64,000 nucleotides of DNA from Chloroflexaceae bacterium (GTDB lineage: Bacteria > Chloroflexota > Chloroflexia > Chloroflexales > Chloroflexaceae), in NCBI GenBank assembly GCA_028282325.1, contig JANQID010000055.1, positions 1-64,000 on the forward strand, given 5' to 3'. Below, piece after piece: positions 1 to 64,000 of the stretch (the stretch's first letter is position 1; each line of letters opens with the position of its first letter). Made by a program: the position numbers and the translations under genes. The notes under the pieces were generated by a model. That model was not told the DNA's origin and did no database searches. It saw only the letters and a program-made list of their open reading frames with translations.

Positions 1-100
1 CGCAGTCGTAAGGATTGCGTAGTGCCGCCTTCAGGCGGTTCCCTTCGCCGCCTGAAGGCGGCACTACAGTGACTTCACAACCTGAGTAGGATTGCTATAG
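1..100 (-). repeat. MITE-like repeat, copy 1 (cut by window start)
   Basis: The right end reads TAGGATTGCTATA at 87-99. The core at 19-67 is a perfect hairpin with two 20-base arms and a 9-base loop. The same element, with its flanks inverted, lies at 35745-35857, where both terminal repeats are present; here the outer left end falls outside the window. No coding capacity. It sits just upstream of the gene at 156 and may supply or block transcription there, which is inference. Confidence 0.8.
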
Positions 101-155
101 ATGTATTGCGGCTTCACGCCTTAAGGTTGTATGCCGCCTGGAATGGAGAACGCAG

Positions 156-746
156 ATGCCTGATAAGAAGGATAAGATTTTGCAGTTCCCCCCGCTGACC
201 CATCCGCCGCGTTGGGCGACAGCGCCGCCGCCGCACCCCGACCGGTTGCGCGCACTGCAACAGACCGTTGTCGATGAGCAACAGCACCTCGCCCGTCTCC
301 AGGCCATCCTGGATATCCATCCCACCCCCGGCCCGGTTCGCCTGCGCAGGCTAACGCAGCGCAGCGTGCTGCGCGACGCCGTGCTGGCAGACTTGCGGAG
401 CATGGAGTACCCCGCCGATCTGACCGATTGGATCGACACGGCGCGAACGCTGGCGCGCCAGGCCGGTGACGCGCTTGACGAGTGTTTTCGGGCAATCGCC
501 GACCTGCGAGGTTCAAACCTGGGCGCGGCAGCCTATGCCCGGCGTCTCGATGCGGCGCGGCGTTCAAGCGCGACCGCCTATCGATACTGTCAAACGCTGG
601 ACAAGCATATTGCGCAGTTGATTCAGAACCTGGCGGATCTGGCAGAACAGGCAGGCGAGCAGATCGAAACTGCAGTCGGCGATCAATCCTGCGCCGAGCC
701 GACCTGCCGGATCACCTACCTGGCGGATGTCGTTGGGCGTCGCTAA
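156..746 (+). CDS. Uncharacterised helical protein (outer paralogue A)
   Basis: I do not recognise a named family. The 196-residue product has no signal peptide or membrane segment and looks mostly alpha-helical. It is a divergent paralogue of the minus-strand gene at 3068-3835. Both begin with a short tail containing FPPL, then PP and WATA, and both contain a core of the form LR-M-YPADLT-WI followed by a DEC motif (here DECF) near the middle. The start is supported by a GGAGA ribosome-binding site six bases upstream. It is the first gene of a same-strand run with the genes at 829, 2023 and 2583. Base composition is as GC-rich as the host, unlike the gene at 2023. Function unknown. Confidence 0.7.
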   Translation: MPDKKDKILQFPPLTHPPRWATAPPPHPDRLRALQQTVVDEQQHLARLQAILDIHPTPGPVRLRRLTQRSVLRDAVLADLRSMEYPADLTDWIDTARTLARQAGDALDECFRAIADLRGSNLGAAAYARRLDAARRSSATAYRYCQTLDKHIAQLIQNLADLAEQAGEQIETAVGDQSCAEPTCRITYLADVVGRR

Positions 747-828
747 AACGCGATGGATTTACTGACAGTGCAGGTCAGCCGGCGCCAGCGCAATCGAGGC
801 ACACCCGCCTAGCGGCGAAGGAGGAGAT

Positions 829-1968
829 ATGGGACTGCTAACATCGGACGAATGTGAGAAACTCCGTGAGCTGTTGCTCAAACTGCATAATATAAAGACG
901 GATCGGGCGACACGCATCTCTCTTATTCCCGATGAGTTTCGTCAGCACGTCGAATCATCAGACATAGCCCATACGCACATCGACAACATTGTCGCTACGA
1001 TTGACGACGAAAGCGCCCAGCGCGCCGATGGTTCCTGGCCGATTATCCTGCTGATTGAGACGGCGATACGTTTTGATGCTGAGGGTCAAACGGCGGAAGA
1101 TTTGAAAGAGTTGTTAGCCACTGCCCAGGAGCGCGCCCGGAACCTCCAGAGCGACACCTGCTCGGAAGAGAAAGAGCAACGCTCGCTGCTAGATTCAACG
1201 ACATCAGACACGCCAGCGCCTCAGCCGACGGTCCCTGAAGTGCTGAAGCCGATCGAGGAAGTGCAGGGGCTGGTGAAGGCTGAAATTGCCCGTTTCATAG
1301 GCATAAAGAACACCCTGGAGAGCAAACCCAGTTGGTTTAAACTACAAAGGATTGACTCTTCGTCAACTCAAAGCGATGAAGTGCTGGCAAAACTCTATGA
1401 TGATATCAAGCAGGGTAACGACATATTCGCAGAACTTAGCGATGATGCAGCCCTGGAATGGATTATTGCTGCACGTAAAGAAGCAGAGGCGGCGAGCAAG
1501 TTTCTCAACGAGTGCTTTCAGCAGATCGCCGCACGTAATCTCCCTAGCGCCCAGAAAAAGATTAACGCTGCTATTCAGGCGTACGAACAGCTTAACCGTC
1601 GCTTGAAGAAATTCTTAAAAGAACAGGTGATAGATATGGACAAAGATCCCAATCCCTCAATGCATGAAACCAAAGAGCCAGTTCATGAAACATCTGCCGA
1701 GACCGCACCTCGCTATCACGATACATACTCGCCATATGAGATTGGTATGGAAACACTGTTGAGTCGCTTGGGGCAGGCGCATCCACGTTATGTTGAAGCG
1801 TTGACCTATCAGCAACGACTCAACGACACGATTGCAAAGTCGCGCCAGTTCGGTGACACCGAAACGGCGCGGGCTGAGCGTGCGGCGATTGTCGCGCAGT
1901 TGAATTCTCTGGCGTTGTCTGCGCTGGGGATATCGTTCAATGATTTGATGCCCAGAAAAACTGAATGA
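829..1968 (+). CDS. Putative adaptor with effector-associated-like domains
   Basis: A 379-residue soluble protein. Residues about 1-100 form a helical domain (LTSDECEKLRELL, later DGSWPIILLIETA) that, from memory, resembles the small effector-associated adaptor domains (EADs) common in Chloroflexota and cyanobacterial conflict systems. The middle, about 140-265, is a long charged helical region. Residues about 300-379 form a second domain (HPRYVEALTYQQRL, then FGDTETARAERAAI, then LGISFNDL) that resembles C-terminal domains I recall from TIR, CHAT or NACHT proteins of the same lineages. No effector domain is visible. A strong GAAGGAGGAG site precedes the ATG. It probably bridges partners in a complex with the neighbouring helical proteins. 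The domain assignments are recollection, not a search. Confidence 0.6.
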   Translation: MGLLTSDECEKLRELLLKLHNIKTDRATRISLIPDEFRQHVESSDIAHTHIDNIVATIDDESAQRADGSWPIILLIETAIRFDAEGQTAEDLKELLATAQERARNLQSDTCSEEKEQRSLLDSTTSDTPAPQPTVPEVLKPIEEVQGLVKAEIARFIGIKNTLESKPSWFKLQRIDSSSTQSDEVLAKLYDDIKQGNDIFAELSDDAALEWIIAARKEAEAASKFLNECFQQIAARNLPSAQKKINAAIQAYEQLNRRLKKFLKEQVIDMDKDPNPSMHETKEPVHETSAETAPRYHDTYSPYEIGMETLLSRLGQAHPRYVEALTYQQRLNDTIAKSRQFGDTETARAERAAIVAQLNSLALSALGISFNDLMPRKTE

Positions 1969-2022
1969 AACTGGTCACGATCCATATTCTCGATTGTACT
2001 TATATAGATTCCGAGTCCTATT

Positions 2023-2556
2023 ATGGGTCAGGAAGAAGAAAAATTTCATGGTCTACTTGCTGATCTTGACCAAGCACAGAACTCGCAGCAATCTGATGAT
2101 GCGTTATGGGCGAGTATATCGCAGACATTAAATAGTATCGCAGACTCTCTTAAAACGTGGGGAAATATGATAATTCGAACAAAAGTGCCTGATCGTCAAA
2201 CCTTTGGAGATATTGATAAAAATCTTAGCGATCTAGACATAAAATTAACAGAGCTCGAAGATTGGCTAGAAGACAAAACTGCCGAACCATGGCTTACATT
2301 ACAGGAGTTTATCCGTCAGCGAGAAGACTTCAAATCAAGTCTAGAAAGTTATCTTGACTACTATGAAGAACAAGTTGACCTTTTAGGCAATCATCCTTTG
2401 AAGGTTGAGGAAATGAAGGTTGAGGAAAAAGCCAGGTTAAATGAGCACTATCATAATCGTCGAAACTCGGCTGGTAGGCAGATCATCAGATTTGCTAACG
2501 CATTGAAAAGAGCAGTCCAAGCAGCCGAGGAAGCGCGAAAAGACCCATCCGGATGA
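2023..2556 (+). CDS. Uncharacterised helical protein (inner paralogue 1)
   Basis: A 177-residue acidic, helix-rich protein with no membrane segment and no family I recognise. It is a clear paralogue of the interrupted gene directly downstream. They share an N-terminal ISQ-L segment, a WG motif, a LxELxxWLEDxT motif near residue 83, and a C-terminal helix of the form RFANAL-RA-AA-EAR. The coding sequence is visibly AT-richer than its neighbours and the ribosome-binding site is weak, both compatible with recent acquisition. It lies 54 bases after the putative adaptor gene and is probably co-transcribed with it. Function unknown; a structural or partner role in the cluster is inference. Confidence 0.65.
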   Translation: MGQEEEKFHGLLADLDQAQNSQQSDDALWASISQTLNSIADSLKTWGNMIIRTKVPDRQTFGDIDKNLSDLDIKLTELEDWLEDKTAEPWLTLQEFIRQREDFKSSLESYLDYYEEQVDLLGNHPLKVEEMKVEEKARLNEHYHNRRNSAGRQIIRFANALKRAVQAAEEARKDPSG

Positions 2557-2582
2557 CAACACTGAAAGAGGAGGACACCTCA

Positions 2583-3059
2583 ATGGCCAGGTTGTTTGAT
2601 TTCGATTTCGATGAGGAATTTAACAATGCATATCAGCAATGGTAGACCATATCACAAGCGCTGAGTAATGTCATACCTATGCTCGCAGCCTGGGGAAAGC
2701 TTCTAAAGAGATCCATACCGCCGGATGTGGCGACAGTTCGAGATGTAACGGAAGGACTTGACACCCTGGATGATAGTCTGAACGAACTGATTGCGTGGTT
2801 GGAAGACCAGACGCTTTCTGGCCTGCTCCAACTCCAGGGAGGCATTTTAGAAGCGCAGAAGACCTGGTGGCCTCCCGAAAGCCAGGCCGCCCTCTCCATC
2901 TATCTGCGTCGGTGTGGCAGTTGGGACAACGCGACGGATCTCGACACAGAGCTATGGTATGAGACGCAACGCATCACCGTGGGAAGGAATATCGTCAGGT
3001 TCGCTAACGCGTTGGAACGGGCGCTGCGCGCCGCAGATGAAGCGCGCAGCCACGAATAG
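2583..3059 (+). pseudogene. Inner paralogue 2, interrupted by an in-frame amber codon
   Basis: The natural start is the ATG at 2583, eight bases after a strong AGAGGAGG site. Codon 21, at 2643-2645, is TAG. Reading through it gives a protein that aligns with the upstream gene on both sides of the stop: W-TAG-TISQALSNV here against WASISQTLNSI in the gene at 2023. The remaining frame is intact to 3059 and ends with the same RFANAL-type helix. Without readthrough, the longest product would start at the internal ATG 2679 (126 residues), which has no good ribosome-binding site. Probably a nonsense mutant. Readthrough or suppression is possible but nothing here supports it. Confidence 0.6.
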
Positions 3060-3067
3060 ACGGCGCT

Positions 3068-3835
3068 TCAGTCCGCCCCCACAGATAACGCTTTGCTTGA
3101 TGCTGGTGCGGCGGCGCGTATACGCTGGTCTAGCGTGGACACAAGCCGCTCCGCCATTCTTTCCAGGGAGGGGAAAGCTTCCGGCCCGCCTGTATCTGCA
3201 TAGCTCAAAAACGTCTCCTGGATCAGATCCAGCGCTTCGCGCAGCCCGGCTTGCCGGCCTCGTCCCCAGATGATCGCGGGAGCGATCAGCGTTTCCTCGG
3301 CGGCGTCGCTCCCGGCTTCAGCCCCGGCGTCGGTGACGGCTACATCTTCGGTTGACGCCAGATACTCATCGAGAAGTTCGAGCAGCCGGTCAAGGTCTTC
3401 AAGCATCGTATTGACAGCCTGCCGCAGCATTCCCAGGGTGTCGCGGTACGCCGCCGTGCTTGTTGAGCGTAAGCGGTACAGGCGCTGCAGATGCCCCAGG
3501 CATTCATCAAAGCGCGTCGCCGTGCGCGCTGCCAGCACCCGTGTATCGTTGATCCAGGCGGTCAAATCGGCAGGATAGGACATCGCTCTGAGTGTTGCGA
3601 CGATTTCCGCAAGACTTTCCCTTATCTGCGCTGTAGGTATGGCCTCCAACATCTCGCGTGTCGGGCCGGACACAGTCACAAGCGTTGTGTCAATATCGCT
3701 CAACCGGTCGTATAAATCCGCAGCCTGGTCGCGCAGGCGTTGCACTGCCGCCGGATCAGGCGCCGATGCAGTTGCCCATTGCGGCGGAACGGATAGCGGA
3801 GGAAATGAGAGAACCCTGCCTTGTGGCGCACCCAT
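3068..3835 (-). CDS. Uncharacterised helical protein (outer paralogue B)
   Basis: A 255-residue soluble helical protein of unknown function, paralogous to the gene at 156 and facing it across the cluster. Shared features are the FPPL, PP, WATA N-terminus and a core with YPADLT-WI and DECL. It has a C-terminal extension of roughly 60 residues that the other paralogue lacks. I chose the ATG at 3835 because it aligns with the paralogue's start and follows an AAAGGAG site by 12 bases. A longer frame begins at 3919 but its extra 28 residues have no counterpart. The stop lies only 8 bases from the stop of the convergent gene ending at 3059. Confidence 0.65.
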   Translation of the reverse strand: MGAPQGRVLSFPPLSVPPQWATASAPDPAAVQRLRDQAADLYDRLSDIDTTLVTVSGPTREMLEAIPTAQIRESLAEIVATLRAMSYPADLTAWINDTRVLAARTATRFDECLGHLQRLYRLRSTSTAAYRDTLGMLRQAVNTMLEDLDRLLELLDEYLASTEDVAVTDAGAEAGSDAAEETLIAPAIIWGRGRQAGLREALDLIQETFLSYADTGGPEAFPSLERMAERLVSTLDQRIRAAAPASSKALSVGAD

Positions 3836-4501
3836 ATGCGTTTTTTGCTCCTTTCGCAACGCATGCACATCGAGCGTCACAGCGCAGCTTGCTTTATCGC
3901 TGTATTCGATGTGAGGCATAGAATATATGTTCGTACATGACTGAAATTATAAGTACGTTTGTGCTAATTGTCAATTGTTTTGTATTGAGTTTGAGGATAT
4001 TTTATATTGTTAGGAAAATGGAGCAAGCAGGGCTTTCTAGAGGTTTATAGGGTCACTGATGAAACAACGAGGATGGTAATCTGAGATTCTACGAGGGATA
4101 GAAGATGGTGTGCGGGAGTTATAGCAATCCTATCCGATTCGTGAAGACCAAAAACCTGTCGGGTGCGGTGTGACGATCTTTGTGAAGACATCTGGTCGCG
4201 GGTCGCCGCACCTGACAGGTTTCTATGTCGCGTAGGATCGCTATATGCTCCCGCTTGCAGGTTTGTAAGCGATCTAATCATAACTATGTGATGTAGTTAT
4301 AGCGCTTTTCGCTCGCAACTCGCTCTTGACGAAATGCCGACTATGCGCGATCATCTATACTGCCGAGTAAGTGCAGATGCACCCCTCGATTACTCAACGC
4401 CGAGAATGCCCGCCCTCATTGTGTCCAGGAGCGAATATCGCGCCAGCTTGTCATCCTGGCAGATCTGGCGTGTCTCAGCGGAGAAGGAGGAAAACTCCAG
4501 T
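3836..4501. other. Intergenic region with MITE-like insertion
   Basis: No gene is supported. The first 180 bases are AT-rich and must carry the promoter for the minus-strand gene at 3068-3835. A MITE-like element occupies 4120-4245. The remainder leads to the phosphofructokinase gene, with its ribosome-binding site AAGGAGG just before 4502. A frame open from 4334 adds 56 residues to that gene but they are not family-like. Confidence 0.6.
4120..4245. repeat. MITE-like repeat, variant copy
   Basis: The terminal inverted repeats are TATAGCAATCCTA at 4120-4132 and TAGGATCGCTATA at 4233-4245. Inside, a 17-base arm at 4152-4168 pairs with 4206-4222 with one mismatch. The ends and the adjacent GTGAAG segment match the elements at 1-100 and 35745-35857, but the inner stem is a different sequence. 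No open reading frame, so any movement would need a transposase supplied elsewhere. Confidence 0.75.
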
Positions 4502-6730
4502 ATGGCAGCCCATAGCAGGCCACGCATTGCTGTGATGACCAGCGGCGGCGATGCGCAAGGTATGAATGCGGCGCTACGCGCGGTAGTCCGTACGGCGCTG
4601 AGTTCCGGCGCCGATGTCTTCGCCATTTACGAAGGCTACAAGGGGATGGTCAGCGGCGGCGATTATATTCGCAAGATGGAGTGGGGAGATGTCGGCGGTA
4701 TTTTGCAGCGCGGCGGCACGGTGATCGGCACCGCCCGCTCTCTCGAGTTCCGCGAACGCGGGGGTCGGCTGCAAGCCGCGCGTAATCTGATCGAGCACGA
4801 GATCGACAAGCTGGTGGTGATCGGCGGCGATGGCAGCCTGACCGGCGCGAACCTGTTCCGCCAGGAATGGAATAGCCTGCTCGCCGAACTCGTGGAAACC
4901 GGCATTGTCGAAAAAGCGATGGCTGAACGGCATCCGGCGCTCAGTATGGTCGGCATGGTCGGCTCGATCGATAATGATATGTTCGGCACCGACATGACCA
5001 TTGGGGCTGACACTGCGCTGCATCGCATCACCGAGGCGCTGGACGCGATTGCCAGCACGGCGGCGAGCCACCAGCGCACGTTTGTCGTCGAGGTGATGGG
5101 GCGCAACTGCGGCTACCTGGCGCTGATGAGCGCGATTGCCGGCGGCGCCGATTGGGTGCTGATCCCGGAAATGCCGCCCGAAAAAGAACATTGGGAACAG
5201 CAGATGTGCGATGTGCTCGAAGGCGGGCGCAAGGCCGGACGCCGCGACAGCATTGTGATCGTCGCCGAGGGCGCGCGTGACTGGAGCGGCAACCCGATCA
5301 CCGTCGAGCATGTCCAGCGAGTTTTGGAAGAGCGTCTGGGCGAAGATACGCGGGTTACCATCCTGGGCCACGTGCAACGCGGCGGCGCCCCTAGCGCCTT
5401 TGATCGCACTATGAGCACCCAGCTCGGCCATGCCGCGGTGAGGACGCTGCTTGATGACGCGCCGAGCGAAGAACCGCTGTTGATCGGCATCCACGAAAAC
5501 CGCGTCACCAAAACGCCGCTGATGCATTGCGTCGAGCAGACCCACGCGGTCGCCGACGCGATCCAGCAGCATGACTATGAACGCGCTATGGATCTGCGCG
5601 GCAGCAGTTTCCGCGATACCTTCCGCATTCTGCGCACGCTGACGCGGGTCCTGCCGCATCCGCCGCGGCCCGGCCAGCGTCGTTTGCGGTTGGCGATCCT
5701 CCATGGGGGCGGCCCCGCGCCGGGTATGAATACGGTGGTGCGTGTGGCGGTACGGCTCGGCATCGATCAGGGGCACCTCGTGTTTGGCGTGCGCAACGGC
5801 TTTCAGGGTCTGATGGATGGCGATATGATCGAGATGGACTGGATGAGCGTTTCCGGCTGGGCGACGATGGGCGGCGCCGAGCTTGGCGTCAGCCGCAAAG
5901 TGCCGACGAACCAAGATCTCGATACTATCGCGCAACGTCTTGCCGAATATCAGATCGATGGCTTGATGATGATTGGCGGCTGGTCCGGATATCAGTCAAC
6001 TTATCGTTTGCACAGCATGCGTCTATGCTATCCGGCGCTCGATATTCCTATCATCTGCTTGCCAGCGACAATCAACAACAACCTGCCCGGTTCGGAGCTC
6101 AGCATCGGCGCCGACACCGCGCTCAACAGCATTGTTCTGGCGGTGGATAAGATCAAGCAGTCGGCAGTGGCTTCGCGGCGCTGCTTCGTGGTTGAGGTGA
6201 TGGGGCGCGAGTGCGGCTACCTGGCGTTGATGGGCGGCCTGGCCACCGGCGCCGAGCGCGTCTATTTGCCGGAGCATGGGATCAGATTGAGCACGCTGCA
6301 ATCTGATCTGGAAAATCTCATCCAGGGATTCCGATCCGGCAAGCGTCTGGGCTTGCTCATCCGCAACGAACGGGCGAACGCACTCTACACGTCGAGCTTC
6401 ATTTGCGCGTTACTCGAAGAAGAGGGAGGCAATCTGTTTGACGTGCGCCAGTCGGTGCTTGGCCATATCCAGCAAGGCGGTGATCCGACGCCGTTTGATC
6501 GCATTCTGGCCACCCGGTTGGCGGCGCGGGGGCTCGAATTCCTGATCGAGAAAGCAGGCAGCCGCGTGTCTGAAAGCGCGTTTGTCGGTCTGCGCTCCGG
6601 CAAGGTTCAGTTCTTCGATCTAGGGCGTTTGCCGGAGATGATCGACGAAAAACATCGCCGCCCGCGCGAGCAGTGGTGGCTCAATTTCGTGCCGATTGCG
6701 CAACTTATGGCGCATCCCGATCGGCCATAA
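4502..6730 (+). CDS. Tandem (two-domain) 6-phosphofructokinase
   Basis: Phosphorylates fructose 6-phosphate to the 1,6-bisphosphate in glycolysis. The 742 residues are two fused PFK domains, the architecture known from eukaryotic PFKs; bacterial enzymes are usually 320-400 residues. The N-terminal half keeps the active site: GGDGS at 108-112, SIDND at 155-159 with the catalytic Asp, EVMGRNCGY, and GHVQRGGAPSAFDR. Glycine after GGD and Gly154 before SIDND point to ATP as donor. In the C-terminal half the same positions read GGWSG (492-496) and TINNN (523-527), so the nucleotide Asp and both catalytic Asp residues are lost. That half is probably regulatory. Start chosen at the ATG after AAGGAGG. 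Confidence 0.9.
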   Translation: MAAHSRPRIAVMTSGGDAQGMNAALRAVVRTALSSGADVFAIYEGYKGMVSGGDYIRKMEWGDVGGILQRGGTVIGTARSLEFRERGGRLQAARNLIEHEIDKLVVIGGDGSLTGANLFRQEWNSLLAELVETGIVEKAMAERHPALSMVGMVGSIDNDMFGTDMTIGADTALHRITEALDAIASTAASHQRTFVVEVMGRNCGYLALMSAIAGGADWVLIPEMPPEKEHWEQQMCDVLEGGRKAGRRDSIVIVAEGARDWSGNPITVEHVQRVLEERLGEDTRVTILGHVQRGGAPSAFDRTMSTQLGHAAVRTLLDDAPSEEPLLIGIHENRVTKTPLMHCVEQTHAVADAIQQHDYERAMDLRGSSFRDTFRILRTLTRVLPHPPRPGQRRLRLAILHGGGPAPGMNTVVRVAVRLGIDQGHLVFGVRNGFQGLMDGDMIEMDWMSVSGWATMGGAELGVSRKVPTNQDLDTIAQRLAEYQIDGLMMIGGWSGYQSTYRLHSMRLCYPALDIPIICLPATINNNLPGSELSIGADTALNSIVLAVDKIKQSAVASRRCFVVEVMGRECGYLALMGGLATGAERVYLPEHGIRLSTLQSDLENLIQGFRSGKRLGLLIRNERANALYTSSFICALLEEEGGNLFDVRQSVLGHIQQGGDPTPFDRILATRLAARGLEFLIEKAGSRVSESAFVGLRSGKVQFFDLGRLPEMIDEKHRRPREQWWLNFVPIAQLMAHPDRP

Positions 6731-7025
6731 GCGGCAATGATGAGTTTGCAATCCTTTACCGTAGGGAAGGTTCCTTCAACTTACAATTATTCGGGAATGA
6801 GTACAATGCATAGCAAAGCGGCAATCATTCCACATCAGTATTCCAAGCGCGTACGTTATCTCCCGTAACGCAACGTAGCGTACCAGTTCAGCAGATTGTT
6901 TCTGTCGGCGGCGTAAGGATAACGCCGAATTCAGGCTGGTTTCTGTGCCTGAAAAGCGACCTTATCTTGCTAAGAGGGGGGCGCTGCACGACGATGGTGT
7001 CCTGAGTGTTTGGAAAGGAGTGTTT
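6731..7025. other. Gap between the two phosphofructokinase genes
   Basis: No gene or clear terminator was seen in these 295 bases. The last 20 contain the ribosome-binding site GGAAAGGAG of the next gene. A frame open from 6945 would add 27 residues upstream of the family-like start at 7026. The spacing is long enough for a separate promoter. Confidence 0.5.
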
Positions 7026-8180
7026 ATGCGTATCGGCATCTTGACGGGCGGAGGAGACGTTCCCGGTTTGAACCCCTGCATCAAGTCGGTGGTCAATCGG
7101 GCGGCTGACAATGACTGGGAAGTAGTCGGCATCCGCAAGGGGTGGGGCGGGTTGTTAAACTTCAACCTTAATGATGACTCCAATCACGATGACTGGATTG
7201 AGCCGCTAACGCGACGCAGCGTTCGCACCATTGATCGCTATGGCGGCACCCACCTGCATACATCGCGCACCAATCCGCAGAAAGTGCGCGACAAAGATTT
7301 ACCCGGCTTTTTGGAGGCTGATTATCCCTTTGGCGATAATAAGACCGTCGATTGCACGCCGCACGTCTTGAAGGTGTTAGAGCGTCTCAAGCTGGATGCG
7401 CTTATCCCCATCGGCGGTGATGACACGCTGTCCTATGCTGTGCGTTTGCACAAAGAAGGCTTCCCCGTTCTGGCCGTCCCCAAGACGATGGATAACGATG
7501 TGTTTGGCACCGACTATTGCATCGGCTTTAGCACGGCGGTGACGCGCAGCGTCGAGTTCATCAACTCGCTGCGCACCCCGGTCGGCAGCCACGAGCGCAT
7601 CGCGGTCGTCGAGCTCTTTGGGCGCAATAGCGGCGAGACGGCGCTGATCGCCGCCTATCTCTCCGACGCTGATCGCGCGTTGATCAGCGAAGTGTCGTTT
7701 GATATGGAGAGAGTCGCCCAGATGCTGGCCGAGGATCGCCGGAACAACCCGAGTAACTATGCTGTGCTGGTAGTGTCTGAAGGCGCGAGTATGATCGGCG
7801 GCCAGGTGGTCGAGTATGGCCAGGAAGACGCCTATGGGCACAAGAAGCTCGGCGGCATCGGCACGATCGTCGGCGAGGCGATCCAGAAGATCACCGGCGT
7901 CGATATCGTCAATCAGCAAATCGCCTATCTGATGCGCGCAGGCGCTCCGGACTCGCTCGATCGCATGGTGGCGACGTCGTATGGCAACCTGGCGATCCAG
8001 CAGCTTGAGCGGGGCCACGCCGGCCAGATGGTCGCGCTGCAGAACGGCGTGTATACGACGGTGCCGGTCAACACCTGCACCCAGGGCGTGAAACGGGTCG
8101 ATGTGGACGAGCTGTATAATGTCGAGACGTATCGCCCGCGGGTCAAACATCTGCTTGGCAAGCCCATGTTCTTGTACTAA
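7026..8180 (+). CDS. Phosphofructokinase with pyrophosphate-type motifs
   Basis: A 384-residue single-domain PFK. It begins [16 protein letters not shown] after a good GGAAAGGAG site. The donor-site motif is GGDDT at 130-134 and the catalytic motif is PKTMDND at 152-158. In this superfamily, Asp in place of the second Gly of GGDG together with Lys before TxDND is the hallmark of pyrophosphate-dependent enzymes, so a reversible PPi-PFK (fructose 6-phosphate 1-phosphotransferase) is the best call. An ATP-using member is the alternative. It sits directly downstream of an ATP-type fused PFK, which would pair an irreversible with a reversible enzyme. A strong terminator follows. Confidence 0.88.
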
Positions 8181-8206
8181 GCGGCTCGCTTTATAAAAGT
8201 AGGGGT

Positions 8207-8234
8207 GCGGGGGAACCTGGTTCCCCCGCTTTTT
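8207..8234 (+). terminator. Rho-independent terminator after the PFK gene
   Basis: A GC-rich perfect hairpin with 11-base arms (GCGGGGGAACC paired with GGTTCCCCCGC) is followed directly by five T residues, 26 bases after the stop codon. Confidence 0.9.
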
Positions 8235-8593
8235 ACGTCAGCGGTTCAGATGCGCCAGCAGGCGCCGAATGCGCACTTGCCATTGCATGGGGAACTGCCC
8301 TGGCGCTATCAGCTATACGATTGTCAGCGCAGCATACAGCAATCTACGCTGCGCCCACAAACCTCTAGCCGGTATTGTAGCACACGAACAGACGTGTTGA
8401 CGCTGCGGCGAAACAAGTTACCTATTGCCCCATTATCGCCCGTTCCGGCAGTCAATTCCGTTTGACGCGACGCGCTGTGAGATGCCGTCGCACTGCTCGA
8501 AACGTTCTGCTATGCCTTCAATTGCAAAGAGGTGTGATGCGCGCCAACGAGCGCTATTTCCGGGAAGCGGCCACTCTGGGAGGTATTCAGCCT
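8235..8593. other. Intergenic region before the Uma2 gene
   Basis: I see no gene up to about 8530. Short frames at 8205-8465 and upstream of 8594 lack family resemblance. Possible alternative starts for the Uma2 gene lie at 8537 and earlier. Confidence 0.4.
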
Positions 8594-9214
8594 ATGACTA
8601 TTGATGTGCGCCAACCAAATCTGCGCTTGAGTTGGGAAGAGGGTGATGATGTTGTGCTGAGCCTGGTACCGCTTCAGGGGCACTGGACTGAAGAGCAGTA
8701 TCTGTTGCTGACCGATCAGACGAATCGTCTGCTGGAGTATGCAGACGGAACGATTGAGGTCTTGCCAATGCCAACCCGTGACCATCAGGCCATCTCGCGT
8801 TTCCTGCTCTTTGCGCTGTTCGCCGTGGTGAATCAGATGGGAGGGACCGTCTTCTACGCCCCGTTGCGGGTACAGGTGCGACCCGGTAAGTTTCGAGAGC
8901 CGGATCTGCTGGTGTTGCGTGATGCTCAGGATCCGCGGAATCAGAATCGCTACTGGTTGGGGGCCGACCTGGTGGTAGAGATTGTGAGCGCAGACAATCC
9001 GGAACGCGATACGCAGGTGAAGGTAGTCGACTACGCCGAGGCCGGCATCCCCAAATACTGGATCGTCAATCCCTTGAACGACACCATCACCGTGCTCATA
9101 CTCTCCGACCGGGCCTATGTCCAGCACGGCGTATTTCACCGTGGCGAGCGGACTTCCTCGAAGCTCCTGGAAGGCTTCAGCGTAAGTGTGGACGAAGTGT
9201 TCGATGTTGCCTGA
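8594..9214 (+). CDS. Uma2-family (DUF820) PD-(D/E)XK nuclease-like protein
   Basis: 206 residues. Uma2 proteins adopt a restriction-endonuclease-like fold and are abundant in Chloroflexota and cyanobacteria; their cellular role is largely unknown. Visible family features in order are a Y-ADGTIEVLPMP segment, the acidic pair EPDLLVL, the LVVEIVS strand with its catalytic Glu, a D-K-Y spacing (DYAEAGIPKYWIVNP) and a C-terminal strand region. All the active-site acids expected for the fold appear present. The start at 8594 follows GGGAGG by ten bases. An ATG at 8537 after AAAGAGG would add 19 residues and cannot be excluded. No antitoxin-like partner is adjacent. Confidence 0.85.
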   Translation: MTIDVRQPNLRLSWEEGDDVVLSLVPLQGHWTEEQYLLLTDQTNRLLEYADGTIEVLPMPTRDHQAISRFLLFALFAVVNQMGGTVFYAPLRVQVRPGKFREPDLLVLRDAQDPRNQNRYWLGADLVVEIVSADNPERDTQVKVVDYAEAGIPKYWIVNPLNDTITVLILSDRAYVQHGVFHRGERTSSKLLEGFSVSVDEVFDVA

Positions 9215-9294
9215 GAGTTGCGCCGGCGGCTTGATCGGGTGATCTGAGCTACAAGGTCATCCAACTCTTCAAGTCTTTCTCGGAATTGCAGTTG

Positions 9295-9379
9295 CTGCAC
9301 GGCATATACGTGACGGCGCCGGTCAACACTTGCACCCAGGGTGTGAAACGGGTCGATGTGGACGAACTGTACAATGTCG
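9295..9379 (+). pseudogene. Remnant of a third phosphofructokinase gene (3' fragment)
   Basis: Translating this stretch gives [20 protein letters not shown], matching the C-terminal region of the PFK encoded at about 8036-8123 almost residue for residue. Nearly all base differences are at third codon positions, so the fragment probably comes from a once-functional, diverged paralogue and not from a recent local duplication. Homology stops exactly where the dispersed repeat begins at 9381. Nothing upstream of 9295 resembles a PFK. Confidence 0.75.
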
Positions 9380-9380
9380 C

Positions 9381-9510
9381 TACCAAACGATGCTACCCAT
9401 GCCGCATGGCACCCTGAACGGAGTCGCTGGCAGCGTGAAGGGTCTCGGCGTTGGGGGAATCTGAGATTCTTCGCTGCGCTCAGAATGACACCCTGCGGTA
9501 TCTCCTATGA
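9381..9510 (+). repeat. Dispersed repeat with TACCAAAC end, copy A
   Basis: Begins TACCAAACGATG and contains the conserved core with GGAATCTGAGATTCTTCG followed by a GCGCTCAGAATGAC segment. Full copies end CATATNGTTTGGTA; here the right end decays after GGTATCTCC. It abuts the truncated end of a PFK remnant. The translated strand gives the common spurious peptide RFFAALRMT. Confidence 0.75.
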
Positions 9511-9661
9511 TGCGCTTGCCCACGGGGCTACCGCGATCGCTACGATGAAGGCGACGAGCTTCAGTCGGAACGCCGCTGCCGCAGCAGCTGTCTGCGGGCT
9601 GGAACTGCACGTCGTGCTGCCTGATTCGGCGGCATGCTACAAGATACAAGTACATTTACAG

Positions 9662-10078
9662 CTACGTCCGCGCCAGTGTGATCACCGCTGGGACGCGGTT
9701 GAACATCCAGAAGCCGAATGGCAGCCCGATAATGACCCCGCACAGCGCCCAGGCCACGATGATCCACAGCGCGCTGAACCACCAGCCAATCGCCAAGAAG
9801 TAGAGCGCGCGCAGCAAGAAGGGCGACTGGGGCAGATCGCGGCTGTAGACGCGCCCCTGGGTCGTGATCACCAGGTCGTCGCGCTGCGGCTGGAGCGTGG
9901 TGACTTGCGGCAGCCGGTTGAGCATCCACAAGCCGAGCGGCAGGCCGATGATCGTCACGCACAGCAGCCAGGCGATTCCGGCCCAGATGCCGCTGAACCA
10001 GAGACCAAAGAAGATAAAATAGATCGCCCGGATCAACAGGCCGAGTCCGCGTTGGCGTATCATAACGGTTGTCATCAT
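9662..10078 (-). CDS. YccF-domain inner membrane protein
   Basis: About 138 residues with two tandem YccF (DUF307) repeats. Each has a hydrophobic stretch of the form FGLWFSGIWAGIAWLLC or IGWWFSALWIIVAWALC, followed by the hallmark IIGLP-G-WM-NR-P segment. The topology is four membrane helices with a polar segment between the repeats. YccF proteins are membrane proteins of unknown function, often near transporters. I chose the ATG at 10078 (a second ATG follows at once) because GAGG lies just upstream; a longer frame to 10159 adds a non-family N-terminus. It stands alone on this strand. Confidence 0.8.
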   Translation of the reverse strand: MMTTVMIRQRGLGLLIRAIYFIFFGLWFSGIWAGIAWLLCVTIIGLPLGLWMLNRLPQVTTLQPQRDDLVITTQGRVYSRDLPQSPFLLRALYFLAIGWWFSALWIIVAWALCGVIIGLPFGFWMFNRVPAVITLART

Positions 10079-10416
10079 TTTCCTCGCAGTTTGTCTGAGT
10101 TCGTCCGATGGTCTGTCGGCGCTAAAACGCGCGTCAGGCAGCGCGCTCGCGCAACTCATTCACCCGGCGGTATGACGTTGCGGGGTAACGGGATGTTGCA
10201 ATCGGCGCGTGTGTGCGGGGTGCGAGGAAACGCTGAATGGCCGATACCAAACGATGCTACCCATGCCGTATGGCACCCTGAACGGAGCCGCCGGCAGCGT
10301 GAAGGGTCTCGGCGTTGTGGGAATCTGAGATTCTTCGCTGCGCTCAGAATGACACCATGCGGTGTCTTCCATATGGTTTGGTAGACGCCTGGGAGTGTGG
10401 GACGCGCGATCCCGCA
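10079..10416. other. Intergenic region holding dispersed repeat copy B
   Basis: No gene. The repeat at 10244-10383 fills much of it. The remainder upstream of 10244 would carry the promoter of the YccF gene. Confidence 0.5.
10244..10383 (+). repeat. Dispersed repeat with TACCAAAC ends, copy B
   Basis: An almost complete element: left end ATACCAAACGATG, conserved core, right end CATATGGTTTGGTA. The two ends are imperfect inverted repeats. It lies 33 bases from the stop of the lipoate ligase-like gene. Confidence 0.85.
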
Positions 10417-11250
10417 TTATGCTTGCGGGGCGAAGCGTTCGAGCAGCGTCTGTATCGCCTGCTGCTCTGTGGCATTCCATGTGGAAGGCGCCAGGGCGAC
10501 ACCCTGGATCGCGCGTAACGCGGCGGCGAAGGCGTCCTCGATCGCGTCGAACGACGGCGGCGTGATCAACACGTCGGACAGGCCGGCAATGCGTTCGGCG
10601 AGGGCGTCCTCGATCGCTGCGCGTTCGGCGGCGTCAGTTGTCAGCAGGCGCGCCAGCAGTTCCGGCGACCAGTGTGTATATATGCCAACTTGGAGCAACA
10701 CGCCCATCCGTCGCCGCACCTGGGCAAAGCCGACGATTTTGCGTCCGCCGACCAGCACTTCGTAGGGCGAGCGTCCGCCAAAGCAAGCGCGTTTCGCCAG
10801 CGAATCGAGCGCCTGGGCGTCGGTACGCGCCTCGGCTACGTCGATCAAGCGGGCATTGACGCCCAACAACCGCAGCGCTTCAATCCAAACCCCGCCGAGC
10901 CAGCGATAGGACTCGGTGACATCGGCGATCCATAGGCGATGGGCGGCCGGCAGCGCGATGTCTTGCATCAGCAACCCCGGCTCGAAGAGTACGGCTGTAC
11001 CGCCGCTGGCCCGCTTATGGATGGTCACTCCCGCCGCCGCACATTCCGCGTGGTTGATCGCGTCGGGTTTCTGCCCGGCGCCGAGGATCAGGGCGGGTTG
11101 GCGGGCGGCATACCAGCGCAGGGCCGGTTGCGCTGTTGGTGTCAAGCTGTCGAGCAAGGCGTTAGCGGCGGCCAATTGCCAGGCGGCGGAAGCTGCATCG
11201 CTGTACGGCAGTAGTCGCCAGTTTTCGCTCAATGCCGGATGATCGCTCAT
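10417..11250 (-). CDS. Lipoate-protein ligase / octanoyltransferase family protein
   Basis: A 277-residue member of the biotin/lipoate ligase fold (BPL_LplA_LipB). It attaches lipoate or octanoate to a lysine of the E2 or H-protein domains of oxo-acid dehydrogenases or the glycine cleavage system. Visible features are the substrate loop KRASGGTAVLFEPG, the sequence ACFGGRSPYEVLVGGRKIVG with the family lysine, and AQVRRRMGVLLQVGIY. The CF segment preceding the lysine resembles LipM-type octanoyltransferases, whose nucleophile is a cysteine, so LipM-like activity is as likely as LplA. It starts five bases after the upstream glycosyltransferase gene and is likely co-transcribed with it, though the functions look unrelated. 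Confidence 0.75.
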   Translation of the reverse strand: MSDHPALSENWRLLPYSDAASAAWQLAAANALLDSLTPTAQPALRWYAARQPALILGAGQKPDAINHAECAAAGVTIHKRASGGTAVLFEPGLLMQDIALPAAHRLWIADVTESYRWLGGVWIEALRLLGVNARLIDVAEARTDAQALDSLAKRACFGGRSPYEVLVGGRKIVGFAQVRRRMGVLLQVGIYTHWSPELLARLLTTDAAERAAIEDALAERIAGLSDVLITPPSFDAIEDAFAAALRAIQGVALAPSTWNATEQQAIQTLLERFAPQA

Positions 11251-11255
11251 CGCCG

Positions 11256-13322
11256 CTACTCCACAATCGTGATCTTTCCCATTGGTACAGCCCCCAGGTT
11301 CGCCGGTTCGCCGTCGATCAGCGCGGGCGGGTGCGTGCCGCTGGTCGGGTTGAACATGCCGATGGTCAGCGTGTACTCACCCGGCGGCAGATCGGGCGAC
11401 AGCGGCACATCGTTGACATCAACCACAAGGCTGCCGGGTTGCCACGCGGTTGTAGGGTAACGGCCCTGCCAGGGCGGCGCGTCGCGTTGGGCCACGATAG
11501 CGTCGTTCGCATCCTGAATGTGAATGAAGATAAAGTAGTCGTCGTCGAACGGCTGCTGAATCTGCCAGAACGTGCGCAACCCCAGCACGCTCCCGGCGCG
11601 AAACGTGCGCGTCTGCTGCCTAATGCCGAGTCCGCGCTGCAACGCATCGGCTTCCTCCAGTTCCCCAATGGTCAGGCCAAGAAATGTTGCGCTGCCCAAT
11701 TGGATCGTGTTGGCGGGGCGTTCCGGGACATCCTCCGCCGATAGCCCGGTCGCGTAGACAACCAGCCGCGGTCCGAGCATCGCCAGCGGATCGACGCCGC
11801 CAAACTCGGCCACGGGCGGCTCTTCGGCAAAATCGGTATACGCCGCGGGGATCGCCCACTGACGCCAGATGTTCGACGAGGCGATCACATAGGCATAGCC
11901 TTGCCGGCGGTACCACGCCCGATCAAATTCGGGCGCATAATGCACCTCGGTCCAACGACTCTCGCCGGCATCCTGGATCGGATCGACCTCGGCGGCGATG
12001 CGCATGCCTGGCGGCACGTTCGCGGCGATCCAGTCGAGCATCTGCACGCGCGTATCGCCCTGCGCCAACCGCCACGCGTGCTGCGCGGACGCGACGCTGC
12101 CCGAAAGCATAATCGTGACCAGCACGCCGGTCGCGATCACCGCCCGATAGTGCGGCACCTTGCGTCCCAGCCAGTCGATGGCTGCTGCGCCGGAAACACC
12201 GACCGGCAGCGCGCAAAGCACGATCAGCGGCAGCATATTTTGCATAAAGTGGGAAGGCCGCGAGAGGTGCAGCAAGAGAGACGGGATCGCAAAACTCAGC
12301 CAAACCGCCGCGATCTGCGGCCGGCGGCGCAGCCAGAGCGCCAGACCGCCAATCGTCGCGACGATGCCGGTCGGCAGCAGGCCTTGCTCCCAGAAAAACT
12401 CGGCGTAGCCGCCGATATTCCATGCGCCTTGATAGTGGCCGCTGCCGCCGTCGTAGGCGCCCCATTGACCGGAGATGCCCTGGCTGAATTCCGACCAGCT
12501 TAGCAGCGCATAGGGCGTGCCGACCAGGAACCCGGCGATGGAAGCCAGCCCGGCGAAGACGAGCAACGGCAGCCGGATGAACATGCGGCGTTTCCAGTAG
12601 ATCGCGTGAGCGGCAATAACCGCCAGGGCGACGATGCCGGCGTTATACTTCGTCGATGCGGCGAAGCCGGAAAACGCGCCCGCAACCAGATATGCTTGCC
12701 AGCGCCCCGTACGCACAATACTAAACGCCGCGGCGACGGTCATCAAGACCAGGAAGGCGCTGGTGACATCGGTGGTGATGTATTGCGAAAAGCGTATGTG
12801 AAACGGCAGCGTCGCCGCAAACAGCGCGGCGACAATCCCCGCGCCGCTGCTCCAGATGCGCGCCCCGGCTCGATAGATGAAAGCTACGGTCAGTCCGCCG
12901 ATGACGCTGGTGAAAATGCGGCTCCAGTAGAAAAACCCCGGTATCGTCGTCACCACATGCGTGGTGATATGCATCTGGTTAATGTCGGAGTAGATGCCGG
13001 TTGCGAGACCCCAATGATAGTGCGTCGACAACACGCTCAGCAGCAGATAGATGTACAGCGAGGGCTTCTGAAAGAAATGCTGGTTCGGATCGCCGGTTCG
13101 CAGCATCTCCACGACATAGTTGATCGGATTGGGCTCATCAGGGTGGTCGATGAACGGCAAACTTTGCTCGATGGCGAACAGCCGGAGGGCCAGCGCGCCC
13201 AGGGTGATGATCCCGGCGATGATCCAGGTTCGGCGTCGAGTCGCGGTCTGGGCTTCATCCGGCGCTGCGGCGTCGCGGCTGAGCGTCGCGGACTGAGAGA
13301 GGGACATACGTTCTGTGGGCAT
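11256..13322 (-). CDS. GT39-like membrane glycosyltransferase
   Basis: A 688-residue polytopic membrane protein of the GT-C fold, related to protein O-mannosyltransferases and ArnT, using lipid-linked sugar donors on the outer face of the membrane. Residues about 30-50 form the first helix. The following extracytoplasmic loop contains FIDHPDEPNPINYV, with the acidic DE pair typical of the catalytic loop of GT39 enzymes, and further on FQKPSLYIYLLL. About ten more hydrophobic segments extend to residue about 420. The C-terminal 230 residues are a soluble extracytoplasmic beta-rich domain. Acceptor unknown. It heads a two-gene unit with the lipoate ligase-like gene. Confidence 0.8.
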   Translation of the reverse strand: MPTERMSLSQSATLSRDAAAPDEAQTATRRRTWIIAGIITLGALALRLFAIEQSLPFIDHPDEPNPINYVVEMLRTGDPNQHFFQKPSLYIYLLLSVLSTHYHWGLATGIYSDINQMHITTHVVTTIPGFFYWSRIFTSVIGGLTVAFIYRAGARIWSSGAGIVAALFAATLPFHIRFSQYITTDVTSAFLVLMTVAAAFSIVRTGRWQAYLVAGAFSGFAASTKYNAGIVALAVIAAHAIYWKRRMFIRLPLLVFAGLASIAGFLVGTPYALLSWSEFSQGISGQWGAYDGGSGHYQGAWNIGGYAEFFWEQGLLPTGIVATIGGLALWLRRRPQIAAVWLSFAIPSLLLHLSRPSHFMQNMLPLIVLCALPVGVSGAAAIDWLGRKVPHYRAVIATGVLVTIMLSGSVASAQHAWRLAQGDTRVQMLDWIAANVPPGMRIAAEVDPIQDAGESRWTEVHYAPEFDRAWYRRQGYAYVIASSNIWRQWAIPAAYTDFAEEPPVAEFGGVDPLAMLGPRLVVYATGLSAEDVPERPANTIQLGSATFLGLTIGELEEADALQRGLGIRQQTRTFRAGSVLGLRTFWQIQQPFDDDYFIFIHIQDANDAIVAQRDAPPWQGRYPTTAWQPGSLVVDVNDVPLSPDLPPGEYTLTIGMFNPTSGTHPPALIDGEPANLGAVPMGKITIVE

Positions 13323-13420
13323 ATGGTACAGCTTCGGGTCGATATATCGCCGCTATAGTAGCACACCTGACCGGCGTCAATGCAAAAGGTGAAAGGTGAA
13401 CGCCGGGCGGCAATACAAAA

Positions 13421-13454
13421 CCACAAGCCGTCGATGGCGCTCGACGGCTTGTGG
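13421..13454 (-). terminator. Probable terminator of the phasin-like gene
   Basis: Perfect 14-base arms (CCACAAGCCGTCGA and its complement) enclose a six-base loop. On the minus strand the hairpin is followed by GTTTTGT. It lies 34 bases beyond the stop of the gene at 13488-13754. Confidence 0.7.
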
Positions 13455-13487
13455 CGGGGGGGAGGAGTGTATCCGAGAGATTTCGGC

Positions 13488-13754
13488 TTATTTGACAGGC
13501 ATTACCGCCTGGCTGTAGCCCTGAAACGTCTTCATCGCACTCAGCGCAATCTGCTGCTGCATATTGAGCGCATCGAAGAACAGTTTTTCGCCAGTCGCAA
13601 AGAGTTTGAGCCCGAAAGCGAAGTTGGTTTTGGCCAGGTCAAGCGCCAGACCGTTCGCTACTTCGGCGACCTCAATCGTGGATTTGTTAACGTTGGCCAT
13701 AACTTCCTGATACGGCTGGCTCAGGGTCTCAATCTGCTTCATGTAGTCGTTCAT
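13488..13754 (-). CDS. Phasin-like small helical protein
   Basis: 88 residues, nearly all amphipathic helix, without signal peptide: VNKSTIEVAEVANGLALDLAKTNF-type heptads, then a repeat of FA-hydrophobic pairs and an MQQQIALSAMK segment. The size and pattern fit small phasins, which coat polyhydroxyalkanoate granules, and Chloroflexia are known to store such polymers. No PHA synthase is in the window, so the role is inferred from pattern alone. GGAGAG lies six bases before the ATG. It is flanked by its own terminator and appears monocistronic. Confidence 0.55.
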   Translation of the reverse strand: MNDYMKQIETLSQPYQEVMANVNKSTIEVAEVANGLALDLAKTNFAFGLKLFATGEKLFFDALNMQQQIALSAMKTFQGYSQAVMPVK

Positions 13755-13866
13755 TCAAGTCTCTCCTCATAAGCAAAGCATATACAAACAGATATTGGAT
13801 GTATTGCAAGAATGTTATCTGGGAATAGTTTAGCCAGCCAAGTTACGAAGGAGTTCAACCGAATAT

Positions 13867-16476
13867 CTATTCTTCGCGCAGAGCCAGCGCCGGGCTTGTG
13901 CGGCTCATCTTGAATGCCGGGTAGATGCCTGCCAGCAACGCGGCGATAATCGCGACCAGCAGCGCCTGGATAAACAGCATGGGGTCGAGCGAGAGATCCA
14001 GCGTCCAGCCGAACGAGCGCCGATTGATCACGTAGATCAGCACGAGGGCGAGGATGAAGCCGACCGGAATGGCGATAATCCCAGCCGTCAGTCCCATCAG
14101 GCCGGTTTGCGAGAGCACGACGCCCCACAGTTGGCGCGGCGTCAGGCCGTTGGCGCGGAGCATGCCCAGCTCGCGCGTCCGTTCGAGTTGCATCGCCATC
14201 AGCGCGCTGAGAATGCCGATGAACGAGACGATGGTCGCCAGCATTTGCAATACTGCCGTGATCGCGAATGTGCGATCGAACACTTCCAGCGTGTTCGCCC
14301 GGAGCGCCTGGTTTGAGTTGATGGTCAACTCGGCGCGACCGGCAACGCGCGCGCGTAGCTCTTGAATGACGGCATCGACATCGACATCGGGCGCGACAGA
14401 GAGCGCGAGCGATGAAATCGCGGGGTCGTCCCACCATTGGCGATATACGTCGTAGTCGATGCGCAGCACGCCCCGATCAGAAGTGTAGTTGTAGTAGACC
14501 CCGGCAATCGGGAAGTCGTGCAGTCCTTTGTCCGTGCGCAGTTGCAACGTGTCGCCCACTCCCAGGCCGGTGCGATAGGCCATCGGCTCGGAAATGAACA
14601 GCGCGCCTTGCTGGAACGCGTTCCACGCGGCTTCGTCACCGCCTTGTCGGAAGCGCAGCGCCTGCTTGCCCTGCTCGATGTCCCCCTTGATCGCCAGCAT
14701 CGTGATCAGACCGGCCGGCGTGTCAACCAGGATGTTGCGGAAGAGCGTCGGTCTGATGACGCCATCGGTGTTCGCCAGTTCATCGACCAGCGCCCGGTCG
14801 ATCGTTGTATCGACGCGCGTTGCGGTGCTGCTTGGCGGCGAAATGTAGATGTCGGCGACCAGGCTCTGGTTGAGCCAGTTGATCACGGTCTGGCGAAAGC
14901 TGCCGACCATAATGCCGACGCCGATAGTCACGCTGACCGCGACCATCAGTGCAGCGATAGCAACCGACGTGCGGCTGAGTGCGGCGGTCACGTCACGGGC
15001 GGCCATTCGTCCGAGCAGGCCGAGCAGGCGGCCCAGCAACGGGCGAGCGAGCGCCATCAGCGCCACGGTAACAGCAGGAGTGAGCAAAGCGCAGCCGACC
15101 ACGATGGCGAGGAGGGCGATAAATGCCAGGAAGAGCGAGCCGCCGTCGTTTGTGTCGGGCAGAGCCAGCAATCCGCCGCCGCCGCCGACCAGCGCAGCGC
15201 CGATGAGGGTCGCGCGGGGCACAGTGCGGCGAATGCGATCCTCGATGCTGCTGCGGTTCAGCGTTGTGCGCGGCGGGGTTAGCGTGGCTTCCAGCGCCGG
15301 AACGCTGGCGGCGATCAGCGTTGCGCCGATGCCGAGCAGCATGCCCTTGAGCAACACCAGCGGGTCAATCATCAGCCCGCGCACGGTGACAACGAAGTAG
15401 AGATCGTTGATCGTCTGCGTTACCAGACCCACCAGCCCGTGCCCAAGGACAACGCCCATCCCCAGCCCGATGATCGATCCGATCAGGCTGATCACGATGG
15501 CTTCGGAAAGAACCAGCCCGAAAATCTGGCGGCGGGTGACGCCGATGCAGCGCAGCGTTCCAATCAACGACCGTCGCTGGACGATGCTGAACGTCATCGT
15601 GTTGTAGATCAGAAACATGCCGACGATCAACGCCAGCAAACTGAGTGCCGTGAGATTTAATTCAAAGGCGCTCGTCATTTGCTCGAAGGCGTTGGCACGT
15701 GTTTCGGGGCGAACCAGCTCGGCGCCGGGCGGCAGGATGGACTCGACTGCGGCAAGTCGTGCGTCGATTTGGTTCGGGTCGCCCACGCTCTCGGCGTCGA
15801 TAATCAGATCGATCCGGCTGAGGCGGCCCAGGCTGTCGAGCAACTCCTGAGCCGTGGCGATGTCGGCGATCAACAGGCTCTCCAGGGCGCGCGCGCTCAG
15901 ATTGTCGTCGGGCCGGATGACGCTGACAATGCGGACGGTGTGTTGCTGCGTGCCAACTTGTAACACAAGCGGATCGCCCGGTTGCAAACCGTAGCGTTGC
16001 GCGGTCTGGGCAGACAACACCACCGCGCCCGGCTCGGTCAAGAATGCACTCAAGTCCGCGTTCGCTCCGGTCGATGCCGACAGGTAGGAGCGAAACGGGG
16101 CTTCGGCAAAGGGATCAACGCCCAGCACCTGCATCGTGAGACCGTCGAGACTGATTGCATTGACATAACCTTCAACAATCGGCTCCGAGGGGCGTATGCC
16201 CAGATCGACGCGGATGCGCCGGTAGAGATCCTCGTCAAGGCCGTTGGGGCCGCCGATGATCTGGTGGGTGGCTTGACCGGTGATGCGTTCGGTGGAGAGG
16301 GCAAAGGCGCGGCTGGCGCTAGCGTTGGCGAGATCAATCGAGACGACCACGGCCACGCCCAATGCAACGCCCAGCACCGAGAGCGCGATTTGCCAGGGAT
16401 GGCGCAGCAGGTAGCGGAGAAACGCTCGGAAGAGCAGGCGCATACGAGCCGGCGGCGTCAAAGCATCAGCGCGCAT
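13867..16476 (-). CDS. Large FtsX/MacB-type ABC permease
   Basis: An 869-residue membrane protein with two FtsX-type permease units. Layout: helix at about 25-45, extracytoplasmic domain, three helices at about 265-385, a middle pair at about 420-470, another helix near 500 followed by a second extracytoplasmic domain, and three C-terminal helices at about 730-855. This is the fused DevC/LolC-like layout of permeases that extrude lipoproteins, peptides or antibiotics by mechanotransmission. No ATP-binding gene or adaptor is adjacent, so its ATPase must come from elsewhere, possibly the protein at 50835. Substrate unknown. The C-terminus ends in the usual cytoplasmic PAFKMSRTSPALALR-type tail. 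Confidence 0.85.
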   Translation of the reverse strand: MRADALTPPARMRLLFRAFLRYLLRHPWQIALSVLGVALGVAVVVSIDLANASASRAFALSTERITGQATHQIIGGPNGLDEDLYRRIRVDLGIRPSEPIVEGYVNAISLDGLTMQVLGVDPFAEAPFRSYLSASTGANADLSAFLTEPGAVVLSAQTAQRYGLQPGDPLVLQVGTQQHTVRIVSVIRPDDNLSARALESLLIADIATAQELLDSLGRLSRIDLIIDAESVGDPNQIDARLAAVESILPPGAELVRPETRANAFEQMTSAFELNLTALSLLALIVGMFLIYNTMTFSIVQRRSLIGTLRCIGVTRRQIFGLVLSEAIVISLIGSIIGLGMGVVLGHGLVGLVTQTINDLYFVVTVRGLMIDPLVLLKGMLLGIGATLIAASVPALEATLTPPRTTLNRSSIEDRIRRTVPRATLIGAALVGGGGGLLALPDTNDGGSLFLAFIALLAIVVGCALLTPAVTVALMALARPLLGRLLGLLGRMAARDVTAALSRTSVAIAALMVAVSVTIGVGIMVGSFRQTVINWLNQSLVADIYISPPSSTATRVDTTIDRALVDELANTDGVIRPTLFRNILVDTPAGLITMLAIKGDIEQGKQALRFRQGGDEAAWNAFQQGALFISEPMAYRTGLGVGDTLQLRTDKGLHDFPIAGVYYNYTSDRGVLRIDYDVYRQWWDDPAISSLALSVAPDVDVDAVIQELRARVAGRAELTINSNQALRANTLEVFDRTFAITAVLQMLATIVSFIGILSALMAMQLERTRELGMLRANGLTPRQLWGVVLSQTGLMGLTAGIIAIPVGFILALVLIYVINRRSFGWTLDLSLDPMLFIQALLVAIIAALLAGIYPAFKMSRTSPALALREE

Positions 16477-16847
16477 CGGTGTTCATTCGCTTCGTCATAC
16501 TTGGATGCTGTTCAGGCGGGATGCGGGATAGCGCATCCGCATAGCGCGGGTTACGACTGTCTCTCAGTAGCATACCATGACTCTACCAAACGATGATACC
16601 CATGTCGCATGTCACCCTGAACGGAGCCGCCGGCAGCGTGGATAATACCCATGCCGCATATCACCCTGAGCGAAGCGAAGGGGAAGGGTCTCGGCGTTGG
16701 GGGAATCTGAGATTCTTCGCTGCGCTCAGAATGACCCTATGCGGTGTCTCCCATATTGTTTGGTATCTAGCGTACGATCCCGGAAATCTCAGAACCTGTC
16801 TGAAAAGGGGCAGAAAGCAGACTGGCCCAGTCTTTTCGGCCAGCTTC
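16477..16847. other. Intergenic region holding dispersed repeat copy C
   Basis: No gene seen. It lies between two minus-strand genes. The repeat at 16584-16766 takes up half of it; the stretch before it should hold the promoter of the large permease gene. Confidence 0.5.
16584..16766 (+). repeat. Dispersed repeat with TACCAAAC ends, copy C (with internal duplication)
   Basis: Left end TACCAAACGATG, right end CCATATTGTTTGGTAT. The segment running from CCCATG through CACCCTGA occurs twice in a row (near 16609-16621 and 16649-16669), making this copy longer than the one at 10244. Confidence 0.85.
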
Positions 16848-18176
16848 TTACACCGAGAGGCGTCGCGGGCCAAACGCTGCGATCGGCGTTTGCAGCGCCT
16901 CGGCCAGCGGTTGTCCGCAACGTAGACGATAGGTCAGAATGCGCAACTCGGTTAAGCGATCAAGGATCGGTTCGGGGGTATGCCAGCCGCCAAAGCTTTG
17001 TGGGTCAACGAAAACCACCATCGCCCGTACACCGCGATAGAGCAGTTGTTGCAGCGCCGCCGGCCAGCGTTCGTCAAGCGACGCGGTGAGAATGATCAGG
17101 GTGCTGTTGCGGCTGAACCGCTGGCTTTCGGCCAGCAATGTCTCGGCCAGCGATTGAATGCCGTAGGCGCGCAATACCGCCAGCGCCTCGAGTATCTTGA
17201 ACAGTTGGCGCTCTTCGCGTTCGGCGGGAATGACCTCGTGATGCTGGCCCCAGGCGATCATCCCGACGACTCGGCTCTGATCCAACAACCGCCGTGCCAG
17301 TGATGCGGCCGCCATCACGATATATTCCTCGGTCGAGTCGGGAAGCAACAGAGCCGCTTGTTCGGCGGGCGCGGGGCGATCAAACCAGGGGAAACGGCGG
17401 CGGGCGTCGGTCAACGGCGCCCGTTGACCTGTCAGCGCGCGAACGTCCTTCACCATCGTGCGCTCTTGCAGATCGAGCACCAGGTAAATATCGGCGGCGG
17501 GATCGAGTTCGAACTCCTTGACCATCAAGCGCCCGGTGCGCGCGGTACTGCGCCAGTGGATGCGGTTGAAGCTGTCGCCGGGGACATAGTCGCGGATCGT
17601 CGCGACGTTGGGCGTGACATTGTACGCGCGGGTGCGAATCGCCTGACCGCCCGGCAATTCGGCATCGACGAGGGTAAACTCCGGCAGATCAACCGTCTGG
17701 GGATAGACGATGATCTCGTTGGTTTCGTGCAACGGGCGTTGCAAGCGAAAGATGCCGAGCGGATCGCTGCTGATCAGCCTAGCCGGGCCGAGAGTGAATT
17801 TGCCGCGCATCGTGCAGAGCGTGCGTATCGTCCAGCGGCTGTGCTGGCGTCTGGGAAGGTAGGCCACAAAGCCTGTGCCGTGTTGGGGCAGGCTGGAGAA
17901 GTCTTGCACCTCGACCCAGAGCTTAGCGATGAACCAGCGATTGAAGATCGTGATGCGTTCGCGGGCGTGTTCGCCGACGGCGGCACGCGGCGTGAAGGTT
18001 TCGCGTACGACATCAAGGCCGCGCAGGTTCAACCACGCCCACACGAAAGTTACGGGCAGCAACGCCAGCAGAATGTAAAACAGATGGAAGAACAGGCGGA
18101 TGCCGGTGCCCTGTGCCGCCAGAAAACAGATCAGACTGAGAATGAGAATGCCAAGCGGTCGTTGCACCGAATTCAC
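16848..18176 (-). CDS. DUF58-domain protein
   Basis: 442 residues. Two membrane helices at about 8-45 anchor a cytoplasmic part. The DUF58 signature YVPGDSFNRIHWRSTARTG at about residue 200 is followed by a von Willebrand A-like region (IYLVLDLQER) with weak MIDAS features. DUF58 proteins usually occur with a MoxR ATPase and a transglutaminase-like protein, which are thought to assemble or activate partners, but neither is next to this gene. It starts with GTG overlapping the hisS stop (GTGA), so the two are translationally coupled. Function otherwise unknown. Confidence 0.85.
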   Translation of the reverse strand: MNSVQRPLGILILSLICFLAAQGTGIRLFFHLFYILLALLPVTFVWAWLNLRGLDVVRETFTPRAAVGEHARERITIFNRWFIAKLWVEVQDFSSLPQHGTGFVAYLPRRQHSRWTIRTLCTMRGKFTLGPARLISSDPLGIFRLQRPLHETNEIIVYPQTVDLPEFTLVDAELPGGQAIRTRAYNVTPNVATIRDYVPGDSFNRIHWRSTARTGRLMVKEFELDPAADIYLVLDLQERTMVKDVRALTGQRAPLTDARRRFPWFDRPAPAEQAALLLPDSTEEYIVMAAASLARRLLDQSRVVGMIAWGQHHEVIPAEREERQLFKILEALAVLRAYGIQSLAETLLAESQRFSRNSTLIILTASLDERWPAALQQLLYRGVRAMVVFVDPQSFGGWHTPEPILDRLTELRILTYRLRCGQPLAEALQTPIAAFGPRRLSV

Positions 18177-19486
18177 GCCTCAATCGTATTCGCCAACGCA
18201 GCGGCGACTTCACTGCGGGGCACGGTGCGCTGTTCGCCGGTTGCCAGATCTTTCACCACCGCCTCGCCGCGCGCGAGTTCGTCCGGGCCGAGCACCAGCG
18301 CAAAGGGCACGCCTTTGCGGTCGGCCTCCTTGAACTGCTTGCCCAGGCCCTGATCCGACGCCAGCGCCGTGATAACATTGATTCCGGCGTCGCGCAATTC
18401 GCGGGCCAATTGCAGGCTGGCTGCGGTCTGGTCGGGGCTGAATATCGTCACGAACGCCCGTGCCGGATTGGCCAGGCGCGGACCGATGTTCAATTCTTCC
18501 ATCACGTCGTGCAGGCGATCGATGCCAAAAGCCAGCCCGACCGTCGGTATCGCCTGGCCAGAGAACAGCCCGATCAGATCGTCATAGCGCCCGCCGCCCA
18601 ACAACGAGCCCTGGGGCCAGTGCGATGTGATCGTCTCAAACACCGCGCCGGTGTAGTAGGATAGACCGCGCGCCAGGCGCGGCGTGACGCGATAGCGTGT
18701 GGTTGGAACGCCGATGTCTGCCAGGGCGGCGCTTATCGCGCGTAGGTTGTTCAACGCCGCCACGGCACGTTCGTCGTCGCCGAGCTGCTGTTCTAATTCG
18801 GCTAATACGTCGTGGGGAGAACCGTCCAGCAGAACTAGCTCCAGGATACGGTCTGCGGCGGCCTCGGACACGCTGCTCGCGATCAACTCAGCGCGTACAC
18901 CCTCCGCGCCGATCTTGTCGAGCTTGTCGATGGCTCGATACACTCCGCTCGCCGCTTCTTCGTCCAGACCGCTCACGCGCGCGATTCCGCCGATGATCTG
19001 GCGGTGGTTCAACAGGGTGACAAACTCTGGGAAACCTAGCGCCTTCAGGCTTTCGGTCAACACCGCGATGATTTCGGCGTCGGCCAGGGGCGAAGCACTG
19101 CCGACAATGTCCACGTCGGCTTGCCAGAACTCGCGATACCGTCCGCGCGCCGGACGTTCGCCGCGATAGCTGGGCCCGATGGCGTAACGTCGCCAGGGCA
19201 ACGCGATCTGTCCGCTGTATTGCGCCACTACTCGCGCCAGCGGCACGGTCTGGTCATAGCGCAGCGCCAGCTTGCGTCCGCCGTGATCCTCGAAGCGGTA
19301 GATCAGCTTCTCCTCGTCGCCCAGCTTGCCTTCCAGTGTCTCGGCATATTCAACCACCGGCGTTGTGAGCGGCTCAAAGCCGTGGCGCTCGAAGATGCGC
19401 ATCAGGGTTGTGATGATGTGCTGGCGCAGGAGCATCGCCTGCGACATCTGATCGCGCATGCCTTTAACATTTTGCGGTTTTGGCAT
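18173..19486 (-). CDS. hisS: Histidyl-tRNA synthetase
   Basis: A 437-residue class II aminoacyl-tRNA synthetase. Motif 1 lies near residues 35-75. Motif 2 is around RYAIGPSYRGERPARGRYREF with the family arginine. The histidine-specific region ARGLSYYTGAVFE and motif 3 (LLGGGRYDDLIGLF and VGLAFGIDRL) are complete. The C-terminal anticodon-binding domain follows from about 335. Length is normal. It is the last but one gene of a minus-strand run and overlaps the DUF58 gene by four bases; the upstream binding-protein gene ends 61 bases before its start. No T-box or other leader was seen. Confidence 0.95.
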   Translation of the reverse strand: MPKPQNVKGMRDQMSQAMLLRQHIITTLMRIFERHGFEPLTTPVVEYAETLEGKLGDEEKLIYRFEDHGGRKLALRYDQTVPLARVVAQYSGQIALPWRRYAIGPSYRGERPARGRYREFWQADVDIVGSASPLADAEIIAVLTESLKALGFPEFVTLLNHRQIIGGIARVSGLDEEAASGVYRAIDKLDKIGAEGVRAELIASSVSEAAADRILELVLLDGSPHDVLAELEQQLGDDERAVAALNNLRAISAALADIGVPTTRYRVTPRLARGLSYYTGAVFETITSHWPQGSLLGGGRYDDLIGLFSGQAIPTVGLAFGIDRLHDVMEELNIGPRLANPARAFVTIFSPDQTAASLQLARELRDAGINVITALASDQGLGKQFKEADRKGVPFALVLGPDELARGEAVVKDLATGEQRTVPRSEVAAALANTIEA

Positions 19487-19547
19487 AGTGTTGTCAGTAT
19501 TTGGTATCAGCGAGAAATAATGCTACAGATCCCGATTCGACATCGGA

Positions 19548-21212
19548 TTATTGTAACAGCTCAACCGTTGAGAGATCCAGAATGCCCATCGGGGTGATTT
19601 CCAGACCGGTGACGTAAGGCTGGACAAGCGTATGCTCGATGTCGTGATAGAGCGGTATGATCGGCGCGTCGGCGAGAATCTGCTGCTCGGCTTGGTGATA
19701 AAGCTTCCAGCGACGCGCTTCGTCGGTCTCGACGGCTGCTTCATCGAGCAACGCATCAACGTCGGGACTGGCGTAGGCGGTGTGATTCTCGCCGCTGCCG
19801 CCCCGGAAAAGCAAGTCGAGGAAATTCTCCGGATCGGGATAGTCGGCGACCCAACCGGTTCCAAAGAGGGCGATCTGTTTCTGGTTCAAAGCATTCAGAT
19901 ATTCGCCGAAACGTTCGTATGAACGGACTTCGATGTCGATGCCTAGTTCGTCTTGCACAACATCACGCAATGTCCCTGCCCAACTGCCATAGGCGACGAT
20001 GCGCGGCAGGTTGTCGGCGCTGCCATATGTGGACTCCGCCAGAAGCTGCCGAACTCGTTCCACATCGACCTGCGATTCGGGCAGGCGCGGATTGTAGCCA
20101 GGCATACCCGGGGGCAGAATCCCGCGCGCTGCGTGGGCAGCGCCGCGTAGCGTGACTTCGGCGATCCGCTGGCGATCGAGCAGCAAAGTGAACGCTTCAC
20201 GCACCTTTGGATCATCGAAGGGCGGCAGGGCGATGTTCATCCCAATGTAGAACAGCGAGAGCTGCGGCACGCTGACCAGTTGCTGCGAGAGCGGGTTGTT
20301 CTCGTCTTGAACGCGTGCCAGGGCATATGCTGGCACGCTGGTGACATCGATCTCGCCTTCCTCATAGAGGAGCAGCGGGTTGCTGGCTGCGGCGCCCATC
20401 AGGAACGTCACGCGGTCGAGCCGCGCCAGATCGCGATAGAAATTGACATTGCGCCGGATAACCAGCAATTCGTCGTGATCCCAACGCTCGATCTCGAAAG
20501 GGCCGCTTCCATTAGGCCGGTCGATCCAGCCGCCTGGGTTGGCTTCGATGGTGCGCTGATCAACCACGAATGACGTTGAATGCGCCAGCTTCGACAGGAA
20601 GTAGCTCTTGGGCTTGTCAATCGTAAGTGCAATCGTGCGATCATCGATTACGTCGATGCCGCTGATGTTGGCAGCATTGCCGGCCAATTTCTCGCTCACG
20701 CCGACAATGTCGATGAGATAAGTCTGTGCGGGTAAGAAGCGCGCCAGGTTGGGATCGGCGGCGCGTTCCAGCGAATACCGCACGTCTTCGCTCGTTATCG
20801 GCGTTCCATCGGCGAAGCGTGCATTGTCGCGCAGGAAAAACGTATAGGCTCGCCCATCGTCTGATATTTCCCAGCGCTCGGCGAGGTCGGGCTGGATGGT
20901 AAGTTGGTTATCCAGACGTACCAGACCGCTGAACAACTGGCGCACGACAAATGAACTAGTGGTGTCACCGACCAGAGCCGGATCAAGCGTGTTGGGATCG
21001 TGCGCGCCAAGCGTCATGATCAAATTGCCGCGAGGCAGCGGTTGGGCTATTGCTCCTGCCGGACGCTGGGGAAGAGCGGCGGGTGTTGGCGGTTGCGGCG
21101 GCGGCGGTTGCGAAACGCCGCAGCTTATGAGCAACGCTGCGAGTATGAATATAACGAACAGTGCAAACCGTCGCGCGAAATATTCCCGTGAAGCGTGAAA
21201 AAGAGTTTTCAT
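19548..21212 (-). CDS. Oligopeptide-type ABC substrate-binding lipoprotein
   Basis: A 554-residue SBP_bac_5 family protein. A hydrophobic signal ends in the lipobox-like ALLISC at about residues 26-31, followed by a proline-rich linker, so it is probably a lipoprotein on the outer face of the membrane. The family core is visible: [43 protein letters not shown] and, near the end, a [19 protein letters not shown] segment. The substrate is probably a peptide or another small solute. No dipeptide permease genes are adjacent. Its start overlaps the rlmN stop by four bases (ATGA), so it is translated from the rlmN message. Confidence 0.9.
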
Positions 21213-22294
21213 CGTGGGTTTGCGAGATTCAATGTGTTATTCTGTCCGGCCAGTTGACCGCACGCGGCGGCGATCTCGATGCCCCGTTCGACGCGCACAG
21301 TGCAGGGAACGCCCTGATCCAGCAGCACCTGTTGGAAAGCCAGCACGCGCCGGTGACTCGATCGATCCAAGGGCGCGCCCGGTATCGGATTCCAGGGGAT
21401 CAAATTGACGTGACACAGCAACGGGTCGTCGCCGCGCAGCAAACGCGCTAGTTCCATCGCCTGGGCGGGACTGTCGTTACGTCCTTGCAGGAGCACATAT
21501 TCGAACGAGACCCGCCGGTTGGTGCTGGCGATGTATGCGCGCGTCGCATCGAGCAGGTCGGCGATCAGATAGCGCTGATTGATCGGCATCAGCGCGCTGC
21601 GCAACGCGTCGTCGGCGGCGTGGAGCGAGATCGCCAGATTGATCGGCAATTGTTCTCCTGCCAGGCGGTGAATCCCCGGTACAAGGCCTACCGTCGAAAC
21701 GGTCATACTGCGTGCGCCGAGGTTAAATCCTTGTGGGTCGTGCAGGCGTTCAACCGCCGCCCACCAGCGATCATAGTTGGCGAATGGCTCGCCCATCCCC
21801 ATAAAGACGACATTGGTGACGCGGTTGAGGGCGCTGTCGATACGGCTTGCCTCGCGTGAAGCCCATACCGCCTGCTCAACAATCTCGCCGCTGCTCAGAT
21901 TGCGCATCAAGCCGAGCTGCCCGGTGGCGCAGAAGACGCAGCCCATACTACACCCGGCTTGCGTTGACACGCAGACCGTGGCGCGGTCAGGATACGCCAT
22001 CAAAACAGTTTCAACGATTGCGCCGTCGGCCAACGCAAACAACGCCTTGACAGTCTGACCGTTATCTGAACGCTGCGTGTGCATCAGGCGGAGCTGATGC
22101 AGCGACGTTTCAGCGGATAGGCGCTGACGCAGTGCGAGCGGCAGGTCAGTCATTGCGTCAGGATCATCGCTGAGCTTGACATACATCTGGCGATACAGTT
22201 GCCGCGCGCGAAACGCGGGCTGCCCCCAGGCGCGCATCAGGGCTTCCAGATCGGTCAGGTTGGAATCGTACAGGTTATGGGTGGCGGCGCTCAT
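21209..22294 (-). CDS. rlmN: 23S rRNA (adenine-2503-C2) methyltransferase
   Basis: A 361-residue radical-SAM enzyme that methylates A2503 of 23S rRNA, and A37 of some tRNAs in some bacteria. The radical-SAM cysteines are Cys115, Cys119 and Cys122 in [14 protein letters not shown]. The family also needs a C-terminal cysteine, present in [11 protein letters not shown], and the conserved [10 protein letters not shown] motif. Length is typical. A TGGTATAAT box ends only eight bases before the ATG, suggesting a leaderless or nearly leaderless transcript. The gene overlaps the downstream binding-protein gene and lies 29 bases after the ABC-2 permease gene. Confidence 0.95.
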
Positions 22295-22302
22295 TGCCTT
22301 GC

Positions 22303-22311
22303 ATTATACCA
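22303..22311 (-). promoter_or_regulatory. Extended -10 box directly upstream of rlmN
   Basis: The minus strand reads TGG followed by TATAAT, an extended -10 element. Its last base is eight bases from the rlmN ATG. No convincing -35 hexamer was seen at 17 bases. Confidence 0.5.
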
Positions 22312-22323
22312 TGCGCCTTCTGG

Positions 22324-23352
22324 TCAGAGCATGGTTGGGGGAGCCACAAACCACCAGTTCCGCGTGAACCAGATTGTGGCGACCAGTGCGGCGAAGGCGA
22401 TGCCAAAGCCGAGATCGCTCCAGCGAAGGCGCCAGCGACTACGAGGCAGCGCCAGGTGCGTGCTGAGCCAGTAGAGGATAAGCGTCAGCAGGGGGTAAAA
22501 GAGCAAAGTGGCGCGGTAGATCGGCAGCACGATCGGGCCGTTCTGACCGTAATAGATCACGCCGGGCGAGAGGGCGAAGAATAGCGGCACGCTGCTGTAG
22601 AAATCGCTGCTGTACCCGAAAAACGGTCCCATGAAATCGCCCGGCGCCAGTGTGACAATTGAGAAGAGGGCGCTGAACGGGTTCAAATAGAGGACCTGGG
22701 GCGGCGCTTGCTGGCCAAGGATAAAGCTGAACTGTCCCCACAGGCTGCCGATCGCCGCCGTGCTGGCAATCAACGTCACGATCAGCGCATAGCTAAGGAT
22801 CGTCGCGCGCGACGTTCGCCGCGATAGCGATGATGCGAACAGCCCAACCGCGCCGTAGGTAATGGCTGTTACCGTCAGCAAAGCCACCGTTTTGACGATG
22901 GCGAGGGGAGCGACGCCGCCAAACAGTAACACTGCGCTGAAGACAGGTATCGAAGCGAAGATCAACAGGAAGAGATAACTCAGCGTTGAAAACAGCTTGC
23001 CCCACAAAAAGCTGGAGGGCCGCAGCGGCGTGGCGATCAACATTTCGTAGGTGAGCCGCTCGCGCTCGCTGCTGATCGCGCCGCTGGCCATCGCCGGAGC
23101 GATAAATACGATTAGCAGCAGCTCGCACATCGCTAGACCGCTAAACAGCGCCTGTCCAACCTGCGCACTAATCACGGTGACGCCAAACTGCGCTTGGCGC
23201 AGCATCAATTCGAAGATGCCATATCCCACACCGATTAGCGCGATCAGGAACAGCGTCAAAGTGGCGTATGGCCGCATACCGCGCATACGGATGCGCATTT
23301 CGCGCACGATGATCGGATTCAATTGGAGCGATGGCATATGTATGCGCTTCAT
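22324..23352 (-). CDS. ABC-2 type permease subunit
   Basis: A 342-residue polytopic protein with about six membrane helices. The pattern is typical of ABC-2 exporters: a short cytoplasmic N-terminus containing NPIIVREMRIRMRGMRPYA, then a first helix at about 30-50, and a conserved SSERERLTYEMLIATPLRPS loop near residue 115 of the kind that contacts the ATPase. The gene lies 22 bases after the ATPase gene and belongs to a three-gene cassette with it and the 844-residue protein. Substrate unknown. Confidence 0.88.
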   Translation of the reverse strand: MKRIHMPSLQLNPIIVREMRIRMRGMRPYATLTLFLIALIGVGYGIFELMLRQAQFGVTVISAQVGQALFSGLAMCELLLIVFIAPAMASGAISSERERLTYEMLIATPLRPSSFLWGKLFSTLSYLFLLIFASIPVFSAVLLFGGVAPLAIVKTVALLTVTAITYGAVGLFASSLSRRTSRATILSYALIVTLIASTAAIGSLWGQFSFILGQQAPPQVLYLNPFSALFSIVTLAPGDFMGPFFGYSSDFYSSVPLFFALSPGVIYYGQNGPIVLPIYRATLLFYPLLTLILYWLSTHLALPRSRWRLRWSDLGFGIAFAALVATIWFTRNWWFVAPPTML

Positions 23353-23374
23353 CGGTTTGGCATTGCGTCTGGTT

Positions 23375-24331
23375 TTACCTGTCGGTCAGGCGTAGGAATA
23401 ATGCTTCCAGATCCTCGGCATAGGCATGGAAATCGCCGATGGCACATCCCTGATCGATCAGATAAGTGAGGAGCGCAGCTTGCTGTTCAAGGCTGATGTT
23501 TTCCAGCCTGACCGTAAGGCTGTGGGGATCCTCTTCGTCGATTTGTGCATCCAGCACGGTTGGGAAAGCATCGTTCGGCGGGAGATGGCGTAACGTTTCG
23601 GCAACCATCTCGGCGTTGCGCGGCACGCGAATGTGGAGCACATGCGCGGCTTGCAATTGACGCCGCACCGTGTTCACCGATCCGCTTACCACCATCTGCC
23701 CCTGATCAATGATGCCAATCTCGTTACATACCTCGGCCAGCTCGCTGAGAATGTGTGAACTCAGCAAGATGGTTTTGCCCATCTCGCGAAGCGTTTTCAG
23801 CAACTCGCGCAGTTCGACGCGAGCCCGTGGATCAAGACCGCTGGCGGGTTCGTCGAGCAGCAGGATCGGCGGATCATGAACCAGCGTGTGTGCCAGACAC
23901 AGACGCTGTTGCATACCCCGCGAAAGATTCTGCACGAACGTGTTGCGCTTGTGCGTCAGGTCAACCAGTTCGAGGAGTTGACTCACCATAGTGCGCCGAC
24001 GACCGCCGTCGATACCGTAGCAACGAGCGAAAAAATCCAGATATTCCCACACGCGCAGGTCATCGTAGACGCCGAAAAAGTCGGGCATGTATCCGACCAG
24101 ACGTTGGGCCTCGATGCCGCTGGCCGACAATGGCTCGCCCATCAGTTGGATTGTACCGTCGGTTGGTTCCAGCAGCCCTGCCATCAGTCGCAACGTAGTG
24201 GTTTTTCCTGCACCGTTCGGGCCGATAAAGCCGTAGATGCTGCCAGCTTTTACCGCCAGATTTAGATGATCAAGCGCCGTTGTTTTGCCATAGCGGTGAA
24301 CAAGATTGATCGTTTCGATCGCGTAGTTCAT
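23375..24331 (-). CDS. ABC transporter ATP-binding protein
   Basis: 318 residues. Walker A is GPNGAGKTTTLR at about 38-49, the signature is LSRGMQQRL (a variant of LSGGQ), Walker B is ILLLDEPASGLDP, and the switch histidine is in LLSSHILSEL. A C-terminal extension of about 90 residues resembles the regulatory domain of CcmA/NatA-type exporters (ABC-2 partners). It powers the adjacent permease. The gene lies 23 bases after the large membrane-anchored protein and 22 bases before the permease gene. Confidence 0.92.
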   Translation of the reverse strand: MNYAIETINLVHRYGKTTALDHLNLAVKAGSIYGFIGPNGAGKTTTLRLMAGLLEPTDGTIQLMGEPLSASGIEAQRLVGYMPDFFGVYDDLRVWEYLDFFARCYGIDGGRRRTMVSQLLELVDLTHKRNTFVQNLSRGMQQRLCLAHTLVHDPPILLLDEPASGLDPRARVELRELLKTLREMGKTILLSSHILSELAEVCNEIGIIDQGQMVVSGSVNTVRRQLQAAHVLHIRVPRNAEMVAETLRHLPPNDAFPTVLDAQIDEEDPHSLTVRLENISLEQQAALLTYLIDQGCAIGDFHAYAEDLEALFLRLTDR

Positions 24332-24354
24332 AGGTTAATTTGACATAACGCAAC

Positions 24355-26889
24355 CTAAAATTGCGTACCTTGCAGCGATGCATCAATGTAGATGCACCCT
24401 GTACTCATTTGCGCGTTGGCCTGACTATCGATGCGAATACGAATCTTCCCGTCGCTGCTCAGAAAGCGCCCCGGGCGTTTAATCGGCAACGGCTCGCCTT
24501 CGACCGGTTGCCATACCCACTCGCCGGTCGTCCAGTCAAACAGTTCGATGCTGATCGCGCCTGGCCAGGGACCCTCGGCGGTTGCAAACAGCGTCAGATC
24601 ATCAGGCTGCAATCCCAAGAGATCGCGCGGCAGGCGTAACATGCTTTCAACTGGCTGATCAAACAATTGCACGCCGATTCCCTGACTGCTAGAGCAAACT
24701 TGATTGGCTTGAGCATTGAATTGTTCGAGCCATCCGCGCTCCAGAACGATACGCTCATTCGCTGCTTGCAGTCGGGGTTGGGCGATGATCAACGTGTGAT
24801 GCTGATGATCGATGCGCTGATCCGGAATGCTGACATCAAGCAACGGTTGTTGTTGCCAGGCGAGCAATAGCGGTTGAGCAGCGCGGAGCGCCGGCCCATA
24901 GGGCGGATAGAGTACGTCAAGCAGCCGAGTGCGAAATTGCAATTCTGGCGAGAGGGGTGTGCCGTCGGGTTGGTTCGCTCGATCAACCGCCTCGTGGTAA
25001 ATCATATACCCTAGGGGCATAATCTCGCCAAATGGACCGCCAAAGCTTGTGGCATCCTCGCGTACGAGATCGGCGTTGCGGTGTTCGCCAGGCGCCATAT
25101 CGCCGAGACGGGCAATGCGATTGCCCTGTATCAGGGTGACATCGTACAACATCTGACCGCTTGTGTTCACAACCTCGCCGCTGATACTCTGATCATCCAG
25201 CACAACCTGGGCGTCAACAGCGCGATACGATTGAATCTCGTCGGCAAGAATAGCCCGCATTGACCATTGTGCGATGTCCAGGTTGCTCACCTGGGCGCTC
25301 CCGGACGCCAACGTTTCTTGCGTGAATACGCCCCCCTGGTTCGTATTAATGTCCCAGGGTCCTTGCAAGGAGATAGGACGGGTTAGAGCCGATGTGTCAC
25401 GCGTGTTATCCAGATTGAGCAGATAGCTGCTCGGTTTGGGCGACAATACGCCGATAAACGAGCGCACTCGCGACAGCGTGGTTGGGTCGTTGCCCGAGTC
25501 AAGCTGCTCGACCAGCGTAATCTGATTCAAGACGACATCGCCGCCGCGTTGCGCATAACCGATAGCATACGTTCCTACCGCAAACAGCACCGTCAACGCA
25601 GGCACAACAATCCAGCCTAGCGCTTGCCGATCAAGGGATCGCAGGGTGACATATGTCACCGGACCGACGAGAACGATATAGAGCAGCAATAAGACGCTCA
25701 GAGTTAACAACGAGGGCAATTCGAGCGCGGGTATGTTCACGAGCGCCGAAGCGACATTGCTCTCATTGAATGCATCCAGCGTCAGATCAGTGGGCGCAAA
25801 ACCTGCGGCCAGCGGTTGCCGCGGGCGTAATATATCGCTCCAGAAACTCTGGGTATCACGTAAGCCGGAGAGTGTCGCTTCAGCGAGAGACGCGGCGAAG
25901 AAGGTCACTGCGCCGTTGCCAATCGTCTGTTCAATGAGAAGCGCTTGTTCGGCGGGTTGATTCAGGGCAGGGTTGGAAAGCGCATAAGGCTGCAGGGATT
26001 CAGCGCTGCTAATGACTTCGTACTGGGCAATTGCGAGCATTGCCTGCGAGTTGACCGACGTGCTAAACAGATCAGCGGCTGGTTCCTGCCGCGTTCCGTG
26101 TACACGGATGATCTGCAACGCATTGGGCAAACCCGCGACCGTGCGGTTGGCGCCTGTACCGCCGCTGATAATCAACTGGCCTCCGCGTGCAACCCATTCG
26201 TGCAACGCTGAACGTTGATTATCGCTCAGCTCGAGCGTTGGAACATCGTGCAGCACAATAGCATCGAACATGTTCAATCCCGCTGCACGATCGGGCAGCT
26301 GCGACAATTCGACCGGGACGTATGCTAATTGTGTATTGTTGCGCAATTCGTCCGGGAATAGCAGGCGTTGTTCAGCGCCGGACAATCCCGCTACCATATA
26401 ATCGCTGGCGGGGTGCGGCTCAACCGTTATCGATTGCTGTACAATCGACGCATCGTCGCGCATAAGGTCAACAGTAAGACGGTGCGTAAAAGAGGTTATG
26501 AAGACATACACTGTTACGGTCTTGCGCGCTCCGCCTGGCAGATCGATCAGAGATGCGAAAGCGGTGCTTGATTGGTTGACCCTGACCTGAATTGTAGCGG
26601 ATGTATCTGCGCCGTCGTTTTGCACCGTGATCTGCACCGGTGTCCAACTGCCGATGCGATAGACTCCATCATAGGACGCTTCAGCTTCTAAAGAGAGTCT
26701 GTCGTCAGGTAGATTATCCTGGTCAGAGCGAGAAGGAGCTGCGGTGAACCGTTCCATTGCCGGACTCGGCGCTGCACTGACTAAACTCGGCAACAGCAGC
26801 AAGCCTGCCAGGAGGATGCATAATCCGCGGCGCGCATGATGCAAATATGAGGAAATACCTAACACCCCTGACCTCTTAATAATAAACAA
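24355..26889 (-). CDS. Large membrane-anchored extracytoplasmic protein of the ABC cassette
   Basis: 844 residues. A signal peptide or first helix lies at about 22-40 (GLCILLAGLLLLPSLVSA). An extracytoplasmic part to about 385 contains a beta-rich domain and a GATase-like segment (LVARGGQLIISGGTG-type spacing around residue 230). Two helices follow at about 390-445, then a second extracytoplasmic region of about 400 residues. I recall similar proteins next to ABC-2 exporters in Chloroflexota and Firmicutes, but I know no assigned function. It heads the operon with the ATPase and permease and is presumably their extracytoplasmic partner. Confidence 0.7.
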   Translation of the reverse strand: MFIIKRSGVLGISSYLHHARRGLCILLAGLLLLPSLVSAAPSPAMERFTAAPSRSDQDNLPDDRLSLEAEASYDGVYRIGSWTPVQITVQNDGADTSATIQVRVNQSSTAFASLIDLPGGARKTVTVYVFITSFTHRLTVDLMRDDASIVQQSITVEPHPASDYMVAGLSGAEQRLLFPDELRNNTQLAYVPVELSQLPDRAAGLNMFDAIVLHDVPTLELSDNQRSALHEWVARGGQLIISGGTGANRTVAGLPNALQIIRVHGTRQEPAADLFSTSVNSQAMLAIAQYEVISSAESLQPYALSNPALNQPAEQALLIEQTIGNGAVTFFAASLAEATLSGLRDTQSFWSDILRPRQPLAAGFAPTDLTLDAFNESNVASALVNIPALELPSLLTLSVLLLLYIVLVGPVTYVTLRSLDRQALGWIVVPALTVLFAVGTYAIGYAQRGGDVVLNQITLVEQLDSGNDPTTLSRVRSFIGVLSPKPSSYLLNLDNTRDTSALTRPISLQGPWDINTNQGGVFTQETLASGSAQVSNLDIAQWSMRAILADEIQSYRAVDAQVVLDDQSISGEVVNTSGQMLYDVTLIQGNRIARLGDMAPGEHRNADLVREDATSFGGPFGEIMPLGYMIYHEAVDRANQPDGTPLSPELQFRTRLLDVLYPPYGPALRAAQPLLLAWQQQPLLDVSIPDQRIDHQHHTLIIAQPRLQAANERIVLERGWLEQFNAQANQVCSSSQGIGVQLFDQPVESMLRLPRDLLGLQPDDLTLFATAEGPWPGAISIELFDWTTGEWVWQPVEGEPLPIKRPGRFLSSDGKIRIRIDSQANAQMSTGCIYIDASLQGTQF

Positions 26890-27199
26890 TCATCGACATA
26901 TGCGTCTGGTTACACAAAGACGCTTGGTTTTAATCTGACATTGAGACGATTCGTTGCAGATGAAAGTTTCCTGCTTACTTGTAAAGTGTACTGTTGTTAG
27001 ATAACGAGGCTGAATGATAGAGAAGTGACAGAAGTATGATAACACGCAAAAGACTTGTCATCAGGGGTTTGTTGCGTCTTGTAAAAAATATATGTCGTGT
27101 CAACAACCAGTGATTTTCTAGGAGATCGACTCAGAGGTTGTCAACACGACATAATAATTTACGCGTTATACCTATGCGATGGGCGGTTGTATGAGTATT
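26890..27199. other. AT-rich intergenic region with inverted repeat
   Basis: No gene. It should contain the promoter of the ABC cassette on the minus strand. The imperfect inverted repeat at 27091-27153 is the only structure seen. Confidence 0.4.
27091..27153. repeat. Imperfect inverted repeat
   Basis: Arms at 27091-27108 and 27136-27153 match at 16 of 18 positions and are separated by 27 bases. The loop has no run of T residues next to it. It may be an operator, a recombination remnant or a processing hairpin. Confidence 0.5.
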
Positions 27200-27334
27200 T
27201 TAAAGGTGACGACGATTTCGGCGTTGTACCAGAGGACGTATCATTACCCGTGCGGGGGCTTGTTGGGTTTTGGCAACAATAAAAGCTAGACCAAATGCGA
27301 GCGCTATGAGCACTGTCAACATCGTCAGGGTCAT
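27200..27334 (-). CDS. Possible 44-residue single-helix membrane protein
   Basis: The frame starts ATG at 27334, ten bases after GAAAGGA, and reads MTLTMLTVLIALAFGLAFIV followed by a charged tail with RPLVQRRNRRHL. One membrane helix with positively charged C-terminal residues is a common layout for small membrane proteins. Nothing else supports it. The family is unknown. Confidence 0.35.
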   Translation of the reverse strand: MTLTMLTVLIALAFGLAFIVAKTQQAPARVMIRPLVQRRNRRHL

Positions 27335-27611
27335 AATTGATATCCTTTCTCAGGCTCACGCATCGGCTAAGGTGTTGCGTGATGCGTTCCTATAGTGATT
27401 ATAGTATAGCGATTTTTTGCCGCTACGTCCATAGTTGAAAAGTCCCTTGCAGGTTACAATTTTCACAGCTATTTCGATACTGTGAGTTTGGGACGCGGTC
27501 TGATTTGGCAAATGCTTTGAAGTTGCTGCTGAATACGTCTTGACGTTATGCATCGTCTCCACTACACTACATCTGGCTCGTCATTACTGCTTTCTGATGG
27601 AGGTCTTTCCT

Positions 27612-27866
27612 ATGAAACGACGCCTGCGCCCGGTTGTGGTCATTGCTGTGGCAAGCGCTTTATTGTTTGGATGCGGCGATGCTTCGAATCCCGACCCTGC
27701 TGAGAATTCTCAGCCTCCTGAAACTGTAGTTGCACCCGATCCCGCTGAAGCTGAAGCCTATCCGTTTCCGACTGATCCATCAGCCAATCCCTTCCCGTCT
27801 GATTATCCGGCGCCTGGGTACACTACCGATCAGTCTACAGAGCCTTCCGCGTCTCCTGAACCATAG
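27612..27866 (+). CDS. Small proline-rich lipoprotein
   Basis: 84 residues. The N-terminus MKRRLRPVVVIAVASALLFG is followed by Cys21, a good lipobox with charged start and hydrophobic core. The rest is low-complexity and rich in Pro, Glu, Asp and Ser, with three PFPTD/PFPSD/PAPG-type units. Such short extended lipoproteins are common on the cell surface, but I recognise no family. GGAGG lies about ten bases before the ATG. A frame open from 27540 adds 24 residues that have no signal sequence. It stands alone upstream of the nusA operon. Confidence 0.6.
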   Translation: MKRRLRPVVVIAVASALLFGCGDASNPDPAENSQPPETVVAPDPAEAEAYPFPTDPSANPFPSDYPAPGYTTDQSTEPSASPEP

Positions 27867-27972
27867 GAAATAAGGAAACACGCGTTTTTGCCGTTGGATC
27901 GCCGAACATGATTGTAGGGGAAGGGCTCTATGTAGCGCTGCGCGTGCATAGGCACAGAGAGAGCGTTGGGGT

Positions 27973-28001
27973 TTGCCAAAGCGTTTTGGAAATGCTATAC
28001 T
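27973..28001 (+). promoter_or_regulatory. Sigma-70-type promoter for nusA
   Basis: TTGCCA at 27973-27978 and TATACT at 27996-28001 are separated by 17 bases. Transcription would start about 28008, giving a leader of roughly 110 bases that contains the hairpin at 28072. Confidence 0.65.
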
Positions 28002-28071
28002 AATAGTTGAATAAAGTAACTTCTCGCCGCAGTGATGCTGCTCGTCAGTTCACTTTAATTGTGCGTTTCGT

Positions 28072-28096
28072 GAAAAGTGGGGAATACCCACTTTTC
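28072..28096 (+). promoter_or_regulatory. Leader hairpin upstream of nusA
   Basis: Perfect ten-base arms (GAAAAGTGGG and CCCACTTTTC) flank a five-base loop. In many bacteria a similar hairpin precedes rimP-nusA operons. Here it precedes nusA directly. It may act in antitermination or NusA autoregulation, which is inference. Confidence 0.6.
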
Positions 28097-28119
28097 TTAT
28101 TGTAGGGCAAGCACGAACT

Positions 28120-29490
28120 ATGAAAAGCGATTTCGATGCTGCTATTGCGCAGATTGCCGCTGAGCGGGGAATTCCTAAAGACGCCATCCTCGACGTGATG
28201 AGGAAGGCCTTAGTAACCGCCTATCGGCGACTCCTTGGCAGCAATCCGCCTCCGATGGAAGTGTCGGTTGAGCTGGACATGAAAACTGGCGCGGCTCGGG
28301 TTTTTGCCGAGAAACAGGTTGTAGACGAAGTCTATGATGATCGGTTTGAAGTTGAGCTTGAAATTGCTCAAAAGGTGAAGCCTGACGTGCAAATCGGCGA
28401 GACGGTGATTGTTGAAAGCACGCCTCATGATTTCGGGCGCATAGCGGCGCAGACGGCCAAGCAAGTTGTCTTGCAGGGCATCAAGGAAGTTGAACGCGAA
28501 TACGTCTATAGCGAGTATATGGATCGTGAGGGAGAATTAATCACCGCAACCGTTCAGCGTATGGCGAAGGGCAACGTAATCCTGGAGATCGGCAAGGCAG
28601 AGGCTATTCTGCCGCCCAAAGAGCAAGTTGAGCAGGATCGCTACTATCATGGCCAGCGGCTCAAAGTCTATTTGATGGAAATTCGGCGTGAAGAGCGCGG
28701 CCCGCGTTTGATAGGATCGCGTACCCACAAAAATCTCATTTTACGCCTGTTCGAAATGGAAGTGCCGGAAATCTACAATGGCACCGTGGAACTCAAATCC
28801 ATCGCTCGTGAGCCGGGATTACGTACCAAAGTCGCTGTTGCTGCGCGCCAGGAAGGCATAGATCCGGTTGGCTCGTGCGTTGGCATGCGCGGCATCCGTA
28901 TCCAGAATATCGTTAACGAACTCAACGGCGAGAAGATTGATGTTGTGCAATGGTCGCCTGATCCGAAAGAATTTATTGCCAATGCTCTGTCACCGGCTCA
29001 GGTCGTGGAAGTGTATCTGGATGAAGAGGAACATGCGGCAGTGGTGATTGTTCCCGACAAACAGTTGTCGCTTGCCATCGGCAAGGAAGGGCAAAATGTG
29101 CGCCTGGGAGCAAAACTGACCGGCTGGCGCATTGATATCAAGAGCGCGACAACGTTGCTGGAAGAGGAGCGTGCGGCGGCCGAGGCGCGTGAATTTGCCG
29201 ACGCCGAGGCGATGGCTACCGAGGCTGAGCTTTCCAGTGCCCGGGTCGAAACGCGCAAAGTACGCTCTGATGCGACTGTGGTGTATCAGAACGAGCGTTA
29301 CGGACCGCTCGGCGATGATCTGGTCGGCGAGATGGTACAACTTCGAGCGACATCTCAGAAATTATACATTTACTATCATGATCGCCTGATCGCATCGTAT
29401 ATCCTGCTTGATCGCGACTCGGACGTCGATGCGGCCATTGTTGATGAAGAGAATGAAGGCGGCGATCTCCAGAATGTCGAAGAGGAGTAG
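28120..29490 (+). CDS. nusA: Transcription termination/antitermination factor NusA
   Basis: 456 residues. The N-terminal domain (1-130) binds RNA polymerase. An S1 domain spans about 135-200 ([20 protein letters not shown]). KH1 and KH2 span about 230-350, with the [18 protein letters not shown] and [18 protein letters not shown] signatures. The C-terminus is a short acidic extension, as usual outside the gammaproteobacteria. It opens the ylxR-infB-rbfA operon. The gene that normally precedes it, rimP, is absent: only a leader and an unrelated lipoprotein gene lie upstream. Confidence 0.96.
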
Positions 29491-29556
29491 CATCAATCAG
29501 GTGCGTGATGTGGGCTTTTGGCGATATACCTGGAGATAGGTATTAAGTATTTGACG

Positions 29557-29889
29557 ATGATGAAAAAGCCGCCAAAATCGGGACTGCGCCCAAAACACGT
29601 TCCTCAGCGAACGTGCATAGCTTGCCGCCGTACCGACGCTAAACGCGATCTGGTGCGGCTTGTCCGTACGGCGGATGGGCGTGTCGAGATAGACCCGACG
29701 CGAAAACGCAATGGTCGGGGCGCTTATCTTTGTCATAATCCGGCCTGTTGGGACCAGTCGCTCAAGCGTCATTCTCTAGAACGAGCGCTTCGGATTGATG
29801 CGCTTCGTTCCGATGATCGGGCGGCATTAGAGCAATTTGCACAAAGTCTGGAAGACATAGACATATCTGAGGCAGTCGATCGTTCATAG
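29557..29889 (+). CDS. YlxR/RnpM family RNA-binding protein (DUF448)
   Basis: About 110 residues from the ATG at 29557 (a second ATG follows). The YlxR signature is complete: QRTCIACRRTDAKRDLVRLVR, then KRNGRGAYLC and a C-terminal AL-I helix. In Bacillus subtilis this family is reported to modulate RNase P (RnpM); it binds RNA near the ribosome. The nusA-ylxR-infB order is conserved across many phyla. An upstream TTG at 29518 would lengthen it by 13 non-conserved residues. Ribosome-binding support for the chosen start is weak. Confidence 0.9.
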   Translation: MMKKPPKSGLRPKHVPQRTCIACRRTDAKRDLVRLVRTADGRVEIDPTRKRNGRGAYLCHNPACWDQSLKRHSLERALRIDALRSDDRAALEQFAQSLEDIDISEAVDRS

Positions 29890-30059
29890 CTCGCGTGGAC
29901 AGTGATGGTGCGTCAGTGTTTGGGGGTTGGTCTGCAGTGACATCTCCGACAGGCGTTGCGCGATCCGTGCGAAGTTGTGTAGTACCATAGACGAGGCAAA
30001 GATATGATCGAGAAGTAAGATAGCAGTTTCATTGTGCTGGAGCGGAAAGGGGTTTAGAA

Positions 30060-32156
30060 ATGGCTACAAAAAATAGATCTGCTCGGACAACTAGGCGCGA
30101 ATCCTTTGGCGGCGTACATAGCGGCCGTAGCGGTGGCAGTGACAGTGGCGGCGCGCCCCAACGGAGTCGTGGCAGTGGAAGCAATAGCACGCAGAGTCGT
30201 GGCGGTTTGTCCGATGGATATCCTAATTCCCCATCTGCTCGCGGTAGTGGTCGCGGCGCTGGAGCGCGCGGCGGGGCCGGGTCTGCCCGTGGCGGCTCTG
30301 GCCAGCCGGGGCATCGAACGCGCGATCAGCGTGGCAAAGCGCCCTCTGCTCGTCCGGCGCCGTCGCGTGCGCCTGCTCGTCCGCGTGGCCCGATTGAGCT
30401 GCCAAGCATTATGACGGTGCGCGAGTTCTCAGAGGCGACGGGAATTGGGGCCGCAGAGATACTGAAAGCCCTGCTCAAGGGTGGCGTCATTGCCAATATC
30501 AATCAGCAGATCGATTACGAAACGGCGGCAGTGATCGCGGCGGACTTTAACCTGGAGACGACCGAACACGTTCCTGAAAAATTGGCCAGCCTGGTGGAAA
30601 GCATCGACGAGGTGATGGCGGCGGAGAAGCCGGAGAATTTGCGCCCTCGACCGCCGGTTGTGACAATTATGGGGCACGTTGATCACGGTAAAACCAAGCT
30701 GCTCGACGCGGTACGATCAACGCGCGTCGCGGAAGGCGAGGCCGGCGGCATTACTCAGCATATTGGCGCATATCAAATCGAGGTGCAGAATCGCAAGATC
30801 TCGTTTCTTGATACACCGGGCCACGAAGCTTTCACGGCGATGCGCGCGCGTGGCGCTCAAGCGACCGATATTGTCGTCCTGGTCGTCGCCGCCGACGATG
30901 GTGTGATGCCGCAGACGCTTGAAGCTATCTCGCATGTGCAGGCGGCGCATGTTCCGATGATAGTCGCGATTAACAAGATTGATCTGCCCGCGGCTAACCC
31001 CGATCGAGTTAAGCAACAATTGACGGCAAGCGATGTTATTGTTGAGGATTACGGGGGCACCGTGCCTTGCGTAGAAGTTTCAGCGCGCCAGAAGATCAAT
31101 ATCGACGGCTTATTGGAAATGATCCTGCTTGTGGCCGATCTGGAGGATCTGAAAGCAAATCCCGATGCGCCGGCAGTCGGCACTATTGTCGAAGCTGAAT
31201 TGGATAAGAACCGTGGTTCGGTTGCGACGGTACTGGTTCAGAATGGAACCCTGCGAGCGGAGGATAATGTACTGGTCGGCAGTGTAGCCGGCAAAATCAA
31301 AATCATGTTCGGCGATAGCGGCAAGCGGCTTCGTTTTGCTGAACCATCAACGCCGGTGGAAATTCTGGGTCTGGAGGGCGTTCCCCAGGCTGGCGATATT
31401 CTCCAGGTTGTCGATGATCTTCACATCGCACGAGAGATTGCACTGCAACGCCAGCGACAGTATCGTATGGAGATGATCGCGAGCACGCGTGGACCGAGCC
31501 TGGATGATCTGTTTGACAAGATTCAGCAAGGCCAGGTCAAAGATCTGAATGTGATTTTGAAAGCGGACGTACAGGGGTCAATCGGAGCGATCGAGCACCA
31601 GTTTAATCAGTTAAACGTGAACCAGAGCGAAGTCCAGTTGCGGATTATTCATCGCGGAACGGGAACTATTACCGAGAGCGATGTAAACCTGGCAGTCGCC
31701 AGCCATGCCATTATTATCGGATTTAATGCCCGACCTGATCCGGCTGCGCGACGAGCCGCCGAGCAACAGGGCGTGGATATCCGCTTCTACAATATCATCT
31801 ATCAGCTTACCGATGATATTAAGAAGGCTATGGTCGGTATGCTCGAACCGGAGTATAAAGAAATTACCGAAGGGTATGCCGAGGTTCGCAATACTTTCCG
31901 CCTGCCTTCACGCGAGATAGTGGCCGGGTTGTATGTTTCCGATGGAAAAGTGCAGCGTAACCTGTCGGTTCGGGTGTTGCGCAGCGGTGTGGTGATTTAC
32001 GATGGCAAGATTGGCAGTCTCAAGCGTTTCAAAGACGATGTGCGTGAGGTGCAGGCAGGTTATGAGTGCGGCTTGATTGTCGAAGGATCCAATGATATCG
32101 AAGTGAGTGACACGATGGAGTTCTATCGCACTGAGAAGGTAGAACCGGTGATGTAG
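30060..32156 (+). CDS. infB: Translation initiation factor IF-2
   Basis: A 698-residue GTPase that delivers initiator tRNA to the 30S subunit and promotes subunit joining. Residues 1-115 are a low-complexity region rich in Gly, Arg and Ser with several RGG-like units, followed by a short IF2_N helix domain ([13 protein letters not shown]). The G domain, from about 200, has [27 protein letters not shown] and NKID motifs. Domains II, III and C2 follow at normal length. It lies 170 bases after ylxR, with GGAAAGG before the ATG. The N-terminal region is shorter than in enterobacteria and of unusual composition. Confidence 0.96.
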
Positions 32157-32169
32157 CCCCCTGAAGACT

Positions 32170-32203
32170 CAGACCAGCGTCGCTCTTGAGCGGCGCTGGT
32201 CTG
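32170..32203 (+). promoter_or_regulatory. Hairpin between infB and rbfA
   Basis: Arms CAGACCAGCG at 32170-32179 and CGCTGGTCTG at 32194-32203 extend inward with partial pairing. No T-run follows. It is more likely an RNA-processing or attenuating hairpin than a full terminator, since rbfA follows after 28 bases. Confidence 0.5.
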
Positions 32204-32231
32204 GAGAATGTAGCGAAAGCGCAGTCGAGCT

Positions 32232-32609
32232 ATGTCGAAACGAACGCAGCAGATCGCTGACGAAATGCAACGTGTACTGGGCGAGATCATTCAGTATGAA
32301 CTCAAAGACCCGCGCGTTGGTTTTGTTACGGTCACCGGAGTTGAGGTAAGCGCCGATTTGCAGCACGCCAGCGTACATGTTTCTGTGATGGGCGATGAAC
32401 AGGAGCGCGCCGATACAATGGCCGCGCTGCAGCGGGCGAAGGGGTTCTTACGACGGCGCGTGGCTGAGGCGATGAAGCATATGCGCTTTGTCCCTGAGTT
32501 ACATATGAAGATGGACACTTCGTTAGATTATAGTATGCACATCGATGAGGTGTTGCGGGATATTGAGCACGAACGTCAGATAAATCCACCCAAGCTGCCT
32601 GATGAATAA
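32232..32609 (+). CDS. rbfA: Ribosome-binding factor A
   Basis: 125 residues, the usual length. It is a single KH-like domain: [18 protein letters not shown], then [20 protein letters not shown] and a conserved [19 protein letters not shown] segment. It acts in late 30S maturation and cold adaptation. The stop overlaps the start of the downstream methyltransferase gene by eight bases, indicating translational coupling. Confidence 0.94.
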
Positions 32610-33219
32610 CATTGCCTCCGGCCCGGATATGTATTTCAAGAAGCGCATTGCCTATACCAGTAAGGGCGAGCGCTTTCTGTTTGATGTCGGGCATACTATC
32701 TTCTCCTCGTTTCAGATCGATGATGGCACCGACCTTCTCCTGCGAACGATCGCTAGCGAAGCGCCCCTCAAAATCCTGGATCTTGGCTGTGGTTGCGGCG
32801 TTATTGGCATTGTATTAGCGCGGCGCTTTCCGAATGCGCAGGTTACGCTTGTAGATAAAGATCTGCTGGCAGTACGTTATGCGCGTCATAATTGTATGCT
32901 CAACGATGCGCCGAGTACGCAGGTATTGGGAAGCATCGGTCTGGAATCGGCGCCCGAAGAGTCGTACGATCTCATCGTGTCAAACATTCCCGCCAAGATC
33001 GGCGATGCGGCGATTGAGTATGAATTTATTCTCGCGCCGTTTTACCGGCTTGCTCCGGGCGGCGATTTCTGGTTTGTGGTTGTGAGCGGTTTGAATCATC
33101 TGATCCCCAAAGTTGGAACGCGCAACCAGCTCCGTCTCAAAGAAATCAAAAAGCGATCCGGTCATACGGTGTATCATATTTGCAAGCCGCTTGAGGCATC
33201 TGTTGCAGACATAACATAA
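32602..33219 (+). CDS. Class I SAM-dependent methyltransferase (RsmC-like)
   Basis: 205 residues with a Rossmann methyltransferase fold. Motif I is [15 protein letters not shown], the acidic motif II is in [11 protein letters not shown], and the motif IV position reads [19 protein letters not shown] replaces the NPPF/Y motif of RsmC/RlmG-type RNA methyltransferases, so the substrate is uncertain; an adenine or guanine in rRNA or a protein is possible. The first 25 residues include [19 protein letters not shown], as in the small MTS domain family. It sits between rbfA and nrnA within the ribosome-maturation operon, which favours an RNA substrate. Confidence 0.8.
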
Positions 33220-33244
33220 CCGCATAGTTGGAAGCTATACGCCC

Positions 33245-34240
33245 ATGCTTGAAAATGATCCGTCCATAATAGCGCCCAGAATCATCGAGGCGTTGAGCCA
33301 TATTGACAGCGTGCTGATACTCTCCCACATCAACCCTGACGGCGATGCAATTGGCTCGATGCTGGGGTTGTATCATGCCCTGCGCGCACAGGGCAAAACC
33401 GTCTATGCGCTGGCGTCTTCGCAGTTGCCGAACTTCGCGCCTGTGCTGCCGGGCGTTGAGCACGTGCGGGTCTATGATCCCGGTATGGCTCTGCCAGACG
33501 TCGATCTGATCTGGATCGTGGATACGGCGACGCTTGCGCGAACCGGCGCGATCTGCGAAGAGCATGCCACCGCTATTTATGAGCATCCGATCATCATTGT
33601 CGATCATCACGAGACGAACAGCGGCGAGGGGATGCTGAATCTGATCGAGGCTGAGTCCGCTTCGTGCGCCGATCTGTTGTTTCGGCTGCTGCGCGTGATG
33701 GAGTGGCCGATTACTCCCCAGATTGCCACATGCCTGTTCATGGGGCTTGTCACCGATACCCAGAGCTTTCAAACCAGCAGTACCAACCCGCAAGCCCTGC
33801 ACGTCGCCGCGGAACTCTTGCTGGCCGGCGCGGATCATCGCGCGGTGATCAACGCGGTGTACTACGCAACGCCGACCGGTAATGCTCAACTGGTGGGTCT
33901 GGCTCTCGGCGAGTTGCAGCGCGACGGCGATCTCATCTGGACCAGCGTTACCCAGGAGATGCTACGCCAGACCGGCGCGGGCGACGATGCGAGCGATACG
34001 GTTGTGTCGCAGCTTCAACGCGTGGCTGGAATGCGTATCTGCGTCTTGTTCAAGGAGCGAGCCGACGGTACGGTGAAGGTGAGCTTGCGCTCGAAGCCGG
34101 ACGTCAACGTTGCGACTATTGCGGCATCCTGGGGCGGCGGCGGCCACGCTGCCGCTGCCGGTGCGACGATGGAGATGGGGCTTGCGGAAGCTCAGGCGGT
34201 CGTATTGACGTATCTGCGCGAAGTGCTGCAAAACGGTTAA
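33245..34240 (+). CDS. nrnA: DHH-family oligoribonuclease / pAp phosphatase
   Basis: 331 residues. It degrades short oligoribonucleotides and dephosphorylates 3'-phosphoadenosine 5'-phosphate. The metal-binding motifs are SHINPDGDAIGS (motif I), WIVDTA, the DHH motif IIVDHHETNS near residue 120, and a fourth motif in LVTDTQSF. The DHHA1 domain ends with GGGGHAAAAGA. All catalytic residues are present. It lies 25 bases after the methyltransferase gene and 10 bases before truB, the usual context of nrnA. Confidence 0.93.
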   Translation: MLENDPSIIAPRIIEALSHIDSVLILSHINPDGDAIGSMLGLYHALRAQGKTVYALASSQLPNFAPVLPGVEHVRVYDPGMALPDVDLIWIVDTATLARTGAICEEHATAIYEHPIIIVDHHETNSGEGMLNLIEAESASCADLLFRLLRVMEWPITPQIATCLFMGLVTDTQSFQTSSTNPQALHVAAELLLAGADHRAVINAVYYATPTGNAQLVGLALGELQRDGDLIWTSVTQEMLRQTGAGDDASDTVVSQLQRVAGMRICVLFKERADGTVKVSLRSKPDVNVATIAASWGGGGHAAAAGATMEMGLAEAQAVVLTYLREVLQNG

Positions 34241-34250
34241 TGCGCGTATC

Positions 34251-35144
34251 ATGCACGGGTTTCTCAATATCAACAAACCGTCTGGTATGACATCGCACGA
34301 TGTGGTGGCGCGCGTGCGGCGGCTGGCGGGGCGGAAGGCCAAGGTTGGGCACGCCGGCACACTGGATCCTATGGCGACGGGCGTGCTGCCTGTGGCGCTT
34401 GGTCAGGCCACGCGGCTGATCGAGTATCTGGCCGATTCGATCAAGGGCTATCGTGCGCAGGTACGCCTGGGGAAGACGACAACGACGGATGACGCCGAGG
34501 GTGAAATCGTTGAGTGCCGGAGCGTGCCGCCGCTTGCCATCGCAACGATCGAAGCGGCGCTTGAGCCGTTTCGCGGCGAGATTATGCAGACGCCGCCGAT
34601 GTATTCGGCGTTGCATCACCAGGGCAAGCGGCTTTACGAGTTGGCCCGCGCGGGCCAACAGGTTGATATTCCTCCGCGCCCGGTGCTGGTTGAACGCTTG
34701 GAATTAATCGGCGAGGTCGCTGACGATACGATCCAGCTTGACATCCTATGCGGCAAGGGAACGTACATTCGCGCGCTGGCCCGTGATCTGGGCGCGGCGT
34801 TGGGATGCGGCGCGCATCTTGTTGGGCTAGAGCGCACCCGTGTCGGTCCATTTCTGATAGAGCACGCCATTCCGCTTGAGGATTTGATGCGAGCAGGATT
34901 AGTTCCTGAAGACGGGCGATCTGACCGGTCTCCCCTTCTCCCGCTTGAGATCGCCGTGGCGGATTGGCCGATGGTTGTCCTGAGCGAAGCGCAAAGCCGG
35001 CGGGTGTGCAATGGGTTGGGGCTGCGATTACCGGATCTGCCAGGCGACCGTGCGCGCGCTCATAGTCCCGAAGGCGTTTTGATTGCGTTGTTACGGCGGA
35101 CTGAGACTGAGTGGCGCCCCGATAAAGTGATCACGCAATTATAG
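34251..35144 (+). CDS. truB: tRNA pseudouridine-55 synthase
   Basis: 297 residues. It converts U55 to pseudouridine in the T-loop of tRNAs. The catalytic Asp is in GHAGTLDPMATGVLPVALG at about residue 42, preceded by INKPSGMTSHDVVARV and followed by IKGYRAQVRLG. The QTPPMYSALHHQGKRLYELAR and ILCGKGTYIRALARDLG segments are also typical. A short C-terminal PUA-like region follows. It is the last gene of the operon; a hairpin terminator follows 43 bases after the stop. Confidence 0.95.
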   Translation: MHGFLNINKPSGMTSHDVVARVRRLAGRKAKVGHAGTLDPMATGVLPVALGQATRLIEYLADSIKGYRAQVRLGKTTTTDDAEGEIVECRSVPPLAIATIEAALEPFRGEIMQTPPMYSALHHQGKRLYELARAGQQVDIPPRPVLVERLELIGEVADDTIQLDILCGKGTYIRALARDLGAALGCGAHLVGLERTRVGPFLIEHAIPLEDLMRAGLVPEDGRSDRSPLLPLEIAVADWPMVVLSEAQSRRVCNGLGLRLPDLPGDRARAHSPEGVLIALLRRTETEWRPDKVITQL

Positions 35145-35187
35145 GAATAGTGACTCACGCCAGATATGGCTCAAGAGTTGAGATGTC

Positions 35188-35223
35188 AGACCTGCCAGGT
35201 TTCCGAAACCTGGCAGGTCTTTG
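35188..35223. terminator. Hairpin terminator between truB and the convergent CoA-binding gene
   Basis: Perfect 15-base arms surround CCG, followed by TTTG on the plus strand. The arm AGACCTGCCAGGTTT resembles stems seen at 63111-63145 and, more loosely, inside the MITE at 4120. It may serve both strands. Confidence 0.7.
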
Positions 35224-35264
35224 TATAGATCGTATCGAGCGGCGTGTATACGGCGCAGCTTGAT

Positions 35265-35672
35265 TTAGATTATCAGTCTGCGGTGTTCGACTGCGATGCA
35301 GCGATTCATAACGACATGCAGTCCTGCGTTTCGCGCGCGTTCGGCTGCTTCGTGATGTTCAACGCCAAGCTGCATCCACACCGCTTTCGCGCCGATTGCG
35401 ATCGCCTCTTCAATAATTTCCGGGACATGCTCAGAGCGACGGAAGATATCGACAATGTCAATGGGCATATCAATATCTCCTAAGTGAGCGTAGGGCTGTT
35501 CGCCAAGCACCGATCCTTGTAGAGCCGGGTTGACGGGAATGATTCGATAGCCTTTGCGCTGGAGATACCCGGCGACGCCGTACGAATCGCGGTCGGGCTT
35601 GTCGCTTAATCCGACTATAGCGATATTGCGCGCTTGCTGTAAGAGCTCATGTCGCTCCAGTTCTGTTAACAT
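35265..35672 (-). CDS. CoA-binding domain protein (YccU family)
   Basis: 135 residues forming a single Rossmann CoA-binding domain: NIAIVGLSDKPDRDSYGVAGYL, then GYRIIPVNPA, DIVDIFRRSEHVPEIIEEAI and AVWMQLGVEHHEAAERA with the C-terminal VMNRC-AVEHRRL. The family is widespread and its role is unknown; the domain is homologous to the CoA-binding part of succinyl-CoA synthetase. No partner gene is adjacent. It converges on truB. Confidence 0.9.
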   Translation of the reverse strand: MLTELERHELLQQARNIAIVGLSDKPDRDSYGVAGYLQRKGYRIIPVNPALQGSVLGEQPYAHLGDIDMPIDIVDIFRRSEHVPEIIEEAIAIGAKAVWMQLGVEHHEAAERARNAGLHVVMNRCIAVEHRRLII

Positions 35673-35744
35673 AAATGTAACCCCTACATATACTAATCAA
35701 TTCAAGACGCTGTTTTTTGCGTAAAAACTCATTGGGCGTCGTGC

Positions 35745-35857
35745 TATAGCAATCCTATTCAGGTTGTGAAGCCATGGTAGTGCCGCCTTCAGGCGGTTCC
35801 CTTCGCCGCCTGAAGGCGGCACTACGCAATCTTTACGACTGCGGTAGGGTTGCTATA
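35745..35857 (+). repeat. MITE-like repeat, complete copy
   Basis: The terminal inverted repeats are TATAGCAATCCTA at 35745-35757 and TAGGGTTGCTATA at 35845-35857. The inner hairpin at 35777-35825 has 20-base arms starting GTAGTGCCGCCTTCAGGCGG and a 9-base loop. The inner 49 bases are identical to 19-67, in the same orientation, although the flanks are inverted relative to that copy. Confidence 0.85.
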
Positions 35858-35927
35858 TTGCGCTCATCATCCATAGGTATTTTCGTTGCAGCCCTGCGAT
35901 TCGTGTGGAATGACAGAAGAGCCTGAA

Positions 35928-36344
35928 CTAATTGAATGGATGATAAATATTGCGAACGACTCCGATCAGGTAATGCTCAATATCTTGTGCCAGAGAACTC
36001 TCATCAGAATCAAGATTGAGCTGACGCAGTTCTTCAAAGAACCAGCGTACCATGGATGATTGTTGATCGTAGGTGACACCGCTACGAGGCAAAATGTTCG
36101 CAGCCCATTGCAATTCTTGATCCGCAATTTCGGGCATTTCAAATATGAGCATTGCTTGAACAAGCTTGCTCAAGCGTTCCACGGCTACGTGCTTGAGCCG
36201 CGCATTGGGCGAGTACATTTCTTCCAATCGCAGCATTGTGTTGATTTCGGGAAAAGCCTCGAGCAGCCGCGCCGAAACTGGCGCATGCAGTATATCGCTC
36301 TGGGTATTGATGCGGTTGGCAAGGCGCGTAGATAACGATTCCAT
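35928..36344 (-). CDS. Uncharacterised protein
   Basis: 138 residues starting at the ATG at 36344, six bases after GGAG. It is soluble and helical, with no family I recognise: acidic helices containing SARLLEAFPEINTMLRLEE and a C-terminal QDIEHYLIGVVRNIYHPFN segment. It has no signal peptide or membrane span. A frame open from 36389 adds 15 residues (MRHKNVHIHK...) without ribosome-binding support. It stands alone between the MITE copy and gatA, which points the same way 235 bases upstream. Confidence 0.6.
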   Translation of the reverse strand: MESLSTRLANRINTQSDILHAPVSARLLEAFPEINTMLRLEEMYSPNARLKHVAVERLSKLVQAMLIFEMPEIADQELQWAANILPRSGVTYDQQSSMVRWFFEELRQLNLDSDESSLAQDIEHYLIGVVRNIYHPFN

Positions 36345-36579
36345 AGGTGACTCCGGTCGTTTATGTATATGCACGTTTTTGTGTCTCATAGGGTTGAGAT
36401 TCTGTGCGCCGCAATTAATATGGTTATCTTAGATTATAGCATTTTCGTTGCGAGTAAGCATGATTGAACCGTCCATTGGACAATATGCATCCCCGAGCAT
36501 CTGGCGCGCCATAGATTCAGTGCAAAGAGACGCGCACCCGTGAATGCCTTCAGGTGCGCGTTGCGAGCACAATGGCGGC

Positions 36580-38034
36580 TTACAGATTCGGATGCATAGT
36601 GTGCCAATCGGTCGCTCGCTGGTACGCATCGCCGACGCGCAGCAAGGTGCTCTCATCGAATGGCTTGCCCAGCAGTTGCAGACCTACGGGCAGATTATTG
36701 CTCAATCCGCAGGGAATTGCCATCCCCGGCAACCCGGCCAGATTCGCCGGTAGAGTACACAGGTCGCTCAAATACATTGCGATCGGGTCATCAACTTTCT
36801 GACCGATGGGAAATGCTACCGTCGGCGATGTTGGCGTCGCTAGCAGGTCGATTTGCGCAAAGACCGCATTAAATTCGTTGTTGATGAGCGTGCGCACTTG
36901 CTGCGCTCGTTTGTAATACGCATCGTAGTAGCCGGCAGAGAGGACGTATGTGCCAAGCATAATGCGTCGCCGCACCTCTGGGCCGAACAACTCGCCGCGG
37001 GTGCGTTCGATTTCGTCCCACATACTCTCGCCTGCAAGGCGCGGCCCATAACGCACGCCGTCGTAGCGGGCCAGGTTGGCGCTCGCTTCAGCTGTGGCGA
37101 TGATGTAGTAGGCAGGTAACGCATATGCTGTTGTCGGCAGTGAAACATCAACAATCTCAGCGCCAAGATCGCGCAGTACGTCGATGGCTTCACGCGTCGC
37201 CTGCTCAACTCCGGCTTCGATGCCTTCAACGAAATATTCGTGGGGTATGCCGATGCGCAATCCGCGCATGTCGCCGGTCAGTCCGGCGCTGTAATCGGGG
37301 ACGGGTAATGTTGAACTGGTGCTGTCCAGCGGGTCATGACCGGCGATCACTTGCAATATGAGCGCCAGGTCGGCGACGCTTCGGGCGATGGGGCCAATTT
37401 GATCGAGCGAAGATGCATAGGCTACCAGTCCATAGCGGCTGATCCTTCCGTAGGTCGGCTTGAATCCGCTAACTCCACAGAGCGCGGCGGGCTGGCGGAT
37501 GCTGCCGCCGGTATCGGTTCCTAGACTGCCTGGGGCTTCACAGGCGGCGACGGCAGCCGTGCTGCCCCCGCTGCTGCCGCCGGGAACCCGGTCGGTGTCC
37601 CAAGGATTCCGGGCAGGGTAATATCCGCTATTCTCATTGCTCGAACCCATCGCGAACTCGTCGCAGTTGGTTTTGCCCAGCATAACCATCCCCGATGCAT
37701 TGAGGCGTTCAACGACCGTGGCATTGTAGGGCGGTTTAAAATCTTCCAGGATGCGCGAGGCGCAGGTGGTTTGCACATCACGGGTGCAAATGACATCCTT
37801 GATCGCCAGGGGTATCCCGTGCAAGGGTGACGTATTTCCGTTGCCACGCTGTGCATCAGCGGATCGGGCTTGTTCCAACGCCTGTTCGGCAGTGACGGTG
37901 AGAAATGCCTGGATACGTGGCTCGATCGCATTTATGCGGGCAATTAATGCTTCAGTGATCTCGACGGATGTCAGATCTCCCGCGTCAAGTGCGGCGCGTA
38001 TAGCAGCGATGCCCAGAGTGTGGAGTTCGGTCAT
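36580..38034 (-). CDS. gatA: Aspartyl/glutamyl-tRNA amidotransferase subunit A
   Basis: 484 residues. The amidase subunit of GatCAB releases ammonia from glutamine to convert Glu-tRNA(Gln) and Asp-tRNA(Asn). The Ser-cisSer-Lys triad is intact and at the canonical positions: Lys79 in GIPLAIKD, Ser154 in PGGSSGGST and Ser178 in GTDTGGSIRQPA. Further conserved segments are TYGRISRYGLVAYASSLDQIGP and the C-terminal PCG-NLPVGLQLLG. gatB and gatC are not in the window. AAGGAT precedes the ATG. Length is standard. Confidence 0.95.
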   Translation of the reverse strand: MTELHTLGIAAIRAALDAGDLTSVEITEALIARINAIEPRIQAFLTVTAEQALEQARSADAQRGNGNTSPLHGIPLAIKDVICTRDVQTTCASRILEDFKPPYNATVVERLNASGMVMLGKTNCDEFAMGSSNENSGYYPARNPWDTDRVPGGSSGGSTAAVAACEAPGSLGTDTGGSIRQPAALCGVSGFKPTYGRISRYGLVAYASSLDQIGPIARSVADLALILQVIAGHDPLDSTSSTLPVPDYSAGLTGDMRGLRIGIPHEYFVEGIEAGVEQATREAIDVLRDLGAEIVDVSLPTTAYALPAYYIIATAEASANLARYDGVRYGPRLAGESMWDEIERTRGELFGPEVRRRIMLGTYVLSAGYYDAYYKRAQQVRTLINNEFNAVFAQIDLLATPTSPTVAFPIGQKVDDPIAMYLSDLCTLPANLAGLPGMAIPCGLSNNLPVGLQLLGKPFDESTLLRVGDAYQRATDWHTMHPNL

Positions 38035-38155
38035 GGGTGATCCTTAGCTGTGCTGTTCGCAATCGGGAAAATTCTCCCGCATTGTACCACGCTCTTGACG
38101 CTTGTTTGGCGCGACCGGCTGCTTGCAGCAGGATCGGTGCGCGTTGGTATTGCTG

Positions 38156-41008
38156 TTAGCGTGCGATGATCGGGAGATAGATCCGATTTGCGGCTTGCAC
38201 CTGGGGGATAGTGAGCGGATCGCCAAGCAGTGCGAACGTACGCAGGGCATCCTCGCAACAATTGCCGTTGGTGAACAGTTCTTGATAGCCAGCCTGAACC
38301 AGCGTGCCAAGTGTGGCTGTGCGCGGCGGCGCTGCCCATAGCGCCTGATAAAATCCGCGCTGCAGCGATTTATGCCCGTGAGTGACTCCTAGTCCGGTTG
38401 AACCCCAGACGGCTATAGCGCCGCCGTTGGCGTGCAGCAGCCAGCGTTCATCAAGCGAAGAGCCGCTGTAAGCAGGCCGTTGGAACGAGCTGGTGAGGCA
38501 GGTCATCGCCAGTACAACCGGCAATTTCTGACCGTTCGACAGGAAGTCGATATCATAGAGGCCCAGCAAATACGCCTCTCGCAGGCTGATGTCGGTGGTG
38601 GCCCACTGCCACGAGTTGCTGTGCCCGGTATAGTTAACCAGCCCTGCACCGGCATCGATCACTGCAATGGTGCTCTGACGCGCGAGTTGGGCGTCAGCCT
38701 CGCGCCACGGCTCGTTCAAAACATTCCCTTGCGTGTCGTGTTTCCAGGGATCATAGTATAGCCGTACAATCTCTATTCCGGGCGGTTGAAGGAGGATGCT
38801 TTGCTCGGAAAGCGCGGCGAAATCGCCGGCCTCGTCAGGTGCGCCATCGGCTTCATAGCCATTGTCGGCGATATAGATGATGCGCGAACGCCAATCAATG
38901 CCCTGCGCCGTGGCTGCGTAGTTGACGATTTTGGCGACTACGGTTTCCAGTTCGTTGACGCTTTTAACCGGCAAACGCCCGATTGCGAGATCGGGCAGGG
39001 CGTCTTCAAGCGGGTCGTCGCCGTCGAGCCGCGCGTAACATGTCTCGCATGCGGTCTCGCCGAGCCAGGGGTCTACCATCGCGAGGTAAGGCGGAATGAA
39101 GTTGGTGTTGTTGCGTCCCGTGTAGTCGAGCGGATCGGTCGTTCCATCGCCGACGAGCGTTACCGCAGTCGGTTGTTTGCTCCAGGTTGCAGAGGCGTAG
39201 CGCAAGAAGCTGCGGATCGCTTCGGGATCAACTTGACCAAAACTCCAGAGATCGTAGAGATCTTGCACGTCAACAATGGCTGGTGTATATCCTTGTGATT
39301 GCCGCAGCGCTATGAGCGGGGCGAGTGCGCTGTGAAACGCTTCCGGCGCAATGTAGAGGACATCAGCGTTGCTGGGCGGCGTCGCCGGCTGGTGTGCGGT
39401 TACTTCCGGCGTATGGAGCGTTCCCGGTTCCGCCAGTACGTAGCGATGCGGGGTTGGCCCATCTTCAAAGGCCGTGGTGAAATCGCGCAAAATAACTGGT
39501 TGTTGCAGGTTGCTCACGTCATACAGTGTGGCATCGGCGGGCAGATTGCTCAACTGATAGCGCCAGACTCCGGCGACGCCTGCGAACATCGCGCCCTTCT
39601 GAGCGAAATTCAACCGCACCGGGCGCTCCCATGTAATCGCGTCGATGTAGATAAAGTCGGCCTCGCTGCCCGGTTGCAACACCACGCGAACTTCAGCGCC
39701 ATTTGTGGTGAAAGTGTAGATCTGCGTCCAGTTTCCGACGCCGTCCCAGACGGCGCTGCGGGTCACGCCATCCAGGGTGATGTCCAGATGGTGCCGTGTA
39801 TCCGCGCGCGCCGCGCCGGTGGCGGTGAGTACGGTGGTTCCGCTGCCCAGGGGAAGCGTTGGCGTTAGCGTCAAGGTAGCGGTCGTCGGCGGTTGACTCG
39901 GCCCCGTGCGCATATCGAGCGAATACCAGTGATCGCCATCCGCGCCTGGCACGGTGGTGTCGTAGAATTGGCTGTTGTGCCAGATGCCGTATTCGAGCGC
40001 TGTGGATCGCGTTTGCGCCGTGCCCGGTGCGACGCTGCGGGTTGTCATACGCAAACCGGCGCTGGTCTCTGTGGTCAACCAGTACGTGTCGTACGCATTC
40101 CAGCGATCGTCTGGTTCGGGAGCGTAGAAGCGCAATTCAAAGCTCGCTCCGCTGCCGCGCGTTTCGATTGCCGCCTTTTCGCCGTTGAACCAGAGCTGGA
40201 ACCGCGCTGCGTTGTCCAGATCCAACCCGGCGGCTGTCAAATCTGATCCGCTGATGGTCTGGATTCCTGCCTGAGTGACACGGATGCGGGCTGCGTTCAC
40301 GCTCGCCGCCGGGTTGTCCGGCGTGGGCGCATTGGCGAGCCGAGAAGCAGTGGTTGGCAGGGCGCCGGTCGCTTCGTCTAGCAAAATGGCGTTGGGAATG
40401 AACGCCCGGGCGTTGGTCGCAGCGCGAATTTCTCCATCGCGTGCGAACATCGGGCTGATCGCGATGACGACAAGCCGCGTTCCGCGTAGATAGCTATCCC
40501 GCAGGATCGTTATCGGCGAGTCCGGCAAATTGCGCGAGGCGGGCGTAGCCAGATCAGGATAGCGATCTCCCGCAATCGTCTGCGGGACAGTTGTTTCTAC
40601 AGGCGCCAACGCTCCTAGCCATGTCTGGCTTTCCAGGTGATCGATATGCGGTATGAGTGGCGCCGAGTCCGTGGCTTGCATTGTCACAAGCCGAGCCGGC
40701 AATTGCCAGCCGCCGATGGCGACCTGGGGCCAATCGGCGACGACAGGCAGGCGGTCAGGGCTGTATTCAACTGTGCCGCGCCATCCGATAGTCACGCCAT
40801 CGGTACGCGCAGCAATGTCAAACGAACTGCCGCTGCTATCGCGCGCATTCGCTGGTGAGCCGAGCGCTGGCAAGAGCGCAGCGATCAGCATCAATGCGAA
40901 TATGAACAACTGTAACGAGAGAAACGAATATCGGCGCTGGCGCTGTTGCATATGCATCATAAAGCGTCGTTTCGTGATTAGGTCTTGATCATTTTGGTAG
41001 TGTGTCAA
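38156..41008 (-). CDS. Gingipain-like C25 family cysteine protease
   Basis: A 950-residue secreted protein. A signal peptide lies in the first 55 residues (LFIFALMLIAALLPALGSPANA); internal methionines at 17, 18 and 20 are possible starts. The N-terminal 500 residues are beta-rich. The caspase-like C25 domain spans about 545-860: TPAIVDVQDLYDLW, LVGDGTTDPL, then the catalytic His in NYTGHSNSWQWA near 796 and the catalytic Cys in AMTCLTSSF near 835. A C-terminal tail ends GNCCEDALRTFALLGDPL. C25 proteases cleave after Arg or Lys in known cases. It ends 121 bases upstream of gatA and is transcribed separately or together with it. Confidence 0.85.
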   Translation of the reverse strand: MTHYQNDQDLITKRRFMMHMQQRQRRYSFLSLQLFIFALMLIAALLPALGSPANARDSSGSSFDIAARTDGVTIGWRGTVEYSPDRLPVVADWPQVAIGGWQLPARLVTMQATDSAPLIPHIDHLESQTWLGALAPVETTVPQTIAGDRYPDLATPASRNLPDSPITILRDSYLRGTRLVVIAISPMFARDGEIRAATNARAFIPNAILLDEATGALPTTASRLANAPTPDNPAASVNAARIRVTQAGIQTISGSDLTAAGLDLDNAARFQLWFNGEKAAIETRGSGASFELRFYAPEPDDRWNAYDTYWLTTETSAGLRMTTRSVAPGTAQTRSTALEYGIWHNSQFYDTTVPGADGDHWYSLDMRTGPSQPPTTATLTLTPTLPLGSGTTVLTATGAARADTRHHLDITLDGVTRSAVWDGVGNWTQIYTFTTNGAEVRVVLQPGSEADFIYIDAITWERPVRLNFAQKGAMFAGVAGVWRYQLSNLPADATLYDVSNLQQPVILRDFTTAFEDGPTPHRYVLAEPGTLHTPEVTAHQPATPPSNADVLYIAPEAFHSALAPLIALRQSQGYTPAIVDVQDLYDLWSFGQVDPEAIRSFLRYASATWSKQPTAVTLVGDGTTDPLDYTGRNNTNFIPPYLAMVDPWLGETACETCYARLDGDDPLEDALPDLAIGRLPVKSVNELETVVAKIVNYAATAQGIDWRSRIIYIADNGYEADGAPDEAGDFAALSEQSILLQPPGIEIVRLYYDPWKHDTQGNVLNEPWREADAQLARQSTIAVIDAGAGLVNYTGHSNSWQWATTDISLREAYLLGLYDIDFLSNGQKLPVVLAMTCLTSSFQRPAYSGSSLDERWLLHANGGAIAVWGSTGLGVTHGHKSLQRGFYQALWAAPPRTATLGTLVQAGYQELFTNGNCCEDALRTFALLGDPLTIPQVQAANRIYLPIIAR

Positions 41009-41091
41009 AGGTAGTGATAACAGTATATTACTACCGCTAATTTTGGCTCCCTAATGCGATCACTACAACACTGACCACTACCTTCCTACCA

Positions 41092-41967
41092 TCATTTTGA
41101 TGGTTTGCGCAGGCTGTGGTAGCGCATAGCGAGACTCAAGCTCACCAATCCCAAACCAAGGAGCAGGACAATTAAGGATCGGGTTGATTGCTCCGCTGTA
41201 TCGTTGGTTATGGGAAGAATCTGCGGCATTGGCGTCGGCGGAACAGGCGTGGAAGTCGCAGTTACGGCCAGGGTTGGAGTCGGTGTGTCGGTAACGCCGG
41301 TCGCCGTCGGAGTTGGCTGACCTCCATCACCGGGAATGTCAATAATGACAAATGATGTATTATTGCTGGGGTCATCGGTTGAGCTCGTGGTGGTGAGCGT
41401 GACAATATTACGATTGTCATCGGGATCAGCCGACGCAATGATCTGCGCGACAATGTCGATGGTAATAACCTGTCCCGGATACACCGAGCCGATCCAGACG
41501 CCGACCAGCCGACCGCTGATCACAACGGTCCCGACACTCGCCGTCGCCGTTATGGGCGTCATCCAGGCGGGCAGCAAGTCCTCGACAATCACGCTTTCGG
41601 CTTCAGTATTGCCGGTATTCGTCACCGTCAGGCGGAATGTAAATGTTTCACCTACTTGATTTCCGGTAGTGAGAATTGTCTTCACTACCGAAGGATCAGC
41701 ATACCGCCGATCGGGATCATCAGTCGGCGTGCCTGTATCGGTTGGAGTTGGTTGATCCGACGTTGTTGTCGAGGTGGGAGGGATCGGTGTTTCGGTCGAT
41801 ATGATCGATGTATTTGTATTGGTGGGTGTTGCCGGCTCTGATGCAGTTTTCGAGATCGAAACCAACGGCGCTGCGGTAGTCGGTGGGATAGTGGCAGGTG
41901 TTAACGCAGCGACGATTAGAGCGATACCTACAACGAACAAGCCGTATTGAATGAATGCGTTCCTCAT
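41092..41967 (-). CDS. DUF11-domain surface protein with C-terminal anchor
   Basis: About 291 residues from the ATG at 41967. A signal peptide (YGLFVVGIALIVAALTPA) is followed by a Thr/Pro/Ser-rich linker, then one DUF11 immunoglobulin-like repeat at about 100-205 with FTFRLTVTNTGNTEA and WIGSVYPGQVITIDI. A second Thr/Pro linker leads to a membrane helix near the C-terminus and a short basic tail. DUF11 repeats are usual in cell-surface stalks. It is not a sortase-type anchor. It may be a partner of the adjacent C25 protease, which lies 83 bases downstream on the same strand. Confidence 0.75.
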   Translation of the reverse strand: MRNAFIQYGLFVVGIALIVAALTPATIPPTTAAPLVSISKTASEPATPTNTNTSIISTETPIPPTSTTTSDQPTPTDTGTPTDDPDRRYADPSVVKTILTTGNQVGETFTFRLTVTNTGNTEAESVIVEDLLPAWMTPITATASVGTVVISGRLVGVWIGSVYPGQVITIDIVAQIIASADPDDNRNIVTLTTTSSTDDPSNNTSFVIIDIPGDGGQPTPTATGVTDTPTPTLAVTATSTPVPPTPMPQILPITNDTAEQSTRSLIVLLLGLGLVSLSLAMRYHSLRKPSK

Positions 41968-42455
41968 AATCCGTTCCTGACTGCACGTGTCTAGATTTCT
42001 GATCAGACTTATGCATTGAGCGCGATAGAGCATAGAGTTGGGCAACTGGCTTGTGCTGCTATGATCGCTAGAGGGACTGTCTTTTCAATCGCATCCGCAT
42101 CCAAGCTATGGCAGAGCCATAAGCGCCAACATCAGCATTGTCATATTACGGATTGTATCACATAGATTCAAGCTTATAAATCACATTTTGTTAGCATTTT
42201 TTACATCATCCATATATTAGTATGTATAGTACTATAACAAGAGAATTTTTTGGCGACTCCGCAGCCTGATGAGATGAGATGCATTCCAGAACATCTGAGT
42301 GCTATGTGACAAATGGCTTTCCAAAGCCTTACTCAAAAAGGTCTCGTTGTAGTAATAATATTTCTGTCCCTTTTCCACAAGAATTCAAGCTATGGTATAC
42401 TTCATTGTCCGATGTTCATAGATAGTAATAGCAGAGTATTGCTGAGGAGTAATCG
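41968..42455. other. AT-rich intergenic region between divergent genes
   Basis: No gene. It holds divergent promoters: a likely one for secG at 42372-42401 and the unidentified one for the DUF11 gene. The middle, about 42150-42350, is markedly AT-rich with no strong structure. Confidence 0.5.
42372..42401 (+). promoter_or_regulatory. Likely promoter of secG
   Basis: TTTCCA at 42372-42377 and TATACT at 42396-42401, with 18 bases between. It lies 54 bases upstream of the secG start. Confidence 0.5.
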
Positions 42456-42674
42456 GTGGATATTGCAACCTACCTTGCATTGATCATCATTTGTGCATTG
42501 CTTATAGTTCTCATCGTGCTACAGTCGCGCACGCCGGGGATGGCGAATCGCGACTCGAGTTCGGTCTATCGAACTCGTCGCGGCGTTGAGAAGACAATGC
42601 ATCAGGCGACTATTGCGCTGGCGGTGGCGTTCTTACTACTCTCATTAATTTCCAGCTTGCCCATTTTCTCCTAA
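42456..42674 (+). CDS. secG: Preprotein translocase subunit SecG
   Basis: 72 residues starting with GTG five bases after GAGGAGT. Two membrane helices at about 5-23 and 50-70 are joined by a cytoplasmic loop containing LQSRTPG and YRTRRGVEKTMHQATI, the SecG signature. It is the small accessory subunit of SecYEG that aids SecA cycling. The downstream binding-protein gene begins 16 bases later and is probably co-transcribed. Confidence 0.9.
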   Translation: MDIATYLALIIICALLIVLIVLQSRTPGMANRDSSSVYRTRRGVEKTMHQATIALAVAFLLLSLISSLPIFS

Positions 42675-42689
42675 CCCAGGCAAAGATCT

Positions 42690-44357
42690 ATGGCCCGACG
42701 TATCCGCTGGCAGATCGTTATCGCTGTCTTGAGTTCACTGTTTATTGCTGGCTTGATGGGTCGTCTCGCTCTGTCGGCAACGTCGGTAGCCAGCCCGCTG
42801 GCTGGCGGCGCCTATGTTGAAGCGATTGATGGTATCCCGCGTCAACCCATTCCCGTGTTCAGCGATCCGAGATCCGATCCGGCAAGCCATGATCTGGCGG
42901 CGTTGCTCTTTGATGGTTTGACCAGGATTGGTATTGATGGCTTGCCTGAGCCGAATCTTGCCAGGTCGTGGCAGATTGATCCAAGCGGTGAGGTCTATAC
43001 GTTTCAACTTCGTCGCGATGTGGTATGGCACGATGGCGAACGTTTCGATGCCGACGATGTCATCTTCACGATTCGCTCGGTGCAGGATCGGCGCTTTCAG
43101 GGCGATCCCGTGCTTGCCAATCTCTGGCGTAACGTATTGGTCGATCGAATCGATGATTACACCATACGTTGTGACCTGAGCGCGGCGTATTCACCGTTCC
43201 CTGCTCTGGCGCGGATGCCGATCTTGCCTGAGCATATCCTCGGCAGTACGCCGGTGGATCGCTGGTCGGATCTGGATTTCGCACGTGTGCTAATTGGCAC
43301 CGGGCCGTATCGGCTTGTTGGGTTGACGGCTCAACATGCTATGCTCGAAGCGAATACCAATTATTTTGGCGAGATTCCATTTATTGATAACATTGAGCTT
43401 CGTTTTATTGAATCGCCCGAAGCCGGTTTTTCAGCATTGATGCGTGGCGATGTTGATGCATTCGGAACCAGCCGGCTGCCGGAGCTTAGCCTCGTTGCGC
43501 TCACGCATGATCTGCGACGCGTGCAGATTCCGCTCGATGAGTACACTATTCTTACCTTCAATCTCCGCCAGCCGCCGTTAGATGAACCGACATTGCGGCA
43601 GACTCTTGCTCGCGGTCTCGACAAGGATCGCCTGGTTGACGATGCCACTGATGGGTTGGCAGTTCGGCTCGATACGCCTATCTTGCCGGGATGGTGGGCG
43701 TTTGATCCCACGGCCAGTTGGCATCTCTACGCTCCGCTAGTGGCTGAGCAGGAGCTTGCCGAACTTGGTTACACACGTACAAGCAGCGGCGCCCTGGTTA
43801 TGGATGATCAACCGCTGGTGTTTGAGTTGATTACCGATGGCGATCCGTGGCGGCTGGCGGCTGCCGAATCGATAGCTCGCCAGTGGGGAGAATTGGGCAT
43901 AGCTGTGAAAATTGAGCAGCTTGATGGCGATACGCTACGGCAACGATTGCGCGACCGTGACTTTGCAATGGCGCTCCATGGTTGGACCCGTCTGGGCGCC
44001 GATCCCGATGTTTTTGAATTGTGGCATTCCAGCCAGTCGGTTGATGGGTTGAATTATGCCGGTCTGCGCGACGAAACAATTGATCGCGCTTTGAATAACG
44101 CTCGTATGGAGCAGGAGTTGGTGCTCCGCAGCGAAGAATATGCCGTGTTCCAGGAGCGTTGGATTGAGTTGACTCCAAGCATTACATTGTATCAGCCGCT
44201 CTATACGTTTTTTGCCAGTGATCGGCTGGATGGTCTCGGTTTTGAGAGCGTCTACAGCAGCAGCAGGTTGTTGATGATCGGACGTGAAGATCGCTACCGT
44301 GGTGTGTCACGTTGGTTTGTCAATAGTCTGCGTGAGATCCGCGGCAATCTGCGTTGA
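42690..44357 (+). CDS. Oligopeptide-type ABC substrate-binding protein (membrane-anchored)
   Basis: A 555-residue SBP_bac_5 protein. The N-terminus has a basic start (MARRIRW) and one hydrophobic segment at about 10-30, but no lipobox cysteine, so it is anchored by an uncleaved helix or released by signal peptidase I. The family core is complete: DPASHDLAALLFDGLTRI, LARSWQIDPSGEVYTFQLRRD, FDADDVIFTIRSV and FGTSRLPELSL. No permease or ATPase genes are adjacent. It is not closely similar to the lipoprotein at 19548 and may serve a different importer or act as a receptor. Confidence 0.88.
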   Translation: MARRIRWQIVIAVLSSLFIAGLMGRLALSATSVASPLAGGAYVEAIDGIPRQPIPVFSDPRSDPASHDLAALLFDGLTRIGIDGLPEPNLARSWQIDPSGEVYTFQLRRDVVWHDGERFDADDVIFTIRSVQDRRFQGDPVLANLWRNVLVDRIDDYTIRCDLSAAYSPFPALARMPILPEHILGSTPVDRWSDLDFARVLIGTGPYRLVGLTAQHAMLEANTNYFGEIPFIDNIELRFIESPEAGFSALMRGDVDAFGTSRLPELSLVALTHDLRRVQIPLDEYTILTFNLRQPPLDEPTLRQTLARGLDKDRLVDDATDGLAVRLDTPILPGWWAFDPTASWHLYAPLVAEQELAELGYTRTSSGALVMDDQPLVFELITDGDPWRLAAAESIARQWGELGIAVKIEQLDGDTLRQRLRDRDFAMALHGWTRLGADPDVFELWHSSQSVDGLNYAGLRDETIDRALNNARMEQELVLRSEEYAVFQERWIELTPSITLYQPLYTFFASDRLDGLGFESVYSSSRLLMIGREDRYRGVSRWFVNSLREIRGNLR

Positions 44358-44470
44358 TGTCTTCCCTTGACTCGATTCTCATCGGCGGTTATCGTCGGGC
44401 GGCGACGATGCTTCTTGCGTCAAGCGCTGATTCTGATGTGCGCCGATCCTCTATAACATTAACATTTCAT

Positions 44471-45310
44471 TCATTGGTTGAACAACAGATCGCGCAGATC
44501 AAAGATAGGGCCGTCTTTGCAGCGTGTGCGTAATCCGTGGCGTGTCTCGGTCAGGCAGGCCTGGCAAGCTCCCGTTCCGCAGGGCATTGCTCCTGCTAGA
44601 GCGACTTGGGCGAAGTTGCGTTCCCAGCGCAGCCGCCCGGCGCGTACGACAGAGGCGAGTGATGGCAGCAGCGCGTCGGGCAGTGACGCTGCAATCTGGT
44701 CGGCCCAGCGCGCCAAATGCTGATTGCTGGCTGCTGTGCCAATGGCGTATTCTTCCTTTCCCCGGATCGCCTGCGATGCCATATCGAGTATTGCTGCATC
44801 ACCGTCGGCGCTGCTGTGATATTCCACTTCGGCGGGCAATAACAACGGCGGCGGCAACATCGCAGTCGAAGGGGCGGCGGCAAGCAGGACGACGGCGATG
44901 CGTCGCGCAATGGCCTCGCGTGCCAGCAGCAACAGCGCTCCGATACCCGGCCCGGCGCCGAGCAGCAGCAAGTTGCGGGTGCGGTGGTCGAGTGTGAAAG
45001 GCATTCCGAGCGGCCCGAAGACATCGAGGCGTTCCCCGCTTCGCCGCGCGGCGAGCCAGGTATAGCCGCGTTCCTCAGGGGTGTACAGCGTGCCTATTCT
45101 GCCGTCGCCGCGGTCAACATCCGCAACGAATAGGACGCGCCGCAACAACGGGTCGGCGCTTGCAGGGTCGGCGCAGCGCACCAGAATATACTGACCGGCT
45201 TGCACGCCAGTGGCGATTTCAGGGCTGTGCAACGCCAACCAGCGTACATTCTCGAAAACGTGTTGATCGATTATCGTCGCTGTCGTTATCTTTGCCATTT
45301 CTGCAACCAT
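44471..45310 (-). CDS. PyrK-like flavin/iron-sulfur electron-transfer subunit
   Basis: 279 residues. A ferredoxin-reductase-type FAD domain (GQYILVRCADPASADPLLRR), an NAD-binding domain with LLLLGAGPGIGALLLLA, and a C-terminal [2Fe-2S] motif with cysteines in MPCGTGACQACLTET and TRCKDGPIFDL. This is the arrangement of PyrK, the electron-transfer partner of dihydroorotate dehydrogenase B. No pyrD is next to it in the window, so the partner and the pathway are unproven. It is convergent with the upstream binding-protein gene and divergent from priA. An alternative start at 45298 removes four residues; neither start has a clear ribosome-binding site. Confidence 0.8.
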   Translation of the reverse strand: MVAEMAKITTATIIDQHVFENVRWLALHSPEIATGVQAGQYILVRCADPASADPLLRRVLFVADVDRGDGRIGTLYTPEERGYTWLAARRSGERLDVFGPLGMPFTLDHRTRNLLLLGAGPGIGALLLLAREAIARRIAVVLLAAAPSTAMLPPPLLLPAEVEYHSSADGDAAILDMASQAIRGKEEYAIGTAASNQHLARWADQIAASLPDALLPSLASVVRAGRLRWERNFAQVALAGAMPCGTGACQACLTETRHGLRTRCKDGPIFDLRDLLFNQ

Positions 45311-45392
45311 ACGCCGGGCTTGATGTAGAGTATACTACCAGAGTGCGCCGATTGCCGCGCATCATCATCTGTCATCCGTTTGAAGAGGTTTC

Positions 45393-47969
45393 ATGCAGAT
45401 CGCTGAAGTTGCGCTTCGGGTTGCGCTCAAGCATAACGTCGGCGCGACGTTGAGCTACCGCGTGCCCGATCGTCTCCGGGGACTGGCGGTTCCAGGTCAG
45501 TTGGTCTGGGCGCCGTTGCGCAATCGGCGTGTGCAAGGCGTAGTTCTCGCTATTACCGAAGCCGAATCCGCCAACCGCGACACGCTCCGCGAAATTGAAG
45601 GACTGGGCGACCCGGAGGCCCTTATTCCGCCGTCCGGGCTGCAATTGGCAAACTGGCTCGCCGCGGCCTATCATGCGCCGCTTTATGAAGCGCTGGCGCT
45701 GTTTCTGCCGCCGGGCGCAGCGCAGGAGTCCGAGGTGACCTGGCGTGCGACGGCTGCCGGTCTCAGCGTTGAGCTTGGCGGGCTGCCGGAGCGAGAACGT
45801 GCCGTGCTCTATCTGTTGCGCATTCGAGGCGAGTTGCCGGAGCGCCAACTCTTCACCGAACTGCGCGGCAGCGACACCGACCTCCGCGAAGCATGCGTGA
45901 TGCTGGCGGAACGTGGCCTGGCGGCGCGGGGCGCATCCGTGCAAGCGCCGGGCGCACGTCCCCGGGTTGAGCGAATGGCGCGGTTGCTCATCTCCGCCGA
46001 TGACATAGCGCCGACGCTGAATAGCTTGGCGCGTGCGCCCCGCCAGCAGGCCGCTGTACGCTGGCTTGCCGAGCGAATGCAGACAAGCGCTGAGACTGTG
46101 CTGCCGATGCCGGTACGCGATATGTATGCGGAAACCGGCGCCGATGCAGCCGTATTGCAGGCGTTGGAGCGCAAGGGCATAGTGGTGCTGGAACAGCATG
46201 AAACCCTGCGCGATCCGCTGGCGGGTTCTCGCCGTGTGCCCGATGTTCCGCCTCCGCTGACCGTTGCTCAGAGGCGCGTCTGGGAATCGATCGCTGCCGC
46301 GCTCGATGGAGCGGCGGATGCGCAGCCCCAAACATTTCTGCTGCACGGCGTCACCGGCAGCGGCAAGACGGAAATTTACCTGCGGGCGATTGCGCGAGCA
46401 TTGCGGCGGGGGCGTCAGGCGTTAGCGCTGGTTCCCGAAATAGCGCTAACCGAGCAATTGATTCGTCGGTTTATGGCGCGCTTTCCCGGTCAGATTGCCG
46501 TGCTGCACAGTTCGTTGTCCCTGGGCGAGCGCTACGATGAGTGGCGTCGTTTGCGGCGCGGTGACGCCCGAATCGCGATTGGGAGCCGGTCTGCGGTATT
46601 TGCGCCGTTGCCGGATCTCGGCGTCATCATTGTTGATGAAGAGCATGAGCCAACCTACAAGCACGACGGCGGACTACGCTATCATGCCCGCGACGTGGCG
46701 TTGCAATTGGGCGAACTGACGAGCAGCGCGGTCATCCTCGGCAGCGCGACGCCGAGTGTGGAGAGCTACTATGCTGCACGCAACGGACAGTACGCGCTGC
46801 TCGATCTTCCGAACCGGATAGGCGGCAGTGTGGGCGCCGACGGCTCGCTGCGCACGCGGGAGTTGCCGTTGCCGCCGGTTCGTATAGCGGATATGCGCCG
46901 TGAACTGCAAAGCGGCAATCGCTCGATCTTTAGCCGCCGCTTGCAATCGGCCCTGTCGCAAGCTCTGGAACGCAACGAACAGGTGATCCTGTTTCTTAAT
47001 CGCCGTGGGGCTGCGTCGTTCGCGCTCTGTCGCGATTGCGGGCATGTGACGACCTGTCCGGCGTGCGACGCCCCGTTGGTCGTGCATTACGATGAAGATG
47101 TGCCGCCGGAAGGCTCTCGGCGTCCTGATGCCGATACGACGGAGTATAGCGTGCTCGTGTGCCATTCCTGCAACTATCATGCGCCGATTCCTGCTATCTG
47201 CCCGCAATGTCTCAGCCCGCGCATTCGGACGTTTGGGATTGGCACGCAGCGCGTAGAGATCGAGGCGCAGCGGCTCTGGCCGGAAGCGCGCACGTTGCGT
47301 TGGGATCGCGATACCGTCTCGCGCAAAGGCGCACATGGGCGAATGCTCGAACGCTTTCTGCGCCACGAAGCCGATGTGCTGATTGGCACGCAGATGATTG
47401 CCAAGGGGCTGGATCTGCCGCTGGTGTCAGTTGTAGGTGTGATTGCCGCCGATACGGGCTTACACTTGCCCGATTTTCGCAGCGGCGAGCGGACATTCCA
47501 ACTGTTGACCCAGGTTGCCGGGCGGGCGGGACGGCGCACCGCCGACGCCCAGGTTGTAATTCAGACCTATTCGCCCGATCACTATGCGCTTCAGGCGGCG
47601 CAAGAGCACGACTATCAACGTTTCTACGAGCAGGAGTTGGCGTTCCGGCGTCAGACAGGCTACCCGCCTTTTGGGCGATTGGTGCGATTCGTCTATGCCG
47701 GCGGCAGCGAACCGGCATGTCAACGCGCCGCTGCCGAGTTGGCCGAACGAATGTATACGGCTCTTGAGCGTCGCCGCCTCGACGATTGGCGCATTATCGG
47801 TCCGGCACCCGCATTCCGACAACGAGTGCGCGGACGCTGGCGCTGGCACATCTTTGTGCGTATTCCCACCGCACCGTCAGGACAATCGGCGCTGCTGCTG
47901 GGGTTTTTGGAATCAATTTCGCCATTGTATGGCTGGACAATCGATGTTGACCCGGTCTCTGTGCTATAA
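45393..47969 (+). CDS. priA: Primosomal protein N' (replication restart helicase)
   Basis: 858 residues. The 3'-OH-binding domain is followed by helicase motifs: Walker A is GVTGSGKTEIYLRA at about 310-323, then the DEEHEPTYK motif II, ATPSVES, and later RGAASFALCRDCGHVTTCPACD. Eight zinc-binding cysteines lie in two clusters (CRDCG, CPAC, CHSC, CPQC). The C-terminal helicase half has GTQMIAKGLDLP and QVAGRAGR. It restarts stalled replication forks by loading DnaB. The gene begins 82 bases from the divergent PyrK-like gene and def follows 78 bases downstream. Confidence 0.94.
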   Translation: MQIAEVALRVALKHNVGATLSYRVPDRLRGLAVPGQLVWAPLRNRRVQGVVLAITEAESANRDTLREIEGLGDPEALIPPSGLQLANWLAAAYHAPLYEALALFLPPGAAQESEVTWRATAAGLSVELGGLPERERAVLYLLRIRGELPERQLFTELRGSDTDLREACVMLAERGLAARGASVQAPGARPRVERMARLLISADDIAPTLNSLARAPRQQAAVRWLAERMQTSAETVLPMPVRDMYAETGADAAVLQALERKGIVVLEQHETLRDPLAGSRRVPDVPPPLTVAQRRVWESIAAALDGAADAQPQTFLLHGVTGSGKTEIYLRAIARALRRGRQALALVPEIALTEQLIRRFMARFPGQIAVLHSSLSLGERYDEWRRLRRGDARIAIGSRSAVFAPLPDLGVIIVDEEHEPTYKHDGGLRYHARDVALQLGELTSSAVILGSATPSVESYYAARNGQYALLDLPNRIGGSVGADGSLRTRELPLPPVRIADMRRELQSGNRSIFSRRLQSALSQALERNEQVILFLNRRGAASFALCRDCGHVTTCPACDAPLVVHYDEDVPPEGSRRPDADTTEYSVLVCHSCNYHAPIPAICPQCLSPRIRTFGIGTQRVEIEAQRLWPEARTLRWDRDTVSRKGAHGRMLERFLRHEADVLIGTQMIAKGLDLPLVSVVGVIAADTGLHLPDFRSGERTFQLLTQVAGRAGRRTADAQVVIQTYSPDHYALQAAQEHDYQRFYEQELAFRRQTGYPPFGRLVRFVYAGGSEPACQRAAAELAERMYTALERRRLDDWRIIGPAPAFRQRVRGRWRWHIFVRIPTAPSGQSALLLGFLESISPLYGWTIDVDPVSVL

Positions 47970-48047
47970 TGATACTTATTCCTTTTCACGATAGATGCCT
48001 GTGTATGAAGTTCGCGAATGAACGCTTAGATTATGGATTAGACGCAT

Positions 48048-48617
48048 ATGGCCACACGTTATATCTATCGCATCGACGACGAAGACGAGAAAAAGGTTCT
48101 TAAAACGCGCTGCCGTCCGGCTAAATTGCCCGATTCGTCGCTTAAGCGACTGATCGCCGATATGTACGAAACAATGCACGCGGCGAATGGCGTCGGGTTA
48201 GCTGCACCACAGATTGGCTTGAGCATACGTCTGGCGGTTGTCTGGACGCCTCCAGAAGTCGAGACGCTTGAAGATGGCTCTGAGGTTGAAATTGCCCCAG
48301 AACGGTCGTATACGCTGATCAATCCGCGGATTGTGAAGATGAGCAACGAGGAGATTATACGCCAGGAGGGATGCCTCAGCTTGCCAGGTTGGTATGGCGA
48401 TGTGCCGCGTGCAACCTGGGTGACGATAGAGTATCAGGATTTGAACGGCAAAACGCTGCGTCTTCGTAAGGCCGATGGCTTGCTCGGCTGGGCGATCCAG
48501 CACGAGGTTGATCATCTCGACGGCATTCTTTTCACCGAACGTATCCGCGATATTTCCACGCTCCGTGATATGAGCAAAGAGATGAGCGTGGAGAAGCCCC
48601 AAACTGTTCAGGTATAA
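48048..48617 (+). CDS. def: Peptide deformylase
   Basis: A 189-residue metalloenzyme that removes the formyl group from nascent proteins. The three family motifs are intact: GVGLAAPQIGLS, EGCLSLPGWYG and HEVDHLDGIL, supplying the Cys and two His metal ligands and the catalytic Glu. Length fits a type 1 enzyme. A charged insert around residues 65-85 (EVETLEDGSEVEIAPE) lengthens the loop. It follows priA on the same strand. A hairpin follows the stop at 48631-48675. Confidence 0.95.
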   Translation: MATRYIYRIDDEDEKKVLKTRCRPAKLPDSSLKRLIADMYETMHAANGVGLAAPQIGLSIRLAVVWTPPEVETLEDGSEVEIAPERSYTLINPRIVKMSNEEIIRQEGCLSLPGWYGDVPRATWVTIEYQDLNGKTLRLRKADGLLGWAIQHEVDHLDGILFTERIRDISTLRDMSKEMSVEKPQTVQV

Positions 48618-48938
48618 CGCCGAGTTACGTGCATCCGTATCTGCGATGGTTCGAAATCTATTGAGATACGGATGCATATCCACTAATATTCTCAGAATAG
48701 CAAGCTGTGCCGCGCTTATTTCCGCATCCAAAGCAACGGTAATCATTGGCAATATTTTATTCATCGTTGTGCTACAAAAGGTTAAGGTTCAACGTAGATG
48801 GTAGTGGTATGATAGCCGCGATTGCCGGTGCGGCGATTGCTGCAACCGGTGTGCGGGACTCAACGTCGTACAGCATAGCGATGGTTTGCTTGGGATATGT
48901 TCCCGGGCTCATTTATGATAGAAGTTAAGGAGCGAAAT
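48618..48938. other. Intergenic region after def
   Basis: Holds the hairpin with arms at 48631-48642 and 48664-48675 (GCATCCGTATCT and its complement) soon after the def stop. No T-run follows, so its strength as a terminator is uncertain. No gene is supported; a 60-codon frame at 48746-48928 has no family resemblance. Confidence 0.5.
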
Positions 48939-50744
48939 ATGGCTTCTACCACGAACCAGCGAAAGAAGTCGCGGAGCAGTCGGCGCTGGTTGTGGATTAC
49001 CGGTGCGATAGTGTTGATCGCGATCCTGGTCGGTGGATGGCTCTTCTCACAGCAGCGACCTTTGGCCGAAGGCGAGCTGCCCGAAGGCTGGCAAGCGATT
49101 CAGGTTGAGCAGGGCTCAATCGACTCAACTGTCAGCGCAACCGGCAATGTTGAGTCGGCAGCCGAAGCTAACCTGCGCTTCGAGGTCACGGGCAATGTGG
49201 TCGAAATTATGATCGAGCCGGGTGATACCGTACGTGAGGGCAATCCACTTGCGAAAATTGATACAACCGACCTGGAGTTGCTCGTAGCCCAGGCCGAGGC
49301 CGATTTGCGCCAGGCGCAGGCCGACTATGAGGGCTTGCTGGAGGGTGCGACTGAGGCCGAACTGGCCGAGGCTCGGATCCAAATCGACCAGGCTCGCAGC
49401 CAGTATGAGCAGACGTTGTCGAGTGTCACCGACTCGGATATTGCGGCGGCTCGGTCTGACCTGGAACGTGCGCAGGCGCGGCTGGCGCGGCTTCAGGGAG
49501 GTCCCGACGCAGACGAGTTGGCTCAATCGAACGATCAGGTGACTTCGGCCCGCACCGCACTTGAACAGTCCCGAGTCGATCTCTCGGCGGCTAAGGAGCA
49601 GGCCCGGCTTGATGTTGAAACACGGGCCAACGCGCTGCGCAATGCGCAGGACGAATACAGCCGGGTCTACTGGGAGAACCGTGAACTCGAAGACCAGTTG
49701 GCTTCGTTCGGGCGCGAACTCCCACGGGAGGATGTTGATCGCGAGGAGGCTGCGCTACGGTCTGTCGCCGATGCCGAAGCGGCGTTGGATAACGCAAAGC
49801 TTGCCTACGAAAAGGCCAAACAAGACGAGATTACCACGCTCGAGGCGCGCGAATCGGCGCTGGCGAGTGCAATCGCCAGCCACGACGCATTGCTTGAGGG
49901 GGTTGAAGAAGAAGATCTGGCCGACGCAAGGGCGGCAGTCGAGCGCGCCGAGGCCCAGTTGCAGCAGTTGTTGGGCGCCAACCGCGCCAGCAGCCTGGCG
50001 GTGCAGCAGTCCAATATTGCCAGCGCCGAGACTAGCCTCAAGCGGTTGCTCGAACCGCCATCGGAAAGCAGCATCGCTGCGCGGGAAGCAGGGGTAGTGC
50101 GGGCCGAAGTCGCGCTGCGCCAAGCTCAGCGCAATCTCGATCTCGGCACGTTGCGGGCGCCCTTCGCTGCTACCATCACGCGTGTTGACCTGCGGATCGG
50201 CGAGCCAGCCGATGGGGATGCGATTATCGCCGTGGCCGATCTGAGCAACCTGCATATCGATCTGCCGATCGATGAACTGGATATTGCCCAGATTCGCCTC
50301 GACCAGCCGGTGCGGATCAGCCTCGACGCATTGCCTGATGTTGATGTTGCCGGCTCGGTGGCGGCGATTGCGCCGATTGCCACGAGCAGCGACCAGGGGA
50401 CGACGACTTACGAGGTAACGGTTACTCTTGGCGACAGTGCCGTCGGTGTGCGCCCGGGTATGACGGCCGTAGTCGATATCATTACCGATGAGCGTGAGAA
50501 TGTCGTGCTGGCGCCCCGGCGGGCGGTGCGTTCGGAGGGCGGCGTGAGCTATGTGCTCATACCCAATAGCGAGCCGGTTCCACCCGGTAACAGCGAGCCA
50601 CCCGGCGAGCAGCGCGAGGTGACGATCGGATTAAGCAACAGTCAATTTGTCGAGATTCTCAATGGGTTGCAAGCGGGCGACGAAGTGCTGGTGCAGGATG
50701 TGGTCAGTACATTCTTGCCAGGCGGCGGCCCGCCGGACGGATAG
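48939..50744 (+). CDS. MacA/HlyD-type membrane-fusion (adaptor) protein
   Basis: A 601-residue extracytoplasmic adaptor of an ABC efflux system. One N-terminal membrane helix lies at about 15-35 (WLWITGAIVLIAILVGGWLFS). A lipoyl-like half-domain surrounds SATGNVESAAEANLRFEVTG. A very long alpha-helical hairpin spans about 105-405 with Ala/Glu-rich heptads, longer than in enterobacterial MacA, which suits a monoderm. The second lipoyl half is near TLRAPFAATITRVDLRIGEP. Beta-barrel and membrane-proximal domains follow. Start chosen at the ATG after AAGGAG; a frame open from 48897 adds 14 non-family residues. It heads the operon with the ATPase at 50835 and the permeases. Confidence 0.9.
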   Translation: MASTTNQRKKSRSSRRWLWITGAIVLIAILVGGWLFSQQRPLAEGELPEGWQAIQVEQGSIDSTVSATGNVESAAEANLRFEVTGNVVEIMIEPGDTVREGNPLAKIDTTDLELLVAQAEADLRQAQADYEGLLEGATEAELAEARIQIDQARSQYEQTLSSVTDSDIAAARSDLERAQARLARLQGGPDADELAQSNDQVTSARTALEQSRVDLSAAKEQARLDVETRANALRNAQDEYSRVYWENRELEDQLASFGRELPREDVDREEAALRSVADAEAALDNAKLAYEKAKQDEITTLEARESALASAIASHDALLEGVEEEDLADARAAVERAEAQLQQLLGANRASSLAVQQSNIASAETSLKRLLEPPSESSIAAREAGVVRAEVALRQAQRNLDLGTLRAPFAATITRVDLRIGEPADGDAIIAVADLSNLHIDLPIDELDIAQIRLDQPVRISLDALPDVDVAGSVAAIAPIATSSDQGTTTYEVTVTLGDSAVGVRPGMTAVVDIITDERENVVLAPRRAVRSEGGVSYVLIPNSEPVPPGNSEPPGEQREVTIGLSNSQFVEILNGLQAGDEVLVQDVVSTFLPGGGPPDG

Positions 50745-50765
50745 GCGTCGATTGCGGTAGGAGCG

Positions 50766-50807
50766 GATCGCGGTAGGGACGGGTCGCGACCCGTCCCTAC
50801 CGCGATC
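50766..50807. repeat. Perfect 42-base palindrome
   Basis: The two 21-base halves are exact reverse complements with no loop, centred at 50786/50787. It lies in the 90-base gap between adaptor and ATPase genes. It may be a dispersed palindromic repeat or an RNA hairpin that changes expression within the operon. The right side has no T-run. Confidence 0.8.
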
Positions 50808-50834
50808 GTTCCGCTGTGCAAAGTAGAGAGTGTA

Positions 50835-51596
50835 ATGAGTGACCTGATCGTTGTCAAAGACCTGACCAAGGTCTACCATATGGGAGATGTGGAGGTTCAG
50901 GCGCTGCGTGGGATCTCGCTGACGATACGAGCTGGCGAGATGGTAGCGATTATGGGACCTTCGGGCAGCGGGAAGAGCACGCTGATGAACATCATCGGCT
51001 GTCTCGACCAGCCCACCGATGGCGAGTACCACCTCGACGGCATCGACGTCGGCGGCCTGAACGATAACCAGCTAGCGGGTATTCGCAACGAAAAGATCGG
51101 ATTCGTCTTCCAGCAGTATATGCTTTTGCAGCGTACCTCAGCCCTGCGCAATGTTGAATTGCCCATGCTCTATGGCGGCAAAGGCAGCAATCGCCATACA
51201 CGGGCGCTGGCGGCGCTCGAAGCGGTCGGAATGAGCGACCGCACGCATCATAAACCCAACGAGCTTTCGGGTGGCCAGCAGCAACGGGTGGCGATCGCCC
51301 GAGCGCTGGTCAACGAGCCGCAGATCATTATGGCCGACGAGCCGACCGGCGCGCTGGACACCCATACCGGCGAGGAGATAATGGGCATTTTCCAGCGTCT
51401 CAACCAGGAGCAGGGCATCACCGTGATTCTGGTGACTCACGAACACGATGTGGCCAATCACGCCGAGCGGATCATCAGCCTGCGTGACGGCGTGGTCGAA
51501 CATGATAAGCCGCTGAAGGAACGGATGATTTCGCCGGCGCTAGCGGCCCTGATGGAAGCCGAACCGGCCTCGGCGGGCGAAGCGCCGACTGCTTGA
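50835..51596 (+). CDS. MacB/LolD-type ABC transporter ATP-binding protein
   Basis: 253 residues. Walker A is [12 protein letters not shown] near 43, the Q-loop is FVFQQYMLL, the signature is [15 protein letters not shown], Walker B is [12 protein letters not shown] and the switch His is in LVTHEHD. The sequence type matches the LolD/MacB branch that pairs with FtsX-like permeases. It probably energises both permeases immediately downstream, and possibly the orphan permease at 13867. A 91-base gap with a palindrome separates it from the adaptor gene. Confidence 0.94.
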
Positions 51597-51620
51597 AATG
51601 TATAGTCGCACAATATCGTT

Positions 51621-52874
51621 ATGAACTTTGTCGAGTCTATTCTGATCGCCTTCCGAGCGTTGGCGGCCAACAAAATGCGGGCGTTGCTGACGATGCTGGG
51701 TATCATCATCGGCGTCGGTGCGGTGATCGGCATGCTCGCGATGGGCAACGGATTCCAGGGTTTTCTAAACGACCAGTTCGCCCAACTCGGTGCCGGCAAT
51801 TTCTACGTGGCGCCGTTTGTCGACAGCAACGAGATCGATGCAATCATCTCGGCTCGATTAAGCTATGCCGATGCCCAGGCTATCGCGGAACCGGGGCGCG
51901 CCCCGGCGGTCGATGCCGTGGCGGTCGAGATCTCCGGTCAGGTGCAGGCTGCGGCTAAGGGTTCCCGTCTAGACTTCAATGTGCGCGCCGTCAGCCCAGG
52001 CTTTTTCTATGTAACCCCGCAAGATCTCGGCGCGGGTCGGCTATTCGATACCGCCGCCGACGAGGATCAGGCGCGTGTAGCTGTGATTGGCTGGAAGGTC
52101 GCCGATGAGCTGTACGGTGGCACGTCGCTGGCGCTCGGCCAGCGCCTGAACCTGAACGGGTCGTCGTTCGAGGTGATCGGGGTGCTGGCGACCGAAGAGG
52201 GCCAGATCAGCGTCGGCGCCGATCCCGCGGAGGCGATCTTCGTGCCGTACCAGACCGGAATTGCTCGTCTCTTTCGCAACCGGTTCGACGACCGAACCGA
52301 TATTGATATTATGACCGTGAAGGCGCGCAGCATCAATGAGATTGATAATGCGATTCGCCAGGTCACCGAGGTGGTGCGCGAGGAGCACCGTCTAACCTAC
52401 CAGGACAATGATTTTACAATCATCAACCCCGACCAGATCGCCGCACAGTTCAACGCCGTGATCGGCGCTTTCACCGCCTTCCTCGGTCTGGTGGCGGGGA
52501 TTTCGCTGATCGTCGGCGGGATCGGGATCATGAACATTATGCTGGTGAGCGTTGCCGAACGCACCCGTGAGATCGGGCTGCGCAAAGCGGTGGGAGCGCG
52601 CCAGTTTGACATCATGCTCCAGTTCCTGGTTGAGGCGGTCGTGCTATGCCTGGTGGGCGGTGTACTCGGTATTCTGCTAGGCTTCGGGCTGGCTCAAATC
52701 GGCACGCTGGTGCTGGTCGGACTCTTTGGCGCCGAAGGAGCTGCGGCAAGGGTTGCGCTCGGTGACGTCGTGTTTGCAACCGCCATTGCAACCACAATCG
52801 GCATCGTTTTCGGCTTCTTCCCGGCCCTGACGGCAGCGCGGCTGAACCCGATCGAAGCTCTGCGGACCGAGTAG
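51621..52874 (+). CDS. MacB-type ABC permease 1
   Basis: A 417-residue FtsX-like permease. The cytoplasmic N-terminus ALAANKMRALLTMLGIIIGVG contains the coupling segment and leads into helix 1. An extracytoplasmic MacB_PCD domain spans about 45-280, and three helices at about 285-410 are interspersed with the conserved SVAERTREIGLRKAVGARQ loop. It probably forms a heterodimer with the paralogue encoded 16 bases downstream. Substrate unknown. Confidence 0.93.
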   Translation: MNFVESILIAFRALAANKMRALLTMLGIIIGVGAVIGMLAMGNGFQGFLNDQFAQLGAGNFYVAPFVDSNEIDAIISARLSYADAQAIAEPGRAPAVDAVAVEISGQVQAAAKGSRLDFNVRAVSPGFFYVTPQDLGAGRLFDTAADEDQARVAVIGWKVADELYGGTSLALGQRLNLNGSSFEVIGVLATEEGQISVGADPAEAIFVPYQTGIARLFRNRFDDRTDIDIMTVKARSINEIDNAIRQVTEVVREEHRLTYQDNDFTIINPDQIAAQFNAVIGAFTAFLGLVAGISLIVGGIGIMNIMLVSVAERTREIGLRKAVGARQFDIMLQFLVEAVVLCLVGGVLGILLGFGLAQIGTLVLVGLFGAEGAAARVALGDVVFATAIATTIGIVFGFFPALTAARLNPIEALRTE

Positions 52875-52890
52875 TAGTGGAGCGTGTACT

Positions 52891-54162
52891 ATGAACCTGA
52901 TCGAGTCGTTTCGGATCGCCTGGGGCGCGATGATGAGCCACAAGCTACGCTCGTTGCTGACGATGATGGGGATCATCATCGGTGTCGGCGCGGTTGTGGG
53001 CATGCTGGCTATCGGAGAGGGTTATTCGGCCTATATCGATGCCGAGTTCGACGAACTGGGCGTAGGCACCTTCTATGTGAACCCACAGATTGATACCCAG
53101 GATGATCTCGAGCAAGAGACCTTGCGCCCGCAACTGACCGCCGCTGACGCCGAGGCCCTGATGCAACCTGGTCGGGCGCCGGCGGTTGAGTTCGTGGTAG
53201 TCGAGCTGAACGACTTCGGCGTCGTCAATGCCGGCGGCGCCCGCTACTTGTTCGGTATCAAGGGAGTGACGCCGAGCTTCTTCGAGGTTGGCGACCAGAG
53301 CATGGGCGACGGGCGGGTTTTCACCGAGGAAGAGGAGCGTAGCAGCGCCCGGGTAGCGGTGATTGGCGACCTGGTGGCCGAGACACTGTTTGGCAGTATC
53401 TACGACGCGGTTGGGCGGCGGATCAACGTCAACGGCGTTCAGTTCGAGGTGATCGGCGTTTCGACAGCCGGCCAGAGCCAGCTCGCCGGCGCCTTCGGAC
53501 GTTTCGGCGATCCGGGAGAGCAGATCTACACGCCTTACAGCACTGCCCGCAACCGCCTGTTCCGCAACGAGGTCGACACACGGGTCGATGTCTCATCGTT
53601 GACGGTGAAGGCTCGCGACATCGAGTCGATCGACGAAGCGATTCACCAAGTGACGCTGGCGCTGCGCGATGAGCACCGGCTGACCTACCAGTCGAACGAT
53701 TTTACGGTTACGAACCCGGCCCAGCTCGCCGATCAGGCTCGCGTCGTGACAGTCGGCTTCAGCGCCTTCTTGGGCACGATCGGCGGAATTTCGCTGCTGG
53801 TGGGCGGGATCGGGATTATGAACATTATGCTGGTGAGCGTGACCCAGCGCACGAGCGAGATCGGATTGCGCAAGGCGGTTGGGGCGCGCCGCAGCGATAT
53901 TCTGCTCCAGTTCCTGATCGAAGCGCTGGTGCTCTGCCTCTCAGGTGGCCTGCTGGGGATCGGCCTCGGTTACCTCTTCTCGTTCGGAGGCACGACGGTG
54001 CTCTACAACCTTTCACAAGATCCCAACATCCGCGCGAGCGTGACACTCTTCTCAGTGGTATTGGCAACTTCGATCTCGGTGGCTATCGGGCTCTTCTTCG
54101 GTCTGTTCCCGGCTCTGCGGGCGGCGCGGCTCGATCCGATTGCGGCGCTGCGTAAGGAATAG
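52891..54162 (+). CDS. MacB-type ABC permease 2
   Basis: A 423-residue paralogue of the preceding gene, similar along its whole length: MMSHKLRSLLTMMGIIIGVG, then the extracytoplasmic domain, and SVTQRTSEIGLRKAVGARR. It ends in the same ARLDPIAALRKE tail. Tandem, diverged permeases usually make a heterodimer; a second, separate exporter sharing the ATPase is less likely. AGGAG precedes the ATG. Confidence 0.93.
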   Translation: MNLIESFRIAWGAMMSHKLRSLLTMMGIIIGVGAVVGMLAIGEGYSAYIDAEFDELGVGTFYVNPQIDTQDDLEQETLRPQLTAADAEALMQPGRAPAVEFVVVELNDFGVVNAGGARYLFGIKGVTPSFFEVGDQSMGDGRVFTEEEERSSARVAVIGDLVAETLFGSIYDAVGRRINVNGVQFEVIGVSTAGQSQLAGAFGRFGDPGEQIYTPYSTARNRLFRNEVDTRVDVSSLTVKARDIESIDEAIHQVTLALRDEHRLTYQSNDFTVTNPAQLADQARVVTVGFSAFLGTIGGISLLVGGIGIMNIMLVSVTQRTSEIGLRKAVGARRSDILLQFLIEALVLCLSGGLLGIGLGYLFSFGGTTVLYNLSQDPNIRASVTLFSVVLATSISVAIGLFFGLFPALRAARLDPIAALRKE

Positions 54163-54225
54163 CGTAGCGCACAAAACGAGAAGAATCCTGGCAATTCGGA
54201 TAGCAGGCATATGAGATTGTTCGTT

Positions 54226-54560
54226 CTACATCCTCCTGTGTGAAACGGTCTCTGTGATTCTGGCGAAGTAATGGTGCCATTCCACTGCGTTTATCGGTTC
54301 CCAGCCCCATTCATCCATCAGTATTTCCCATACGACTTGAAATTCCTCTGGCTCGTTGCGCAAACCGAGCACGTGCAATAAGTAGCTGATGAATTTTGGC
54401 CGCAATCGTGTATTTGGAACGCTTAATCCGCGTTCCCATGCGCTCGCGGATTCATAGCTCCGGTTCCCGTGTAGCCGCATGCCCGCGCCATCTGGGCAAG
54501 CGTCACACCTGCGGCTTTGCGTACTTCGGTCAATTTCGTCAGCTTGAAAGGATCTGGCAT
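54226..54560 (-). pseudogene. Frameshifted XRE-like HTH regulator
   Basis: From the ATG at 54560 the frame encodes a helix-turn-helix start (TEVRKAAGVTLAQMARACGY) and then hits a stop after 45 codons. The other frame carries on the family pattern with SASAWERGLSVPNTRL and the helix FISYLLHVLGL, to the stop at 54226. The two frames join if one G is added to the G run at 54466-54468. GAGGAG lies 11 bases before the ATG. Either a real frameshift or a homopolymer sequencing error. The gene would encode a small DNA-binding protein of about 111 residues. It is convergent with the permease operon. Confidence 0.6.
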
Positions 54561-55071
54561 AACGATCAAAACTCCTCAAAAAATACTGGGTTTACGGGGT
54601 GACAAATAGAGAACGTACATGGGAAAATGAGTAAGCCTGGTATATACGAGCATATGTAGGAAGCTATCAAACAATATGGGAGACACCGCATGGTGTCATT
54701 CTGCGCAGCGAAGAATCTCAGATTCCAAGGCCATCGAGACCCTTCACTCCGCCTGCGGCTCCGTTCAGGGTGACATGCGGCATACTCATCATCGTTTGGT
54801 AGCTATGGGAAAACGATCAATCTAAGGTTGCATATATTAAAATTGTCATCCGGCAAGCCTGAGAAAGTTACAAATTTTTCAGATGCGCCTGGCAGTAACT
54901 TCTCAGTGTACAGATGCCTTTGGGACAAATTAGAAAGTTAGTATGACTGACATACTATGGATTCTTTAATGGACTACGATAGTTCATAGCATGTTCAGAA
55001 ATTTTTCCTCTCATGGTAATTAGTACCGAAACATGTCATTTTTGATTGCCGATTGGCAGGAATCAACGAAA
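54561..55071. other. Intergenic region holding dispersed repeat copy D
   Basis: No gene. The repeat at 54665-54802 is flanked by AT-rich DNA that should hold the promoter of the PP2C gene. The ATG at 55033 is a possible earlier start of that gene. Confidence 0.5.
54665..54802 (-). repeat. Dispersed repeat with TACCAAAC ends, copy D
   Basis: The left end here reads TATCAAACAATATGGGAGAC, the right end CATCGTTTGGTA, with the same core in reverse. Orientation is opposite to copies A, B and C. Confidence 0.8.
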
Positions 55072-55851
55072 ATGAAGCAAGAGATAATGGATCCTCCACT
55101 GTCCTTGATCGCCGCTGCCAGGACGCGAGCCGGCAGTTTGCGTGATCACAATGAGGATAGTATCTGGATGAATGCGCGGTCGGGAGTTTTTGTGCTTGCC
55201 GATGGTATTGGTGGGTGCGATGCAGGCGAATGGGCAAGCTGGCTGACGGTCAAGACCGTTGGACGCTTTATCGTAGAGTATGCCGACAATGTCGCATTGG
55301 CGAAGCATCAACTCATCGCCGAAGCCATCGAATACGCTAATCGGCAGGTGCGTGAGGCCGCGGCGGCGGCACGCCAACAGAGAGGCATGGGGGCGACGGT
55401 CGTAGCGGCGTTAGTGCATCCGCCGAAGGCGACTATTTGCCACGCTGGGGATGCGCGAGCGTATCTTATTCATAATCGCCGGGTGCGCTGTCTTACAGAA
55501 GATGATGCAGTAATGATGCGGGCTATCGGCGCTGAAAAGCGAAATGGACGTCTTGCAGATGACAATCGCCAGTTTATCACCAAAGCTGTAGGCAAACTTG
55601 AACAAGTTCGGCCGCATTGCACCGAACTGAGGTTTGCTCCAGACGATTGGCTCTTGTTATGCAGCGATGGGTGTTGGAGTGCGCTTAATGATGCGGCGAT
55701 GCTTTCAGTAACGCAGGATGCTTATGGCGACCCGGCCCGTGTCGTCAACAATTTGATTGACATCGCCTATGAATCAGGCGTTGGCGATGATGTGTCAATT
55801 ATCGCAGTACAAGGCGTAGAGGCGCAACATTCGATCCGAGAAGCGATCTAA
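55072..55851 (+). CDS. PP2C-family protein serine/threonine phosphatase
   Basis: 259 residues. The metal-binding acids of the family are all present: RDHNED near 29-34, VLADGIGGCDAGE near 47, a GDARAYL motif near 130, LCSDGCWSAL near 205, and GDDVSI near the C-terminus. It probably reverses Ser/Thr kinase signalling or regulates a sigma-factor switch; no kinase or FHA gene is adjacent. Two starts are possible; the ATG at 55072 follows AGGAA by nine bases and fits the family better than the one at 55033, which would add 13 residues. Confidence 0.92.
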   Translation: MKQEIMDPPLSLIAAARTRAGSLRDHNEDSIWMNARSGVFVLADGIGGCDAGEWASWLTVKTVGRFIVEYADNVALAKHQLIAEAIEYANRQVREAAAAARQQRGMGATVVAALVHPPKATICHAGDARAYLIHNRRVRCLTEDDAVMMRAIGAEKRNGRLADDNRQFITKAVGKLEQVRPHCTELRFAPDDWLLLCSDGCWSALNDAAMLSVTQDAYGDPARVVNNLIDIAYESGVGDDVSIIAVQGVEAQHSIREAI

Positions 55852-55885
55852 TAAAGATCCGCCGTCTTTGAGGTTGACCAATTGG

Positions 55886-56770
55886 TTATTCCTGCCCCAA
55901 CGTCTTCTCGGCGGGTTGTCCCCATTGTATTTCCGCCTCACCCGCCGCCAGAAATCCCAGCAGCAATCCATAAAACGCGCGTTCAGCTTCGATTTGCGGG
56001 AAGTGCCCGCACTGCTCGATGAAGACCAAGCGTGCGTTCGGTATCTCGCGGCGCGCCGCCTCGCCCCCGCTTGGGGCGAAGACTCGATCTTCTTTGCCCC
56101 AGATAACGAGCGTTGGACAGCGTAGTTCGCCTAATCTCGCCCGCAGCCCCGTTATTTCCAGGTCGAGGTTATCATACTGGCGACTGAAGCTTACCATTGT
56201 GCGGCGGATCTCGATATCGCCGAGAACCGCCAGCCCGCGTTCCACCAGATCGGGGGTGACATAACGGCGAGGATCGTGGAAGAAGAGCTGAAGCTGGTTG
56301 CGCATCATCGTCCGGTTGGCCGATAACGCGAAGATCGTTTCGCCGAGCTTCGGGATCTTGCCCGCTCGACGCATATAGTAAGGGATTTTGAGAAAGCCTT
56401 CGCTGTCAATAATGACCAGGCGTTTAATGCGCCGGGGATGGAGCACTGCGGTGGCCAGTGTGAACTTGCCGCCCATTGAGTGCCCAACGAACGTCGCTTG
56501 TTCAATGCCCAGTTTGTCGAGGAGCCCCGCGTAGAGATCGGCGAAGAGTTGCAGGTTATAGTCCGCGCTGCGGGGTTTGTCCGATTTGCCGAAGCCCAGC
56601 GCATCCACCGCAATGGCGCGGTAGCCGCTCCGGCTCAGCAACTCGATGGTCGGTCGCCAGTCCTCGGCAGATACGGCGAGCCCGTGCAGAAGAAGCACTG
56701 GCGAGCCGGTTCCGGCTTCCAGCAGGTGGAGGTTATAGCCGTTTACATTGATATGTATGCTGTTGATCAT
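55886..56770 (-). CDS. Alpha/beta hydrolase
   Basis: About 294 residues from the ATG at 56770. The fold is clear: oxyanion segment LLLHGLAVSAEDW, nucleophile elbow VGHSMGG with Ser in the GxSxG motif, the acid in LVIWGKEDRVFAPSGG, and the catalytic His in FIEQCGHFPQIEA. The cap region is of normal size. The substrate cannot be read from the sequence; haloalkane dehalogenase or ester hydrolase types are possible. A frame open from 56854 adds 28 residues without a family match. It is convergent with the phosphatase gene. Confidence 0.9.
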   Translation of the reverse strand: MINSIHINVNGYNLHLLEAGTGSPVLLLHGLAVSAEDWRPTIELLSRSGYRAIAVDALGFGKSDKPRSADYNLQLFADLYAGLLDKLGIEQATFVGHSMGGKFTLATAVLHPRRIKRLVIIDSEGFLKIPYYMRRAGKIPKLGETIFALSANRTMMRNQLQLFFHDPRRYVTPDLVERGLAVLGDIEIRRTMVSFSRQYDNLDLEITGLRARLGELRCPTLVIWGKEDRVFAPSGGEAARREIPNARLVFIEQCGHFPQIEAERAFYGLLLGFLAAGEAEIQWGQPAEKTLGQE

Positions 56771-57019
56771 AGCGCCCTGACCTGTTATAGAGATGGCGAT
56801 GCCCGCCTGTTTGCGTAGCCGTTTGGTATGCCGCTGCACCGAGCATACCGGCAATTGAGGGCTGTGTTAGTGATATTCGCCCGCTATTATAACATCCATT
56901 GTGTTCATATCTCGCACGGCTCTGTTGTCTCCTATGCTGATGTGTATAAAGTTGACAACTTGTGGAAAACATTGGCGCTTGATCGTGAACTGAGACATTT
57001 GCGAGATCCAGAGCGCTGC

Positions 57020-57207
57020 TACCAAACAATATGGGAGACGCCGCATGGGGTCATTCTGAGCGCAGCGAAGAATCTCCGATTCCCCCAACGCCGAGCCCCT
57101 TCACTCCGCCTGCGGCTCCGTTCAGGGTGCCATGCGGCATGGGTAGCATCCACGCTGCCTGCGACTCCGTTCAGGGTGATATGCGGCATGGGTAGCATCG
57201 CTTGGTA
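57020..57207 (-). repeat. Dispersed repeat with TACCAAAC ends, copy E (with duplicated segment)
   Basis: Left end TACCAAACAATATGGGAGAC, right end ending CTTGGTA. The GGGTGCCATGCGGCATGGG and GGGTGATATGCGGCATGGG segments show an internal near-duplication, as in copy C. Confidence 0.8.
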
Positions 57208-57261
57208 GCGACTGATTGGTTTTGCTCCTTCACCAATCAGATAGCCTTACAATATTCGGTT

Positions 57262-57289
57262 GACGCGCCCTAAACGCCGGGTATAATGC
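57262..57289 (+). promoter_or_regulatory. Sigma-70-type promoter for the membrane glycosyltransferase gene
   Basis: TTGACG at 57262-57267 and TATAAT at 57284-57289 are separated by 16 bases. The predicted start of transcription is about 57296, leaving a leader of about 33 bases. Confidence 0.75.
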
Positions 57290-57328
57290 GGAGCGCCGAA
57301 TCTTGACGCCCAGCGATGAAAGCGCTTT

Positions 57329-59317
57329 ATGAATTATCTTATGCCCCGGCAGCTTGCCCTTGACGGCCTTCTCCTGCTGCTCCTGGTTTGCAGCACCCTG
57401 GCGCTTCCCCGTCTTGCTTATCGCGAATCGCGCGGCCTATCTTTCGAGATGGACGCTCTGCCGGTGATGCTGCCCGCTGCTGGATTGCATGAGATCGAAC
57501 CGCTGGTTGATCGATCCGGCGGCTTTCGCTGGACATATGGCAAGGCCGTGCTTGAACCGCCGAACCCTGGCGGCCCGGGAGAGGTGCGCTTGGTGATGGC
57601 GAGCGGAACCGCCACGACGACGCCTGTGTTGGTGCAGGCTGATGCTGTCTCCTACGCAGTTGCAGTTGGTCCAGGATTGCGCACCTACGCCTTTCTGTTT
57701 CCCGCAGCGGCGGGAGAGCGTGTCCCGATCACGATTGAATCGCCGACGATGAGCGTTGATGGTCGCGATCTGGGCGTGATGATCAGCCAGTTACGCATCG
57801 TCGGCGGCAGCGCAACGCCGATGCAAATCCCGCTGGCGCTGGTTATTGCGTCCGTTAGCGGCTTTGTGACGCTGCGGCGGGCCGGCGGGGGTCGTTTGCT
57901 CATCACTGTAATCGTCGGCAGTCTGCAATTTCTGGCGGTCGCGTGGCTGGCGTTCGACGGCTGGCGCTACGCATTGTTTGGCCCGATTCTGCTGCTGGCA
58001 AGCGGGGCGAGCCTGGCGGCGCTCGTCATTGAACGCATCTGGCCGCCGCATCCGCCGACGCCGACTCCGGCCTTGCCGTTGTCCCGCCGCGACTGGTCGC
58101 TGCTGGCGCTTTTACTGATTCTGGCGCTGGCGATGAGCCTGCCCTGGCTCGCTGTGCCTGACCCGGTAGGCGATCTGGAATTGGCAGCCCGGCGTATGGG
58201 GTTTATGGCGAATGACGGGTGGGCGGGTGCGTTTAGTTTTGGCGGCGACTATATGCCGCTACGGCTGGGCATTTTATACGGGTTGAGTTTTCCCGTGCGC
58301 TGGTTGGGCGGCGCATTCTGGGATTCGGCAACGACCATCACCTACGCGTTTATCAAGCTGCCCAGTGTGTTGGCAAACCTCGGCATCGTCACGATGATCT
58401 TTTTCTGGAGTCGCCGATTCTGCGCCTGGCAATGCGCCGCCCTGATCGCCGCGCTCTATGCGCTGACGCCGCCGATCTGGATTAACGCAGCCTGGTGGGG
58501 GCAGGTGGATGCATTGCTGATGTTGCCGATGATCGGGGCCGTAGTCGGTCTGGATCGATTCGGCGGGCGTCGGAGCTGGATGCTCTGGGCGTCGGCGTTG
58601 CTCATCAAGCCGCAGGCGATTATTCTGGCCCCGCTGCTGTATATCGCGACGCTGCGCCGTTATGGCAGTCGCGGTCTGGTCGAAGGTGGCGCTCTGGCAA
58701 TGGGCTTGATCGTGATAGCGTACGCGCCGCTGGCGTTGGCGGGGCAGGGACCGGGGGCGTTTCAGGCTGCGGTCGGTTCGGTCGGGCGTTTTCCGCAGGT
58801 CACGAATCGCGCCTACAATCTGTGGTACATCGTCTCGCAGGGCGCGCAAATGTCCGATGTCGCTCATTGGTTGGGGCCGTTTACCTACCGCACCGTTGGC
58901 TTGATCCTGGTGGCGGGAGCGGCGCTGGTCGTTGGTATCGCGTTATTGCGGCGGGTTGACGGCCCGGTGCGCGTTGAAGGCGCGGCGGCGTTGGCGCTGG
59001 CGTTTTTCGTTTTGCCCACTCAGATCCACGAACGATACGCGTTTCTGGCGCTGCCCTTTCTGGCGATGGGAATTGCATCGAGCCGCGCGTTGCTCGTCCC
59101 CTATGCGATCCTGACGGCGACGGCGACGCTCAACATCCTGGGAGCGTTGAGAGGTTTCTGGCCCGCTGCAACGGGCGTGATCAAGCCGTCGGCGCTGCCG
59201 CTGCTCGTCTCCTGGATCAACGTGATTGTCCTAGTCGGTCTGCTTCTCCATCTGCTGCTGATCGCCAGCCGCCCGCCGTCGATCCAGGAGACGATACGTC
59301 CGTCCAGTGCGTCGTAA
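57329..59317 (+). CDS. GT-C membrane glycosyltransferase (mannosyltransferase-like)
   Basis: A 662-residue polytopic protein. The first helix lies at about 10-28. An extracytoplasmic N-terminal beta-rich region extends to about 165, followed by at least ten helices. Family-like motifs are AAWWGQVDALLMLP, LLIKPQAIILAPLL, NLWYIVSQGA and QIHERYAFLALPF, which match GT-C enzymes of the PIG-M/GT87 type that use polyprenyl-phosphate sugars. The acceptor (lipid, polysaccharide or protein) is unknown. It is unrelated at a glance to the GT39-like gene at 11256 and has its own promoter. Confidence 0.75.
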   Translation: MNYLMPRQLALDGLLLLLLVCSTLALPRLAYRESRGLSFEMDALPVMLPAAGLHEIEPLVDRSGGFRWTYGKAVLEPPNPGGPGEVRLVMASGTATTTPVLVQADAVSYAVAVGPGLRTYAFLFPAAAGERVPITIESPTMSVDGRDLGVMISQLRIVGGSATPMQIPLALVIASVSGFVTLRRAGGGRLLITVIVGSLQFLAVAWLAFDGWRYALFGPILLLASGASLAALVIERIWPPHPPTPTPALPLSRRDWSLLALLLILALAMSLPWLAVPDPVGDLELAARRMGFMANDGWAGAFSFGGDYMPLRLGILYGLSFPVRWLGGAFWDSATTITYAFIKLPSVLANLGIVTMIFFWSRRFCAWQCAALIAALYALTPPIWINAAWWGQVDALLMLPMIGAVVGLDRFGGRRSWMLWASALLIKPQAIILAPLLYIATLRRYGSRGLVEGGALAMGLIVIAYAPLALAGQGPGAFQAAVGSVGRFPQVTNRAYNLWYIVSQGAQMSDVAHWLGPFTYRTVGLILVAGAALVVGIALLRRVDGPVRVEGAAALALAFFVLPTQIHERYAFLALPFLAMGIASSRALLVPYAILTATATLNILGALRGFWPAATGVIKPSALPLLVSWINVIVLVGLLLHLLLIASRPPSIQETIRPSSAS

Positions 59318-59325
59318 CGCAGATG

Positions 59326-60354
59326 CTACTGCTCGTTGCTATGTGTTCTGTGGTTAGTGGGCGCTTGTGATGAAGCGGTCCCGGCGCCGTTCGCGGCGGG
59401 TGTTTCATTCACCGTTGTTGGGTTGAGTAACGCGCTCCAACGGTAATCAACCAGGCGGGTATGCTCGCCTCTGGCCAGCGCAATAGTGAAATCGGCCATT
59501 GTTTTGACCACCCAGTCGAAATAATGCGGCGTGAGCGTATTCACCTCGAAATCAGGCGCGGGGTTAGAAAAGTCGATGGCGTACGGTTCGCCATCCTTGA
59601 TGGCAAACTCAACCGTGTTCATATCGTAGCCTAGGGCGCGACTGATCTTGAGCGCCGCTTTGGTGACCAGCGCCGTCTCTATCGGCGAAAGATAGTCTTC
59701 ATCGAGTGTATAGCGAATAGACCAGTTGGCATCGGCCTCAAATCGGATCGCGGCGACTTGCGACTGGCCAATAACGATGCAGCGCACGTATTTATCCCAG
59801 TGGATGTATTCTTGCAGCATCATGCACTCGGCGCCGGTTTCGTTGTAAGCGCGCCACAACTCCTCGATAGCATCCAATCGATAGACATTGCGCAGCCCGC
59901 CGCCCCATACCGGTTTGAGAATGACCGGGAAGCCGCCCAGATATTCGATATGCGTTTGCCATGGGATTGGATATTCGAGGTTGCGTAGCGAGCCATTGGT
60001 GACGCCTTCGGTATAGGAATGCGAGGGTAGCGCAATCGTGCGCGGATGTTTGATGCCCAGGCGCGTCGCCAGGCTGGCCCCGAAAAACTTATCGTCGGCG
60101 CTCCACCAGAACGGGTTATTGATGACGGTCGCGCCGGCCAGAACGGCATTCTTGAGGAATGCGCGGTAGTAGGGGATCGCATGACTGATGCGATCAACGA
60201 TAACATCATAATCGCACGGTTCAGCCATACGCGTGCCGCCGAGCTTGATGAATTCAGCGACGACGCCGGCATTGCGCCGATTTACTTCCTCGATAAACGC
60301 CGGCGGCCACGACCATTCATTCCCGACCAGGATACCGATTTTCTTGGCGCCCAC
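59326..60354 (-). CDS. ATP-grasp family protein
   Basis: 342 residues starting with GTG five bases after GGAG. An N-terminal Rossmann-like region (KKIGILVGNEWSWPPAFIEEV) is followed by an ATP-grasp core: GGFPVILKPVWGGGLRNVYRL with the ATP-binding Lys, MMLQEYIHWDKYVRCIVIG, and the metal-binding part EFAIKDGEPYAIDFSNPAPDFE. Such enzymes join a carboxylate to an amine or thiol using ATP. RimK, glutathione synthetase or peptide-ligase activity are all possible; the substrate is unknown. It is convergent with the glycosyltransferase gene, only eight bases away. Confidence 0.78.
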   Translation of the reverse strand: MGAKKIGILVGNEWSWPPAFIEEVNRRNAGVVAEFIKLGGTRMAEPCDYDVIVDRISHAIPYYRAFLKNAVLAGATVINNPFWWSADDKFFGASLATRLGIKHPRTIALPSHSYTEGVTNGSLRNLEYPIPWQTHIEYLGGFPVILKPVWGGGLRNVYRLDAIEELWRAYNETGAECMMLQEYIHWDKYVRCIVIGQSQVAAIRFEADANWSIRYTLDEDYLSPIETALVTKAALKISRALGYDMNTVEFAIKDGEPYAIDFSNPAPDFEVNTLTPHYFDWVVKTMADFTIALARGEHTRLVDYRWSALLNPTTVNETPAANGAGTASSQAPTNHRTHSNEQ

Positions 60355-60541
60355 AATGACTCCTATGTCTAGTTGGTGTCAAAATACCGCATTGTAACGA
60401 CGGGGACGACAAATTGTCCGCTAGTATGCTCTGATGCGGATTGTACCATATGTTCTATTGCGAGATCGCTCTCGTTGCATCTTAAGGATCTGAAGGTTTG
60501 AACGTTAGCCTGGAGATGCGATCGGAATGCGTATACGATTG

Positions 60542-60550
60542 TGGTATAAT
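60542..60550 (+). promoter_or_regulatory. Extended -10 promoter upstream of the small gene at 60635
   Basis: TGG followed by TATAAT, an extended -10 element. No strong -35 was seen at 16-18 bases. The gene start is 85 bases downstream. Confidence 0.5.
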
Positions 60551-60634
60551 TTTCGCTTGTGTTATCAAGATGATGGGAATAAGTCGCTCCGTATATTCGT
60601 GCAACATGTAGTGATGGTCGTTCGGTGATGAACG

Positions 60635-60937
60635 GTGAGTGCCCCTGTAATGGAACAGAAGCTACGGACAATTGATGTTGAACGTCGGGGCTATGGCCAA
60701 CGTTATACTGGCTTGCCGGTTGATGCATTGACGGATGAAGGTTTTAGCATCGATTGCGCCGAAAGCTTCTTGCGCCCGGAGATGTTCGACCTCCTTCAAG
60801 GAGATGTGGTACGGTGGCGTCATGAAGATCATTATATGCAGGGGCGCATTAGCCGCGTTGAACGTAATGGAGTTGGACTATATGTCAGGCTAGAGGATGT
60901 ACGTCAATTGCCATCCGATTATACGCCGTATTATTGA
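60635..60937 (+). CDS. Uncharacterised 100-residue protein
   Basis: It starts with GTG, or ATG at 60650, which removes five residues. Soluble, with a charged mix of strands: IDVERRGYGQRYTGLPVDAL, then DVVRWRHEDHYMQGRISRVE and GVGLYVRLEDVRQLP. The second half looks like a small beta-barrel of the Tudor, SH3 or PilZ kind, but I cannot assign a family. It has an upstream promoter and no operon partner; the MFS gene is convergent. Confidence 0.6.
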   Translation: MSAPVMEQKLRTIDVERRGYGQRYTGLPVDALTDEGFSIDCAESFLRPEMFDLLQGDVVRWRHEDHYMQGRISRVERNGVGLYVRLEDVRQLPSDYTPYY

Positions 60938-60978
60938 GTAGTCTATTCCTACGTCTATTTGTTCCATCTGCTCCTTGT

Positions 60979-62169
60979 TTATTCCCCTTCGCGTACGAAG
61001 AACAAGCAGATTACAGCGCTGAGCAGCGCAAGACTGCTGGCCAGCCAGCCGTTGGCGTAAAATCCAAACGTTTGCCAGAGCATTGGTCCTGTCAGTGAGC
61101 CGATCACGCGTGCTGCCCCGATCGAAGCGACGCTTAGGGAAAGCACGGTGCCGCGGGCAGTCGGCATCAGGCCGCTGATTAACGGGAATGCCGAAACGAT
61201 CCCGAATTCCATCGCTAGCCCAAATGCCAGGAACACTACGAGGAACAGCGGCCAGTTCCCCGCGCTGAGCGGCAACGCGACCAGGGCGAGTGTGGTGGCA
61301 ATGAATCCGATTATGACCGATCGGCGCTTGCCCATCCGGTCAACCAGCATCGCCGAGCCAAGCGATCCTCCTAGCTCGACAAAGCCAAGCAGCCCAAAGA
61401 CGAAGCCGAGTTGCTCGGTAGTTGCGCCAAAATCGGTCTGGAGCCAGTCCGCATAGACGACGAAGATTATCTCTGCAGCCAGAAGCATGCTGCACATCAT
61501 GCCCATTGCGGCGATGACGCTGGGATTGGCCAGAACCTCGAAGCGGATGGGGTTTCGTTCCGGTTGCGCGGCCAACGGGCGCCGTTCGCCATCGGGCAGC
61601 CCGAACAGCGTAAGGAAAAGCACCACCAGACCTGTCCCCAGCAGCACCCAGAACAATGGCGCCCAGGCGTTGCTCGCCTCGGCGAGTTGGGTCAGCAGAA
61701 CAACGCCGAATAACGCGGCAAACGCCCAGCTCAACTCCATCAAGCCGAGAATGCGTCCGCGCCGGGAATATTCGGTGCGAGCGCTGGCATAAGCCTGGCC
61801 CGATGGATGATAGATTGCGATCGATAGACCGATGATGCCGTAGCCGACGAGAAAGGGAACAAAGCTCTGGGCCAGCGCGCAAACCAGTGCGCCGAGAATA
61901 AACAGAAACAGCCCCCAGACCATCGTCGTCCGCTCGCCGCGCCAATCGGCGAGCGCACCACCAAGCGGACTGGAGATGCTTGCGCCCACCTGTATCGTCA
62001 CGAGTAGGCTTGCAGTGCGCAAGTCTACCTCTAACCCGGCTGCGAGAAACGCCAACAACGGGTAGATCATGCGGAACGCAGTGTTGAGCGCCATCCTTCC
62101 AGCGAGCAATATCAGAATGTGGCGCGTGTTGAGCGATTGAGGAGGAACAAGCGTATGCGGCGTTATCAT
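60979..62169 (-). CDS. Major facilitator superfamily transporter
   Basis: A 396-residue polytopic protein with about twelve membrane helices. The MFS motif between helices 2 and 3 is present in the form GGALADWRGERTTMVWG, and a matching segment SAMLVDRMGKRRSVIIG occurs in the second half, separated by a central polar loop around residue 195. It is a proton-coupled drug or metabolite exporter in most relatives, but the substrate is unknown. It is monocistronic and convergent with the small gene at 60635. Confidence 0.9.
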   Translation of the reverse strand: MITPHTLVPPQSLNTRHILILLAGRMALNTAFRMIYPLLAFLAAGLEVDLRTASLLVTIQVGASISSPLGGALADWRGERTTMVWGLFLFILGALVCALAQSFVPFLVGYGIIGLSIAIYHPSGQAYASARTEYSRRGRILGLMELSWAFAALFGVVLLTQLAEASNAWAPLFWVLLGTGLVVLFLTLFGLPDGERRPLAAQPERNPIRFEVLANPSVIAAMGMMCSMLLAAEIIFVVYADWLQTDFGATTEQLGFVFGLLGFVELGGSLGSAMLVDRMGKRRSVIIGFIATTLALVALPLSAGNWPLFLVVFLAFGLAMEFGIVSAFPLISGLMPTARGTVLSLSVASIGAARVIGSLTGPMLWQTFGFYANGWLASSLALLSAVICLFFVREGE

Positions 62170-62372
62170 TGCGATTTTCTCTCCTGGCCAACCTTATGCA
62201 GCGCTCGACAAACCTCTGTAGATTAGCATACTTTGGTCGCGACGCTATGAGCCGTAAGGAGGAGTTGGCGTTGTTTGGCATTGGTTGACAGCGCGGATCA
62301 GCCAGAGTATGATCCTGTGTTGATATTGCCTGGAGATCCGAGTTCGTCACCTGTATAGCTAGAAGGGTTTTT

Positions 62373-63089
62373 ATGGATCGCGCGTATCATCGGTGGGATA
62401 GCCCGGCGTTGAATCGTCCAATGGAGTTGTTGATCTTTGGTTATGGCGGCTTGCCGTACCTGGTTTTTCCAACATCCAACGGTCGCTTTTACGAGTTTGA
62501 AGATAATGGCATGGTCGCCGCGCTTCGGGATCGTATTGAAAGGGGCGAGCTTCAACTCTTCTGCGTTGATGGTATCTATGCTGAAACCTGGTTCAATACC
62601 CGATCGGATATCGACATGCGTATGTGGCGCGAAGAGCACTACGAACGTTATCTGATCAATGAGGCGCTGCCGCTGGTCCGGCATACCAACTCAGAGCCAT
62701 TTCTTATTGCAACCGGGTGTGAATTCGGCGCAACCGAGGCGGTGCATTTCGCTTTTCGTCATCCTGATCTCGTAAATCGGGTGATCGGCCTGCATGGAAA
62801 CTATGATCTTGGACGCTATGCCAACTATCACACGGAGTCACGTTACCTGCACAACCCGATGGAATTTCTCCCGAATCTGCGTGATGAGCAACGTCTGAGC
62901 CATCTGCGCGAAATGGACATTGTACTGGTGACGAGTGAGGATGATCCAGGCAAGGATAATAATCAACGACTGTCACAGATCTTGTGGGATCGGCAGATCT
63001 GGCATGCGCTGCGCATTTGGAGCGACGGTTGCTATGGATGGGAGCATTGGCAGCGGATGATCGGCCTGTACATCGATGGTAGTGATTAA
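62373..63089 (+). CDS. Esterase-like protein with altered nucleophile elbow
   Basis: A 238-residue alpha/beta-hydrolase-fold protein of the putative esterase (COG4947-like) group: LLIFGYGGLPYLVFPTSNGR, a FCVDGIYAETW segment, then ATGCEFGATEAVHFAFRHPD at the usual nucleophile elbow and HGNYDLGRY, with a C-terminal WSDGCYGWEHWQR that would supply the catalytic His. The elbow normally reads GxSxG; here the serine position holds Glu117 and the preceding residue is Cys116. It is likely inactive as a serine esterase or uses another chemistry. It is convergent with the redoxin gene, with a hairpin between the two. Confidence 0.7.
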   Translation: MDRAYHRWDSPALNRPMELLIFGYGGLPYLVFPTSNGRFYEFEDNGMVAALRDRIERGELQLFCVDGIYAETWFNTRSDIDMRMWREEHYERYLINEALPLVRHTNSEPFLIATGCEFGATEAVHFAFRHPDLVNRVIGLHGNYDLGRYANYHTESRYLHNPMEFLPNLRDEQRLSHLREMDIVLVTSEDDPGKDNNQRLSQILWDRQIWHALRIWSDGCYGWEHWQRMIGLYIDGSD

Positions 63090-63110
63090 TCGTGCGCGTG
63101 AGCAGGCTAT

Positions 63111-63145
63111 GAGGACTGCCAAGCTTTCAAAGCCTGGCAGTCCTC
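63111..63145. terminator. Hairpin between convergent genes
   Basis: GAGGACTGCCA at 63111-63121 pairs with TGGCAGTCCTC at 63135-63145, and the inner AGCTT/AAGC part pairs with one mismatch. It lies between the stops at 63089 and 63159 and may act on both strands, but no T-run follows. Confidence 0.55.
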
Positions 63146-63158
63146 AGCCGATCCAGAC

Positions 63159-63749
63159 TCAGTCGCGCGTTCTGCGCATCTCATCGAGGATGCCGAGCAA
63201 CTCTTCGGCCGGCGGCGGGGTGAAGACGGGTGAAAACGGCGCGTACCAGCGCCAACGAATCACGCCAGCTTCATCGAGAATGAATGTCCCCGGCAGCGGT
63301 ACGCCGAAACCTGATCCCATGCCATAGGCATAGAATATCGACCACGATGGGTCGCTGAAGATCGGATACGGCGCATGCAGGAGTTCGGCGACAAAGCTAG
63401 TCATCTCCAGGTCGGTGCTGCTGACCACAAGCAGCTTGACGCCACGCTTTTCGAACTCATGATGGGCTTCTCGCAAACCTTCCAGGTGCGGTGCGCAGTG
63501 TGGTCAGAAGAAACGGTCACTGACGATGCGTGTCAGATTCAGTACTGTCGGTTGTCCGCGTAGGTTGCTCAGACGCAGCGTTTGCCCGTACTCGACTTGC
63601 TCTGTGCCGTCGGCATTGATGAAGAACCGCGCGTAGGGAAGTTCAAAGTCGGGTGCGAGTTCACCTACCTCCGGCACATTACTCGGTCCGCGTGGTCGGA
63701 TAAATTCACTGCGCCACTGGGCGGTCATCGGAAGGATGGGTCGGGACAT
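63159..63749 (-). CDS. Redoxin (AhpC/TSA-like), candidate selenoprotein with in-frame UGA
   Basis: Read through one TGA, this is a 196-residue thioredoxin-fold protein: GELAPDFELP and an N-terminal strand, NLRGQPTVLNLTRIVSDRFF, then TGA at codon 82 (63504-63506), then PHCAPHLEGL, KRGVKLLVVSSTD and LPGTFILDEAGVIRW. In this family the TGA position is the first Cys of a CxxC active site, so the frame reads UPHC if UGA is selenocysteine. A hairpin at 63472-63490 begins about 14 nt after the UGA and has a loop starting GG, as expected of a bacterial SECIS. A strong GAGGAGG precedes the ATG. Without Sec, it is a two-piece pseudogene. sel genes are not in the window. Confidence 0.7.
63472..63490 (-). 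promoter_or_regulatory. Candidate bacterial SECIS hairpin
   Basis: On the minus strand, CGCACCT pairs with AGGTTTGCG, with two bulged T residues, around a three-base loop GGA. Twenty nucleotides separate the UGA from the first loop base. Bacterial SECIS elements have a short stem-loop 16-37 nt from the UGA with a G early in the apical loop, so distance and loop agree. Folding was done by eye. Confidence 0.5.
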
Positions 63750-63759
63750 CGCTGCCTCC

Positions 63760-64000
63760 TCATACAGTTACGGCTTCTTGTGCGCATACGCGCTTGAGCC
63801 GCTTCATTTGCTCACGTGCATCCCATTTCATAAACGGCTCGACAGTAAGCGGCCAGATCGCGCCGAGTCCGGGAGTGCGCAACTCGTATTCAAGCCGGTT
63901 CTGAATTATCGTCTGCTTTGCGTTGTCGGGGTTAGGGAACCAATGCCATGCGTCGAATCCTTCCCAGAAGCCGTTATAGGCCCAGAGAATCAACCCTGGT
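63760..64000 (-). CDS. SRPBCC-like protein, C-terminal part (cut by window end)
   Basis: The frame is open to the window end and encodes about 79 residues, with GFWEGFDAWHWFPNPDNAKQ, then TIIQNRLEYELRTPGLG and a C-terminal MKRLKRVCAQ. This resembles the last strands and long helix of SRPBCC (polyketide cyclase/START-like) ligand-binding proteins. Its stop overlaps the redoxin ribosome-binding site, ten bases from the ATG, so the two are likely co-transcribed. The assignment is tentative because the N-terminal part is missing. Confidence 0.5.
   Translation of the reverse strand, partial: PGLILWAYNGFWEGFDAWHWFPNPDNAKQTIIQNRLEYELRTPGLGAIWPLTVEPFMKWDAREQMKRLKRVCAQEAVTV

Follow-up and report, generated by a model that had tools for sequence, protein, structure and literature searches.

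A candidate UxxC redoxin selenoprotein gene with a conserved in-frame UGA codon in a Chloroflexaceae bacterium

It is almost certain that a redoxin gene on the minus strand of a Chloroflexaceae contig encodes a peroxiredoxin-fold thiol/selenol oxidoreductase, presumably cytoplasmic, in which an internal UGA is read as selenocysteine (Sec) through SelB under the guidance of a hairpin, to give a Sec82-Pro-His-Cys85 site. The gene lies near the end of the window, the whole stretch of 64,000 nucleotides that was analysed. The argument is built from sequence and combines the Sec machinery of the genome, a conserved UGA, a hairpin that is both conserved and constrained, selection on the read-through product and replacement of the residue by Cys. 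The actual insertion of Sec, the cytoplasmic location, the substrate and the reductant are inferred.

The gene (63159..63749, minus strand) begins with an ATG at 63747-63749, carries one internal TGA at 63504-63506 and ends with a TGA at 63159-63161. The first-pass annotation had described two minus-strand frames, each one half of a redoxin, joined by the single internal TGA. Translation with TGA as U indeed yields an AhpC/TSA redoxin of 196 amino acids. This product matches PF00578 (AhpC-TSA) over residues 28-166, a range that spans residue 82, with an E-value of 9.6e-23 and 80.9 bits against a curated cut-off of 26. PF08534 (Redoxin) is also matched across the TGA, with a lower score (E 5.7e-16), and an N-terminal extension of approximately 25 residues precedes the domain. 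The sequence around the TGA reads as a continuous redoxin, RFF-U-PHCAPHL, as had been described, and the TGA supplies the first residue of a U/CxxC motif. The second residue of the motif, Cys85, is encoded by a TGC at 63495..63497 that is invariant in alignment A2, and U82 and C85 are the sole Sec and Cys residues of the protein. The ribosome binding site is intact, as was also proposed: a Shine–Dalgarno AGGAGG (63755..63760, minus strand) stands just upstream of the ATG. It is overlapped by the stop codon, again a TGA, of the upstream gene, which encodes a Polyketide_cyc2/SRPBCC family protein of 151 amino acids (63760..64000, minus strand; PF10604, E 3.4e-9) and runs past the window edge. 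Outside genus g9, most relatives also have the SRPBCC-type gene beside the redoxin. In several relatives an MFS gene is located downstream of the redoxin.

A homologue search covering 150 relatives returned sequences of 61-72% identity that were confined to the same family. No further close homologue was present in a sample of 400 genomes of the phylum, and a scan of the genome contig collection gave only one relative, with 30% identity, in Legionella. Within these searches, the clade was confined to one Chloroflexota family. A TGA at the same residue is found in 27 family genomes, this one included, within the motif RFF-U-P[HN]C[AY]P[HQ]L (RLF replaces RFF in one genome). The site reads UPHC or UPNC in these 27 genomes and CPNC in two. 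It is the two close homologues without a TGA that carry Cys at this position, which agrees with the proposal that the TGA occupies the place of the leading Cys in a CxxC motif.

Stops that interrupt a conserved domain usually signal decay, and the SECIS stem of this genome is weak; both would fit a pseudogene, or a TGC or TGT misread as TGA in sequencing. Such an error is ruled out by the identical TGA in 26 other genomes, and the intact copies contain no other internal stop. In the pairs tested, dN is far below dS both upstream and downstream of the TGA, which indicates that purifying selection also acts on the downstream half. A conserved TGA combined with low dN/dS refutes decay, as the first-pass annotation had held, and leaves the pseudogene or error with a vanishingly small probability. 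In bacteria, the decoding of Sec competes with termination. The UGA could on this ground be regulatory, with a truncated product of 81 amino acids as the main output and read-through as a selenium-dependent switch. This is highly unlikely, as the truncated product contains no cysteine and ends before the active site, whereas the part after the UGA is strongly conserved in the family.

The presence of selA, selB, selD and tRNA-Sec had been named as a check on Sec decoding, and all four are found in the genome (4.6 Mb in 140 contigs, 99.98% complete). The tRNA-Sec has the anticodon UCA, and the profile matches reach 540 bits for selA, 351 bits for selB and 373 bits for selD. The selD gene itself (L018, C133) has an in-frame TGA in its GCAGUAAKMG motif (GCAG-TGA-AAKMG), making it a selenoprotein gene candidate in its own right; the genome therefore appears to use Sec elsewhere. 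If an ordinary tRNA for Trp, Cys or Arg read the UGA, or if the codon were reassigned throughout the genome, no Sec would be involved and the downstream frame would likewise be preserved. Against this, the redoxin and the gene upstream both end in TGA, so that UGA is not reassigned, and the genome holds the full Sec machinery. Furthermore, the two close homologues lacking the TGA carry nothing but Cys there, synonymous change in the hairpin is constrained, and the TGA form is absent from family genomes without any selA match. Taken with these observations, an ordinary reading of the codon is very improbable, and decoding as Sec is preferred. Across the 41 family genomes, selA exceeds the cut-off in 34, and 26 of these contain the TGA gene; it occurs in 0 of the 6 without any selA match (Fisher p 0.0008, a value that ignores kinship). 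The 41st genome (G030), a fragmented assembly of 9.3 Mb, carries the TGA gene, and its selD also contains an in-frame TGA, but neither selA nor tRNA-Sec was found over the cut-off. Each computational refutation named beforehand was tested and none held, so the claim that this gene encodes Sec is supported.

A bacterial SECIS-like stem-loop is predicted within the coding sequence at 63471..63491 (minus strand). It had been placed at 63472-63490, with the spacing and loop rule of bacterial SECIS elements. The position was correct to within a base or so and the rule was borne out; the structure is, however, unremarkable in the own sequence taken alone. It consists of a 5′ arm CCGCACC (63485-63491), a loop TGGAA (63480-63484) and a 3′ arm GG-TT-TGCGA, in which 63478-63479 and 63471-63475 pair with the 5′ arm around a TT bulge at 63476-63477. 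The loop follows the UGA at a distance of 19-20 nt and has a G in its first two positions, while the published bacterial model (PMC13188914 Fig. 2) allows 16-37 nt between UGA and apical loop. Loops across the set are TGGAA or GGA and fit the same model. Its upper stem of 4-16 bp accommodates the 7 consensus pairs and the 2-nt bulge observed. With regard to energy, the model sets a limit of -7.5 kcal/mol; the own stem alone reaches -5.7 kcal/mol, the least stable of the set, against -9 to -16 in relatives (all -9.0 or lower). This weakness arises because an A replaces G at the stem base: the outermost pair, here C-A, is broken in this genome alone. A longer stretch of the own sequence folds at -9.1 kcal/mol, partly with other pairs. 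Compared with synonymous recodings, the energy of the own hairpin is not significant, as 70% of the recodings fold as well or better, and no SECIS family of Rfam matched here at permissive thresholds.

The case for the hairpin is made by its conservation across relatives and not by the folding energy of the own sequence. The consensus fold after the TGA is CCGCAxC-TGGAy-Gz-(2 nt)-TGCGG, with 7 pairs predicted on 26 sequences, five of them invariant. Pair 21-29 is G-C in some sequences and C-G in others, a compensatory change, and genus g9 together with L036 has a shifted, continuous stem instead. As positions x and z fall inside codons, the swap from G-C to C-G alters two amino acids in step: His is found with Gly, and Gln with Ala. 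The swap tracks one main split of the tree and thus counts as one event, not many. In the whole gene, synonymous conservation peaks at codons +4 to +11 counted from the TGA, where several codons are nearly frozen (CCG 27/27, CTG 27/27, TTG 26/27, CGG 26/27). The stem is lost in the Cys homologues.

The AlphaFold model, computed with an alignment, has a pLDDT of 88.5. The nearest solved structures are peroxiredoxins, with Z-scores of about 21 (AhpE 20.7, Prx1 21.6). When the sequence is aligned with AhpE, the peroxidatic Cys corresponds to Cys85 and the Thr of TxxC to Sec82, and the Prx proline is missing. This points to a thioredoxin-like UxxC site on a peroxiredoxin fold. For the synthesis of such an enzyme, SelB and Sec-tRNA(Sec) would decode the UGA at 63504-63506 as Sec, guided by the stem-loop approximately 20 nt downstream, and the terminal TGA would work as an ordinary stop. 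The selenolate of Sec82 would then attack a peroxide or disulfide substrate, Cys85 would resolve the intermediate as a selenenylsulfide, and the enzyme would be reset by a reductant of the thioredoxin type.

UxxC redoxins were already known among bacterial selenoproteins, as the first-pass annotation noted. Prx-like UxxC selenoproteins with PF00578 have appeared in catalogues since 2005, beginning with the Sargasso Sea study (PMC1088965), and were listed again later (PMC2398784, PMC9312934, PMC13188914). Compared by description, these thiol:disulfide oxidoreductases are alike in the AhpC/TSA domain, in a CxxC motif whose first Cys is replaced by Sec and in a hairpin just after the UGA. The present clade differs in that relatives above 60% identity occur only in one Chloroflexota family, and in its N-terminal extension. 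The redoxin family selenoproteins (PF08534, UxxC) of Table 1 in PMC13188914, also compared by description, share the matched domain and the UxxC motif, whereas the present protein scores lower for PF08534 than for PF00578. Sec-peroxiredoxins (TxxU) and AhpE-type peroxiredoxins share the fold; in the present protein the Sec precedes the column of the peroxidatic Cys by three residues. An assignment to the Sec-peroxiredoxins (PxxxTxxU) was rejected, with Sec at the Thr column and Cys85 at the peroxidatic one. The best NCBIfam match around the UxxC site is the SelL-related redox protein model NF040769, and it too was rejected, since its 39.3 bits fall short of the cut-off of 120. With this protein, every NCBIfam model stays below its own threshold.

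The UxxC Prx-like kind is known; the present clade may be unnamed. Three Chloroflexi selenoproteins, in 3 families, have been reported (PMC1794560), a tally that may or may not include this one. Literature searches on Chloroflexus or Chloroflexi selenoproteins turned up nothing on this gene. With it, Chloroflexota gain a well-supported selenoprotein candidate; the selenoproteome reviews searched scarcely mention the phylum. Since the standard code splits the gene into two fragments, it is easily lost in annotation. At a greater distance, many redoxins of about 30% identity in other Chloroflexota carry one TGA, located at UPxC in all three that were checked (L051, L052 and L066). This suggests, at the level of sequence, a wider UxxC family in Chloroflexota. 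The assembly that contains L051 (G050, 86% complete) has no selA match.

A broader proposal can be held with middling confidence: that these genes form a clade of UxxC redoxin selenoproteins that is as yet unnamed and specific to one family, in Chloroflexaceae-like bacteria, that the SECIS hairpin determines part of the protein sequence, with the His/Gln and Gly/Ala residues switching together, and that one genus shows the successive steps of the change from Sec to Cys. The steps would run from Sec only, through a tandem pair of Sec and Cys copies in the absence of selD, to Cys only with an orphan tRNA-Sec. The two close homologues with TGC for TGA, one in G021 and one in G038, form one clade (100/100) nested inside the Sec clade of g9, which gives the direction as Sec to Cys. 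Two g9 genomes (G029 and G033) have a Sec copy and the Sec machinery. The tandem arrangement is seen in G021 (L060:6948-8165), where the Cys copy is without the hairpin. This genome, a draft 99% complete, has selA, selB and tRNA-Sec, with no selD over the cut-off. Such a genus-level series provides a natural system for studying the order of Sec loss in a bacterium. In the complete, single-contig genome G038, the redoxin occurs as the Cys copy only, and selA, selB and selD were not found over the cut-off. This genome retains a tRNA-Sec gene (UCA; L071:1940-2033) that still looks intact and is likely a remnant of a Sec trait that was lost recently.
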